From Bacteroidota bacterium (lineage in GTDB: Bacteria > Bacteroidota > Bacteroidia > Palsa-948), in assembly GCA_016213435.1 (NCBI GenBank), contig JACRAL010000001.1:1-51977 (forward strand): 51,977 nucleotides of DNA. Reading direction: 5' to 3'. Both the position numbers and the translations under genes were made by a program. Below the pieces are notes generated by a model. It saw only the letters and a program-made list of their open reading frames with translations. It was not told the DNA's origin and ran no database searches. This document shows, in pieces, positions 1 through 51,977 of this stretch (position 1 is its first letter; each line of letters opens with the position of its first letter).

Positions 1-1
1 T

Positions 2-3000
2 CCGACCATAGGCGCAGTAACGACTGCGGGTAATGGCACCTACTCAGTAACAGCCACCGTAGGCGGCTGTACGGGCCCTGCAGGCACCACGAGCGTAACA
101 ATCAACCAGACCCCTGTAGCCCCAACGGCAGGCAGCAACAGTCCGATTTGTATAGGGGTTGATCTTAGTTTAACAGCTTCCAGTACAGGAATTACATATT
201 CATGGACGGGGCCGAATGGTTTTACTTCTACGTCACAGAATCCAGTTATTAGCGCTGCGACAACCGATGCTTCAGGAACTTATTCTGTCATAGCAACAGC
301 AGGAGGATGTACGGGAACTGCGGGAACTGTGAGTGTAACAGTGAGTCCACCTCCTGCTACGCCTACAGTCGGAAGTAACAGTCCGATTTGTTCAGGTACC
401 ACGTTAAGTTTAACAGCAAGCAATGTGGCAGGAGCAACTTACAATTGGAACGGACCAAACAGTTTCACGTCTTCCTCGCAGAATCCAACTATTGCAGCTA
501 TCACGACAGCGGGCAATGGCACCTATTCCGTAACAGCTACAGTGGGAGGATGTACAGGAGCGGCAGGAACAGTTTCTGTGACTATTAATCCAACTCCATC
601 TGCACCAACTGCAGGAAGTAATTCTCCGGTTTGTTCTGGACAAACTCTTTCTTTAACTGCAAGCACATCCGGAAGTCCTTCCTATTCATGGAGCGGACCC
701 AATAGTTTCACTTCTGCATTACAGAATCCAACTATAGGTGCTGTTACAACACTTGCCTCGGGCACATATTCAGTATTTGCCAATGCTGGCGGATGTATCG
801 GTCCGGTTGCAACTATTTCTGTAACGATCAATCAAACTCCTTCTGATCCTGCGGCAAGCAGCAATACTCCTGTTTGTATAGGCGGAAATTTAAGTTTAAC
901 AGCAAGTACCATCGGAGGAGCAACGTATGCATGGATCGGACCGAATAGTTTTACTTCTGCTTCACAAAATCCAACGATAGTAGGCGTTACAACAGCCGAA
1001 TCCGGAACCTATTCTGTAACAGCTACTGTTGCAGGTTGCACGGGACCTGTAGGAACTACTTCAGTGGTTGTCAATCCTCCTCCGGGCGCTCCAACTACCG
1101 GAAGCAATAGTGCTGTATGTTCGGGCAATACCTTATCTCTCACCGCAAGTACAATTGCAAGTGCAATTTATTCTTGGAGTGGTCCGAACAGCTTCACTTC
1201 TGCTTCACAAAATCCTACAATAGCAGGCGCCACAACAGCTGCCACCGGAACTTATTCGGTTACTGCAACCGTTCCCGGATGTATAACCGGACCTGCAGGA
1301 ACTACTTCAGTTACAATTAATCAAACTCCATCTGCTCCTACTCCAGGAAGCAACACTCCTATTTGCGCAGGAAGTACTTTATCTTTAACTGCAAATACAA
1401 TCGCAGGTGCAACTTATGCATGGACAGGCCCTAACTCATTCACCTCGGCATCGCAGAATCCAACGATAGCAGGTGCTACTACTGCTGCATCGGGAAATTA
1501 TTCAGTTACCGTAACAGTCAGTGGATGTACCGGTGCTGCCGGAACAACATCTGTAACGGTTAACCCGATACCTGCTGCTCCTACAGCCGGAAGCAATAGT
1601 CCGGTTTGCGTTGGTGGAACTTTATCTCTTACGGCAAGTACTATTGCCGGAGCAACGTACGCATGGAATGGTCCGAACAGTTTTACTTCGGCTGTAAAAA
1701 ATCCAACCGTTGCCGGTGTTTCCACTGCTGATGCAGGAACGTATTCTGTTAATGTTACTGTCAGCGGATGTACCGGTCCTGTTGGAACAGATTCTGTTGT
1801 CATTAATCCTCCTCCGGGTGCTCCAACAGCAGGAAGTAATACCCCAGTTTGTTCAGGACAAACATTGAGTTTAACTGCCAGTACTATTATCGGTGCATCA
1901 ACTTATAATTGGTCAGGACCAAATAGCTTTACTTCTGTTTCTCAGAATCCTACTATTGCAGCAGTTACCACATTGGCATCTGGCACTTATTCTGTAACTG
2001 CCACTGTACCCGGCTGCAGCACAAGTCCTGCCGGAACAACTACTGTTACCATCAATCAAACTCCTTCTGCACCTACAGCGGGCAACAGTGGTCCTTTGTG
2101 TACAGGTGATATGTTAACTTTAACTGCCAATACTATTTCAGGTGCAACGTATGCATGGAGCGGACCGAATAGTTTCACTTCCGCTTCACAGAATCCTATC
2201 ATAGCGAGTGTTACTACTTCTGAAGCCGGAACATATTCTGTAGTGGCTACTGCATCAGGATGTATAGGGCCAGTTGGAACTACTTCAGTAACGATTGCAC
2301 CACCACCTTCTGCTCCAACCGCTGGAAGCAATGCGCCTGTTTGTTCGGGACAAACCTTGAGTCTGACGGCTAGCACTATTGGAGGAGCAACTTATATTTG
2401 GACTGGTCCCAATAGTTTTTCCTCTGCTTTACAGAATCCTACAATTGCAAGTGTGACTACTTTGGGATCAGGTACGTATTCTGTAACAGCTAAAATTGGT
2501 AGTTGCACAGGTCCTGCTGGAACAACATCGGTAACCATTAATCAAACACCTGTTGCTCCAACAGCTGGAAGCAACAGTCCGATTTGCGCAGGGATAACAT
2601 TGAGCTTAACTGCAAGTACAGTTGGCACTTCAACTTATTCTTGGAACGGTCCAAATAGTTTTTCATCGGCATCTCAAAATCCAACCATTGCCGGAGCAAC
2701 TACGGCTGCAAGTGGAACGTATTCTGTCGTAGCAACAGAAAGTGGTTGTACAGGCCCAGTCGGTACAACTTCTGTAACAGTAAATCCAATTCCAGCTGTA
2801 TCTTCTGCGGGAAACAACGGACCACTTTGTACCGGAACCACCCTTAGTCTTACTGCAAATACTGTTGCCGGAGCAACGTATTCCTGGAACGGACCGAATG
2901 GTTTTACTTCCGCTTCACAAAATCCAACTGTAATAAATGTTTCTACTTCTGATGCAGGAACATATTCTGTTTCTGTAACTGTGTCTGGGTGTACAGGACC

Positions 3001-6000
3001 TGAGGAGACAACGTCTGTAACCATTGCGCCACCACCTGCTGCGCCCACTGCCGGAAATAATAGTCCTATTTGTTCGGGAAATACTTTATCACTGACTGCA
3101 AGTACTGTTTCCGGTGCTACATATTTGTGGAGTGGACCGAATGGTTTTACTTCTGCTTCACAAAACCCTACAATAGCAGGTATCACAACTGCTGCATCTG
3201 GAACATATTCCGTAACAGCCACGGTAGGCGGATGCACTGGACCTGCAGGAACAACTTCTGTAACAATCAACCAAACCCCAACTGCACCCACAGCCGGAAG
3301 CAACAGTCCTGTTTGTGAAGGAAATAATTTATCACTTACAGCTAGTACCATTGCAGGCACAACTTATGCGTGGTCAGGACCTAATGGGTTCACTTCAGCT
3401 TCACAAAATCCTGTCATCACTCCTGCTGCCACATCAGATGCAGGAACTTATTCTGTGAACGTTACTTCTATTGCGAATGGATGTGTCAGTAACACTTCCA
3501 CCGTAACTATAATTGTAAACACAATTCCTGCTGCACCGGTTGCAGGAAACAACAGTACAATTTGTTCTGGCAGCACGCTTAGTTTAACTGCAAGCACCAT
3601 TGCTGGAGCAACGTATGCATGGAGTGGACCTAACAGCTTTACTTCTGCGGTAAAAAATCCAACCATAGCAAGCGTGACCACAGCTGCATCTGGTACTTAT
3701 TCTGTTTATGTTACAGTGAGCGGATGTTCTGGACCTTCAGGAACGACTTCTGTAACCATTAATCAAACACCGGCTCCTCCGACTATCGGAAGCAATTCAC
3801 CGGTTTGTTCAGGAAATGATATTAGTTTGACAGCAAACGGAACAGGTGCAACTTATAATTGGAGCGGACCAAGCAGTTTCACTTCTGCAAATCAAAATCC
3901 TCTTATCACAAGTGCGGCTACAACAAACTCAGGAACCTATTCTGTAACCACTACTTCTGCTTTAGGATGTACAAGCGCACGAAGCACAGCTACTGTTACT
4001 GTAAATCAAACGCCTGTTGCACCAACGGCAAACAGCAGTTCTCCTGTGTGTTCCGGACAAACGCTGAGTTTAACTGCAAGCAACACAGGAACAAGTTACA
4101 GTTGGAATGGACCTAACAGTTTCACATCCTCATCGCAAAATCCAACTATCGGCAGTGTTACAACTCTTGCTTCAGGAACCTATTCTGTAACAGCTACCAC
4201 AAGCGGATGTACAGGATCAGCAGGAACAGTTTCAGTTACGATAAATCAGACTCCAGCTGCTCCATCTGCCGGAAGCAACAGCCCGATTTGCGAAGGAGTA
4301 GATCTGAGTTTAACAGCAAGTACAGTCGGAAGCGGAAGTGCAACTTATGCATGGAGCGGACCAAATGGATTTACTTCTGTCTCTCAAGATCCCGTTATCT
4401 CTCCAACTACCACTGCTGATGACGGAACCTATTCAGTAATTGCAACAGAAAACGGATGTAGCGGAACGGCAGGAACTGTTTCGGTTACTATCAATGTTAC
4501 TCCAACTGCTCCTGTAGCCGGAAACAATGGTCCTGTTTGCGAAGGAAATACTATTTCTCTCACAGCAAGCACAGTAGCCGGAACAACTTATATATGGAGC
4601 GGACCGAATGGATTTACTTCCACTTCACAAAATCCAACTATTCTTGCTCCAACTACTGCTGATGCGGGTACCTATTCTGTTTCTGTTTCATCTATTGCTA
4701 ACGGATGTGTAAGCGCGGTAAGTACAAGTACAGTTATTGTAAATCCTCCACCTTCTGCACCAACCTTAGGAAGCAATTCTCCAGTTTGTTCCGGACAAAC
4801 GCTGAGTTTGACTTCAAGCACTCTTGTTGGAGCCACCTATGCATGGACGGGACCAAACAGCTTCACTTCATCTTTGCAAAATCCAGCCGTTGGTGTTGTT
4901 AGTACGCTTGCATCCGGAACTTATTCAATGACGGCAACGGTTGCAGGATGTCCTCCGCTTTCTACACAAACAGTTTCTGTTACCATTAATCAAACACCAA
5001 CTGCACCGGTTGCAGGAAGCAACACACCCGTTTGCGTTGGGAACGATATTTCACTTACAGCAAGTGCTACCGGAGCAACCTATAACTGGAGCGGACCCGG
5101 AGGATTTACTTCTGCTTCGCAGAATCCCGTTGTTACTCCTGCTTCAACAACCAATTCCGGCACTTATTCTGTAACCGCAACTTCTGTTGACGGATGTACA
5201 AGCAGTGTGAGGACAACCACTGTTACTGTCAATCCACCGTCTTTAGCTCCCGTTGCAGGAAGCAACAGTCCGTTGTGTTCAGGACAAACGCTTTCACTTA
5301 CTGCAAATACTATTTCCGGAGTAACCTATTCATGGAACGGTCCGAACGGCTTTACTTCTGCTTTGCAGAATCCAACTTTAGCTATTGCTACAACTGCTGA
5401 TGCAGGAACTTATTCTGTTACCGCTCTTGTTCCCGGCTGCGGTATAAGCCCTGCAGGAACTGTTTCTGTGACAATTAATCAGGTGCCTTCTGCTCCAACC
5501 GCAGGAAGCAATTCCACTGTATGTTCCGGACAGGATTTGAGTTTGACTGCTAATTCAGTTGGCGGAGCAACCTATTTATGGAACGGACCGAATGGATTTA
5601 CTTCTACTTCGCAAAATCCTGTGATCATAAGCGCTGCTACCCCCGATGCGGGAACGTACACAGTAAATTTAACTGTAAGCGGTTGTACAAGTCCTGATGC
5701 AACAGTGGATGCTTCCATCAATCAAACTCCTGTGACTCCATCTGCCGGAAGCAACAGCCCGATTTGCGAAGGACAGAATTTAAGTTTGACAGCAAGCGCA
5801 AGCGGAAGTCCGACTTATTCATGGAGCGGGCCGAACAGTTATTCTTCTGCTTCTCAGAATCCGGTTATCAACGGAGCAACAACCGCTGATGCGGGAACTT
5901 ATTCAGTGAACGTAACGGAAAATGGATGTACGAGTGCAGATACAATCATTAGTGTTATCATTAATCAAACACCTGTTGCTCCTGCAGCAGGAAGCAATAC

Positions 6001-9000
6001 TCCTGTTTGTTCCGGACAAACATTATCGCTCACAGCAAGTGCTGTAGGGGCAACCTATTCATGGAGCGGACCAAACGGATTTACTTCTGCTTCGCAGAAT
6101 CCGAGTATCATAAATGCTTTCGTTGCTGCTTCAGGAACCTATTCCGTATTTGCATCCACTGGAGGATGTGCAGGACCTGTGGGAATAACTTCTGTAACTG
6201 TAAATCCAACGCCTAATCCAACGGCAGTAAGTAACTCTCCTGTTTGTGAAGGAAATAATTTATCCCTCACAGCAAGCACGATTGCCGGAGCAACATACGC
6301 ATGGAGCGGACCAAACGGATTTACTTCTTCTTTGCAGAAACCAAGTATTGTCGGAGTGACTTCGGCAGATGCCGGTACTTATACTCTTTCGGTTACTTCT
6401 GCTTCCGGATGTGTGAGCAATCCTAAAACAGCTGTGGTTACGATTACACCTCCGATTATTGTAGATGCAGGTGTTGATCAAACAGTATGCGGAAATAATG
6501 CAACAGTTTCTCTGAACGGTTCTGTTTCGGGAGGCAGCACAACCGGACAATGGACTACTTCAGGAACCGGCACTTTTGTCCCGACAAGCACAACGCTGAA
6601 TGCAAATTATATTCCAACTGCAGCAGATACAGCTGCTGGAACCGTTACGCTAACATTGACATCTACAAATAATGGAGGATGTCCTGCAACTGTTAGTACC
6701 ATAACTATAACCATTACTAACGCTCCAGTTGCAAATGCAGGAGTAGATCAAACTGTTTGTTCGAATAATGCGAGCGTGTCGCTCAATGGTTCGGTAAATT
6801 CTGCTGCCACAGGCGGACTTTGGACAACATTAGGAAGTGGCAATTTTGTTCCGGATGCAACAACATTGAATGCTACTTATAATCCGAGCACCGCAGATAC
6901 AACTGCCGGTAATGTTATACTTGTGTTTACTACTACTGGAATCGGAAGTTGTAATGCCACAACAGATACGATGACACTTTTCTTTTCTCCTGCTCCAAGT
7001 GTTAATGCGGGAATCAGCACGGTTGCCTGCAAGAACAATGCGAATGTTCCCATCAATGGAACTTCTTCCACAGGAAGCGCAATCTGGACGACAACGGGAA
7101 CGGGAACATTTACGCCAACAGCAACAGCTCTTAGTGCAACTTATAATTCCAGTTCTGCCGATACAACTGCAGGGTCTGTGATTTTAGTTCTCACTTCTTC
7201 TAATAATGGCAGTTGCAATGCAGTGGATGACAGCATTACCATCACATATATTGACAAACCTATTGTAGATGCCGGATTGGATGTTACTGTTTGCGGAAAC
7301 AATGCTGGTGTTTCTCTCATTGGAACTTCAAATACCTTAAGCGGGGTTTGGACAACCTTTGATGGAAGTGGAACATTCACTCCCAATGCAAATTCGTTGA
7401 ATACAACTTATAATCCAAGCGCGGGAGATATTTCTGCAGGAAATTTAACTCTGGTGCTTTCTTCTTCAAACAATGGTACTTGTAATGTTGTAAGAGATAC
7501 GATGCTTGTCGCTATCACTCCGGCACCAACAGTTGATGCAGGTCTTGACCAAACAGTGTGTGCTAACAATGCGGTGATTACCTTGAATGGCTCGTTCACT
7601 ACATCATCAGGAGCAGGATGGACAACACTCGGAAGCGGAATCTTCTCTGACACTGCAAATATGAGTGCTACATACACTCCAAGTGCCGCTGATACTGCTG
7701 CAAGAAGTGTAACCATTATCCTTACGTCAACTGGAAACGGACTGTGCAATGCAGTAAGAGATACAATGCTTATCGATATTACTCCTGCTCCGTTTGTAAA
7801 TGCAGGAATAGATCAGACGCTTTGTTTCTCAAATGTGATTTCCACACTGAACGGAAGTTCTTCTACAGGAAGCGGGCAGTGGTCAACGCTCGGAAGCGGA
7901 ACATTTGGAAACACCTCTTTATTGATTACAACTTATACTCCGAGCAATACAGATACTTCAGTCGGAAATGTTAAACTCGTTCTGACTTCAGCCGGAAATG
8001 GAAGTTGCACTCCTGTTACTGATACGCTCATTATTGAATACACCAAACCTCCGGTTATAGATGCCGGAATCGATCAAACTGTGTGTGCGAATAATTTACT
8101 TGCAACACTGAACGGAACTTCTTCCACAACAGCAGGTATTTGGACAACTTCGGGAAGTGGAATATTTGCTCCGAATGATTCAACGCTGAATGCGACTTAT
8201 ACTCCAAGCGCTTCGGATATTTCAACCGGTACAGTTACATTGACATTGACTTCCATTGGCGGATGTGCGCCAGTTGCTGATTCCAGTGTTGTTACCATTG
8301 TTCCTTCTCCTACAGTAAATGCCGGAGCGAACCGATTCCTTTGCGCAGGAACAATGTCTGTTACTCTGAACGGAACTTCTTCCACAGGAAGCGGTCAGTG
8401 GTCAACTTCGGGAAGCGGAACGTTCTCTCCTGATGCAAACACATTGAATGCACAATATACGCTCAGTTCAGCTGACAGTGCTGCAGGCATTGTAACATTG
8501 TTTCTCTCTTCCAGCAATAATGGAAGCTGTAATGCTGTTGCCGACCTAATGCAAATTTTCATCACTCAGCCACCGGTTGCAAATGCAGGAAGCAATGCTA
8601 CTGTGTGCGGAAATAATTCTCTTCAACTCAACGGAGCTATTTCTGGAGGAAGCGGAAATGGAATTTGGAGTACACCAAATGGAAACGGAACATTCTCTCC
8701 CACAAATACTACACTGAACGCAGCTTATTCAGCAGTTAATGCCGATACCTTAGTTGGAAATGTTCTTCTGATTCTTACTTCGACAAACAACGGAGGATGT
8801 TCGTCTTCTTCAGATACCTTAATTGTTAAAGTTACTTCGGGTCCTGTTGCGAATGCAGGATCAGACCAGACAATATGCTCTAATAATCCGATTGCTCAGC
8901 TTAACGGATCGGTCATTAATGCTGCTGGCGGAGGATGGAAAACACTCGGAAGCGGAAGTTTCTCTCCCGATACTTTTTCGCTAAATTCAACTTATAATGC

Positions 9001-12000
9001 AAGCCCTGCAGATGTTGTTGCCGGTTCTGTGATTCTTGTTCTTGAAACTACAGGAAACGGACAATGCCAGCCCGTAACGGATACAATGCTTGTAACTTTT
9101 GGACCTTCACCGGTAGTAAATGCAGGAACAGATATTCCGGTATGTTTGGGCGATACTTCTGCACAGCTTAACGGAACGGTGAGTGGTGGTGCAACAACCG
9201 GACGATGGTCAACACTCGGTAGCGGAACATTTGCTCCGAACGATTCTACACTCAACGCAACTTATTTCTTAAGCAGTGCTGATACAGCTGCCGGAGGAGT
9301 AACACTTGTTTTGACAACAACTAATTTTGGCAATTGCATTGCGGTAACAGATACGGTTCTTATTAACATAACTCCTGCTCCGATTGTTTCGGCAGGATCG
9401 GATGTTACTGTGTGTGCGAACAACGATACGCTAATACTGAGCGGAAACATTACAGCTGGATCAACAACCGGTTATTGGTCAACTAATGGAACCGGAATAT
9501 TTACTCCTGATTCTTCTGCATTGAACGCAACCTATATACCGAGCGCAGCTGATACTACAGCGGGAAGCGTAACACTTACACTTACTTCCACCAATGGATG
9601 TCGAGTAGCAGCAGATTCATTGATATTGACAATTACTGATGCTCCTGTTGTGAGTGCAGGCGCTGATGTTTCTATCTGCGAAGGCGTAGCTGTTGCGCTG
9701 AATGGCTCAGTGAATTCTGTTGCAACAGGCGGACAATGGACTACTTCAGGAAACGGAACATTTACTCCGAATGATTCTACGCTCAATGCTTCCTATATCC
9801 CTGGCAACAATGATACAAGTAGTGTAACGCTTGTGCTCACGTCAACCGGAAACGGACAGTGTCTGGCTGTAACCGATATAATGAAAATTACCATTGGCAG
9901 AAAACCAATTGCAGAATTTGCTAACGCGCAGATTTGTACCGGACAGGCCGTTTTATTTAGCGATGCATCATCTGTTGTTGGCGTGAACGACACAATTGTT
10001 GCATGGAACTGGACGATAGACGGAGGATCTGCTGTTACTAAAAATTCTGTCCATACATATATTTCTTTAGGAACAGATTCTGTTAATTTAATTGTAACAA
10101 CAAACTTAGGATGCTCGGATACTGCAATGCACATTGTAAATGTTCATCCTTCGCCTGCTGCTTCATTCAGTTTCGCTGTTGATTGTCAGACAGATTCTAT
10201 TTACTTCTCGGATAATTCAACCCTTGCTTCCGGAAATATAGTTTCATGGAGCTGGAATTTAGGAGATGGAAATACCAGCACATCACAAAACCCTGTTCAT
10301 TCTTATACTACCGCAGGAACGTATACTGTAACGCTCAGCCTTACTTCAGATTCAGGATGCACGTCAACCGTTGTTAAAGCAGTTACACCTTGCGTTCATG
10401 TAACTGCGGATTTTGTTTCCTCATCTTCTACTTGTTCCGGTCAGACCATAGCATTTACGAATATGTCAACGGTAATGGCGGGTGACAGCATAATTGCGTG
10501 GAACTGGAATTTCGGAGATGGAGGATCTGATACTGTTCAGAATCCAATACACACATTTGTTCAGGCAGGAACAGATTCGGTTAAATTGATTGTAACGACT
10601 TTGCTTGGATCCACGGATACTGCAATGCATTTAGTAACCATCAATCCGTTACCAACTGTGTTGTTCGGCTACAAAGTAACCTGTCAATCGGATACTATTT
10701 CCTTCAGTGACAGTTCATCTATTACTACAGGAAATATAATTTTATGGAGATGGAATTTCGGAGATGGAGATACCAGCATATTGCAAAATCCTGTTCATTC
10801 CTATACTACTGCAGGAACATATACTGTAACACTCAGCATAATATCTGATTCAGGATGTACAGCAACTGTTATGCGATCAGCAACTCCGGGAAAACCTGTT
10901 ATTGCAGGATTTGCTAGTTCAACAGCATGTTCCGGTCAATCCATAACATTTACGGATACATCGCAGGCAATGAACGATACCATTGTTTCATGGAATTGGA
11001 CCATTGGCGGAAATACATTTACCACTCAAAATGTAAACTATACTTATACGGTTGGCGGAACAGACACTGTAACATTAATTGTAAGGGATAGTGCCGGATG
11101 TTCAGATACTGCGGTGCGCGTTGTAAATGTTTATCCTTCGCCCCTTGCTTCATACAGTTTCACTGTTGATTGTCTGAAAGATTCTGTTTACTTCGCAGAT
11201 AATTCAACCATTGTTTCAGGAAGTATAAGTATATGGAATTGGAATTTTGGAGATGGAAATATCAGCGCTTTACAAAATCCTGTTCATTCCTATACTGCTG
11301 CAGGAACGTACACTGTAACGCTCAGCATTACTTCTGATTCAGGATGCACATCTGTATTTGTTAGTACAGTTACATTCTGCACTCACGTAATTTCAGATTT
11401 TGTTTCGTCCACTTCTGTTTGTTCCGGTCAGACCATAGCATTTACAAACACGTCAACCGTAATGGCAGGTGACAGTATTATTTCATGGAACTGGAATTTC
11501 GGAGATGGCGTATCTGATACCACTCAGAATCCAACACACACATTTGTTCAGGCAGGAACGGATTCTGTTAAATTGATGGTAACCACTCTGCTTGGATCCA
11601 CGGATACTGCAATGCATCTTGTAACTATCAATCCTGCACCGGCTGCCTTGTTTGGATACACATTAACCTGTAAATCCGATTCTGTATTCTTCAGCGACAG
11701 TTCCTCTCTTGCTACAGGAAATATAATTTCATGGAACTGGAGTTTTGGAGATGGAAATACTTCCACCATGCAAAATCCTGTTCATTCATACAGCACCGCA
11801 GGAACATTTACAGTTACTTTGGCAGTTACTTCCGATTCGGGATGTACGGCAACTTATGTTGACTCTGTGAGCCCAGGCAAACCTGTTGTAGCATTGTTCT
11901 CATCTTCTGCTTCAACAACTTGTTCAGGACAACTCATCACATTTACAGATACCTCTATTTCAATGAACGGTACGGTTGCTTCCTGGAATTGGACTATTGA

Positions 12001-13147
12001 TGGCAATACTTTCATCTCACAAAATGTACCTTACAGCTATACGTTTGCCGGAACAGACACTGTAATATTAATTGTAGTGGATAGTGCAGGATGTTCAGAC
12101 ACAATGACGAAAGTTATTACTATACATCCATCTCCTGTTGCATCATTTACAGTTCTTACAACATGTGCCCTCGATTCTGTTTACTTCAGCAACGCCTCAG
12201 CTATTTCCGGTGGAAATATTATTTCATACACTTGGAATTTCGGGGATGGAAATAACAGCGCATTGCAAAATCCTATACACTATTACGATTCCACCGGTGC
12301 ATATCTTGCTTTGCTCACCGTTACTTCTGATTCAGGGTGGTGTATCTCAACAAAAACTGATACAGTACATTATGCTAAAGGCATTACTGCAGGATTTAAA
12401 TATACGACCGATTGTAAGTTCAATGCATTGTTTACAGATACAACTGTTGTTTCTGCGGGAGATAGTCTCGTGTTATGGAACTGGAGTTTCCCGGGAGGAA
12501 TGCCATCCACAGCAAACACTTATACAGCTGCTGCATCTTACAGTGTAGAAGGAAGTTATGTTGCAACACTCTCTGTTACAACAGCAGGCGGCTGTACTGG
12601 AAGCATAGCAGATACAGTCCCTCTTCTTTCTTCTGCCATTGCAGAATTCTCCCCTCCAGCAGGTATAAAGGTTAACGTGGGAGTAGAAATCATTTTCACC
12701 GATCTTTCAACCAATGCTGTTTCATGGGATTGGAACTTTGGTGATGGAGGGACAGATGTGAACCAGAATACATTGCATACTTACGCTCAGCCGGAAACAT
12801 TAAATGTGGTGTTGATCGTGATGAACAGTGCGGGATGTCCGGATACAGTGAAGCATGCTCTCTTCATCAATCCGAGCACGGTGGTAGTACCTACTGCATT
12901 CACTCCTAACGGAGATGGAATGAATGATATTTTATATGTACGTGGAGGGCCAATGAAGATAATGGACTGGAGGGTTTATAATGAGTGGGGCAATGAGCTT
13001 TTCCATGCCACTACCCAAAATGAAGGATGGGATGGAAAATATAAAGGAAAATATCAGGAGGCATCAAGATATATCTATGTATTGACCGGTGTAACCTATG
13101 CGGGCGATCAGGTGGATATAAAAGGAAATGTTACGATAATAAGATAA
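2..13147 (+). CDS. Giant repetitive T9SS-exported adhesin, 5' end outside the window
   Basis: The frame is open from the window edge, so the true start lies upstream; a GTG at 329 is only an internal codon. The 4,381 visible residues have four parts. First are about 26 full Ig-like repeats of roughly 80 residues, each with SLTA, a GPNSFTS-like core, GTYSV and two cysteines that could form a disulfide. From about 6450 come 13 repeats opening with a VDAGxDQTVC-like motif. From about 9900 come 12 PKD domains with a WNWNFGDG core. From about 12870 comes a type B (gliding-motility-associated, CHU_C-like) sorting domain with PTAFTPNGDGMND, WDGKYKG and a basic end. Such domains direct export by the type IX system and surface attachment, so a cell-surface adhesin or filament is inferred. 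A PorP/SprF-like gene follows after 47 bases. The ligand is unknown, and the repeats may be collapsed in an assembly. Confidence 0.93.
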   Translation, partial: PTIGAVTTAGNGTYSVTATVGGCTGPAGTTSVTINQTPVAPTAGSNSPICIGVDLSLTASSTGITYSWTGPNGFTSTSQNPVISAATTDASGTYSVIATAGGCTGTAGTVSVTVSPPPATPTVGSNSPICSGTTLSLTASNVAGATYNWNGPNSFTSSSQNPTIAAITTAGNGTYSVTATVGGCTGAAGTVSVTINPTPSAPTAGSNSPVCSGQTLSLTASTSGSPSYSWSGPNSFTSALQNPTIGAVTTLASGTYSVFANAGGCIGPVATISVTINQTPSDPAASSNTPVCIGGNLSLTASTIGGATYAWIGPNSFTSASQNPTIVGVTTAESGTYSVTATVAGCTGPVGTTSVVVNPPPGAPTTGSNSAVCSGNTLSLTASTIASAIYSWSGPNSFTSASQNPTIAGATTAATGTYSVTATVPGCITGPAGTTSVTINQTPSAPTPGSNTPICAGSTLSLTANTIAGATYAWTGPNSFTSASQNPTIAGATTAASGNYSVTVTVSGCTGAAGTTSVTVNPIPAAPTAGSNSPVCVGGTLSLTASTIAGATYAWNGPNSFTSAVKNPTVAGVSTADAGTYSVNVTVSGCTGPVGTDSVVINPPPGAPTAGSNTPVCSGQTLSLTASTIIGASTYNWSGPNSFTSVSQNPTIAAVTTLASGTYSVTATVPGCSTSPAGTTTVTINQTPSAPTAGNSGPLCTGDMLTLTANTISGATYAWSGPNSFTSASQNPIIASVTTSEAGTYSVVATASGCIGPVGTTSVTIAPPPSAPTAGSNAPVCSGQTLSLTASTIGGATYIWTGPNSFSSALQNPTIASVTTLGSGTYSVTAKIGSCTGPAGTTSVTINQTPVAPTAGSNSPICAGITLSLTASTVGTSTYSWNGPNSFSSASQNPTIAGATTAASGTYSVVATESGCTGPVGTTSVTVNPIPAVSSAGNNGPLCTGTTLSLTANTVAGATYSWNGPNGFTSASQNPTVINVSTSDAGTYSVSVTVSGCTGPEETTSVTIAPPPAAPTAGNNSPICSGNTLSLTASTVSGATYLWSGPNGFTSASQNPTIAGITTAASGTYSVTATVGGCTGPAGTTSVTINQTPTAPTAGSNSPVCEGNNLSLTASTIAGTTYAWSGPNGFTSASQNPVITPAATSDAGTYSVNVTSIANGCVSNTSTVTIIVNTIPAAPVAGNNSTICSGSTLSLTASTIAGATYAWSGPNSFTSAVKNPTIASVTTAASGTYSVYVTVSGCSGPSGTTSVTINQTPAPPTIGSNSPVCSGNDISLTANGTGATYNWSGPSSFTSANQNPLITSAATTNSGTYSVTTTSALGCTSARSTATVTVNQTPVAPTANSSSPVCSGQTLSLTASNTGTSYSWNGPNSFTSSSQNPTIGSVTTLASGTYSVTATTSGCTGSAGTVSVTINQTPAAPSAGSNSPICEGVDLSLTASTVGSGSATYAWSGPNGFTSVSQDPVISPTTTADDGTYSVIATENGCSGTAGTVSVTINVTPTAPVAGNNGPVCEGNTISLTASTVAGTTYIWSGPNGFTSTSQNPTILAPTTADAGTYSVSVSSIANGCVSAVSTSTVIVNPPPSAPTLGSNSPVCSGQTLSLTSSTLVGATYAWTGPNSFTSSLQNPAVGVVSTLASGTYSMTATVAGCPPLSTQTVSVTINQTPTAPVAGSNTPVCVGNDISLTASATGATYNWSGPGGFTSASQNPVVTPASTTNSGTYSVTATSVDGCTSSVRTTTVTVNPPSLAPVAGSNSPLCSGQTLSLTANTISGVTYSWNGPNGFTSALQNPTLAIATTADAGTYSVTALVPGCGISPAGTVSVTINQVPSAPTAGSNSTVCSGQDLSLTANSVGGATYLWNGPNGFTSTSQNPVIISAATPDAGTYTVNLTVSGCTSPDATVDASINQTPVTPSAGSNSPICEGQNLSLTASASGSPTYSWSGPNSYSSASQNPVINGATTADAGTYSVNVTENGCTSADTIISVIINQTPVAPAAGSNTPVCSGQTLSLTASAVGATYSWSGPNGFTSASQNPSIINAFVAASGTYSVFASTGGCAGPVGITSVTVNPTPNPTAVSNSPVCEGNNLSLTASTIAGATYAWSGPNGFTSSLQKPSIVGVTSADAGTYTLSVTSASGCVSNPKTAVVTITPPIIVDAGVDQTVCGNNATVSLNGSVSGGSTTGQWTTSGTGTFVPTSTTLNANYIPTAADTAAGTVTLTLTSTNNGGCPATVSTITITITNAPVANAGVDQTVCSNNASVSLNGSVNSAATGGLWTTLGSGNFVPDATTLNATYNPSTADTTAGNVILVFTTTGIGSCNATTDTMTLFFSPAPSVNAGISTVACKNNANVPINGTSSTGSAIWTTTGTGTFTPTATALSATYNSSSADTTAGSVILVLTSSNNGSCNAVDDSITITYIDKPIVDAGLDVTVCGNNAGVSLIGTSNTLSGVWTTFDGSGTFTPNANSLNTTYNPSAGDISAGNLTLVLSSSNNGTCNVVRDTMLVAITPAPTVDAGLDQTVCANNAVITLNGSFTTSSGAGWTTLGSGIFSDTANMSATYTPSAADTAARSVTIILTSTGNGLCNAVRDTMLIDITPAPFVNAGIDQTLCFSNVISTLNGSSSTGSGQWSTLGSGTFGNTSLLITTYTPSNTDTSVGNVKLVLTSAGNGSCTPVTDTLIIEYTKPPVIDAGIDQTVCANNLLATLNGTSSTTAGIWTTSGSGIFAPNDSTLNATYTPSASDISTGTVTLTLTSIGGCAPVADSSVVTIVPSPTVNAGANRFLCAGTMSVTLNGTSSTGSGQWSTSGSGTFSPDANTLNAQYTLSSADSAAGIVTLFLSSSNNGSCNAVADLMQIFITQPPVANAGSNATVCGNNSLQLNGAISGGSGNGIWSTPNGNGTFSPTNTTLNAAYSAVNADTLVGNVLLILTSTNNGGCSSSSDTLIVKVTSGPVANAGSDQTICSNNPIAQLNGSVINAAGGGWKTLGSGSFSPDTFSLNSTYNASPADVVAGSVILVLETTGNGQCQPVTDTMLVTFGPSPVVNAGTDIPVCLGDTSAQLNGTVSGGATTGRWSTLGSGTFAPNDSTLNATYFLSSADTAAGGVTLVLTTTNFGNCIAVTDTVLINITPAPIVSAGSDVTVCANNDTLILSGNITAGSTTGYWSTNGTGIFTPDSSALNATYIPSAADTTAGSVTLTLTSTNGCRVAADSLILTITDAPVVSAGADVSICEGVAVALNGSVNSVATGGQWTTSGNGTFTPNDSTLNASYIPGNNDTSSVTLVLTSTGNGQCLAVTDIMKITIGRKPIAEFANAQICTGQAVLFSDASSVVGVNDTIVAWNWTIDGGSAVTKNSVHTYISLGTDSVNLIVTTNLGCSDTAMHIVNVHPSPAASFSFAVDCQTDSIYFSDNSTLASGNIVSWSWNLGDGNTSTSQNPVHSYTTAGTYTVTLSLTSDSGCTSTVVKAVTPCVHVTADFVSSSSTCSGQTIAFTNMSTVMAGDSIIAWNWNFGDGGSDTVQNPIHTFVQAGTDSVKLIVTTLLGSTDTAMHLVTINPLPTVLFGYKVTCQSDTISFSDSSSITTGNIILWRWNFGDGDTSILQNPVHSYTTAGTYTVTLSIISDSGCTATVMRSATPGKPVIAGFASSTACSGQSITFTDTSQAMNDTIVSWNWTIGGNTFTTQNVNYTYTVGGTDTVTLIVRDSAGCSDTAVRVVNVYPSPLASYSFTVDCLKDSVYFADNSTIVSGSISIWNWNFGDGNISALQNPVHSYTAAGTYTVTLSITSDSGCTSVFVSTVTFCTHVISDFVSSTSVCSGQTIAFTNTSTVMAGDSIISWNWNFGDGVSDTTQNPTHTFVQAGTDSVKLMVTTLLGSTDTAMHLVTINPAPAALFGYTLTCKSDSVFFSDSSSLATGNIISWNWSFGDGNTSTMQNPVHSYSTAGTFTVTLAVTSDSGCTATYVDSVSPGKPVVALFSSSASTTCSGQLITFTDTSISMNGTVASWNWTIDGNTFISQNVPYSYTFAGTDTVILIVVDSAGCSDTMTKVITIHPSPVASFTVLTTCALDSVYFSNASAISGGNIISYTWNFGDGNNSALQNPIHYYDSTGAYLALLTVTSDSGWCISTKTDTVHYAKGITAGFKYTTDCKFNALFTDTTVVSAGDSLVLWNWSFPGGMPSTANTYTAAASYSVEGSYVATLSVTTAGGCTGSIADTVPLLSSAIAEFSPPAGIKVNVGVEIIFTDLSTNAVSWDWNFGDGGTDVNQNTLHTYAQPETLNVVLIVMNSAGCPDTVKHALFINPSTVVVPTAFTPNGDGMNDILYVRGGPMKIMDWRVYNEWGNELFHATTQNEGWDGKYKGKYQEASRYIYVLTGVTYAGDQVDIKGNVTIIR
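9904..12880 (+). repeat. PKD block with a four-domain (987-base) higher-order repeat
   Basis: Twelve PKD domains are present, but they are not equally related. Domains 2, 3 and 4 match domains 6, 7 and 8 at one constant offset: positions 10160, 10409 and 10661 correspond to 11147, 11396 and 11648, each 987 bases (329 residues) apart. Domain 10 resembles domain 6 at an offset of 993 bases. Domain 3 and domain 7 share long near-identical nucleotide runs. This indicates segmental duplication of a four-domain block rather than growth one domain at a time. Confidence 0.85.
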
Positions 13148-13194
13148 CGACCTAACATTCTTATTTGAGAAGGGGATGGGTTAAAAATATGACA

Positions 13195-14235
13195 ATGAAA
13201 AAAATCATTATTCTGTCAGCAATTGTTTTCGCTCTTCCTTTTTGGAAGGACGGGGATGGGCTTCGTGCACAGGATTTTCACCTGTCGCAGTTTGATGCAG
13301 CTCCGCATTATTTTAATCCTGCGATTACTGGAATTTATTTTGGTAAAGTTGCGGATTACAGGATTTATTCTGATTACCGTTCCCAGTGGAGATCCCTTGG
13401 TGTCAAACCTTTTTCAACATTTTTTATTGCTTACGATATGCCTTACAAGGAATATGGATTGGGAGGATATTTGATTCAAAACAGAAACGGACCAGGTGGA
13501 TTGAACACCATTAATTTTATGCCATCTGCTTCCTACAAGATCACGAAGGAAGCAAATAGTCCGCATAACCTTTCGGTAGGCGCGCAGATGGGAATCCTTT
13601 ACAAAAGCTTTGATCCGAATAATTTTACTTACGACAATCAGGTTGCACCCGAGGATCCTTCAGGATTCAATCACAATCTTCTCAGCGGAGAAAATTTTAA
13701 CAAAACAAGCATCGTTAAATTTGATGCAAACATGGGTGTGTTTTACAAATACAAAAAACCGGAATGGCAAGCCCATCCTTTCTTTGGGTATTCTGTTTAT
13801 CATGTTACCAAACCAAATCAGTCGCTCACCGGAATAACAAAGGATAGAATTCCAATGCGTTGGGTGTTGCAGGGAGGTGCGGAGTATAAGATTAACGAAG
13901 AAATAAATATTAGGCCAACACTCCTCTTTATGAATCAGGGGAGGGCGCATGAGTTGAATATAGGAAGTATTGGGTTTTACCATTTAAAGGATACAAAATA
14001 CGATGTGATGGGAGGATTAAACTATAGGGTGAAAGATGCCTTTATTATTCAGGCGGGAATGAGATATGAGCAGCATATTTTCAGATTCAGTTATGATATT
14101 AATACTTCTTCTTTGAATAATTACACACATGGAAAAGGTGCGTTTGAATTTTCCATTCTTCTTACAGGAATAAAAGGGAAACCAATGTTCAATCCGCCCA
14201 AATTCCTGAACGTCATTAAAAATAAACCGCTCTGA
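13195..14235 (+). CDS. PorP/SprF-like type IX secretion outer-membrane protein
   Basis: This is a protein of about 346 residues with a lysine-rich N-terminus, a hydrophobic stretch and a likely signal cleavage after LRAQ. The mature start DFHLSQFDAAPHYFNPAITG is the typical opening of the PorP/SprF family, whose members form outer-membrane beta-barrels. The ATG at 13195 gives the best signal peptide; an ATG at 13189 is possible, and the TTG at 13165 is less likely. It lies just downstream of the giant type B-sorted protein. SprF in Flavobacterium is needed for export of SprB, and type B cargo is often encoded beside such a partner, so a cargo-specific role is inferred. It is distinct from the second PorP-like gene at 27998, which sits with the core machinery. 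Confidence 0.85.
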   Translation: MKKIIILSAIVFALPFWKDGDGLRAQDFHLSQFDAAPHYFNPAITGIYFGKVADYRIYSDYRSQWRSLGVKPFSTFFIAYDMPYKEYGLGGYLIQNRNGPGGLNTINFMPSASYKITKEANSPHNLSVGAQMGILYKSFDPNNFTYDNQVAPEDPSGFNHNLLSGENFNKTSIVKFDANMGVFYKYKKPEWQAHPFFGYSVYHVTKPNQSLTGITKDRIPMRWVLQGGAEYKINEEINIRPTLLFMNQGRAHELNIGSIGFYHLKDTKYDVMGGLNYRVKDAFIIQAGMRYEQHIFRFSYDINTSSLNNYTHGKGAFEFSILLTGIKGKPMFNPPKFLNVIKNKPL

Positions 14236-14298
14236 TCGGAGTAATATTATTCCACGTTTTTTCTTTGGCGATTACATTTTCTATGTAATTTTCCAAAA

Positions 14299-14883
14299 AT
14301 GATTTCTCCTCGATATTTTATAATCTACAAGCCCTATGAAATGCTCTCCCAATTTACGAGAGAGGGAACGCATAAAACACTTGCCAATCTGAGTTACAGT
14401 TTCCCGAAAGATGTGTATCCGGTGGGAAGATTGGATGCCGACAGCGAAGGATTTTTGCTTCTCACAAACGACAAGCAAGTGAATCACTTGCTGCTTAATC
14501 CGAAATTTAAACACAATCGGACATATCTCGTGCAAGTGGAAGGAGTTTTTTCAGAAGAGGCAAAAAAGAAATTAGAACAGGGTGTAACTATTAGTATGGA
14601 TGGAAAAGATTATAAAACCCTGCCTTCGAAAGTTATTTTAGATAAGGAACCCAATCTGCCGGAAAGAAATCCTCCCATCCGTTTCAGAAAAAACATTCCT
14701 ACTTCCTGGATAGAAATTACTTTGCAGGAAGGGAAAAACAGGCAGGTGCGGAAAATGACTGCGAGCGTTGGTTTCCCTACACTGCGCCTTGTGCGCATTG
14801 GCATTGAAAAAATCTCTCTTGGAAAAATGATGCCCGGAGAAGTGCGTGAGATAAACAGTCCTTACAATGATTTAGGATTATGA
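14299..14883 (+). CDS. rluE: RsuA/RluE-type ribosomal RNA pseudouridine synthase
   Basis: The 194-residue protein begins ISPRYFIIYKPYEML and carries GRLDADSEGFLLLT, the catalytic motif of the RsuA/RluB/RluE/RluF family, with the nucleophilic aspartate at residue 46. A second family motif, EGKNRQVRKM, lies near residue 147. There is no N-terminal S4 domain, as in RluE, which modifies U2457 of 23S rRNA in E. coli. The exact target site is inferred from this domain layout. The gene starts 63 bases after the PorP/SprF-like gene and appears functionally unrelated to it. Confidence 0.85.
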   Translation: MISPRYFIIYKPYEMLSQFTREGTHKTLANLSYSFPKDVYPVGRLDADSEGFLLLTNDKQVNHLLLNPKFKHNRTYLVQVEGVFSEEAKKKLEQGVTISMDGKDYKTLPSKVILDKEPNLPERNPPIRFRKNIPTSWIEITLQEGKNRQVRKMTASVGFPTLRLVRIGIEKISLGKMMPGEVREINSPYNDLGL

Positions 14884-14953
14884 TCGTGTAGGCATTTATT
14901 CGCGATGAAAAACCTCATAATAAGCATAAGAAAAATACCCGAAAAATAGTTGT

Positions 14954-15109
14954 ATGGTTCGTGTAAATATCATTCCTTTGTTGTTCAAATTATTTCCAAC
15001 ACAAAAGTTAGGTGTTGCAGAAAGAATAAACTTCGTTCATAGTAGAAAATGGCTGAGAGATATAGAAATAGAAGAAGAAATTTTCGATTCAAGCTCAACC
15101 TTATTATAG
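14954..15109 (+). CDS. Doubtful 51-residue open frame between rluE and the flippase gene
   Basis: A short ATG frame encodes a 51-residue basic-to-acidic peptide beginning MVRVNIIPLLFKLFP and ending in an acidic segment with EIEEEIF. I do not recognise it, and there is no clear ribosome-binding site. It could be a remnant of a longer gene or chance. It is listed because the 279-base gap holds nothing else I can support. Confidence 0.2.
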   Translation: MVRVNIIPLLFKLFPTQKLGVAERINFVHSRKWLRDIEIEEEIFDSSSTLL

Positions 15110-15162
15110 TCAGTTTAAACTATAAATTTTGAAAGAGATATAATATTCCAGTTTGTTATCAT

Positions 15163-16614
15163 ATGAGTGTTATACAGAAAAAATTCGTCAAGAACCTGGC
15201 CTTTCTTCTTTTTCTGAATTTGCTTATCAAGCCGTTTCATGTACTCATTATTGATTTGAACTGGCAGAAGACAGTACATGCAGAAAACTTCGGGCTGTAC
15301 TTTGCACTTTTTAATTTTTCATTTGTACTGAACATCATTCTTGATTTCGGAATTACCAATTTTAATAACATCAACATCGCGCAGAACAATCATCTGCTCA
15401 CAAAACATTTTTCTTCCCTCGTTATCCTGAAGCTTTTACTCGCGCTTGTATATATTACTCTGGCATTTGTCATAGGACTGGTTATTCAATATGATTTCCG
15501 CCTGATGAAACTGATGCTCCTGCTCGGGTTCAATCAGTTTTTAATTTCTTTTATCGCTTACCTCCGCTCTAATATTGCAGGGCTGCTGCTTTTTTGGGTG
15601 GATAGTATTGTCTCGGTTCTGGACCGGGTCATCCTGATTACCATCAGTTGTTTTTTATTATGGGGACATGTGCTTGACAGAAATCCTGACATCATGGATT
15701 ATGTGTATGCGCAGACAGTAGCTTATAGCATTACAGCGATCATTGCCTTTTTCATTGTGCTGAGCAAAACACAGTTTGCGAAATTCAAACTATCCCGTGC
15801 CTTTGCCATGATGATCTTCAAAAAAAGTTTTCCCTTTGCTGTGCTAGGTATGTTAATGGCATGTTACAACCGCTTGGATACTGTGATGGTGGAGCGCATG
15901 CTTCCCAACGGAGCAGAGCAAGCAGGAATTTATGCACAGGGGTTCCGGCTTCTGGACGCAGCCAATATGCTTTCAGTACTTTTTGCCGGAATTCTTCTTC
16001 CCATCTTTGCACGAATGCTAAAGTTTAAAGAATCAATAGAGCCGCTCCTGAAAACAGCATTCATTCTTCTGATCACGCCTGGAATTGTTGTTGCGGTGGG
16101 ATGTTGGTTTTACTCCGCTGAATTAATGGATCTGCTGTATGGCAAGGAACACCTTGAGCAGGCATCCATCATATTTCCGATACTGATGACCTGTTTTGTT
16201 GCGACCTCCACTACGTATATTTTTGGTACACTCCTCACTGCCAACGGCAACCTCCGCGAACTTAATCTTATGGCGGCAAGCGGCATTCTTATAAATATTA
16301 CAATGAATTTATTTTTGATTCCCAGATACGAGGCAACAGGCTCAGCCGTTTCAAGTTTGACAACGCAATTTTTTACAGCATTCATACAGGTGCTGATTGC
16401 TCAAAGTGTTTTCAAATTCAGAATTAATTACCGATTGATCTTAACATTAATTATTTTCATTGCAGGAGTTGTTTTAATAAATTACTTCTCAAAAAATATT
16501 TATCATGAATGGCAAATAAATTTTCTAATCATGGTGGCGGCATGCGGTATCTGGGCTTTCGCAAGTCGTCTGCTTAATATTAAATCAATGCTCAGAATAG
16601 TGAAATACAGATAG
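15163..16614 (+). CDS. Polysaccharide/lipid-linked oligosaccharide flippase-like membrane protein
   Basis: The 483-residue protein is hydrophobic throughout, with roughly 12-14 predicted membrane helices separated by short basic loops. The layout fits the oligosaccharide flippase (Wzx/MurJ-like, MOP) superfamily, which moves lipid-linked sugars across the inner membrane. The segment around residues 230-260 (YNRLDTVMVERMLPNGAEQAGIYA) matches the conserved region of Wzx-like proteins, where a helix is followed by the charged E-x-AGIYA motif. No glycosyltransferase genes are adjacent, so the transported sugar cannot be inferred. It stands alone between rluE and a convergent metallo-hydrolase gene whose stop is only about 22 bases away. 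Confidence 0.8.
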   Translation: MSVIQKKFVKNLAFLLFLNLLIKPFHVLIIDLNWQKTVHAENFGLYFALFNFSFVLNIILDFGITNFNNINIAQNNHLLTKHFSSLVILKLLLALVYITLAFVIGLVIQYDFRLMKLMLLLGFNQFLISFIAYLRSNIAGLLLFWVDSIVSVLDRVILITISCFLLWGHVLDRNPDIMDYVYAQTVAYSITAIIAFFIVLSKTQFAKFKLSRAFAMMIFKKSFPFAVLGMLMACYNRLDTVMVERMLPNGAEQAGIYAQGFRLLDAANMLSVLFAGILLPIFARMLKFKESIEPLLKTAFILLITPGIVVAVGCWFYSAELMDLLYGKEHLEQASIIFPILMTCFVATSTTYIFGTLLTANGNLRELNLMAASGILINITMNLFLIPRYEATGSAVSSLTTQFFTAFIQVLIAQSVFKFRINYRLILTLIIFIAGVVLINYFSKNIYHEWQINFLIMVAACGIWAFASRLLNIKSMLRIVKYR

Positions 16615-16636
16615 GGATTTTTTTTAGGAGAAGAAT

Positions 16637-17398
16637 TCAGAGAGAAAGACAGAGCCCGTCATGTGAGAGCTTTATATTATCCGGTAAAATATCTTCTACT
16701 TCTTCGTGCAGACCAATTTGATGACTCATGTGAATAAGGTAGGCGGTTTTTGGTTTCAGTTCATTTATTTGCGCGATGGCTTCATCCAGTGTGAAGTGAG
16801 AAGGATGCGATTCGTGCCGCAGCGCATTCAGCACCAAAACTTCTGAGCCGTAAATTTTTTTCTTCTCTTCTTCCGGAATAAAATTGGCATCGGTGATGTA
16901 GGTAAAATTTCCGACACGAAAACCAAATACGTTCAGGTGCATGTGTTTTACAAGAACAGGAATGAATTCCACACCTGCAATACTGAACGGTTTGTTCTCA
17001 ATGGTGTGAAAAGTAATTTCAGGAATGCCCGGATATTTTTTCTCTTTGAAGATATAGCCAAACTGTTCACGAATGCCTTGCTGAACTTGTTTGCTGGCGT
17101 ACAAATCCATATTTTTTTTCATGATATAATTGAATGCGCGTATATCATCCAATCCGGCAACATGGTCGCGGTGATCGTGCGTGTAGATTATCGCATCAAT
17201 GCGATCTGCTTTTTCTCTCAGCATTTGCTGGCGGAAATCAGGTCCTGTGTCAATTACAAATCTTTTTCCCTGGGTTTCAATCATTACCGAAGAACGTAGT
17301 CGCTTGTCTTTAGGATTTAACGAATCACACACCCTGCATCTGCATCCTATTATGGGAACGCCTTGTGAAGTGCCTGTGCCGAGGAAGGTGATTTTCAT
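16637..17398 (-). CDS. MBL-fold metallo-hydrolase, PhnP-like
   Basis: The 253-residue protein starts MKITFLGTGTSQG, the first strand of a metallo-beta-lactamase fold. It carries the metal-binding motif THDHRDH (H74, H76, D78, H79). Cysteines C19, C21 and C24 in GCRCRVC resemble the extra zinc site of PhnP, a cyclic ribosyl-phosphate phosphodiesterase. Further family residues include HMSHQIGLHEE near the C-terminus. The ATG at 17398 is preferred over a TTG two codons upstream. No phn genes are nearby, and Bacteroidota commonly carry this protein outside phosphonate operons. A hydrolase acting on a cyclic phosphate or related ester is likely, but the true substrate is not known. Confidence 0.85.
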   Translation of the reverse strand: MKITFLGTGTSQGVPIIGCRCRVCDSLNPKDKRLRSSVMIETQGKRFVIDTGPDFRQQMLREKADRIDAIIYTHDHRDHVAGLDDIRAFNYIMKKNMDLYASKQVQQGIREQFGYIFKEKKYPGIPEITFHTIENKPFSIAGVEFIPVLVKHMHLNVFGFRVGNFTYITDANFIPEEEKKKIYGSEVLVLNALRHESHPSHFTLDEAIAQINELKPKTAYLIHMSHQIGLHEEVEDILPDNIKLSHDGLCLSL

Positions 17399-17555
17399 TA
17401 ACAAAATTGTATTAACTTTTTATTCAGAGTATGTATCCGTAAAATTATCAAAAGAAATTAAATGCGGATAACTTCAGTGTCCTTCTGTTGGCAGCCTTTT
17501 TTTGTCGGTCGTGATTGTCTTACGAGAACTGTATAGTGCGAAACTATTCAGTGTT

Positions 17556-18626
17556 TTATTTTTTCTTTTTTGTCCCGTAAAATTTAAGTTTGCCAACTTG
17601 CCCCTTTTCTTCTAATTCACCAGTCGGTGAAGTTGCTTTTTGTCCTTTGCTCACGATGTCTAAATATTTTTTCAGTAGTTTTTTTTGCTCCTCTGTTCCT
17701 TTGTCAAGAGTTTGCTTTATTTCATAGTCAAAAGCTTTCACAAACAAAGTATCATTACCAAAAGAACCAAAGCACGAAATTTTTTGCTCGGTTAAATTTC
17801 CTTTACTGAATGTATAAAATTGAGGTCGATAAGTGAATGAGTGTGTGTCCCATTGGTAATTTACACCATCATTGTCTCCTTTTACAAGTGAAATATCTTC
17901 GTGTCTTTCCCAAGGAGCATCATTTTCATAAACTGCGCCAGGGAAAAAATTGTAATTATAAGTCACCCATAGTTCATCAGCAGTAGCACAGTTAAATTTG
18001 AAATTCATTTCTACTGTCTGGTTTAAATATAGTCCCCAACCAGAAATTCTTGCTTCGTGAATCAGTTCAAGGCAGTGATAAACTTTACTGTTTATCAGTT
18101 TGTAAAAATGATATGAGTCTGAATAAATTCCGGAGCCACGTTCATTCAGCCACCTGATATAAAATGTTTTGTTTGCAGAAAAAATATTTGCTACTTGAAG
18201 TTCTGGTGAATTATAGAACATGTAGAACGGCTCATAGTAAATCAAATACCAAGAGTCATCAATCTTTTTGAATACTGCAAGTGTCGGGTCATTTTCTGAC
18301 CAACCGAAAAGTCCAATCATTTCTTCTAACGGGTCACTATCAAGATTTACAAACATTGGATTGAAAATGCCACCGCTCTTGTGATGATCTTCTTTTGAAC
18401 CTACAAGGGTGTCGGGCTTGATAAAATTTTCAAACTCTTTTAAGAGTGTCGAGTTGTTTTGCTTGAAGTCGTACTTGTGAACTTTCTCAATCCACTCTGT
18501 CGAAATTTTTATTTTCACATTTCTGTCGGTCTGTGAAAAACTTTGTACGAAAGTAAGTGATAGAAAAATAAAAATTATTGTTTGTCGGGTCAATTTATTG
18601 TCGGGTTTTAAAATGGTTGCTAACAA
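17556..18626 (-). CDS. Unrecognised exported protein, 356 residues
   Basis: An N-terminal hydrophobic stretch (TIIFIFLSLTFVQSFSQ) looks like a signal peptide, so the protein is probably periplasmic or surface-exposed. The remainder is rich in aromatic residues, with a segment NLDSDPLEEMIGLFGW that recalls calcium-binding or FG-GAP-like loops, and a lysine-rich end (KLKFYGTKKKK). I do not recognise a family. The longest start overlaps the rpiB stop by 7 bases on the same strand. The pentamer CCGAC/GTCGG recurs at least six times in and beside the gene (for example near 17507, 18289, 18411, 18525, 18586 and 18600), unlike its neighbours. This suggests a separately acquired gene. Confidence 0.65.
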   Translation of the reverse strand: MLATILKPDNKLTRQTIIFIFLSLTFVQSFSQTDRNVKIKISTEWIEKVHKYDFKQNNSTLLKEFENFIKPDTLVGSKEDHHKSGGIFNPMFVNLDSDPLEEMIGLFGWSENDPTLAVFKKIDDSWYLIYYEPFYMFYNSPELQVANIFSANKTFYIRWLNERGSGIYSDSYHFYKLINSKVYHCLELIHEARISGWGLYLNQTVEMNFKFNCATADELWVTYNYNFFPGAVYENDAPWERHEDISLVKGDNDGVNYQWDTHSFTYRPQFYTFSKGNLTEQKISCFGSFGNDTLFVKAFDYEIKQTLDKGTEEQKKLLKKYLDIVSKGQKATSPTGELEEKGQVGKLKFYGTKKKK

Positions 18627-19048
18627 TTAATCTTCTTCACTCTTCCCTCATGTCTTCCTCCTTCAAACGGAGTGGAGAGAAAAATATCCAGACATTTTTT
18701 TGCTTCTGTTTCTTCAATAAAGCGTGCAGGCAGTGTCAGGATATTTGCATCGTTGTGTTGGCGAGAGAGTTTTGCAATTTCAGAAGACCAGCAAAGTGCT
18801 GCGCGTATGCCTGCATGTTTGTTGGCAGTCATGTTTATTCCGTTTCCGCTTCCGCACATGAGCAAACCAAAGTCGGATTCTTTTTTTTCTACTGCACTGG
18901 CAACAGGATGTGCGAAGTCGGGATAGTCAACGCTTTGTTCGGAATGACAACCAAAATCTTTTACTTCAATTCCTTTCTCCAGTAAATATTTTTTCAGTTT
19001 CTCTTTGAGAGAAAATCCTGCGTGGTCAGCGCCAAGGGCGAGTTTCAT
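18620..19048 (-). CDS. rpiB: Ribose-5-phosphate isomerase B
   Basis: The 142-residue protein matches RpiB along its length. It has GADHAGF at the N-terminus (D8, H9), DYPDFAHPVA, and the active-site segment MCGSGNGINM with C65 as the likely catalytic base. The C-terminus FEGGRHEGRVKKI is typical. It interconverts ribose 5-phosphate and ribulose 5-phosphate in the pentose phosphate pathway. The start ATG is directly preceded by four heptamers of a TTAAAC-type unit, so its leader is repeat-derived. hmgA lies 71 bases upstream on the same strand and carries the same type of leader. Confidence 0.95.
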   Translation of the reverse strand: MKLALGADHAGFSLKEKLKKYLLEKGIEVKDFGCHSEQSVDYPDFAHPVASAVEKKESDFGLLMCGSGNGINMTANKHAGIRAALCWSSEIAKLSRQHNDANILTLPARFIEETEAKKCLDIFLSTPFEGGRHEGRVKKINC

Positions 19049-19076
19049 GTTTAAGGTTTAAAGTTTCAAGTTTGTG
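19049..19076 (-). repeat. Heptamer x4 directly upstream of rpiB
   Basis: On the minus strand the four units are CACAAAC, TTGAAAC, TTTAAAC and CTTAAAC, and the last abuts the rpiB ATG. The consensus is NTTAAAC. The same unit type, in the same orientation to the gene, precedes hmgA at 20296-20323. Confidence 0.85.
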
Positions 19077-19088
19077 TTTGCTTTTGTT

Positions 19089-19130
19089 CCCTTTCCTTGG
19101 GGAGAGGGTTAGGGTGGGGTCATTCCACCC
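19089..19130. repeat. GC-rich palindromic dispersed element overlapping the hmgA stop
   Basis: The segment contains CCCTTTCCTTGGGGAGAGGG followed by TTAGGGTGGGGT. It has the layout of the elements at 21335, 35061 and 38934: a pyrimidine arm, a TT-containing loop, a purine arm, then a GGGTGGGG-like tail. The hmgA stop codon (19120-19122, minus strand) lies inside it. Confidence 0.7.
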
Positions 19131-20289
19131 AACTCTTATAATAGTTCCCGTCATCAATTTTCATTGCAGCTTCCGTTACCATAAACGGACGGAAAGTGTC
19201 CACCATCACGGCAAGTTCCTTCGTTTCTTTTTGTCCGATGCTTCGTTCCATCGCGCCCGGTGCCGGACCATGAGGAATTCCTTTGGGATGTAACGTGATA
19301 TGTCCCTGCTTTATATCATTGCGGCTCATAAAATCTCCGTCCACATAATAAAGCACTTCGTCCGAATCAATGTTGCTGTGCTGGTATGGAGCGGGAATAG
19401 ATTTCGGATGATAATCATACAAGCGCGGACAGAAAGAGCAAACCACAAAAGTATTCGTCTCGAATGTCTGATGAATAGGCGGAGGCAAATGCACACGTCC
19501 TGTTATCGGTTCAAAATTGTGAATGGAAAATCCGTAGGGAAAATTATATCCGTCCCAGCCCACCACATCAAAAGGATGCGAAGCGAAAATTACTTCATGG
19601 ATCACCCCTTCTTTTTTAATTTTCATTAAAAAATTCCCCTTGCGGTCGTAAGTCTCCAGATTTTTCGGAAGTTTCAGATCTCGTTCGCAGAAAGGAGAAT
19701 GTTCCAGCAGCTGACCGAAATGATTTCTGTATCTCTTGGGAGTATAGATGGGAGAAAAAGATTCAAGGTAAAGTAAACGATTTTCTTTCGTATCAAAATC
19801 GATTTGATAGATCATTCCGCGAGGGATGATGAGATAATCTCCGTACTCAAACTTTATATTGCCCAGAAAAGTTCTGAGTGTTCCGCTTCCTTTATGAATG
19901 AAAAGCATTTCATCGGCATCGGCATTCTTGTAGAAATAACTTTTCAAAGATTTTCTCGGAGCGGCAAGGCCAAGATACACATCACTGTTCACCAGAAGAG
20001 CTGTTCTGCTTTCCAGAAAATCGTCTTTCGGCTCAACCTGAAATCCATCGAGAAGCCGCGCCTTGATATTTTTCTGTATAGCGATCTTTGGCTCCACGCT
20101 GTACGACTTTACAATTTCTTTCACCATCGTTGGGCGATGCGTGTGATAGAGCAAAGACGACATTCCTGAAAATCCTTCCGTGCCGAACAATTGTTCGTAG
20201 TAATAGGGATGACCTTTCTTTCCTTTCGGATTAGCAAATTGTGTGTGACGTTTCTGAGGAATTTTTCCGAGTTTGTAGTAAATGGGCAT
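19120..20289 (-). CDS. hmgA: Homogentisate 1,2-dioxygenase
   Basis: The 389-residue protein opens with MPIYYKLGKIPQKRHTQF and matches homogentisate dioxygenases, which cleave the homogentisate ring with a non-haem iron during tyrosine and phenylalanine breakdown. The conserved iron-site region appears in the C-terminal cupin: HLPPPIHQTFE, then NIDSDEVLYYVDGDF, then HITLHPKGIPHGP. These hold the expected His and Glu ligands. No other tyrosine-degradation gene (hppD or a fumarylacetoacetase) is in the window. The ATG at 20289 has four TTAAAC-type heptamers 6 bases upstream. The stop lies inside a dispersed GC-rich repeat. Confidence 0.92.
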   Translation of the reverse strand: MPIYYKLGKIPQKRHTQFANPKGKKGHPYYYEQLFGTEGFSGMSSLLYHTHRPTMVKEIVKSYSVEPKIAIQKNIKARLLDGFQVEPKDDFLESRTALLVNSDVYLGLAAPRKSLKSYFYKNADADEMLFIHKGSGTLRTFLGNIKFEYGDYLIIPRGMIYQIDFDTKENRLLYLESFSPIYTPKRYRNHFGQLLEHSPFCERDLKLPKNLETYDRKGNFLMKIKKEGVIHEVIFASHPFDVVGWDGYNFPYGFSIHNFEPITGRVHLPPPIHQTFETNTFVVCSFCPRLYDYHPKSIPAPYQHSNIDSDEVLYYVDGDFMSRNDIKQGHITLHPKGIPHGPAPGAMERSIGQKETKELAVMVDTFRPFMVTEAAMKIDDGNYYKSWVE

Positions 20290-20295
20290 CTGGTA

Positions 20296-20323
20296 GTTTA
20301 AAGTTTAATGTTTAACGTTTAGC
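20296..20323 (-). repeat. Heptamer x4 upstream of hmgA
   Basis: On the minus strand the units are GCTAAAC, GTTAAAC, ATTAAAC and TTTAAAC, ending 6 bases before the hmgA ATG. Three of the four are exactly NTTAAAC. This matches the rpiB leader repeat at 19049-19076 in unit, copy number and orientation. Confidence 0.9.
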
Positions 20324-20346
20324 AGCCAATACGAAATTACAATAAT

Positions 20347-22467
20347 TTATTTTGTTTCCACCCAATCACCATTCGACTTGATCAACTCAATCAACTCATC
20401 CACTGCTGTCTCTGCAGTAATATTTTTTTTCACCACTTCTTTTCCTTTGTACAAAGTGATCTTTCCAACGCTCGTTCCCACATAGCCGTAATCTGCATCC
20501 GCCATTTCACCGGGACCATTCACAATGCATCCCATAATTCCGATCTTCACGCCTTTGAGATGCGAAGTGCGTGCACGGATTTTCGCAGTAGTTTCCTGCA
20601 AGTCAAAAAGTGTTCTGCCGCAGGATGGACAGGAAATGTATTCTGTTTTTGAAATGCGTGTGCGTGTTGCCTGAAGAATACCGAATGCTGTAGAATTGGT
20701 TGCCCCCCGCCCTAAAGGGATCTGTTGTTTACTGCCGGCAATAGTACTGTTTTCTTTTTCAGTATTTCTCCCTTTAGGGTAGGGGTAACTTATCCAAACA
20801 CCATCTCCAAATCCGTCAAGCAGCAATCCTCCAAAATCTGTGGAAGAATAGAGTTGAAATTTTTCTTCAGATATATCTTTGTAGGTTCTTTTTATGATAA
20901 CAGGAATTTTTAACCCCTTTCCCTTGTCGGGAGAGTCGGAGAGGGGTGACATTAATTCAAAAAACATTCTGCGCTGTTCCGCCATACTGTGTTCATTATT
21001 CGTTTCAAAAATCAAAACCAAAGTAGAATCCGGATTTTGGATTTTAGATTTTAGATTTTTTAGGCTGTCTTGGTCAACAGAAACAAAATTTAATTCCTTT
21101 GATCTTTCCTCCATTGAAAAATATTCTTCACCACAAAAAAGAGGATACGCGCGGGTTTTGTTTTTCAGCTTTGAAAATGTTTTTGCATTATATATCAAAC
21201 CAAGCGTTCCCGGAATTTCAAAATCAATTTCATTATTGCCCAGATAAATATAATCGCAGGCTTGATCCGATAGATTCCATTTATCAAACTTTTCAGAATA
21301 ATTGTATCCTACAGCACCAAAACTTGCAGGAGTAACTCTCCCCTCTCTTTGGGGAGATGGGATGGGGGAGAGGTCAGAAAAATCCGCCACCACCCTCGGT
21401 ACATTATATCCTCCAATATTTACGACAGGTGCAGTTTCTCTTCTTCTATATTCAAAAGGAGAATATGAAAGTTTTGATACTTGTCCATCTGCCATCTGCC
21501 ATCTGCCATCTGCCATCTTTCTTTTAGAATATCTTTCAATCAAATTTTTCGCCACCGGAATTTCAAATTCCGGCTCTTCGGTGAGAGAAACGCGGATGGT
21601 ATCACCCAAACCATCTTCCAATAATGTTCCGATGCCTACTGCAGATTTAATTCTTCCATCTTCTCCATCCCCTGCTTCGGTAACCCCAAGATGAAGGGGG
21701 TAATTTCTATCTGTTTCCAACATCTTATGTACAAGCAAGCGATACGCCTGCACCATCACCTGCGTATTGCTGGCTTTCATGGAAAGCACGATGTCAAAAT
21801 AGTTGACTTCCTCGCAGATGCGCAGGAACTCCAGTGCGCTTTCCACCATTCCGAGCGGAGTATCGCCATAACGGCTGAGAATTCTGTCTGACAATGAACC
21901 GTGATTGGTTCCGATGCGCATTGCAGTTCCGTTCTCTTTGCAGATTTTTATCAGCGGAAGAAACCGCTCGCGGATTCTTTCTAATTCCTCATCATAACTT
22001 TTATCGGTGTATTCAATATGTTCAAATTTTTTTCTATCGGCATAATTGCCGGGGTTCACCCTTACTTTTTCTACAATGCCTGCGGCAAGTTCTGCCGCAT
22101 TGGGAGTAAAATGAATATCGGCACAAATGGGAGTGTTATATCCGCGTTTGCGCAATTCATTTTTTATGTTCTCAAGATTTTTTGCTTCGTTGATGCTGGG
22201 AGCCGTGATGCGCACCAGCTCACATCCTGCTTCGATCATGCGGATGCTTTGTTCAACGGTTTTGATGGTATCCATCGTGTCAGTCGTGGTCATGGACTGA
22301 ATGCGGATGGGATTAGTACCGCCAATTCTCAACTCACCCACTTTTACTTCCCGAGTTTTTAGGCGGGAATATTCAAACAAAGAATTGCAGTATATGTTCT
22401 TTAAGATATTGGATGTTGGATGTTGGATATTGGATGGCACAGATATTTTTAAATATGAAATGAACAA
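20347..22467 (-). CDS. ispG: 4-hydroxy-3-methylbut-2-enyl diphosphate synthase, long form with repeat-derived insertions
   Basis: IspG (GcpE) makes HMBPP in the MEP isoprenoid pathway using a [4Fe-4S] cluster. The N-terminal barrel shows KTREVKVGELRIGG, PIRIQSMTTTDTMDT and CADIHFTPNAA. The C-terminal cluster domain shows SCPSCGRTLFDLQ and GCIVNGPGEMADADYG. The length (706 residues) and the domain inserted between the two halves fit the Bacteroidota/Chlamydia long type. Four stretches look foreign and are encoded by DNA repeats: residues about 316-327 (KMADGRWQMADG), 364-377, 505-518 and 560-588. A further heptamer array encodes residues about 11-21. The start is unclear: in frame there is TTG at 22467 and GTG at 22440, but no ATG before the conserved YCNSL. 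Confidence 0.92.
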   Translation of the reverse strand: MFISYLKISVPSNIQHPTSNILKNIYCNSLFEYSRLKTREVKVGELRIGGTNPIRIQSMTTTDTMDTIKTVEQSIRMIEAGCELVRITAPSINEAKNLENIKNELRKRGYNTPICADIHFTPNAAELAAGIVEKVRVNPGNYADRKKFEHIEYTDKSYDEELERIRERFLPLIKICKENGTAMRIGTNHGSLSDRILSRYGDTPLGMVESALEFLRICEEVNYFDIVLSMKASNTQVMVQAYRLLVHKMLETDRNYPLHLGVTEAGDGEDGRIKSAVGIGTLLEDGLGDTIRVSLTEEPEFEIPVAKNLIERYSKRKMADGRWQMADGQVSKLSYSPFEYRRRETAPVVNIGGYNVPRVVADFSDLSPIPSPQREGRVTPASFGAVGYNYSEKFDKWNLSDQACDYIYLGNNEIDFEIPGTLGLIYNAKTFSKLKNKTRAYPLFCGEEYFSMEERSKELNFVSVDQDSLKNLKSKIQNPDSTLVLIFETNNEHSMAEQRRMFFELMSPLSDSPDKGKGLKIPVIIKRTYKDISEEKFQLYSSTDFGGLLLDGFGDGVWISYPYPKGRNTEKENSTIAGSKQQIPLGRGATNSTAFGILQATRTRISKTEYISCPSCGRTLFDLQETTAKIRARTSHLKGVKIGIMGCIVNGPGEMADADYGYVGTSVGKITLYKGKEVVKKNITAETAVDELIELIKSNGDWVETK
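20702..20787. repeat. Inverted-arm palindromic element inside ispG
   Basis: The left arm ends CCCTAAAGGGA (to 20720) and the right arm begins TCCCTTTAGGG (from 20769). These 11-base arms are perfect complements, extended imperfectly by C-rich and G-rich flanks. On the ispG strand the element encodes about 29 residues between GDGVWIS and STAFGILQATRTR, where homologues are much shorter by family knowledge. The frame is kept. Confidence 0.75.
20912..20950. repeat. GC-rich palindromic element inside ispG (second copy)
   Basis: The segment reads ACCCCTTTCCCTTGTCGGGA followed by GAGTCGGAGAGGGGTGAC. It encodes SPLSDSPDKGKGL in frame, just before IPVIIKRTY. It has the same architecture as the element at 21335. 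Confidence 0.7.
21335..21375. repeat. GC-rich palindromic element inside ispG (third copy)
   Basis: CTCCCCTCTCTTTGGGGAG forms a hairpin-like core, followed by ATGGGATGGGGGAGAGGTC. On the gene strand it encodes LSPIPSPQREGRVTP in frame after VVADFSD. Confidence 0.75.
21485..21519. repeat. Heptamer array inside ispG
   Basis: Four perfect copies of CCATCTG are followed by CCATCTT, 35 bases in all. Read on the gene strand they encode the low-complexity peptide MADGRWQMADG. A 7-base unit shifts frame with each copy, so repeating peptide phases are expected. Confidence 0.95.
22406..22437. repeat. Heptamer x4 at the ispG start region
   Basis: The units are ATATTGG, ATGTTGG, ATGTTGG and ATATTGG, followed by a partial ATGG. 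The array lies between the candidate TTG/GTG starts and the conserved YCNSLFEYS segment. It therefore either forms part of the leader or encodes NIQHPTSNI. Confidence 0.95.
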
Positions 22468-22555
22468 TACAAACTTAATGAAAAATCACAAGGGAAAATT
22501 GCAGATTGAATTTCAATTTGTTTTTTGTGCATGTCTGATAATATGTAGTCATCTA

Positions 22556-23482
22556 CTACCTTTTACTTTTTATCCACGCATCTGCAAACACAACGACAAG
22601 AATAACCACAGCTCCAATGTAAAACGTAGGAGACATGATCTCGCTGCTTTTGAAAATAAAAAACGCAAACAATATTCCGTAAATAGTTTCAAGATTTAAG
22701 GTGAGCGACATGGTATAAGGGCTTATGTTTCTCAAAATAGCTACGCCTACAATAAAAGGAACGGTGGTGCACACAACAGCAAGCACTAAAAGATAAAACC
22801 AATCCTGCGCGCTGATGCCTGAAACAGTTGCCGTGCTCGGTTCCAGCGAGAAAAGAAAAATGGAGATACAAATCCAGCACCCGATCATCTCATAAACAGA
22901 AATTACATCTGCGCCAATATTTTTCCTGCTCATAATGCTGTTTGTCACCGTCATAATGGAATATGTGAGTGCAGAGCCAATTCCCAGCAGAATTCCCAGG
23001 GTGTATTTTGTTTCTACATTGAAGATCATGAGCAATGCGCCAATCACAACAAGTCCGAAAAAAATTTCATACCACAACACTTTTGTTTTATAAACAATGG
23101 GTTCTATCAGCGAGGTGAATAAAGTACCTGTGGAACAACAGGCGAGAGTAACAGAAACATTACTTGCTTTTACTGCACCGTAAAAACATATCCAGTGTAC
23201 GCCCACTATCAATCCGATACCAAGAAGCTGCAAAACAATTTTTCCTGAAGGAAAGAGCGGAGTTTTTTTATACAGCGCATACGCCAGTATGCCGATGAAT
23301 GCAATCATCACCCGAAGCCATATTAATTGCAGTGTGGGAAGTGTAATTATTTTTCCGAGTACTGCCGTCCAGCCCCAGATGAAAATAATTAAATGGAGGA
23401 GAAGTAAATTGCGGTTTTTAGGGTTCACAAACACAGAAAATTTCGTTAAATGTAGCATTAAGTTTTTTGTAACATTCATCAT
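22556..23482 (-). CDS. EamA-family (drug/metabolite superfamily) transporter
   Basis: The protein has up to 308 residues and about ten membrane helices in two related halves. The N-terminal half has [13 protein letters not shown] and the C-terminal half has [18 protein letters not shown], the paired signatures of EamA permeases of the inner membrane. Motifs [12 protein letters not shown] and [17 protein letters not shown] are typical. The substrate cannot be read from the sequence. The start is uncertain: the first 25 residues are not hydrophobic, and internal starts near MLHLTKFS or after VFVNPKNRN would give a more usual N-terminus. It is divergent from gcvP, with 75 bases between the longest start and the gcvP ATG. 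Confidence 0.85.
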
Positions 23483-23504
23483 TATTTCCCTGTCCTTTTG
23501 TTTT

Positions 23505-23513
23505 TATATTTGC
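23505..23513 (+). promoter_or_regulatory. Candidate -7 box for gcvP
   Basis: TATATTTGC matches the Bacteroidota -7 consensus TAnnTTTG, 44 bases before the gcvP ATG at 23558. I see no convincing -33 TTG at the usual spacing. Confidence 0.35.
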
Positions 23514-23557
23514 CCGTTTCTAGAAAATCGATTTATTCACTACTAATAAAAAAGTGT

Positions 23558-26458
23558 ATGGCATCTACTTCATTCGCATCGCGACACATCGGACCCAGAG
23601 AAAAAGACGTAACAACCATGCTTCAGAAAATTGGGGCATCTACGCTTGATGAACTCATCAACCAAACTATTCCTTCTAACATACGGCTGAAAAAACCGCT
23701 TAACCTTCCGGATGGCTTGAGCGAGTTCGAATATTTAAAAGAGCTGAAGAGTACCGCTTCGCGTAACAAGATATTCAAATCATATATCGGTCTCGGATAT
23801 TATAATTGCATCCTTCCTGCGGTGGTTCAGCGCAATGTTCTTGAAAATCCGGGATGGTACACCGCCTATACGCCTTATCAGGCAGAAATTTCTCAGGGAA
23901 GATTAGAAGCGCTTCTAAATTTTCAAACCATGGTGATAGACTTAACAGGTTTGCCGATTGCAAATGCATCGCTTTTAGATGAAGCAACCGCTGCCGCTGA
24001 AGCAATGCTTCTGTTTTATAATTCACGCCCGAAAACAAAATCTTCTGCAAATACTTTTTTTGTTTCCTCAGCATGTTTTCCGCAAACGATCGATGTGGTA
24101 AAAACCAGAGCATTACTTCTTGGAATAAAAATTGTCGTTGGAGATGTAAACCCTAAATCCTTAATCCCAAATTCTGAATCTATATTCGGTGCCCTCATTC
24201 AATATCCCGATACAAATGGAAATATTTCTGATTACAAAGAATTCGTAAATAAAATGCATGCTGCAAATGCATTTGTGGCAGTAGCTGCCGATCTGATGAG
24301 TCTGACTTTGCTTGTTCCTCCGGGAGAATGGGGTGCCGATGTGGTACTCGGCAATTCCCAGCGCTTTGGCGTTCCGATGGGATATGGTGGACCGCATGCA
24401 GCATTCTTCGCTACGAAAGAAGATTTCAAGCGTTCGTTGCCCGGCAGAATCATTGGCGTGTCAGTAGATTCATCCGGAAATCCTGCATTGCGTATGGCTT
24501 TGCAAACCCGGGAGCAACACATCCGGAGGGAAAAGGCGACTTCAAATATTTGTACTGCACAGGCGCTCCTCGCCATCATGGCAAGTATGTATGGAGTGTA
24601 TCACGGACCCAAAGGAGTGAAAGCCATCGCAGAAAAGATTCATCATCTCGCTTGCCAGGTTGCAGAACAATTGGAAAAACTCGGACTGAAAAATGACAAC
24701 AAATATTTCTTTGATACAATTTCGGTTTCTATTTCCGATAAAACCCTGATTCAAAAGATAAAAACGGTTTCAGAAGGAAAGCAGATTAATTTCAGGTATG
24801 ATGCACAGCTTGTTGCTATTGCGCTGGATGAAACTACCACGGGAAAAGATGCAAAAGAAATTGTTGAAGTTTTCGCAGAGGCGCTTGGGAAAAATGTTTC
24901 TGTTCCTGCTTTAAATGGTGAGACCAGTAAAAGTGTAATTAAAAATTCTTCTTTCAACCGCCAGTCGGCATTCATGACACATCCGACCTTCAATACCTAT
25001 CATTCTGAAACTGAAATGATGCGTTACATCAAGCGCTTGGAAAATAAAGATCTGTCACTCACTCATTCCATGATCTCTCTCGGTTCTTGCACCATGAAAC
25101 TCAATTCAGCATCCGAACTGTACCCGATCACATGGGCTGAGTTTGCGAACATTCATCCCTTTGTTCCTGCAGATCAGGCAGAAGGATATAAAATAGTAAT
25201 TAGCGAACTTGAGAAATTTCTTTGTGAGATCACGGGCTTCGCGGCCATTTCATTTCAGCCGAACAGCGGTGCTTCAGGTGAGTATGCCGGCTTACTCGTT
25301 ATTCAGGCGTACCATAGAAGCAAAGGCGATGCGCATAGAAATGTGGTGCTGATCCCTTCTTCCGCTCACGGAACAAATCCTGCGAGTGCGGCAATGGCTG
25401 GAATGGATATCATCATCGTGAAATGCGATGCTAATGGAAATGTGGATGTAAATGATCTGAAAGAAAAAGCGGAAAAACATAAAGTAAATCTTTCCTGTTT
25501 GATGGTTACTTATCCATCTACGCACGGAGTTTTTGAAGAAGCAATTACTGAAATTACAAACATCGTTCATCAAAATGGCGGACAGGTTTATATGGATGGA
25601 GCGAACATGAATGCGCAAGTGGGGATCACAAGTCCTGCAACTATTGGCGCGGATGTTTGCCATTTGAATCTTCATAAAACATTTGCAATTCCTCATGGAG
25701 GCGGAGGTCCAGGTGTTGGACCGATTGGAGTGGTGGCTCATCTTGTTCCGTTTTTACCTCAAGCTCCTTCCCTAAAGGGAGCAGATCATGGTTCTCTTCC
25801 TTTAGGGGTGGGGTCTGTATCCGCTGCTCCCTTTGGCAGTGCACTCATTCTTCTTATTTCTTACGGATATATAAAGATGCTTGGCAAGCAAGGTGTAACG
25901 GATGCAACACGCTATGCGATTTTGAATGCGAATTACATGAAAGATGTGCTGAAAAAATATTACCCTATATTATATGTAGGGAAGAATGGACGAGTTGCGC
26001 ACGAGATGATCTTGGATTGCGTGGAGATCAAACGTGCTTCGGGTGTAGAGGTGGGCGACATTGCCAAGCGCCTTATGGATTACGGATTTCATGCTCCCAC
26101 CGTTTCATTCCCTGTACATGATTCGCTCATGGTGGAACCTACCGAAAGCGAATCGCTGGAAGAACTTGATAAGTTTTGCGATGCCCTCATTTCTATTCGA
26201 AAAGAGATAGAAGAGGTTATTTCTAAAAAGGAAGATGCTGCAGATAATGTTCTGAAGAATGCGCCACACACTGCCAAAGCGTTGATTGCCGATAATTGGA
26301 AACATGCATATGCCCGCGAGAAAGCCGCATACCCTTTAAAATGGGTTCGCGAAAATAAATTCTGGCCTTCAGTTGGAAAAATAGATAATGCACATGGCGA
26401 CAGAAACCTGATTTGTGCTTGTTCCCCGATTGAAGAATATGAAAAAGAAATTGCATGA
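23558..26458 (+). CDS. gcvP: Glycine dehydrogenase (decarboxylating), P-protein
   Basis: This 966-residue single-chain P-protein of the glycine cleavage system decarboxylates glycine with PLP and passes the methylamine to lipoyl H-protein. The ATG at 23558 ([15 protein letters not shown]) is preferred because FxxRHIGP is the conserved family start; the longer frame from 23498 adds a non-conserved tail. The C-terminal half holds the PLP site [16 protein letters not shown] with K707. Both the N-terminal ([14 protein letters not shown]) and C-terminal ([13 protein letters not shown]) halves are complete. Residues about 735-752 ([18 protein letters not shown]) replace the usual loop after HLVPFLP and are encoded by a dispersed palindromic repeat. 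The gcvT and gcvH genes are not in the window. Confidence 0.96.
25763..25815. repeat. Palindromic dispersed element inside gcvP
   Basis: CTCCTTCCCTAAAGGGAG is followed, 10 bases later, by CTCTTCCTTTAGGGGTGGGG. The CCCTAAAGGG/CCTTTAGGGG arrangement parallels the element at 20702-20787 in ispG. It is read through in frame in a surface-loop position of the P-protein. Confidence 0.7.
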
Positions 26459-26478
26459 TCTCCTATAGAGAAAAGTTT

Positions 26479-26487
26479 TACATTTGC
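26479..26487 (+). promoter_or_regulatory. Candidate -7 box for the type A-sorted protein gene
   Basis: TACATTTGC matches TAnnTTTG and lies 41 bases before the ATG at 26528. No clear -33 element is present at the usual distance. Confidence 0.4.
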
Positions 26488-26527
26488 AAAGCAGCTTTTA
26501 AACATATAACTAATATCTAAGTTTATT

Positions 26528-27742
26528 ATGAAAAAGATTTTCACCCTCATCGTGCTCTTTGTGCTCTTTCTGTTCCATACAGCGAATGCGCAAACACCTG
26601 TTTTATCCTCTGCTCCAAACAGTATGGAAATTAAATTTGAAAGGCCAAGCTTTAGTATACAAAAAAAACTTTCTGCACCTTTAGTTTCACCAAACTATTC
26701 GCTCTTTCTTGACTATGATGATGCGGATGCTTTTGTATGGGGTGCTAATAACAACATCAGTGCTCATTTTATGAATATGCATGTTTCCACTGATTCAATT
26801 TATAGGTATTGCGTTGTGGCTTTTGACAGTTTGTATGATTTGAGTCAACTGGATGTTAATGGTAATCCTCCGGTTGATTGGGCGTATAAAAATGTTACCG
26901 GTGTTACCGTAGATACTATTCTTGCTGTTGTAGGGCAAGAAAATAACTCCGGAATTAATGATACGCTTAGAGTAAAGATTGTTTCTGTGAATGCATCGGG
27001 GTACCCCACAACTACTGTTTTGTGGAGTCATGATACAATAATTCCAAGTGGCACACCGATTTCCCCATCCAATGATTGGCATGTAGGAAAGGTGTTGAGA
27101 TTTTATCCGAATCATACTCTTGTCGGAAGTAAAAAATTTGCTGTCCAACTTGAATACTTTGGAGCAAAACAAGACACGCTGGTTTTTGTTGCAGGATACC
27201 AACCCAGAAGCGCACTTTGTCCTACTACAAAAACGCTTGCTATGACAACTAATTTTTCTCCAATAGGCACTACTTTAGTCGCAAATAGTTTTGTTTATGA
27301 ACCCCACAAACCAATTAATGGTTTAATTCCGGGAAATTATTTTTCTTATTATGACTGCGGTACTGTTGGCACCTATAATCAGGGGGTTGATGGAGAAACG
27401 TATATTCAAAACATAGATATATTTTCTTATGTTACCATCACCACCAACACAGGCATTAATGAATATCCTTCTAACAACGGATTAAGTTTGCTTGGTGCCT
27501 ATCCCAACCCTGCCAATGATTTTACAAATATCCGTTACCGTATAAATGAACCAACAACTGTTTCGGTAGAAGTATTTGATCTCACAGGGCGTGTAATCGA
27601 ACAGCGTTCGGAGAAACTTTCTGCAGGAACTCACGAGATGAAGGTTTCCCTGAAAGATGTTGCGTCCGGAAATTATTTCTATACAATTAAAACAGGAAGT
27701 ACCCAACTCTCAAGTAAATTCATTGTAACTCATAAGCAATAG
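26528..27742 (+). CDS. Secreted protein with T9SS type A sorting domain
   Basis: The 404-residue protein starts with a clear signal peptide (MKKIFTLIVLFVLFLFHTANAQ). Its last 80 residues form a type A sorting domain: AYPNPANDFTNIRY, VEVFDLTGRVI, GTHEMKVSLKDVASGNYFYTI and a basic end after SSKFIVTHK. Such domains direct passage through the type IX system, with anchoring or release at the surface. The middle has no family I can name; it contains VDTILAVVGQENNSGINDTLRVKIV, suggesting a beta-rich fold. It lies immediately upstream of the secretion-core genes but is separated from them by a strong terminator, so it is likely transcribed alone. Confidence 0.85.
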   Translation: MKKIFTLIVLFVLFLFHTANAQTPVLSSAPNSMEIKFERPSFSIQKKLSAPLVSPNYSLFLDYDDADAFVWGANNNISAHFMNMHVSTDSIYRYCVVAFDSLYDLSQLDVNGNPPVDWAYKNVTGVTVDTILAVVGQENNSGINDTLRVKIVSVNASGYPTTTVLWSHDTIIPSGTPISPSNDWHVGKVLRFYPNHTLVGSKKFAVQLEYFGAKQDTLVFVAGYQPRSALCPTTKTLAMTTNFSPIGTTLVANSFVYEPHKPINGLIPGNYFSYYDCGTVGTYNQGVDGETYIQNIDIFSYVTITTNTGINEYPSNNGLSLLGAYPNPANDFTNIRYRINEPTTVSVEVFDLTGRVIEQRSEKLSAGTHEMKVSLKDVASGNYFYTIKTGSTQLSSKFIVTHKQ

Positions 27743-27756
27743 ATCTTTTATCGAAA

Positions 27757-27806
27757 AACTCCTCTAATGCATGCACTTAGCCTAACATTAGGGGAGTTTT
27801 TTTTTA
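27757..27806 (+). terminator. Rho-independent terminator after the type A-sorted gene
   Basis: AACTCCTCTAATG (27757-27769) pairs with CATTAGGGGAGTT (27786-27798) over 13 positions with one G-U pair. The loop is 16 bases and a run of nine T follows. Confidence 0.9.
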
Positions 27807-27867
27807 ATTATTGTGAAACGCTGATTTTTTTAAAAAAACACACATATAAAATTTATCTAATTAAATA

Positions 27868-27898
27868 CTTGCACAGAATTTATAAAATCCTACTTTAG
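27868..27898 (+). promoter_or_regulatory. Candidate promoter for the porP-gldKLMN cluster
   Basis: TTG at 27869-27871 is followed after 19 bases by TACTTTAG at 27891-27898, close to the -33 TTG / -7 TAnnTTTG pattern of Bacteroidota. It lies about 100 bases before the porP ATG, after the upstream terminator. Confidence 0.4.
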
Positions 27899-27997
27899 TG
27901 CCCTGATTTTAAACGAAGGTCTTTTGGTTGCATGATGGTATTTAAAAAGTTGTTAACAAAAATGATTGTAATTAACAATGAAAATTAAAAAATTTAA

Positions 27998-28969
27998 ATG
28001 AAAAAAGTATTTACCTCACTGTTTTTAATTTTTAATTTCTTCTTTTTAATTAAAGGAATTGCACAACAAGACCCCCAGTTCAGTCAAAACATGTTTATTA
28101 AATTGCCTGTTAATCCGGGATATGCCGGAACGAATGGGGCCATTTGCGCAACCGCAGTGTATCGTACACAGTGGGTTGGATTTCCGGGCGCTCCTAAAAC
28201 TCTTTACTTCAGTTTAGATGCTCCTGTACCGGCATTGCATGGAGGGGCAGGACTTACGGTTGTAAGTGATAAATTAGGGAATTTTAATTTTATGCATGCA
28301 CGCGGTGCTTATTCATATCATAGAGTTATCGGAACAGGATTGCTCGGAATTGGTCTTGAAGTAGGAATGCTTCAATCATCGGTACAGAATAATTGGCTGG
28401 CTCCCGATGGAACCAATGGAAATACGGATAATTCAATTCCGTCAACAGCAGTTAAAAAAACAACATACGATGTTGGATTAGGAGTATACTTCCGCACGGG
28501 TCCATTATATGCAGGTATTTCCGCTTCGCATCTTCCTCAGCAGCAATTAAAAGCAACCAATTTTGATTATAAAGCAGCCAGACATTATTATGTAATGGCA
28601 GGATATGATTTTATTCTTTCCAGCCCTTTTACACTTCGCCCTTCTGTACATATAAAAAGCGATGCAGCGGTTACTACATTTGATGTTAACGTAAACTTGC
28701 TTTATAATAATAAAGTATGGGCAGGAGTTTCTTATCGCTTGCAGGATGCTATTGTTCCTATGCTTGGATTTGCTTTGCCTGTAACTGGAAAATCAACTTT
28801 AAAAATCGGCTATGCCTATGATCTCGGAGCATCTGATCTAAAGACCTATCATAATAATACCCACGAAATCTTGCTGAACTATTGTATAAAATTTACTCCC
28901 AAGCCTAAGACTCAAAGCCACGAGAACCCTAGAAATATGGGGATGAGTAGAAGTAAGCTTGTATTTTAA
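27998..28969 (+). CDS. porP: PorP/SprF-family type IX secretion protein at the head of the core cluster
   Basis: The 323-residue protein has a signal peptide ending near IKGIAQQ, then DPQFSQNMFIKLPVNPGYAG, the typical start of mature PorP/SprF proteins, followed by repeated amphipathic strands fitting an outer-membrane beta-barrel. It is followed by gldK, gldL, gldM and gldN in the same order as porPKLMN of Porphyromonas gingivalis. That position suggests it is the general core PorP rather than a cargo-specific copy like the one at 13195. The C-terminal basic extension (KPKTQSHENPRNMG) is not typical and may be lineage-specific. Confidence 0.88.
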   Translation: MKKVFTSLFLIFNFFFLIKGIAQQDPQFSQNMFIKLPVNPGYAGTNGAICATAVYRTQWVGFPGAPKTLYFSLDAPVPALHGGAGLTVVSDKLGNFNFMHARGAYSYHRVIGTGLLGIGLEVGMLQSSVQNNWLAPDGTNGNTDNSIPSTAVKKTTYDVGLGVYFRTGPLYAGISASHLPQQQLKATNFDYKAARHYYVMAGYDFILSSPFTLRPSVHIKSDAAVTTFDVNVNLLYNNKVWAGVSYRLQDAIVPMLGFALPVTGKSTLKIGYAYDLGASDLKTYHNNTHEILLNYCIKFTPKPKTQSHENPRNMGMSRSKLVF

Positions 28970-29037
28970 TATTTAAGAAGGTTAATTGACTTGATTGTAA
29001 GTCAGGTAGAATATTGTATCGGGTTTAAGAAAAACAA

Positions 29038-29068
29038 TTGCTAATCAAAATAAAGTTTCGTACCTTTC
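29038..29068 (+). promoter_or_regulatory. Candidate secondary promoter before gldK
   Basis: TTG at 29038-29040 and TACCTTTC at 29061-29068 are separated by 20 bases, near the Bacteroidota consensus. It lies in the 141-base gap between porP and gldK and could let gldKLMN be expressed independently. Confidence 0.35.
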
Positions 29069-29110
29069 GTTAATAGTAAAGATTGGAAGGAGAAACATAA
29101 AATAAAAACT

Positions 29111-30550
29111 ATGAAAAAGTTCCTTTTCTTTGGATTGCTTGCACTGACAATAAGTGCTTGTAAGCAAGGCGACAACGGAGAACTCGTGGGTGTGCAAGGC
29201 AGAGAGCCCTGGTTTTTTGCAGATCCTTACGGTATGCTTTACTGTCCCCTCGGAAGTTTCCATATGGGACAAAGCGATCAGGACATTCCTTTTGCCTTTA
29301 ACCAAAAGGCAAGAATGGTTTCTGTTCAGTCATTCTACATGGATCAGACAGAAATTTCAAACAATGAATACCGCCAGTTTGTTTACTGGGTGCGCGATTC
29401 CATTGCCCGCGAACTTCTTGGCAATCAAGATGCAGATAAATGGTGGAACTCTAAGGATGAATATGGTGAAGACCGTGCAGATGGCGGACATAATTTGATA
29501 TGGGAGACACCACTTGACTATCATGATCAAGATCTTGATGTAAGAGCTACTTTGGATGACCTGTACCTTCCCCAACAGGAAAGATTTTATAACCAGAAGC
29601 AGTTTGATACCAGAAAATTCAACTTCACGTATTACCGTATTGACTTGAAAAAAGCGGCAAGAAAAACCAATCGCTTCAAGCAGAACATGACCCCCGATGA
29701 ACAGGGCAGAATGTTTCTTAATGGAACAGGGCATCCGGCAGCAGATAGTACAAAAGATGGTTTGGGATATTATATGATTGATAACAAATCGCCCAAAAAA
29801 GACAGAAGTGTTTTTATTGTCAAAGACATTATTAATGTATATCCGGATACGCTTGCATGGGTTCATGACTTCACCTATTCGTTTAATGAACCTATGACGA
29901 ATAATTATTTCTGGCATCCTGCTTACGATGAGTATCCGGTGGTTGGCGTTACCTGGAAACAAGCCCGTGCTTTCTGCGTATGGAGAACACAATATCTGAA
30001 TAGTTACCTTGCCGGAATGGGTCATGCAATCGTAAATGATTTTCGTTTGCCTACCGAAACAGAATGGGAATACGGAGCGCGTGGCGGATTGTCTTTGAGT
30101 CCATATCCTTGGGGCGGACCTTATATTCGCAATGCGCGTGGTTGTTTTCTTGGCAACTTTAAACCGATGCGGGGAAGTTATACGGATGATGGAGGACTGC
30201 ATACAGTACACATTTTCTCCTATTCACCAAACGAATGGGGATTCTATAACATGGCGGGTAATGTTTCTGAGTGGACAAGCAATGCATTTGAAGAAGGCGC
30301 TTACGATTTTGCACATGACTTGAATCCCGACATGTCGTATGATCCAACAGAAGATGAAAAATATCAATCTGTTCGCCAGCGTAAAGTTATTCGTGGCGGC
30401 TCATGGAAAGATGTAGGATTCTTTCTGCAATGCAGCAGTAGAAGTTATGAGTATCAGGATACAGCAAAATGTTACATTGGTTTCCGTTGTGCGATGACCT
30501 ATTTGGGTCGTGCCAAGGGGGATGATGTAACTGCACAAGCGGGACAATAA
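29111..30550 (+). CDS. gldK: Type IX secretion ring lipoprotein GldK/PorK
   Basis: The 479-residue protein starts with a lipoprotein signal (LLALTISAC, acylated cysteine C17). The rest is a formylglycine-generating-enzyme-like (SUMF1) fold, as in GldK/PorK. Its motifs are GSFHMGQSDQD, FYMDQTEISNNEYRQF, VVGVTWKQARAFC, RLPTETEWEYGARGG, NMAGNVSEWTSN, VIRGGSWKD and YIGFRCAM. With GldN it forms the periplasmic ring under the outer membrane that supports the SprA/Sov translocon. It is the first gldKLMN gene; gldL starts 75 bases later, after a short gap holding a palindrome. Confidence 0.93.
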   Translation: MKKFLFFGLLALTISACKQGDNGELVGVQGREPWFFADPYGMLYCPLGSFHMGQSDQDIPFAFNQKARMVSVQSFYMDQTEISNNEYRQFVYWVRDSIARELLGNQDADKWWNSKDEYGEDRADGGHNLIWETPLDYHDQDLDVRATLDDLYLPQQERFYNQKQFDTRKFNFTYYRIDLKKAARKTNRFKQNMTPDEQGRMFLNGTGHPAADSTKDGLGYYMIDNKSPKKDRSVFIVKDIINVYPDTLAWVHDFTYSFNEPMTNNYFWHPAYDEYPVVGVTWKQARAFCVWRTQYLNSYLAGMGHAIVNDFRLPTETEWEYGARGGLSLSPYPWGGPYIRNARGCFLGNFKPMRGSYTDDGGLHTVHIFSYSPNEWGFYNMAGNVSEWTSNAFEEGAYDFAHDLNPDMSYDPTEDEKYQSVRQRKVIRGGSWKDVGFFLQCSSRSYEYQDTAKCYIGFRCAMTYLGRAKGDDVTAQAGQ

Positions 30551-30591
30551 AACAATAATTTATATAAGCAAACCCAATCAACCAATCAACC

Positions 30592-30609
30592 TCCCGATAA
30601 CTATCGGGA
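30592..30609. repeat. TCCCGATA palindrome between gldK and gldL
   Basis: TCCCGATA-AC-TATCGGGA has perfect 8-base arms. It is preceded by two copies of CCAATCAA (30574-30589). It belongs to the same TCCCGA...TCGGGA type as the palindrome at 38085-38102 in argS. There is no T run, so it does not look like a terminator. Confidence 0.7.
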
Positions 30610-30625
30610 CTAAAAACTAAATTTT

Positions 30626-31651
30626 ATGACATTTGCAGAATTTGCGGAAACCAAAAAGTTTAAAACCATCATGAACTATATTTATAGTTTGGGAGCTGCG
30701 GTGGTTATTGCGGGCGCTCTTTTCAAAATCCAGCACTGGCCTGGAGCTAACCTCATGCTTAATATAGGAATGGGTACTGAAGTGTTTGTGTTCTGTATTT
30801 TTGCGATTGACCCAACTCAGGTACACATGGATTTAGATTGGTCGCTTGTTTATCCCGAATTAGCAGGAATGCACGATGAAGAAGGAAAAGAAGAAAACAA
30901 ACCCATCACGGAGCAATTAGATAATATGCTGGAAGAAGCCAAAATAGGACCTGAATTGATAGCAAGTTTGGGTTCCGGAATGAAAAATTTAAGCGAACAA
31001 ACAGCAAAATTAAATAACATTACAGATGCAGGTGTGGCTGCCAGCAATTTGGCAAACAGCATGAAGTCGGCAACTACAACTGTAACCAGTTTAACAGAAA
31101 CGTATGACAAAAGCAGTAAAGCCATGGAGGGACTTTCTCAGTCTTATGGAAAGGCATCCAATGCGCTTGAACAATTTTCGTCTTTGGCACAGCAGGAAGG
31201 AGGAATATATACAGAACAATTGCAAAAGGCTTCAAAAAACATCAGTTCCCTTAATAGTGCTTATGAACTTCAAGTGCAGGCATCCAATGAAAATGTTAAA
31301 GTTGCTTCAAAAGCAAATGAGGGGATGCAAAAACTTCTTTCCCTACTTGAAGCTTCCATGGAGGCATCACAGCGCGATGCAGTTTCTTATGGCGAGCATT
31401 TGAAAAAAACTGCTGGTAATATAGAGTCACTCAATGCCGCTTACGAACTTCAATTGCAAACCACCAAAGAACATATCAGCAAATCCGGCAATCTTTATGC
31501 AGGCGTTGAAAGAACCTTGGCGAGTTTGAACGAATCATCTGAAGACGCACAAAAATTCAAACAACAGATGGGAACAATGGCAGAAAATCTATCTGCGTTG
31601 AATACAGTATATGGTAATATGCTGACAGCTATGAGCATTGGAAGAAAATAA
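30626..31651 (+). CDS. gldL: Type IX secretion/gliding motor protein GldL/PorL
   Basis: The 341-residue inner-membrane protein has two N-terminal membrane helices: residues about 17-35, and about 44-61 with GMGTEVFVFCIF. The joining segment is LFKIQHWPGANLM. The helices carry a lysine (K34) and a glutamate (E52), matching the conserved charged residues of GldL thought to serve proton-driven rotation with GldM. Residues about 110-340 form a long alpha-helical, coiled-coil cytoplasmic part with two related segments (SSLNSAYELQVQ and ESLNAAYELQLQ), indicating an internal repeat. GldL pentamers surround the GldM dimer to form the motor. Confidence 0.92.
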   Translation: MTFAEFAETKKFKTIMNYIYSLGAAVVIAGALFKIQHWPGANLMLNIGMGTEVFVFCIFAIDPTQVHMDLDWSLVYPELAGMHDEEGKEENKPITEQLDNMLEEAKIGPELIASLGSGMKNLSEQTAKLNNITDAGVAASNLANSMKSATTTVTSLTETYDKSSKAMEGLSQSYGKASNALEQFSSLAQQEGGIYTEQLQKASKNISSLNSAYELQVQASNENVKVASKANEGMQKLLSLLEASMEASQRDAVSYGEHLKKTAGNIESLNAAYELQLQTTKEHISKSGNLYAGVERTLASLNESSEDAQKFKQQMGTMAENLSALNTVYGNMLTAMSIGRK

Positions 31652-31652
31652 A

Positions 31653-31687
31653 ACCCCCTCCTGTCCTTCCCAAAGAGGAGGAGGAGT
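31653..31687. repeat. Purine/pyrimidine-rich dispersed element after gldL
   Basis: CCCCCTCCTGTCCTTCCC, AAA, then GAGGAGGAGGAG, starting 2 bases after the gldL stop. It is a degenerate form of the GC-rich hairpin family. Confidence 0.5.
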
Positions 31688-31730
31688 TAGAATATAATAG
31701 ATGATAAATAAAATAATAAACTGCACATGA

Positions 31731-31765
31731 AAGTCCTTCCCTTTGGGAAGGATTTAGGATGGGCT
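31731..31765. repeat. GC-rich palindromic element before gldM
   Basis: TCCTTCCC-TTT-GGGAAGGA is a perfect 8-base hairpin with a TTT loop (31734-31752), followed by TTTAGGATGGGCT. It ends 18 bases before the gldM ATG. Confidence 0.75.
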
Positions 31766-31782
31766 ACTAAACAATAAACTAT

Positions 31783-33432
31783 ATGGCAGGAGGAGGATCA
31801 CCCAGGCAGAAAATGATTAACTTGATGTATCTCGTTTTGCTGGCGCTGCTTGCAATGAACGTATCCAAAGAGATTCTTAATTCTTTTGCTCTTATTAATA
31901 ATGGCTTGGTGCGAACAAATGAAAATTTTTCGGTCAAGAACGACATTACTTACGATCAGTTTGACAAAGCCCTGACTGGCGATCCTAATAAGGTGCGCCC
32001 CTATTGGGACCGTGCACAAGCGGTCAAAAAACGTTCGCAGTTAATGTTTGATTATATTGAAGATATTAAAAAAGAATTGATACTTGATGTTGAGAAGAAA
32101 GAAACCGTGGAGATTGAGGGGCGTAATGGTCAAGACAGTACCATTAAAATTATAACAGATGTTCTGCACATGCAGGGAAAGGATGACAATTCCACTCCCA
32201 CGCATTATTTTTTTGGTTCTGCAGATAAAGCGGAACCCGGAAATAAGGCGTTTGAGTTTAAAGACAAGATAAAAAAGTATAAGGATGATTTATTGTCGTA
32301 TGTCCCAGAAAGTGATAGAGCAAACATTCACTTAGGACTGGACATTTCAGATGTTTATTCACAGAAAGAAGGCATGAAAATCTCTTGGGAGTCGAACAAC
32401 TTTTATCATAATCCGGCAATTGCAACCATTGCACTGCTAACCAAAATGCAAAATGATGTAAAAAACAGTGAGTCAGACATTATAAATGCACTTTACAGGA
32501 GATTTGACCTTAAATCATTTAAGTTTGACACAGTATCTACACGTGTGGTTGCAAATTCGAATTATGTTTTGATTGGGGAACAATATCGTGCAGAAATATT
32601 TTTAGCTGCATTTAGTACAACCTCTAATCCTTCGGTTACCTTGGGTGAAGTGGATACCGTGAACCTTACTATTAAAGGACCCAAAGATACTTCTTCAGTT
32701 AAAGTAGCAAAAGGTATTGGTGTTTACACTTTTTCTCCTACAACAGAACAAACATATAAATACGGTGGATTGATTGGTATGAAAGATCCGGCAGATCCAA
32801 AACATATCCTTTATTTCCCTTTTAAATCTGAATTTAAAGCCGCCCGTCCTGCTATTGTTGTATCGCCTGATAAGATGAATGTGTTTTATATTGGGGTTGA
32901 CAATCCCGTTTCTATATCTGTTCCTGGGATTGCTGCAGAAGATTTGCAGCCCTCCATCTCTGGTGGTGGAAGCATTGGTGGTGTACGTGGAAAGTATACT
33001 GTAAAAGTTACAGGAGCAAGCAAAGAAGTCACTGTAAATGTTTCTGCAAAAACAAGAACTGGAGTTAAGTCCATGGGTTCTGGAATTACCTTCCGTGTAA
33101 AATCTGTTCCTTCTCCTGTACCAGAATTTATGGGGAAACGAGGTTCGGATGTTATACAACAAGTTGCATTAAAAAGCGCTTCGGCAATAATGGCAAAACT
33201 CGATAATTTTGAATTTGATCTTAAATTTCCTATTGTTTCTTTTTCTGTGTCAATGAACGTCAATGGTGTGGATGTGGAAGAAAAAACGAATGGTGGTGTC
33301 ATAAGCGAGAAACAAAAGGCGATGCTTGCAAGAGCCAAAAAAGGTAACAAAGTATATATAGAGGATGTAAGAGTGAAGATGCCAGATGGTTCTATAAGAC
33401 CCATTGGTAGTGTGAATTTGAAGGTTATTTAA
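31783..33432 (+). CDS. gldM: Type IX secretion/gliding motor protein GldM/PorM
   Basis: The 549-residue protein begins AGGGSPRQKMINLMYLVLLALLAM with one membrane helix (about residues 11-30). An arginine (R8) sits just before it, and the helix is followed by NVSKEILNSFALIN, the conserved GldM start. The remaining ~515 residues are periplasmic and form the four stacked domains known for GldM/PorM dimers, which transmit motor movement to the GldK-GldN ring. Regions such as VDNPVSISVPGI and GKYTVKVTGASKEVTVNVSA fit the beta-sandwich D3/D4 domains. It is spaced 131 bases from gldL by two dispersed repeats, and gldN follows after 11 bases. Confidence 0.93.
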   Translation: MAGGGSPRQKMINLMYLVLLALLAMNVSKEILNSFALINNGLVRTNENFSVKNDITYDQFDKALTGDPNKVRPYWDRAQAVKKRSQLMFDYIEDIKKELILDVEKKETVEIEGRNGQDSTIKIITDVLHMQGKDDNSTPTHYFFGSADKAEPGNKAFEFKDKIKKYKDDLLSYVPESDRANIHLGLDISDVYSQKEGMKISWESNNFYHNPAIATIALLTKMQNDVKNSESDIINALYRRFDLKSFKFDTVSTRVVANSNYVLIGEQYRAEIFLAAFSTTSNPSVTLGEVDTVNLTIKGPKDTSSVKVAKGIGVYTFSPTTEQTYKYGGLIGMKDPADPKHILYFPFKSEFKAARPAIVVSPDKMNVFYIGVDNPVSISVPGIAAEDLQPSISGGGSIGGVRGKYTVKVTGASKEVTVNVSAKTRTGVKSMGSGITFRVKSVPSPVPEFMGKRGSDVIQQVALKSASAIMAKLDNFEFDLKFPIVSFSVSMNVNGVDVEEKTNGGVISEKQKAMLARAKKGNKVYIEDVRVKMPDGSIRPIGSVNLKVI

Positions 33433-33443
33433 TCTAAAACAAT

Positions 33444-34361
33444 ATGAAAAAGCTGAAACTATCAGGAGTATTTGTTGTAGCTACTGTTCTTTGCGTGTGT
33501 GCGCAACCAACCACCACTCCTACCATCTCAAGTACTCCTCCACCGCAAGCACCACAATCAACGGTATTTGGTCCTTCGGTAAATGATGGAGTTTATATTC
33601 CGGAACATCTTCCGAACCGTAAACCTATTCCTTATGTCCCTCTTAGGGAATCGGATGTTATTTGGCAGCACAGGATCTGGAGGGTTATTGATCTTCGGGA
33701 AAAAATTAATCATCCACTATATTTTCCTACCGATGAAGTATCTACTAAAAGACCATCGCTCTTTTCAGTTATTAAGAAAGGTATAACTACTCATGAGTTA
33801 TCGGTATATGATCCTAATCCTGCTACGTTTGATGCGGATGAAGAATTTAAAATCGAATTTCCTTATTCGGAAGCGCAGAAGTCCTTTGTCGTGGAAAAAA
33901 GTTCATTTAAGCAGGATACAGCTACAGGAGAATTGACTGCGGTCACTCTTCCTGACACCGTTAAACCTGATGACATTAAGCAATATTGGATAAAAGAGGA
34001 TTGGTTTTTTGATAAGCAGCGCTCCATCATGGATGTAAGAATTCTTGGTATTGCTCCTGTTATTGAAACCCAAGATGATAAAGGAGGATTTAAAGGATAT
34101 AGACCTCTCTTTTGGTTGTATTATCCCGGCTGCAGAAACTGGTTTTCCAAGTATCAATGCTATAATCCATACAATGATGCAGAGTGGAGAACCTTTGATG
34201 AGGTCTTACATAAGCGCCAGTTCAGCAGCTACATAAAAGAAGAGACGAATGTGTATAACCGTCCTATTGTTACTTACGCACAAGGCGTAGATGCCCTTTT
34301 GGAATCCGACAGGATCAAAGACGACATCTTTAAGTTTGAACACGATATGTGGCAATACTAA
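33444..34361 (+). CDS. gldN: Type IX secretion ring protein GldN/PorN
   Basis: The 305-residue protein has an N-terminal export signal (KKLKLSGVFVVATVLCVCAQP). Its core shows VPLRESDVIWQHRIWRVIDLREKINHPLYFP, the hallmark of GldN/PorN, and later DIKQYWIKEDWFFDKQRS and RPLFWLYYPGCRNW. GldN binds GldK in the periplasmic ring. The 11-base gap to gldM implies co-transcription, and a terminator follows 18 bases after the stop. Cysteines at the end of the signal (LCVC) leave open whether it is lipid-modified, which is not usual for GldN. Confidence 0.93.
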   Translation: MKKLKLSGVFVVATVLCVCAQPTTTPTISSTPPPQAPQSTVFGPSVNDGVYIPEHLPNRKPIPYVPLRESDVIWQHRIWRVIDLREKINHPLYFPTDEVSTKRPSLFSVIKKGITTHELSVYDPNPATFDADEEFKIEFPYSEAQKSFVVEKSSFKQDTATGELTAVTLPDTVKPDDIKQYWIKEDWFFDKQRSIMDVRILGIAPVIETQDDKGGFKGYRPLFWLYYPGCRNWFSKYQCYNPYNDAEWRTFDEVLHKRQFSSYIKEETNVYNRPIVTYAQGVDALLESDRIKDDIFKFEHDMWQY

Positions 34362-34378
34362 GAAGTTTTTTTTATTAA

Positions 34379-34412
34379 GAAAAGCCTCTGGAGAAATTCA
34401 GGGGCTTTTTTT
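34379..34412 (+). terminator. Rho-independent terminator of the gldKLMN cluster
   Basis: AAAGCCTCTG (34381-34390) pairs with CAGGGGCTTT (34399-34408), with one G-U pair and an 8-base loop, followed by a T-rich run. Confidence 0.9.
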
Positions 34413-34492
34413 ATTTTAGGGAATGACGCACATTGGAGATCAAAGACATCAGGAAATCATGAAATAGGAGTAATCACTTTTCAAAATAAAAT

Positions 34493-34500
34493 TACCTTTG
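34493..34500 (+). promoter_or_regulatory. Candidate -7 box for the FKBP isomerase gene
   Basis: TACCTTTG fits TAnnTTTG exactly and lies 17 bases before the ATG at 34518, so the transcript leader would be very short. The -33 element is not clear. Confidence 0.45.
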
Positions 34501-34517
34501 CCTTCTAAAATTCATCC

Positions 34518-35036
34518 ATGAATATCACAAAAAATTCGGTCGTAACGCTCGGCTACACACTCAAAACCCGTACAGGTTTAGCGCTTGAAGAAAAACAAGT
34601 TGAAAAAACAACGGCAGAACATCCTTTTGTATTTATATACGGAGCAGGAATGCTGCTTCCTGACTTTGAAAACAATATACGCGGAAAAAAATCGGGTGAT
34701 ACCTTTGACTTTTTTATTTCTGCAGAGAAAGGGTACGGTGTTAAGAATGATAAGTACATCATGAATATACCCATTGATTCATTCAAAAGTCCTGACGGCA
34801 CACTCGATCTCAATGAGATCCGCACAGGCAACATGCTCATGATGAACGATGATCAGGGTAACCAATTGCAAGGAAAAATTCTTGAAGTCACAGCTGTTCA
34901 TGTGAGAATGGATTTCAATCATCCGCTTGCCGGACATGAATTGCATTTTTCAGGGGAAGTGATCAATGTGCGTTCTGCCACTGAAGAGGAGCTTTCACAC
35001 GGGCATGTGCACGGACCGGGAGGGCATCATCACTAA
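34518..35036 (+). CDS. SlyD-like FKBP-type peptidyl-prolyl isomerase
   Basis: The 172-residue cytoplasmic protein starts with VTLGYTLKTRTGLALEE. It has FVFIYGAGMLLPDFENNIRGKKSGD, typical of the FKBP fold, and an insert-in-flap segment around residues 75-125, as in SlyD. NHPLAGHELHFSGEV closes the fold, and the tail HGHVHGPGGHHH is rich in histidine and probably binds metal such as nickel. SlyD proteins act as prolyl isomerases and chaperones. It is monocistronic between the gldN terminator and a convergent speA gene; the 64 bases between the two stops hold a hairpin repeat followed by a T run. Confidence 0.9.
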   Translation: MNITKNSVVTLGYTLKTRTGLALEEKQVEKTTAEHPFVFIYGAGMLLPDFENNIRGKKSGDTFDFFISAEKGYGVKNDKYIMNIPIDSFKSPDGTLDLNEIRTGNMLMMNDDQGNQLQGKILEVTAVHVRMDFNHPLAGHELHFSGEVINVRSATEEELSHGHVHGPGGHHH

Positions 35037-35060
35037 GAGAAACGAGCAGGGCTGTTAATG

Positions 35061-35100
35061 CCCTCTCTTCTTTGGAGAGGGTGGGGATCAGGCTTTTTTT
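35061..35100. terminator. Dispersed hairpin element that may serve as terminator between convergent genes
   Basis: CCCTCTC-TTCTTTG-GAGAGGG has perfect 7-base arms (35061-35067, 35075-35081), followed by TGGGGATCAGGC and nine or more T. It belongs to the same dispersed family as copies inside ispG and argS but could act as a terminator for the SlyD-like gene. Confidence 0.5.
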
Positions 35101-36501
35101 TTAATATCCCAGCGTCTTCAGCATTGATTTAAACGTTTGCTCCTTGGCAAAAAGTTTTGTAGTGATCTCCCCGTTCTCATCGCGGTCAATGAGCACATGC
35201 TTGGGTGCCGGAATCAGGCAGTGCTGAATTCCTCCGTAACCCGCTATGGATTCTTGGTAAGCGCCAGTGTGAAAAAACCCTATGTACAATGGTCCGTCAG
35301 CGCCATGCCCGATCTTCGGAAGGAACACTTGTTCCGAATGCGCTTCGGTATTGTAATAATCCAAACCATCGCAGGTCATTCCGCCAAGATTCACCCGCTG
35401 GCTTTCTTTTTCCCAATGATTCACCGCCAGCAAAATAAATTTTTGCCCGATCGCCCAGGTATCCGGCAAAGTGGTGATGAAGGATGAATCAATCATATAC
35501 CAAAGCTCGCGGTCATTCTGCTGCTTCTGATCGCAAATGGAATAAAGTGCGGCACCGCTTTCGCCCACCGAGAAGGAGCCGAACTCCGTAAAGATGTTCG
35601 GTTCTTTTATTTTATTCTGCTTGCAGAAAGTCTTTATCTGCGAAACAATTTCTTCAATGATGTATTCGTAATCGTATTCAAAGCCAAGCGAAGTGCGGAT
35701 GGGTAATCCGCCACCGATGTTCAGCGAATCAAGTTCGGGACAAATTCGTTTCAGCTCTGCATACACGTTCAAACATTTTGCAAGTTCTGTCCAGTAGTAA
35801 ATGGTATCCTTGATCCCTGCGCTCACAAAAAAATGGAGCATCTTAAGTTCCAGTTTTTTATTTCCTTTAATTCTTTCCTTATAAAAAGGAACAATTTCTT
35901 TATAACGAATTCCGAGACGCGAAGTGTAATAATCATAGGTCGGCTCTTCTTCTGATGCAATGCGGATGCCGAGTTTGCATTTTTTTCCTTTCACATAACG
36001 TTTGTAATATTCCAGTTCGTTTTTGTTATCGAGAATAGGAATTACATTTTTATACCCGTTGTTGATGAGCTCAACAATAAATTGCGGATAAGGTTTACGC
36101 TTGTATCCGTTGCAGATCACAAAGGTGTTCTTGTCGATCTTCCCTTGTCTGTACAATTCTTTCACGATCGGAATATCATAAGCAGAAGAAGTTTCAAGAT
36201 GCGAACCGTTCTTGATCGCTTCGTCCATTACGAAAGAAAAATGCGAGCTCTTGGTACAGTAACAATAAGTATAACTACCTTTGTAATCGGCTTTTGCCAT
36301 AGCAACATTGAAAAGTTTTTTGGCTTTTTGAATTTGCTGTCCGATCTTTGGAAGGTAGGTAATCTTGAGCGGAGTTCCATACTGTTTGATGATGTCCATA
36401 AGAGGAACATCGTTGAAATGAAGATATCCGTCAATTACATTAAATCCTTCCTGAGGAAAGTGGAAAGTTTGCTGGATTAGGTCTCTATATTTGTTTTTCA
36501 T
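35101..36501 (-). CDS. speA: Arginine decarboxylase, fold-III PLP enzyme
   Basis: The 466-residue protein is a member of the alanine-racemase-fold decarboxylases, in the branch annotated as arginine decarboxylase in Bacteroidota. YCTKSSHFSF carries the likely PLP lysine K84. SLNIGGGLPIR is the glycine-rich phosphate loop, FTEFGSFSVGESGA is the PLP-binding segment, and GMTCDGLDYYNTE holds the C-terminal active-site cysteine region. It would make agmatine from arginine, the first step to polyamines. It is divergent from an arginase/agmatinase-family gene, which strengthens the assignment. Its leader contains a 30-base element shared, in inverted orientation, with the leader of that gene. Confidence 0.87.
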   Translation of the reverse strand: MKNKYRDLIQQTFHFPQEGFNVIDGYLHFNDVPLMDIIKQYGTPLKITYLPKIGQQIQKAKKLFNVAMAKADYKGSYTYCYCTKSSHFSFVMDEAIKNGSHLETSSAYDIPIVKELYRQGKIDKNTFVICNGYKRKPYPQFIVELINNGYKNVIPILDNKNELEYYKRYVKGKKCKLGIRIASEEEPTYDYYTSRLGIRYKEIVPFYKERIKGNKKLELKMLHFFVSAGIKDTIYYWTELAKCLNVYAELKRICPELDSLNIGGGLPIRTSLGFEYDYEYIIEEIVSQIKTFCKQNKIKEPNIFTEFGSFSVGESGAALYSICDQKQQNDRELWYMIDSSFITTLPDTWAIGQKFILLAVNHWEKESQRVNLGGMTCDGLDYYNTEAHSEQVFLPKIGHGADGPLYIGFFHTGAYQESIAGYGGIQHCLIPAPKHVLIDRDENGEITTKLFAKEQTFKSMLKTLGY

Positions 36502-36522
36502 AGTTTCGAATTGTTTTTTCTG

Positions 36523-36552
36523 GTTACTAATTACGAATGGCTATGAATTTTA
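36523..36552 (-). repeat. Leader element upstream of speA (one arm of a 30-base inverted repeat)
   Basis: These 30 bases match the reverse complement of 36741-36770 at 26 of 30 positions. The element starts GTTACTAATTACGAATGGCT on the plus strand. It contains ATTCGT-like heptamers when read toward speA. Confidence 0.9.
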
Positions 36553-36610
36553 CTAATCAGGGGTGCATTTATTTGTAACATTTGTAATGGATTCGTTATT
36601 AGTAACCCTG

Positions 36611-36638
36611 CAAAGTTGATAAAATAATGATAAAGCAA
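36611..36638 (-). promoter_or_regulatory. Candidate promoter for speA
   Basis: On the minus strand TTG (36638-36636) is followed after 17 bases by CAACTTTG (36618-36611), near the -33/-7 pattern. The resulting leader would contain the 30-base repeat. Confidence 0.3.
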
Positions 36639-36740
36639 GTAACTTACATACGATTTTTTTTGGCGAAGTAAGTGAATCGGATTTGGATACCAATAATGAA
36701 TAAGTAACGAATGATACGAATAGATAGAATGAGCGATTGT

Positions 36741-36770
36741 TAAGATTCGTAGTCATTCGTGATTAGTAAC
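36741..36770 (+). repeat. Leader element upstream of the arginase-family gene (second arm)
   Basis: This contains GATTCGT, then AGT, then CATTCGT and GATTAGT, followed by AAC, ending 4 bases before the ATG at 36775. It is inverted relative to 36523-36552 (26/30). A shorter related copy, GATTCGTTATTAGTAAC, lies at 36591-36607. Confidence 0.9.
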
Positions 36771-36774
36771 TGAT

Positions 36775-37728
36775 ATGAAAACAATTAAGATCATAGAATC
36801 AAAATCCGAGATAGGCGCTGGTACGCGCGGTGCAGGAATGGGTGCGGATGCGATTCGGATCGCTGCATTGGATTTCGGCAGTTCATTTTTTAAACGGCAC
36901 GAATCGGTTGAAGTGCCAAACGAAAATAAATTATTGCTCGAACCGGTGTCGAATGATTATGCCAAGAGGATCAAAGGAGTTTATTCTTTTAGCGAACGAC
37001 TTGCAAAACAAGTAAACACATTTTGCAAAGAAGAAGGAACTTTTCCCATCGTACTCTCCGGTGATCACACTTCTGCCATCGGTGTTGCTTCCGGAATTAA
37101 AATGGCTTTCCCTGAAAAGAAATTAGGTCTTATCTGGATCGATGCGCATGCGGATATTCATTCGCCCTACACCACTCCTTCGGGAAACATGCATGGAATG
37201 GGAATTGCGGCAATTCTTGGAGAGGATAATAAAGAAATGCAGATCAATAAGCCCGATGATGAAACAATAGAGTACTGGGAAAAGATTAAAACTTTCGGAG
37301 GGATCTGCCCGAAAATACAGTACGAAGACATCGTGATGATTGCTGTGCGTGACTTTGAAAGACAGGAAGAGTACCTTCTGAAAAAACATAATGTGAAAAA
37401 TATTTCTGCCTCAGAGATCAGAAGCAGAGGAGTGGAACGGATTGCGGTAGAAACATTAAGTGCCCTCGATAGCTGCGATGTGATCTATATTTCTTTTGAT
37501 GTGGACAGCATGGATCCGGACATTTCAAAAGGAACGGGAACTCCTGTGCCCGGAGGGCTTTCGGAGAAAGAGACAGGAAATCTTATTTACTATTTAATGA
37601 GAAGCAGAAAGATCTGCTGCTTTGAAGTGGTGGAAATAAATCCCACACTTGACAGAGAAAATCGTATGGCAGAAAATGTATTTGAGATTTTGCTGAAGGT
37701 GACGAACCAATTGATCAATGATTTCTAG
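36775..37728 (+). CDS. Arginase/agmatinase-family ureohydrolase
   Basis: The 317-residue protein has all manganese-binding motifs of the ureohydrolase family: SGDHTSAIG (D97, H98), WIDAHADIHS (D123, H125, D127) and SFDVDSMDP near residue 236. GTGTPVPGGLS is closer to the arginase form than the usual agmatinase PEPGGL. The divergent speA gene would supply agmatine, so agmatinase activity is possible; arginase activity would instead compete with speA for arginine. The sequence alone does not settle this. argS follows 39 bases downstream. Confidence 0.88.
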   Translation: MKTIKIIESKSEIGAGTRGAGMGADAIRIAALDFGSSFFKRHESVEVPNENKLLLEPVSNDYAKRIKGVYSFSERLAKQVNTFCKEEGTFPIVLSGDHTSAIGVASGIKMAFPEKKLGLIWIDAHADIHSPYTTPSGNMHGMGIAAILGEDNKEMQINKPDDETIEYWEKIKTFGGICPKIQYEDIVMIAVRDFERQEEYLLKKHNVKNISASEIRSRGVERIAVETLSALDSCDVIYISFDVDSMDPDISKGTGTPVPGGLSEKETGNLIYYLMRSRKICCFEVVEINPTLDRENRMAENVFEILLKVTNQLINDF

Positions 37729-37767
37729 TCCTGCGAATTATCCCGAAGGGATGACTATGTCACGAAT

Positions 37768-39630
37768 ATGAAAGAATTACGAATAGAAAATATTTTAGTT
37801 GGTCACACGATTGGCGCAATCAAAAAATTGTACGAGCAATCTGTTTCTCCCAATCAGATCACACTTCAGAAAACAAGACCGGAGTTTGAAGGCGATATTA
37901 CCTTGCTTGTTTTTCCGCTCACGAAAGCTTCTAAAAAATCTCCGGAAGAAACTGCCAATGCGATTGGAAATTACCTGAAAGAAAATGTTTCGGAAGTAAC
38001 TGTTTACAATGTGGTAAAAGGATTTTTGAATCTTGTGATTGATGATTCTTACTGGACAAATTATTTATTAAATTCAGAATCCCGTCCCGAAAGCTTTCGG
38101 GATCAGAATTCAGAATTAAAAGAGGAAACCGTAATGGTTGAATTTTCATCTCCGAACACCAACAAACCTCTGCACCTCGGTCACATTCGCAATAATTTGC
38201 TTGGAGCCTCCATTTCTGAAATTTTAAAAGCAGCAAGAAAAAAAGTGATTCGTGTTAATCTGGTGAACGACAGGGGAATTCACATTTGCAAATCCATGCT
38301 CGCGTGGCAAAAGTGGGGAAATGGGGAAACTCCATCATCAAACGGAATGAAGGGGGATCATTTGGTGGGGAAGTACTATGTGGAATTTGACAAGCACTTC
38401 AAGTCTCAAGTCTCAAGTCTCAAGTCTCAAGGAACAGCCGATGAGGAAGCAGAAAAAAATGCGCCATTAATAAAGGAAGTCCAGGAAATGTTAAGAAAAT
38501 GGGAAGCAGGCGACAAAGAAATAATTGATCTCTGGAAAATGATGAATGGCTGGGTCTACTATGGTTTCGCAATCACATATAAAGAACTTGGGGTTGAATT
38601 TGAAAAAACATATTACGAATCGGAAACTTATTTACTTGGAAAAAAGATTGTAGATGAAGGACTGAGCAAAGGAGTTTTCTTCAAAAAGGATGACGGCTCA
38701 GTATGGATTGATTTAACCAAAGATGGATTGGATGAAAAACTTATTCTCCGTTCGGATGGAACTTCGGTTTATATCACACAGGATTTAGGAACACTCATGC
38801 AGCGTTTACAGGATTTTAAGGATGACAAAATCAATAAACTTATTTACGTTGTTGGAAATGAACAAGAGTATCATTTCAAAGTTTTATTTCTGATCACTAA
38901 AAAACTGATTCAACAAAATGTTGCCGGCTTTGGCTCTCTCTCCTTTGGAGAGAGCGGGGAGAGAGGTGGAGGGGCCTCCCTTTTCCACTTGTCCTACGGC
39001 ATGGTGGATCTTCCATCCGGTAAAATGAAATCCCGCGAAGGAACGGTGGTGGATGCTGATGAATTGATGGATGAAATGATAAACACAGCAAGAGAAACTA
39101 CTAAAGCTCTTGGAAAAACGGATGGAATGAACGAAGCGGAAGCAGAAAAACTTTATCACAACATCGGTCTTGGCGCGTTAAAATATTTTATTTTGAAAGT
39201 GGATCCTAAAAAGAGAATGCTCTTTGATCCAAAAGAATCTATTGATTTCAACGGAAATACAGGTCCTTTTATTCAATATACCTATGCACGAATACAATCT
39301 GTTTTGAGGAAAGCCGAAGAAGCCAAGTTAAAAGGTACAAGTGAAAAGTCAAAAATTGAAATACACAAAAAGGAAAAAGAAGTAATCAAATTACTTCACG
39401 ATTTTCCTTCTGTAATAAAGGAAGCTGCCGAAGCTTACAGCCCGGCATACATTGCAAATTATGTTTATGAATTAGCGAAGGAATACAACCAGTTCTACCA
39501 TGAATTTCAAATTCTGAAAGCAGAGAAAGAGGCAGAGAAAAATTTCCGAATCATGCTCTCAGCAAAAACAGCAGAGGTGCTGAAATCTTCTCTGAAGCTT
39601 CTTGGAATAACTGCTCCTGAACGGATGTAG
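37768..39630 (+). CDS. argS: Arginyl-tRNA synthetase with three repeat-derived insertions
   Basis: The 620-residue class I synthetase has SSPNTNKPLHLGHIRNN (HIGH motif as HLGH), a KMSKS-like loop in DLPSGKMKSREGTVV, and a C-terminal DALR anticodon-binding domain after FNGNTGPFIQYTYARIQ. Three segments coincide with DNA repeats and read through in frame. Residues about 101-116 (NSESRPESFRDQNSEL) come from a palindrome with direct repeats, 211-220 (KSQVSSLKSQ) from a heptamer array, and about 388-403 (GSLSFGESGERGGGAS) from a GC-rich hairpin element. All appear to fall between conserved blocks. The enzyme is normally essential, so these insertions must be tolerated. Confidence 0.95.
   Translation: MKELRIENILVGHTIGAIKKLYEQSVSPNQITLQKTRPEFEGDITLLVFPLTKASKKSPEETANAIGNYLKENVSEVTVYNVVKGFLNLVIDDSYWTNYLLNSESRPESFRDQNSELKEETVMVEFSSPNTNKPLHLGHIRNNLLGASISEILKAARKKVIRVNLVNDRGIHICKSMLAWQKWGNGETPSSNGMKGDHLVGKYYVEFDKHFKSQVSSLKSQGTADEEAEKNAPLIKEVQEMLRKWEAGDKEIIDLWKMMNGWVYYGFAITYKELGVEFEKTYYESETYLLGKKIVDEGLSKGVFFKKDDGSVWIDLTKDGLDEKLILRSDGTSVYITQDLGTLMQRLQDFKDDKINKLIYVVGNEQEYHFKVLFLITKKLIQQNVAGFGSLSFGESGERGGGASLFHLSYGMVDLPSGKMKSREGTVVDADELMDEMINTARETTKALGKTDGMNEAEAEKLYHNIGLGALKYFILKVDPKKRMLFDPKESIDFNGNTGPFIQYTYARIQSVLRKAEEAKLKGTSEKSKIEIHKKEKEVIKLLHDFPSVIKEAAEAYSPAYIANYVYELAKEYNQFYHEFQILKAEKEAEKNFRIMLSAKTAEVLKSSLKLLGITAPERM
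38071..38116. repeat. Palindromic element with 10-base direct repeats inside argS
   Basis: An 18-base perfect palindrome, TCCCGAAAGCTTTCGGGA (38085-38102), is bounded by identical direct repeats AATTCAGAAT at 38071-38080 and 38107-38116. The flanks look like a target-site duplication. The frame through it is open. Confidence 0.9.
38401..38428. repeat. Heptamer x4 inside argS
   Basis: Four perfect copies of AAGTCTC are followed by a partial AAG. They encode KSQVSSLKSQ in two shifting phases. Confidence 0.97.
38932..38975. repeat. GC-rich hairpin element inside argS
   Basis: CTCTCTCC-TTT-GGAGAGAG has perfect 8-base arms (38936-38943, 38947-38954), followed by CGGGGAGAGAGGTGGAGGGG. It encodes a glycine/serine-rich insertion before LFHLSYGMVDLPSG. 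Confidence 0.85.
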
Positions 39631-39682
39631 TATCTGTAAATTGTAATATCTCGACTAAATCAGAAAAAACTTTCCGGCATAA

Positions 39683-40153
39683 TTATTCCTTGATTCCGAT
39701 CAGGACTATAATACATCCTCTCTGATTAGGTGCTGTGGCAGGCGGGATTTCGTATTCAATAAAATAACTGCCTGTTTTAGTAGGATGAAAATTGCAGACG
39801 TATTGATCTTTTTTTCCGCTTTCATCCATAAAAACAATTTTTCTGTCTTTTTTATTCGGACTCCCGTCATATATAATAATGCCCACCTCCTGAGGCAATT
39901 CTGTCTTGCAGAAAACAAGTTTATAGTCCTCACCTGAATAAACGGCAAATTCAATGGATTCTTTTTTTGTTTTTGCTGCGTATTCAATTTCTTTAACAGC
40001 ATAAGCGTCATATTGGTAAGGCGCAAGGGGTGGCATACATGTTTTCACGATTGGCTTCACCTTGCATTGCTGGGCAAAAAGTCCAAATGCAAGAAACCAT
40101 AAGCCGGCTCCAAGAAAGAGTCCCTTCGGGATAACGGAGAACATTTTTTTCAT
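39683..40153 (-). CDS. Unrecognised exported protein, 156 residues
   Basis: The N-terminus (KKMFSVIPKGLFLGAGLWFLAFGLFAQQ) is a signal peptide. The mature part has several cysteines (C46-like QQCKVKP, KTCMPP, FCKTE, VCNFHP, RGCIIV) and is predicted to be beta-rich, ending GCIIVLIGIKE. The segment TKTGSYFIEYEIPP recalls small extracellular or periplasmic beta-sandwiches. I do not recognise the family. It lies 12 bases downstream of a lipoprotein gene on the same strand, so the two are probably co-transcribed. The signal-peptide codons contain TCCCTTCGGGA (40121-40131), a short palindrome also seen at 37741 in the opposite orientation. Confidence 0.75.
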   Translation of the reverse strand: MKKMFSVIPKGLFLGAGLWFLAFGLFAQQCKVKPIVKTCMPPLAPYQYDAYAVKEIEYAAKTKKESIEFAVYSGEDYKLVFCKTELPQEVGIIIYDGSPNKKDRKIVFMDESGKKDQYVCNFHPTKTGSYFIEYEIPPATAPNQRGCIIVLIGIKE

Positions 40154-40165
40154 ACTCTCTATTTT

Positions 40166-41020
40166 TTATCCTACAATTATTTTTCTGAGATCACGGGTCT
40201 TCTCAGTGATCGCTTTCAACTGAAGTTCATCCATGATAATTTTTTCTTCTTCGCCCTGAACAGTAAGCTTATCAAACAACGCCTTTAGTTCGTTGAGTTT
40301 CAGGTACAGATCCTTAAATTCGTTGTCGTTCTGAAATGTGGTAATGACATTCATTAAATTGTTCAAGATATACTTTTGCTCCGCCACACGCATAGCTATT
40401 TTTTCTTTGTTCACCTCTTTTGTGATCTGTGTGGCGATGTACATATTTTCTGTCCAGGCGCCTACAAAGATCAGCAGTGTCTGTTTTTCTGTTTCATTAT
40501 CGCGCATGAACATGTCCATTTCTTTCTTTAATTCTGAAACAATATTCATGAGCGAGTCTTCCTTGTCTATGTTGTTTTTGAAACGTTTTAAGTAATTCTC
40601 CGTACTGAAAAGCGTGGACATTCCCAGATCATCCGACAGGTGCTTTACTGCTTCCATGTATTTTGTCGCTGGTTGGCTTTGTTTGTTCAATATAGCATAT
40701 GCAAGGTCAGCGCTGTATACGCCAAGGTTCAGCGTTTTGCTTTGAATAGAGGTGTATTTTGAAACATTATCAGGAGAATTTGCAACACCTTCTTCGTATT
40801 TCAACCCCGTTTTTTTGAAAACCCTTGCCATGACAAGCGGAGAAGGAAGAGAATAGAAAAAATTCTGCGCAGCACTGTTGGTATCTTTTAGTGCCACTGT
40901 TTTAGCAGTATCCTGAGGAACGGGGTTATTTTCATCCTCCTTGTTTGAACCGCAGGAAACCAAAGCAATGATAAAAACCACAGCGGAAAAAACTTTTAAA
41001 TGAGAGAAAATGGTCTTCAT
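40166..41020 (-). CDS. Unrecognised lipoprotein, 284 residues
   Basis: The start at 41020 (MKTIFSHLKVFSAVVFIIALVSC) gives a lipoprotein signal with cysteine at residue 23; the longer frame to 41053 would begin inside the likely -7 box. The mature protein is mostly alpha-helical and highly charged. It includes FFYSLPSPLVMARVFKKTG and a later NLGVYSADLAYAI, a pattern I recall from conserved Bacteroidota proteins of unknown function. It is probably anchored in the envelope and paired with the exported protein encoded 12 bases downstream. Confidence 0.8.
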   Translation of the reverse strand: MKTIFSHLKVFSAVVFIIALVSCGSNKEDENNPVPQDTAKTVALKDTNSAAQNFFYSLPSPLVMARVFKKTGLKYEEGVANSPDNVSKYTSIQSKTLNLGVYSADLAYAILNKQSQPATKYMEAVKHLSDDLGMSTLFSTENYLKRFKNNIDKEDSLMNIVSELKKEMDMFMRDNETEKQTLLIFVGAWTENMYIATQITKEVNKEKIAMRVAEQKYILNNLMNVITTFQNDNEFKDLYLKLNELKALFDKLTVQGEEEKIIMDELQLKAITEKTRDLRKIIVG

Positions 41021-41050
41021 ATTCATGAATTTGTTTAACTTATTAATAGT

Positions 41051-41058
41051 CAAAGATA
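41051..41058 (-). promoter_or_regulatory. Candidate -7 box for the lipoprotein pair
   Basis: On the minus strand TATCTTTG matches TAnnTTTG, 31 bases before the ATG at 41020. It overlaps an upstream TTG that would otherwise extend the frame, supporting the shorter start. Confidence 0.4.
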
Positions 41059-41213
41059 CAGAAACATTTTAGATAGATAGAAAACGGCAGATATTTCAGT
41101 ATCCGCATTACTTCCATCAGGAAAAAATGATTCTTATTTTAATGCTGATCCTTATGCGGAATTCATTGGACAATAGTAAAGAAGATTTTATTCGCGAATG
41201 AAGATAATTCCAT

Positions 41214-41222
41214 TAAATTTGC
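41214..41222 (+). promoter_or_regulatory. Candidate -7 box for the acyl-CoA ligase gene
   Basis: TAAATTTGC matches TAnnTTTG and ends only 6 bases before the ATG at 41229, implying a leaderless or nearly leaderless transcript. Confidence 0.4.
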
Positions 41223-41228
41223 TCTGCT

Positions 41229-42992
41229 ATGAGATTGTTTGACATCCTATATCAATATCACCAAAAATATCCCAAAGCAGATTGCCTTGCGAAAAAGGAA
41301 AACGGACAATGGATTCCATTTTCAACACAGGAGTTTATTGACAATTCTGAAAATCTTGCTTATGGATTATTTGCTCTCGGAGTTCAGCGTGAAGATAAAA
41401 TAGCACTTATCGCCAATAACCGCCCAGAATGGAATTTTGCTGATATGGGAATTCAGATGAGCGGTGCAGTGAGCATTCCTATCTATCCTACGATTTCAGA
41501 AAACGATCTTAAGTTTATTTTGAATGATGCGCAGGTGAAATTTGTTTTTGTTTCGAACGAGGAACTCTATAAGAAGATTAAAAATATTTCTGTCGAAGTT
41601 CCAAGCATACAGGAAATTTATACGTTCAATACTGTTCCGAATGCAAAGCATTTCATGGAACTGGTAGAACTTGGAAAAAAATCACGTAATGAAGCTAAAC
41701 TGCAATCTATTAAAGAATCAATAAAAGAATCCGACCTTGCTACTATTCTATATACTTCAGGAACCACAGGAACTCCAAAGGGCGTGATGCTTTCTCACAA
41801 AAATATTTTTTCCAATGTGTATGCTGTGCGAGATCTTCCTCCTTGCGACCATCATGACCGCTGCCTGAGCTTTCTTCCGCTCAATCATATTTACGAACGA
41901 ATGCTCAATTACATGTACATGTATCTCGGCATCTCCATTTACTATGCAGAAAGTATAGATACTATTGGTGATAATTTACGCGAAGTAAAACCGCAGATAT
42001 TTACCTGTGTTCCGCGCCTTCTCGAAAAAGTGTATGACCGGATTGTTTCAAAAGGCAATGAACTCACGGGGATAAAACGCAAATTATTTTTCTGGGCTAT
42101 TTCTCTTGGAGAAAAATACAATGAACCCGGCAAGAACGGGTGGTTCTATAATTTACAGCTAAGCATTGCCAACAAATTAATTTTTTCCAAATGGAGGGAA
42201 GCATTGGGAGGAAATGTGCGCGCAGCAGTTTCTGGCGGAGCGGCATTGAATCCTCGCTTGGCACGGATTTTCTGGAGCGCACAGATTCCGGTTCTGGAAG
42301 GATACGGATTAACTGAAACATCCCCTGTGATTGCCGTAAATACGCTTGAACCGGGAAGAATGAAATTTGGAACCGTGGGTCCGGTTATTGAAAATGTAGA
42401 AGTAAAAATTGCAGAAGACGGTGAAATCCTTTGCAAAGGGCCAAATGTGATGATGGGTTATTACAAACGTTCGGAAGCAACCGCAGAAGTAATCGATAAA
42501 GACGGATGGTTTCATACGGGTGACATCGGAATTATTGAAGACGAAATATTTCTGAAGATAACCGATCGTAAAAAGGAAATTTTTAAAACATCGGGAGGGA
42601 AATACATTGCGCCACAGATGATCGAAAATAAACTGAAAGAAATTTCGCTGATTGAACAGGCGATGATAATTGGTGAGAATCAAAAATTTGCAGCAGCACT
42701 CATTGTTCCTTCTTTTGTCAAAATAAAAGAGATGTATGCCAAGCAAGGGAAAACATACCCGGGAAACGAAGAAGCAATAAGAAATCCGGAAGTCATTGCT
42801 GTCATCAAGGAAGGAATTGAAAAAGTGAATAAAACCCTTGCGCAATACGAATCTTTAAAAAAGTTTGAGCTCCTGCCACGCGAATGGACCGTTGACAAAG
42901 GAGAAATGACCCCGAAACTATCTTTGAAAAGAAAAGTAATATTGGAAGTCAATAAAAATATAGTAGAAAAAATTTACAAAGATTCATTATGA
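41229..42992 (+). CDS. Long-chain fatty acid-CoA ligase (AMP-forming)
   Basis: The 587-residue protein has all adenylate-forming enzyme motifs. These are YTSGTTGTPKGVMLSH near residue 174 (phosphate loop), GYGLTETSPVIA, TGDIGIIED, ITDRKKEIFKTSGGKYIAPQMIE and a C-terminal KGEMTPKLSLKRK with the likely catalytic lysine. It activates fatty acids to acyl-CoA at the membrane face for beta-oxidation or lipid synthesis. Its stop overlaps the start of the FadN-like gene by 4 bases (ATGA), which suggests translational coupling and a shared role in fatty-acid degradation. Confidence 0.92.
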   Translation: MRLFDILYQYHQKYPKADCLAKKENGQWIPFSTQEFIDNSENLAYGLFALGVQREDKIALIANNRPEWNFADMGIQMSGAVSIPIYPTISENDLKFILNDAQVKFVFVSNEELYKKIKNISVEVPSIQEIYTFNTVPNAKHFMELVELGKKSRNEAKLQSIKESIKESDLATILYTSGTTGTPKGVMLSHKNIFSNVYAVRDLPPCDHHDRCLSFLPLNHIYERMLNYMYMYLGISIYYAESIDTIGDNLREVKPQIFTCVPRLLEKVYDRIVSKGNELTGIKRKLFFWAISLGEKYNEPGKNGWFYNLQLSIANKLIFSKWREALGGNVRAAVSGGAALNPRLARIFWSAQIPVLEGYGLTETSPVIAVNTLEPGRMKFGTVGPVIENVEVKIAEDGEILCKGPNVMMGYYKRSEATAEVIDKDGWFHTGDIGIIEDEIFLKITDRKKEIFKTSGGKYIAPQMIENKLKEISLIEQAMIIGENQKFAAALIVPSFVKIKEMYAKQGKTYPGNEEAIRNPEVIAVIKEGIEKVNKTLAQYESLKKFELLPREWTVDKGEMTPKLSLKRKVILEVNKNIVEKIYKDSL

Positions 42993-45364
42993 AACGTGCC
43001 ATAAAAAAAGTAGCCGTACTAGGCTCCGGAGTAATGGGAAGCAGAATTGCCTGCCATTTTTCCAATATTGGTGTTGAAGTCTTATTGCTGGACATTGTTC
43101 CAAAAGACGCAGCATCGGATAAAAAATCCCGCAACAAAATTGTGAATGAAGCACTTGCATTTGCGTTGAAATCGAATCCATCTCCCATCTACAAAAAATC
43201 TTTTGCAAATAGAATCACCACCGGGAATTTTGAAGATGACATGAAGAATATTTCTTCCTGTGATTGGATTATTGAAGTGGTTGTGGAACGATTGGATATT
43301 AAGAAATTGGTTTTTGACAACGTTGAAAAATTCCGTAAGCCCGGAACGCTCATCACTTCTAACACCTCAGGAATTCCAATTCATCTAATGCTGGAGGGGA
43401 GAAGCGAAGATTTTCAGAAGAATTTCTGCGGATCCCATTTCTTCAATCCTCCACGTTATTTGAAATTGCTGGAAATAATCCCTACTCCAAAAACTTCTCC
43501 TGAAGTAATAGGTTTTTTAATGCACTACGGAGATCTGTATCTCGGCAAGACAACCGTCCTCTGCAAAGATACTCCGGCTTTTATTGCCAATCGTGTAGGA
43601 GTTTTCGGAATCATGAGTTTGTTTCACTTGGTAGAAAAAATGGGATTAACGATTGAAGAAGTTGACAAACTTACCGGGCCGGTTCTTGGCAGACCCAAAT
43701 CCGCAACCTTCCGTACTTGCGATGTGGTTGGTTTGGATACGCTGGTGCATGTGGCAAACGGACTCACGCAAGGGTTGCCGAATGATGAAGCAAAAGAATT
43801 CTTCAAACTTCCGCCTTATGTTGCAAAGATGAACGATAATAAATGGTTTGGCGATAAAACCGGACAAGGATTTTATAAAAAAGTAAAGTCAAAAGAAGGT
43901 AAGTCTGAAATTCAGGCGATGGATCTGAAAACGTTAGAATATAAACCATCTCAGAAAGTAAAATTTGCAACGCTCGAACAAACCAAGCCGATTGAGAATC
44001 TGAAAGACCGATTGAAAATTATGATTGCAGGAAAAGATAAAGCCGGAGATTTTTATCGCGCATCTTTCTTCGGATTGTTCCAGTATGTTTCAAACCGCAT
44101 CCCTGAAATTTCGGATGAGCTTTATAAAATTGATGATGCGATGAAAGCGGGTTTTGGATGGGAACTCGGACCGTTTGAATATTGGGATGCGCTGGGTGTG
44201 AAAGAAACTGTGGCACACATGGAGAAATCCGGGAACAAACCTGCGCAGTGGATTTACGATTTCATTTCATCCGGAAAGAATTCTTTTTATGCTGTTGAAA
44301 ATAATTCCAGAAAATATTACGACATCCCTTCTAAATCCTATAAAGCAATCCCCGGCACTGAAGAATATATTTCGCTTGAAATTATCCGTCCGACAAAAAC
44401 CGTTTGGAAGAATTCAGGAGCAACTGTTACCGATATTGGCGATGGAATTTTAAATCTGGAATGGAATACCAAGATGAATTCCATAGGAGGAGAAGTCATC
44501 GAAGGAATCAACAAAGCCATTGAAATTGCAGAAAAAGATTTTCAAGGATTGGTTATTTCAAATGAAGGAGCAAATTTTTCTGCAGGTGCGAATGTGGGAA
44601 TGATCTTTATGTTTGCCGTGGAGCAGGAATGGGACGAGCTCTATTTCGCAATCAAAGCATTTCAAAACGCCATGATGCGCGTGCGTTACTCCGCAATTCC
44701 TGTAGTGGTAGCTCCGCATAATCTTGCCCTCGGTGGAGCTTGTGAAATGAGCATGCACTCCGACAAAGTGGTGGCACATGCCGAAACTTATATGGGCTTG
44801 GTGGAGTTTGGTGTTGGACTGATCCCGGGGGGTGGTGGCACAAAGGAATTTGCGCTTCGTCTATCAGATGAGTTACAAGAAGGAGATGTAGAGTTGAATA
44901 ATTTTCGCGATAAATTTTTAACCATCGGGCAGGCAAAGGTCTCCACTTCCGCGCACGAAGCTTTTGACTTGGGATATTTAAGAAAAGGGAAAGATGTGGT
45001 GGTCACTTCTTACGCAAGATTGCTTACAGAAGCAAAAGCTGAGTGCTTGGAAATTGCGAAAGAAGGATACAGCAAACCGGTGCCAAGAAAAGATATTCGT
45101 GTGCTGGGGAAACAGGCTTTAGGACTTGCATATCTTGGAGCAAATTCCATGATGAGCGGCAATTATATTTCGGAACACGATGTAAAAATCTCCCAGAAGC
45201 TTGCGCACGTTTTATGCGGAGGGGAATTATCTATGCCTACGTTAGTAAGTGAACAATATTTACTCGACTTGGAACGCGAAGCATTCTTGTCTCTCGCAGG
45301 AGAGAAAAAAACGCTGGAAAGGATTCAATCCATTCTTGTTGGAGGAAAAGTCTTAAGGAATTAA
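42989..45364 (+). CDS. fadN: 3-hydroxyacyl-CoA dehydrogenase/enoyl-CoA hydratase, FadN-like
   Basis: The 791-residue bifunctional beta-oxidation enzyme has the dehydrogenase first. VAVLGSGVMGSRIACHF is the NAD-binding loop at residues about 8-24, and SNTSGIPI and SHFFNPPRYLKLLEI follow. The enoyl-CoA hydratase/isomerase domain begins near residue 490, with NFSAGANVGM and GGACEMSMHSD forming the oxyanion hole and GLIPGGGGTKE. The order is the reverse of FadB and matches Bacillus FadN. The start overlaps the ligase stop (ATGA). A thiolase gene, usually adjacent, is absent here; a helicase gene follows. Confidence 0.9.
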   Translation: MKRAIKKVAVLGSGVMGSRIACHFSNIGVEVLLLDIVPKDAASDKKSRNKIVNEALAFALKSNPSPIYKKSFANRITTGNFEDDMKNISSCDWIIEVVVERLDIKKLVFDNVEKFRKPGTLITSNTSGIPIHLMLEGRSEDFQKNFCGSHFFNPPRYLKLLEIIPTPKTSPEVIGFLMHYGDLYLGKTTVLCKDTPAFIANRVGVFGIMSLFHLVEKMGLTIEEVDKLTGPVLGRPKSATFRTCDVVGLDTLVHVANGLTQGLPNDEAKEFFKLPPYVAKMNDNKWFGDKTGQGFYKKVKSKEGKSEIQAMDLKTLEYKPSQKVKFATLEQTKPIENLKDRLKIMIAGKDKAGDFYRASFFGLFQYVSNRIPEISDELYKIDDAMKAGFGWELGPFEYWDALGVKETVAHMEKSGNKPAQWIYDFISSGKNSFYAVENNSRKYYDIPSKSYKAIPGTEEYISLEIIRPTKTVWKNSGATVTDIGDGILNLEWNTKMNSIGGEVIEGINKAIEIAEKDFQGLVISNEGANFSAGANVGMIFMFAVEQEWDELYFAIKAFQNAMMRVRYSAIPVVVAPHNLALGGACEMSMHSDKVVAHAETYMGLVEFGVGLIPGGGGTKEFALRLSDELQEGDVELNNFRDKFLTIGQAKVSTSAHEAFDLGYLRKGKDVVVTSYARLLTEAKAECLEIAKEGYSKPVPRKDIRVLGKQALGLAYLGANSMMSGNYISEHDVKISQKLAHVLCGGELSMPTLVSEQYLLDLEREAFLSLAGEKKTLERIQSILVGGKVLRN

Positions 45365-45419
45365 TATTCTCCTTATTTTCTTTAAATTAAGAATACCCTT
45401 TCCATCACGGTAACTCGGA

Positions 45420-47348
45420 ATGCAGAAATTCTCCCGCCTCCAAAAATTAGAAAAGCTTTTAAAGATAGAGCGGGATGAGGATTTCGAGCAGTACCAAAAG
45501 TTTTTCTCCCGAAATAACATCAATCACCGCAAACAGAATGGAGTGACCTGGTATCCGGTGGTGATCAGCAATATTGGAATTGGCTTAGGAGAATATCTGC
45601 AAATAGAAATTGAGCGCACGAGTAATCACAATGAGCCCCACCAATTTACGGGTGGAAAAATGGCCGCACTTTTTTCCAACACCCATCCTGATGAGGAACC
45701 AATCAACGGAACCGTAAAAGTTTTAGGTTCCAATAAAATAAGATTGTCTTTAACCATTGATGAACTTCCAGATTGGTGCGATGATGGGAAATTGGGAATC
45801 AATATTTTATTCGATGAAGCCGGTTATCGTGAAATGAACATTGCCCTGAAAAAAGTAATGAATGCAGATCGAAGTCGTTTGGCTGAACTCCGAGATGTGA
45901 TGTTTGAAGTGAAAAAACCAGAATTCGAAAAAGAAAACACTTCTTTAAAAATTAATAGGCTCAACGAATCACAAAATGCTGCTGTGCGAAAAATTCTGGC
46001 AGCAAAAGATATTGCCATTATTCATGGTCCGCCCGGCACAGGAAAAACAACCACAATTGTGCAGGCAATTTGCGAAACACTGAAAAATGAAAATCAGGTT
46101 TTGGTTTGCAGTTCCAGCAATACGGCTGTTGATCTGCTCACAGAAAAATTACACCGCGAAGGCATCAGCGTTTTGAGACTGGGAAATCCCGCACGCATTT
46201 CGGAAGAAGTGCTCATGAACACGCTCGATGCAAAAGTGACGAAGCACCCCTCGTATAAAGAAATAAAAAACTACAAAAGAACTGCCGAAGAATATTTTCG
46301 AATGGCAGGAAAATACAAACGTGTTTTTGGAAAAGAAGAACGTCAGCAGCGACAATTACTTTATGCCGAAGCTAAAAAATTAATACGCGAGGCACGAACG
46401 TTGGAAGATTACATCATAGATGAACAATTTTCAAAAACACAGGTGATTGCCTGCACCCCTGTTGTTTCTTCAAACCGCATGATGCGCGACAGGCAATTTT
46501 CTACATTGTTTATTGATGAAGCAGCGCAAGCGTTGGAACCCATGTGCTGGATTCCTATCACACGCAGCAACCGTGTAATATTTGCAGGCGATCATTGCCA
46601 ATTGCCGCCCACCGTAAAATCAAAACTTGCCGAAGACGGAGGATTAAAGGAAACGTTGTTTGAACATTGCATGGTTATTAAAAATATTTCCGTGATGCTG
46701 GATACTCAATACCGCATGCATGAACAGATCATGAATTTTTCAAATAAAATATTTTATAAGGATAAACTCAAAGCGCATGAATCTGTAAAAAGTAATTTGC
46801 TGAGTTACGATGAAAATGAAACCCTGTTAAATACTCCGGTAGAATTTATTGATACTGCTGGTTGCAGCTACAATGAAAAACTGAATCCGGAAAGTTTGAG
46901 CATCTCCAATCCAGAAGAAGCAGAAATCCTAATTACACATTTGAAACTTTTACTCAGTCAATATTGCATCAACAAACGTGAAGATGTAATCACAATTGGA
47001 GTGATTGCTCCATACAAAGAACAGGTGCAACTTCTATCCGCTCTTATTGAAAACGATGAAGAACTGAAAACATATCCTGCAAGAATTGCTATTAAAACAA
47101 TTGATGGTTTTCAGGGACAGGAAAAAGATGTGATCTACATCAGCTTGGTGCGCAGCAATGATAATAAAGACATTGGATTTTTAAGCGACATCCGCAGAAT
47201 GAATGTGGCACTCACACGCGCAAAGAAAAAACTAGTGCTGATTGGCGATAGCGCCACGCTTTCCAACCATACTTTTTATATGAGTTTTCTGGATTATGTT
47301 GAATCTATTCATGCGTATAAAAGCGCATGGGAGTTTGTAAAAATTTAA
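45420..47348 (+). CDS. UPF1/IGHMBP2-like superfamily 1 helicase
   Basis: The 642-residue protein has the full set of SF1B motifs: IIHGPPGTGKTTT (Walker A, residues about 200-212), VCSSSNTAVDLL, LFIDEAAQALEP (motif II), FAGDHCQLPPTVK (motif III), LDTQYRMHEQIM (motif IV), VIAPYKEQVQL, TIDGFQGQEKDVIYISLVRS (motif V) and MNVALTRAKKKLVLIGD (motif VI). The N-terminal ~190 residues have the beta-barrel stalk layout of this group. Such proteins unwind DNA or RNA 5' to 3', but their bacterial role is poorly defined. It starts 55 bases after the fadN-like gene with no obvious terminator between them. Confidence 0.9.
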   Translation: MQKFSRLQKLEKLLKIERDEDFEQYQKFFSRNNINHRKQNGVTWYPVVISNIGIGLGEYLQIEIERTSNHNEPHQFTGGKMAALFSNTHPDEEPINGTVKVLGSNKIRLSLTIDELPDWCDDGKLGINILFDEAGYREMNIALKKVMNADRSRLAELRDVMFEVKKPEFEKENTSLKINRLNESQNAAVRKILAAKDIAIIHGPPGTGKTTTIVQAICETLKNENQVLVCSSSNTAVDLLTEKLHREGISVLRLGNPARISEEVLMNTLDAKVTKHPSYKEIKNYKRTAEEYFRMAGKYKRVFGKEERQQRQLLYAEAKKLIREARTLEDYIIDEQFSKTQVIACTPVVSSNRMMRDRQFSTLFIDEAAQALEPMCWIPITRSNRVIFAGDHCQLPPTVKSKLAEDGGLKETLFEHCMVIKNISVMLDTQYRMHEQIMNFSNKIFYKDKLKAHESVKSNLLSYDENETLLNTPVEFIDTAGCSYNEKLNPESLSISNPEEAEILITHLKLLLSQYCINKREDVITIGVIAPYKEQVQLLSALIENDEELKTYPARIAIKTIDGFQGQEKDVIYISLVRSNDNKDIGFLSDIRRMNVALTRAKKKLVLIGDSATLSNHTFYMSFLDYVESIHAYKSAWEFVKI

Positions 47349-47407
47349 TTACATGTCATTGTGAGCGAAATAACATAATAGATATTCACTCGCAAAACTC
47401 ACGAAAA

Positions 47408-47629
47408 TTACTTCCCCTTACTACTCACTGCTGTTTCTAGCATCCCGATAAATTTATCCAGGGGAACTCCGTGAACAAAAGCGGCAGTTTTAACGGTAAT
47501 TAACTTGGTTAAAATTTTGCGGAGGCCAAAACCACCTACTCTTCTTACTCCGAATATTTCCATTATCTCGGCAATATCACCATGCTCTTTTAAAATTTCT
47601 GAAACATAGGTTTTTTCTGTGATCTTCAT
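47408..47629 (-). CDS. Small DUF1858-like protein lacking the usual cysteines
   Basis: The 73-residue protein shows the DUF1858 pattern: ITEKTYVSEILKEHGDIAEIMEIFGV, then a turn, then VKTAAFVHGVPLDKFIGMLETAV. Most DUF1858 proteins have a Cys-x2-Cys pair in the turn (HCVGC-like). Here the turn reads RRVGGFG with no cysteine, so redox or metal chemistry at that site is not expected. Its role is unknown. It lies 88 bases downstream of the mqnC stop on the same strand and may be expressed with it. Confidence 0.7.
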   Translation of the reverse strand: MKITEKTYVSEILKEHGDIAEIMEIFGVRRVGGFGLRKILTKLITVKTAAFVHGVPLDKFIGMLETAVSSKGK

Positions 47630-47717
47630 GGTTGAAGGATTTTATAAAGTGAAAATAGACTTATTGATTGAATTTTATCAGAACTTAAATAAGTAGAGAT
47701 TATTAAATAGGAATAGG

Positions 47718-48842
47718 TTAGTAATTTACTACTTGCTCCACCGTTTCTTTTGGAAGAGTTCTGTATTCATATTGCTGGCTGCGGAGCTGCGGATCAAACC
47801 CTGCATCGCGTATGGCTTGCTGAATGCTTTTTGAAGTAAAACGATGCGGTGCTCCTGCTGCTGACACCACATTTTCCTCAAGCATGATGCTGCCAAAATC
47901 ATTTGCTCCTGCGTGCAGGGATATCTGGGCAATTTCTTTTCCTACTGTAAGCCAGGATGCCTGTATGTTTAAAATATTCGGCAGCATGATGCGGCTCAGG
48001 GCGATCATACGGATGTATTCTTCTCCTGTGGTTTTATTTTTTACTCCGCGTACATCTGCAAGAAGCGTGTCCGTATCCTGAAAGGTCCAGGGAATAAAAG
48101 CCAAAAACCCTTTTGTGTCTTTTGGTTTTTCGTTTTGCACTTCACGTATCCATACAAGATGTTCAAAACGTTCCTGCAATGTTTCCACATGTCCGAACAT
48201 CATGGTGGCAGAAGTGGTGATGTTCAGTTTATGTGCAGCGCGCATCACATCCAGCCATTCCTGTCCTCCGCATTTTCCGTTTGAAATTAATCTGCGGACT
48301 CTGTCATTTAAAATTTCGGCACCGGCACCCGGAAGAGAGTCAAGCCCTGCTTCCGCAAGTGCTTTCAGAACTTCGGTGTGCGTGGACTTTTCCAGTTTGG
48401 TGATGTGCGCCACTTCGGGCGGACCCAGCGCATGAAGTTTCAATTTAGGATATAACTTTTTTAGTTGGCGGAACAGATCGGTATAAAATTTCAATCCGAG
48501 TTCGGGATGATGTCCGCCTTGCAGAAGGAGTTGATCGCCACCGAAGCGGAAAGTTTCTTCAATTTTCTTTTTGTATGTTTCAATATCGGTGATGTAGGAT
48601 TCAACATGCCCCGGTATGCGGTAGAAATTACAGAACTTGCAATTCGCTATGCAGACATTGGTTGTGTTTACGTTTCTATCTATTTGCCATGTTACTTTTC
48701 CATCCGGCTTTTGAATTTTCCTCAACTCATTCGCTACATACATCAGTTCTGAAATGGGAGCTTTTTCAAAAAGAAAAACTCCTTCTTCTGCAGAGAGGAA
48801 GTCAAAGTTAAGTGCACGGTTCAGAAGTTGATCAATTTTCAT
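47718..48842 (-). CDS. mqnC: Cyclic dehypoxanthinyl futalosine synthase (radical SAM)
   Basis: This 374-residue radical SAM enzyme of the futalosine menaquinone pathway converts dehypoxanthine futalosine to its cyclic form. The cluster motif is CIANCKFC (C64, C68, C71) in NVNTTNVCIANCKFCNFYR. MqnC-type signatures are QLLLQGGHHPELGLKFY, KLHALGPPEVAHI, PGAGAEILNDRVR, TSATMMFGHVETLQER and FIPWTFQDTDT. The similar MqnE has a different cluster neighbourhood. The ATG at 48842 is chosen because the longer TTG start at 48881 falls inside the promoter box. No other mqn gene is adjacent. Confidence 0.93.
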   Translation of the reverse strand: MKIDQLLNRALNFDFLSAEEGVFLFEKAPISELMYVANELRKIQKPDGKVTWQIDRNVNTTNVCIANCKFCNFYRIPGHVESYITDIETYKKKIEETFRFGGDQLLLQGGHHPELGLKFYTDLFRQLKKLYPKLKLHALGPPEVAHITKLEKSTHTEVLKALAEAGLDSLPGAGAEILNDRVRRLISNGKCGGQEWLDVMRAAHKLNITTSATMMFGHVETLQERFEHLVWIREVQNEKPKDTKGFLAFIPWTFQDTDTLLADVRGVKNKTTGEEYIRMIALSRIMLPNILNIQASWLTVGKEIAQISLHAGANDFGSIMLEENVVSAAGAPHRFTSKSIQQAIRDAGFDPQLRSQQYEYRTLPKETVEQVVNY

Positions 48843-48878
48843 TCTAAGGAGTAAATCAATTTTCTCTACATTTACCTT

Positions 48879-48908
48879 CAAATCTACAAAAAACGGTTTA
48901 ATACAAAA
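48879..48908 (-). promoter_or_regulatory. Promoter for mqnC
   Basis: On the minus strand TTTTG (48908-48904) is followed after 17 bases by TAGATTTG (48886-48879), an exact TAnnTTTG box. This places the transcript start just before the ATG at 48842. Confidence 0.5.
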
Positions 48909-48920
48909 TAAATTTGAAGA

Positions 48921-48939
48921 TGAGAATACCGTATTCTCA
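48921..48939. promoter_or_regulatory. Perfect 19-base palindrome between mqnC and the MFS gene
   Basis: TGAGAATACCGTATTCTCA has two perfect 9-base arms around a central C. It lies just upstream of the mqnC promoter and 49 bases before the divergent gene start. It has the size and symmetry of a dimeric repressor operator. The regulator is not identified. Confidence 0.55.
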
Positions 48940-48987
48940 AACCACCTAATTTTATCAATCGGTTTAAAGTCAATATAAAATCAAATA

Positions 48988-50226
48988 ATGTTTAAAATAT
49001 TTACTCACTACAAGAATCTTGATAAGTCGATTCTCTCCGTTATCACTGCTCATTTTTTTATTCAGTTTATTGAGTATGCTTTTCTGACGCTGCTTCTCAT
49101 TTATATGAGTAATGCTGGCTATCGTGATTATGAAGCAGCTGATTTTTTCGGATACAGGTTTTTAAGTGTGTTGCTATTTTCTTTCTACCTGGGTTTGTAT
49201 ATCAACGGAAGAAAGATAAAACCCTTTTTTTACATTTCGGCTATTTGTGCCCCGCTGCTGAGTTTGGGAATTATTTTCGCGGTTCAATATCATCTTGATC
49301 TTCTGATCTATGTTTTAATGTTCTTGTTCGGTGTTTCTATTTTGGGGCTGGATGTATCCATCATTCCTTACCTTTTAAGAAATGTACCCGAGGAGCATCA
49401 TACCGAAGCGATTTCATTGACCTATGCTACAAATAGTTTGGGCGGTATTTTAAGCGGTGGACTTATTTGGTTATTCACTTATATTAATCCGGAACTATTT
49501 GATGAAAAGATGATATTAAAAATAGTTTCAGTGATTGGTTTAGGAGGAATTTATTTTGTGTGGGCAAGTAAAAAGCCTGAGTTTTATGTACCTATTCTCA
49601 AGAAAAGCAGGTACGATTTCAGAGATATTAAATGGGGCTTGGTAGCCAAAGCAATGGTACCCACATTACTGATTGCTACCGGTGCCGGAATGGCAATTCC
49701 GTTTATGGGTTTGTTCTTTACTACAATACATCATATGACATCTTCTGATTTTGCCGTTCTGACTTCTTTCACAACCCTTTTTGTATTTATATTGACCATC
49801 TATGTGCCTTACATCAATAAAAAACTCGGTTATAAGATCACTATTACCGGATCTCAATTGATGGCGGTGCTGTGCCTGGTTGGATTGTCGTGTTCGGAAT
49901 TTTACAGCACCTATGCGTATGCCGCACTGGTGGCAGTTTGCTGTTATGTGCTTCGGCAGCCGCTCATGAATATTGCAGCGCCAATAACATCTGACCTTAC
50001 GATGAAATTTGTAGGATTCAGGCATCGTGAAATTGTAAGTTCGCTCACCACAGCCATTTGGTCGGGCAGCTGGTTTTTCAGCTCCATCATATTTAAAGTA
50101 TTGCGTACCCATCAGGTACAATATGCGTATATATTTTTTATTACTGCTTTGCTTTATGTGTTTGGTATTCTCTGGTATTATTACCTGATCATATTGTTCG
50201 AGAAGGGAAAGCATCAAGTTTATTAG
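48988..50226 (+). CDS. MFS-type transporter-like membrane protein
   Basis: The 412-residue protein has about 12 hydrophobic helices and charged loops, in the layout of the major facilitator superfamily. Features include an inner loop NGRKIKPFF after helix 2, ATNSLGGILSGGLIWL in helix 5, and an internal basic segment (LKKSRYDFRDIKWGL) between the two halves, plus IKKLGYKITITGSQLMAVL in the C-terminal half. The substrate is unknown. It is divergent from mqnC, sharing a region with a 19-base palindrome. Its stop is immediately followed by the repeat that borders the four-helix-bundle gene. Confidence 0.78.
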   Translation: MFKIFTHYKNLDKSILSVITAHFFIQFIEYAFLTLLLIYMSNAGYRDYEAADFFGYRFLSVLLFSFYLGLYINGRKIKPFFYISAICAPLLSLGIIFAVQYHLDLLIYVLMFLFGVSILGLDVSIIPYLLRNVPEEHHTEAISLTYATNSLGGILSGGLIWLFTYINPELFDEKMILKIVSVIGLGGIYFVWASKKPEFYVPILKKSRYDFRDIKWGLVAKAMVPTLLIATGAGMAIPFMGLFFTTIHHMTSSDFAVLTSFTTLFVFILTIYVPYINKKLGYKITITGSQLMAVLCLVGLSCSEFYSTYAYAALVAVCCYVLRQPLMNIAAPITSDLTMKFVGFRHREIVSSLTTAIWSGSWFFSSIIFKVLRTHQVQYAYIFFITALLYVFGILWYYYLIILFEKGKHQVY

Positions 50227-50227
50227 G

Positions 50228-50259
50228 TATTGAGGGAATGAAGGAAAGAGGGAATGAAT
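50228..50259 (+). repeat. Eight-base-period repeat, left border of the four-helix-bundle gene
   Basis: The four units are TATTGAGG, GAATGAAG, GAAAGAGG and GAATGAAT, starting 2 bases after the upstream stop. An in-frame ATG (50254) lies inside the last unit. A related array in opposite orientation lies at 50668-50699 (22 of 30 positions match). Confidence 0.8.
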
Positions 50260-50280
50260 AGAAACAAAACTATTTATACC

Positions 50281-50667
50281 ATGAACAATAGTGAGTTTGC
50301 CGAATACTTTAAAAAAAGGACTAAACAGATAGCATTAAGAGCAATAAAACTTTGCAAGAAACTTTTTAAGACAGAAGAGGGAAGAATTATTGGCAGACAA
50401 TTTTTGAAATCGTCAACTTCTGTTGCGGCAAATTACCGGGCAGTATGTAGAGCGAGATCGGGAGCAGAGTTTTTCTCTAAGCTTAGTATTGTTGTAGAGG
50501 AAGCCGATGAAAGCGCTTTCTGGTTGGAAATTATTCTCGAATCAGGCATGGCAAAAGAAATAGGTGAAGAACAAGAAACAGAGAACATGCTTAAAGAAGC
50601 AAATGAAATTTTAGCAGTTGCCTCTTCTGCAAGAAAAACAGTAAGAACAAACAAAGGAAATGAGTAA
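50281..50667 (+). CDS. Free-standing four-helix-bundle protein, S23/Avd-like
   Basis: The protein of 128 residues (137 from the ATG at 50254, which is inside a repeat) matches the 23S rRNA intervening-sequence/four-helix-bundle family. Signatures are FKKRTKQIALRAIKL, IIGRQFLKSSTSVAANYRAVCRARS, FFSKLSIVVEEADESAFWLEII and a helical tail. The family includes Avd, the accessory protein of diversity-generating retroelements, and proteins encoded within 23S rRNA insertions. It is a basic, probably nucleic-acid-binding protein. Here there is no reverse transcriptase or rRNA nearby. The gene fills the space between an inverted pair of 8-base-period repeats, suggesting a small mobile unit. Confidence 0.88.
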   Translation: MNNSEFAEYFKKRTKQIALRAIKLCKKLFKTEEGRIIGRQFLKSSTSVAANYRAVCRARSGAEFFSKLSIVVEEADESAFWLEIILESGMAKEIGEEQETENMLKEANEILAVASSARKTVRTNKGNE

Positions 50668-50699
50668 CTCAGTCCCTCAACAATTCAATCCCTCAAAAC
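50668..50699 (-). repeat. Eight-base-period repeat, right border of the four-helix-bundle gene
   Basis: On the minus strand the units are GTTTTGAG, GGATTGAA, TTGTTGAG and GGACTGAG. It begins directly after the gene stop and ends 4 bases before the pdxA ATG, so it also forms the pdxA leader. It is inverted relative to 50228-50259. Confidence 0.8.
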
Positions 50700-50703
50700 T
50701 ATT

Positions 50704-51759
50704 ATGTCGGATCACAAAATAAGAGTAGGCATCACACAAGGCGATCCCAACGGAATTGGTCTGGAAGTGATCATTAAAACATTTATGGATTCGCAGATGC
50801 TGGAAATCTGCACACCGGTTCTTTTTGGTTCGCAAAAAACATTTTCCTTTCACCGCAAAGCGATGAATGTGGAAATGCGTTTTAATCCCATCCGTAATTC
50901 TGAAGTAGCCGGACAAAAGCAATTCAATATTTTCAGTGTGTATGAAGAAGAAATTCCGGTCGAATTCGGAACTTCAACGGAAACAGCAGGAAGGTATGCG
51001 CTCAAATCTATTGAAGCTGCATGCGATGCGCTGGAACAGAAAAAAATAGATGTGCTTGTTACGGCTCCCATCAACAAGCACAATATTCAGTCACCACAAT
51101 TTCAGTTCAAAGGGCACACCGATTATTTAGAAACACGTTTCAAAAATAACGCACTTATGCTGATGTGCGCGGATAACTTCAGGGTGGGAGTGGTAACAGG
51201 GCATGTTCCCCTTGCGAACGTTTCTGTCATCATTAATCAGGAAAGGATTGTTCAGAAGATAAAAATCATGAACCAATCGCTTATAGATGATTTTGGGATA
51301 CGCAAACCAAAGATCGCGGTGCTTGGATTGAATCCACACGCGGGAGATAACGGCACTATCGGTGGGGAAGAAAAAAGCGTAATTGCTCCGGCTATTGTGC
51401 AGGCAAAAGCCGAAGGAATCTTTGTACAAGGACCTTATTCCGCGGACGGATTTTTTGGAAGCATGAAACACACTAAGTATGATGCTGTGCTTGCCATGTA
51501 TCACGACCAGGGATTAGTTCCTTTTAAGGCTTTGGCGTTTGAAACAGGAGTGAATTACACGGCAGGGCTTTCGGTCATCCGCACTTCTCCCGATCACGGA
51601 GTGGGATACGATATTGCCGGAAAAAATATAGCAAGCGAAGCATCCTTCCGCAGCGCAGTGTATTTTGCCTGCGATATTTATAAAACCAGAAACCACCAGA
51701 AGGAAATTACCGCTAATCCGCTCAAATCCTTATCTAAGAACGAAAGGGAGTTTGGGTGA
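50704..51759 (+). CDS. pdxA: 4-hydroxythreonine-4-phosphate dehydrogenase
   Basis: The 351-residue PdxA protein acts in vitamin B6 synthesis, oxidising 4-phosphohydroxy-threonine before condensation by PdxJ. Signatures are VGITQGDPNGIGLEVI at the start, TAPINKHNI, FKGHTDYLE with a metal-binding histidine, NPHAGDNGTIG, YHDQGLVPFKALAF with a second metal histidine, and RTSPDHGVGYDIAGK. The start ATG follows the repeat bordering the four-helix-bundle gene by 4 bases. Any native promoter may therefore lie upstream of that inserted unit. Confidence 0.95.
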   Translation: MSDHKIRVGITQGDPNGIGLEVIIKTFMDSQMLEICTPVLFGSQKTFSFHRKAMNVEMRFNPIRNSEVAGQKQFNIFSVYEEEIPVEFGTSTETAGRYALKSIEAACDALEQKKIDVLVTAPINKHNIQSPQFQFKGHTDYLETRFKNNALMLMCADNFRVGVVTGHVPLANVSVIINQERIVQKIKIMNQSLIDDFGIRKPKIAVLGLNPHAGDNGTIGGEEKSVIAPAIVQAKAEGIFVQGPYSADGFFGSMKHTKYDAVLAMYHDQGLVPFKALAFETGVNYTAGLSVIRTSPDHGVGYDIAGKNIASEASFRSAVYFACDIYKTRNHQKEITANPLKSLSKNEREFG

Positions 51760-51776
51760 GAATTTATCTCAGGATT

Positions 51777-51977
51777 TCAATTACTCACACTCTCAGGTTG
51801 GGATTTCCAAACAGCCCAACCAATCATGCCGATAGCTAGTCGTCCCTCAAAAACTCGTCTTCTCCTATAAAGTAAGTTGAAAAGTATTGAAAACAGGAGA
51901 ATAAATTTGCCAGAAAGTAGAGAGATTTGTAAAAAATCCGGCAGATAAATGTTAGCAAAACCCAAAGATAAACAGCA
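51777..51977 (-). CDS. C-terminal part of an unrecognised gene entering from the right edge
   Basis: The minus-strand frame is open to the last base (67 codons including the stop). It has a hydrophobic segment (FILLFSILFNLLY) followed by RRRRVFEGRLAIGMIGWAVW. It is convergent with pdxA, with 17 bases between the stops. This could be the end of a membrane-associated protein. I cannot name a family, and it may be chance. Confidence 0.3.
   Translation of the reverse strand, partial: CCLSLGFANIYLPDFLQISLLSGKFILLFSILFNLLYRRRRVFEGRLAIGMIGWAVWKSQPESVSN

Follow-up and report, generated by a model that had tools for sequence, protein, structure and literature searches.

The window analysed here, a stretch of 51,977 nucleotides from a Bacteroidota bacterium (GTDB lineage Palsa-948), carries an open reading frame for an S23/Avd-type four-helix-bundle protein (TIGR02436, PF05635; 50254..50667, forward strand) between the gene for an MFS-family protein (48988..50226) and pdxA (50704..51759), both on the same strand. 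The ORF is flanked by an upstream arm at 50228..50259, an 8-bp-period array on the forward strand (TATTGAGGGAATGAAGGAAAGAGGGAATGAAT) that contains no C on the coding strand, and by a downstream arm at 50668..50699 on the reverse strand, in which the upstream array returns inverted (reverse complement GTTTTGAGGGATTGAATTGTTGAGGGACTGAG). Almost no bases intervene between the MFS stop (50226), the first array, the ORF, the inverted array, which begins directly after the S23 stop codon, and the pdxA ATG (50704), 4 nt further on. A preliminary description of this DNA had placed the gene between two opposite 32-base arrays, one abutting the upstream stop and the other 4 bases before the pdxA ATG, with no reverse transcriptase, rRNA or transposase present, and our coordinates and gene assignments agree on each of these points: the S23 ORF alone lies between the arms, it has no match among transposase models, no Y1 (RAYT) transposase is found within the cassette, and the cassette occupies the MFS–pdxA interval rather than the inside of an rRNA gene. 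Its count of 22 matching arm positions also holds, but over 31 rather than 30 aligned bases, the best ungapped match of the two arms being 22/31 (P(≥22) ~1e-4 against random window pairs of equal spacing). As the listed ATG at 50254 falls within the upstream array, the ATG at 50281 (MNNSEF...) is the more probable start of the S23 protein.

The ORF matches the profiles PF05635 (4e-10) and TIGR02436 (6e-20) with scores above the curated cut-offs (40.2 versus 33.8 and 71.6 bits versus 24, respectively). Its AlphaFold2 model is a four-helix bundle (pLDDT 92.9) for which the top Foldseek match is 2RLD (E 3.6e-5, TM 0.69-0.74 by query), a PDB entry comprising five chains. The model also matches 2GSC and, more weakly, the Avd protein of DGRs, with a probability of 0.91-0.99 for the DGR ribonucleoprotein and Avd entries 8UB7, 8UB8 and 4DWL; one paralog (L008) has weak matches to Avd HMMs. 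2GSC has been described as a pentamer (PMC4990558). Residues Q49, S56, N60 and E86 show almost no variation, or none at all, among 123 proteins of the family. No catalytic nuclease motif was recognised in the S23 protein. The dN/dS ratio of family ORFs is 0.03-0.16 in most pairs, with synonymous sites saturated in several of them and one very close pair uninformative, values indicative of purifying selection on the cassette ORFs. Genes are commonly annotated as ‘four helix bundle protein’ (TIGR02436), a label for which we know of no function outside DGRs and rRNA insertions. Assignment of the gene to a defence system or to a phage was considered and rejected: PADLOC gave no match, a single weak tblastn match was obtained among phage records, and the only PHROG match, for a paralog, was to the Avd of DGRs. 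One further protein match, inside a ksgA-like gene (L010), was discarded as spurious.

The window genome (G000) encodes 14 S23-family genes and its congeners between 2 and 23, and nearly every paralog in the window genome is enclosed by inverted arrays, each with a unit of its own, such as ATTTAGG, GTTTCTCC, CTTGGAA or CAATTGATAATGG. Inspection of the flanks of other family members, proposed in the preliminary description, showed this arrangement to be general. Across a wide set of GTDB species, 97 of 114 loci exceeded the 99th percentile of random segments from the same loci (control n=4177) and, after removal of duplicates, so did 110 of 131 free-standing family loci (84%), compared with 16 of 412 neighbouring genes (3.9%) treated as a control. 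A chance origin of the arms is ruled out by the random window-pair, random-segment and neighbouring-gene controls. The arms consist of some four to five copies of a 7-8-bp unit that varies among cassettes and is common to both arms of one cassette. A period of 7 or 8 fits best in 91 of 107 cassettes, whereas the control distribution is flat, and the median arm measures 34 nt. The upstream arm is poor in C on the coding strand (5.6% C versus 23.6% G), and inside operons the cassettes are oriented in the sense direction in 105 cases and antisense in only 3. Among the hosts are members of the Bacteroidota, Ignavibacteria and Acidobacteria and one Falkowbacteria genome. Genes of an unrelated type, GxxExxY (PDDEXK_3), are also found flanked by inverted arrays (PF13366 loci L209-L238 of the genus; L206, G004:C14:4332-4676), and in most of 26 loci these arms contain repeats spaced ~8-9 bp apart with variable spacers; one such gene takes the place that an S23 cassette occupies at the corresponding junction of the window genome. 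As these arms are similar and the protein they enclose is unrelated, such arms may not be confined to the S23 fold.

Comparison with relatives shows that what is gained or lost is the gene together with both arms, at operon junctions. The preliminary description had likened the unit to a minimal mobile element and had suggested looking for an empty site lacking 50228-50699. Such a site exists in the closest congener (G001), where the MFS gene and pdxA are contiguous across a 25-bp spacer (L012) holding neither gene nor arms, and six further cassettes behave in the same way, so that all seven window-genome cassettes whose flanks were found in G001 face an empty site there, with contiguous flanks, spacers of 0-48 bp and both gene and arms missing. 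These empty sites and the family-wide inverted arrays support the earlier suggestion. Other congeners present at the same junctions either nothing, another S23 gene, a gene-less inverted pair or a GxxExxY gene. For example, a different S23 gene precedes pdxA in the opposite orientation in G002, another lies at the pntA junction in G003, gene-less inverted pairs occupy such junctions in G004 and G005, one of them in G004 contains a GxxExxY gene together with the arms belonging to it, and a related S23 gene precedes pdxA in G006. Two cassettes (L003 and L154) are common to the window genome and the more distant G003 and missing in G001, a pattern suggesting either that G001 lost them cleanly or that they were gained more than once. 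Terminal inverted repeats (110/131 loci) and empty sites in relatives (7/7 cassettes against G001), both expected of a transposon, are present; no target-site duplication is visible around the spacers, where divergence of ~15-20% could mask one. The label ‘transposon’ is nevertheless premature, because the ends, the target duplication and the enzyme are only putative.

In two Pontibacter species (L120 and L129) one and the same cassette, adjoining rho, is flanked by the same pair of convergent genes but points in opposite directions. The flanks align in reverse at 81-88%, the gene and arms align forward at 78%, and the breakpoints fall within the arms. On these alignments the pair is best read as an inversion in place, with two independent insertions as the alternative reading, and makes the rho-adjacent cassette a candidate invertible element. 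Movement would nonetheless be infrequent, since many copies keep their position across species: one positionally conserved cluster comprises 14 loci, mostly from Mucilaginibacter, and another 8 loci from Pedobacter, and these orthologs indicate that family members can long persist where they are. At the pntA junction an S23 cassette is present both in the window genome (L002) and in several distant Bacteroidota MAGs (L094, L095, L106, L116); this junction is possibly a preferred site or the site of a very old insertion.

Arm and protein are linked in sequence. Among non-orthologous loci of the genus, the higher the protein identity of two cassettes, the more similar their arms (0 of 2000 permutations). 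Over all loci, 88% of nearest protein neighbours have the same period, compared with a mean of 61% after shuffling, a figure confounded by ancestry; within the genus the nearest-protein, same-period test was not significant. Taken at the sequence level, the comparison of non-orthologous loci shows the arm unit changing along with the protein lineage.

Short-period arrays also occur singly. The window contains six significant period-7 arrays as compared with 0.1 in shuffles, and none of the other periods from 5 to 13 is enriched. Two arrays are dispersed at 19041..19073 (unit GTTTAA) and 20295..20321 (AGTTTAA); three are associated with ispG, at 21032..21059 within the coding sequence (GATTTTA), at 21485..21518 in a loop that differs among relatives (CCATCTG) and at 22405..22436 at the 5′ end (GATGTTG); a perfect array of TCAAGTC lies inside an argS loop (38399..38431), where relatives have other arrays or palindromic repeats; and a weaker one of TAAATCC lies inside gcvP (24147..24180), in a loop ~9 nt longer than in relatives. 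The preliminary description had assigned the cassette ends to the same class of repeat as those dispersed in the window, which is correct for the class but not for the unit and period, the arms having a period of 8 and the dispersed arrays of 7. In a sample of 1.1 Mb drawn from 39 Bacteroidia genomes, the dominant period is 7, with 57 arrays against at most 16 for any other period. Array density correlates with S23 copy number in these 39 genomes (rho 0.45, p=0.004), although not significantly outside the genus of the window genome (rho 0.21, p=0.24), and genomes with no more than one S23 gene yielded 2 arrays in ~336 kb. The units of single arrays resemble cassette arms more than column-permuted controls do (p=3e-4), and gene-less inverted pairs, single arrays and GxxExxY cargo share genomes, and sometimes sites, with the cassettes. 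Many of the scattered short repeats in such genomes may be gene-less relatives of the cassette. The closest congener has two S23 genes and no Y1 transposase match, yet its period-7 arrays still number about one in every 8 kb, as though arrays persisted there longer than the cassettes with genes. The variable loops of argS, gcvP and ispG (L303-L309, L311-L317) contain either in-frame heptad arrays or small palindromic repeats of the CCCTCCCGAAGGGAGGG type, which replace one another among congeners. The appearance of the in-frame single arrays is one of overwriting, not of simple insertion. A tandem repeat of another kind, with a 243-bp unit in 2.3 copies (74% match), lies at 2852-3412 of the window and possibly represents repeated domains of a surface protein.

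Of the closest known systems, the intervening sequence (IVS) of 23S rRNA genes with its S23 protein, as in Coxiella and Leptospira, likewise consists of an S23 ORF between complementary termini and no other gene, appears selfish and is inserted in the sense direction in a transcribed unit. The window cassette possesses such complementary termini (22/31, inverted) but lies outside rRNA and has short-period arrays where the IVS has one long stem; the cassettes moreover occur in several copies per genome at many sites, with no pairing covariation found. We classify the cassette as an S23 element of the IVS type that sits outside rRNA and has arms of short period. The Avd protein of DGRs belongs to the same fold family, but the window gene has no adjoining reverse transcriptase, template repeat or variable repeat. 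RAYTs are Y1 tyrosine nucleases and REPs are palindromes of fixed sequence. The REP/REPIN–RAYT system (PMC3116915) resembles the cassettes in comprising dispersed single repeats, gene-less inverted pairs and pairs around a small gene, and differs in that the cassette encodes a helix-bundle protein and has a unit sequence that varies among copies. The gene-less pairs (L183, L193, L015, L017) recall MITEs, being short inverted-repeat segments present where relatives have a gene-bearing cassette; unlike MITEs they have short-period array termini, and no parent transposase with matching termini was identified. The heptanucleotide repeats of cyanobacteria, Xanthomonas and Nostoc (STRR; GGGAATC; PMC4692102) are, like those described here, of period 7, mostly intergenic and variable in copy number, and have been reported as unassociated with mobile elements (PMC4692102). 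Xanthomonas, a host of heptad repeats, also encodes the S23 structure Xcc0516 (2GSC). On Planktothrix agardhii plasmids (L239, L242) an S23 gene inside a DISARM operon (drmD – S23 – MmeI/PglX) is placed between STRR-like heptads (CCCAATC/CGATTTA) in arrays whose copy number varies among strains; all three Planktothrix plasmids carry the S23 gene, and none offered an empty site for the exact ends. We propose a link between heptad repeats and S23 genes. No paper joining free-standing S23 genes to tandem arrays was found in the open-access literature, as covered mainly by titles and abstracts.

Mobility of the cassette is supported by these comparisons, and it is probable, if well short of certain, that 50228-50699 belongs to a widespread family of mobile cassettes, each with a single gene, in which the S23 protein brings the ends together. 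This reading draws on the arms, the empty sites, the tracking of arm and protein, the Pontibacter inversion and the sense bias, as well as on the dN/dS ratios, the fold homology to 2RLD, 2GSC and Avd, the correlation of array density with copy number and the arm-like character of single arrays, while against it stand the in-frame arrays, whose overwritten look it leaves unexplained, the lack of a recognised nuclease motif, the similar arms of the GxxExxY genes, the positional conservation of many copies, the non-significant density correlation outside the genus and period test within it, and the failure to see a target-site duplication. The cassette gene would lack a promoter of its own and be expressed from the host operon, which would account for the sense orientation. 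By analogy with the solved relatives 2RLD and 2GSC the protein may form a pentameric ring, each subunit of which would bind one repeat unit, so that a full ring would read some five units, the length of an arm; rings at both ends could then bring the ends of the cassette together for cutting and joining, whether these steps fall to the S23 complex or to enzymes of the host. On this view the gene-less pairs and the single arrays would act as non-autonomous substrates, standing to the S23 gene as REPINs and REP singlets do to RAYT genes.

The main rival would make the cassette an RNA element like the 23S rRNA IVS, whose arms pair in the polycistronic transcript, where RNase III cuts the stem and releases the cassette, rendering the operon insertion harmless and mobility secondary or ancient. 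It draws strength from the rRNA IVS itself, in which an S23 ORF of the same plan sits in the loop of a stem processed by RNase III (PMC4990558), from the sense orientation inside operons and from the strand asymmetry of the arms, and such a stem may also be an added property of the cassette. Yet the arms are imperfect and AT-rich, their duplex energies are no better than those of random segments of the same loci, and single arrays lie in coding genes without a partner. Own arms paired as RNA no better than cross-species arms among orthologs (p=0.44; p=0.036 by sequence score only), so that the covariation predicted under selection for an RNA stem was not found, and we regard this explanation as unlikely. 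It is somewhat harder still to see the gene as a passenger that, like GxxExxY, merely landed between slippage-prone host repeats or between substrates of a trans-acting enzyme such as a Y1/RAYT-type transposase or a reverse transcriptase. Gene-less arms and arms around the unrelated GxxExxY gene do occur, and most of these genomes contain Y1 transposases, as does the window genome outside the cassette, with the congener that has none possessing just two cassettes. However, arm units track the protein lineage, the empty sites in that congener lack the arms as well as the gene, and slippage by itself makes no inverted matching pairs. A Y1 enzyme acting in trans is not required, given that G015 has 12 family genes and no Y1_Tnp match. 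An origin from a DGR or other reverse transcriptase was rejected, RVT_1 being absent from most congeners: five of seven (G001, G002, G004, G005, G006) gave no match, among them the copy-richest (G005, 23 family genes), and single matches were found in the window genome, on another contig (C58), and in G003. Very improbable is an ordinary, vertically inherited operon gene of regulatory function, with autoregulatory binding sites as its flanking repeats and simple losses as its absences. The conserved clusters, the purifying selection and the related gene before pdxA in G006 would all fit such a gene, but not a copy number of anywhere between 2 and 23 inside a single genus, different host genes flanking each copy, the changing content of one junction among congeners or a copy in opposite orientations at the same site.

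Beyond the single-gene mobile cassette itself, we offer more tentatively, as a possibility we would not yet favour, that the family forms a new class of minimal transposable element, in which a ring-forming S23/Avd-type protein, in place of a DDE, serine, tyrosine or HUH recombinase, recognises about five tandem 7-8-bp terminal units, the unit drifts while protein and arms co-evolve, and the dispersed heptads of Bacteroidota, cyanobacteria and others are non-autonomous relics. A new mechanism of transposition is put forward here as a hypothesis, for which the Pontibacter pair and the empty sites of the congeners are ready test cases. It would be mechanistically unusual for a mobile element to lack both a known nuclease and a fixed terminal sequence. 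An excess of heptameric repeats in bacterial genomes has long been noted, and this excess, together with the origin of the cyanobacterial STRR repeats, would gain a testable source. Should S23 genes indeed be the autonomous members of a mobile family, a great many genes now listed as hypothetical would acquire a function.
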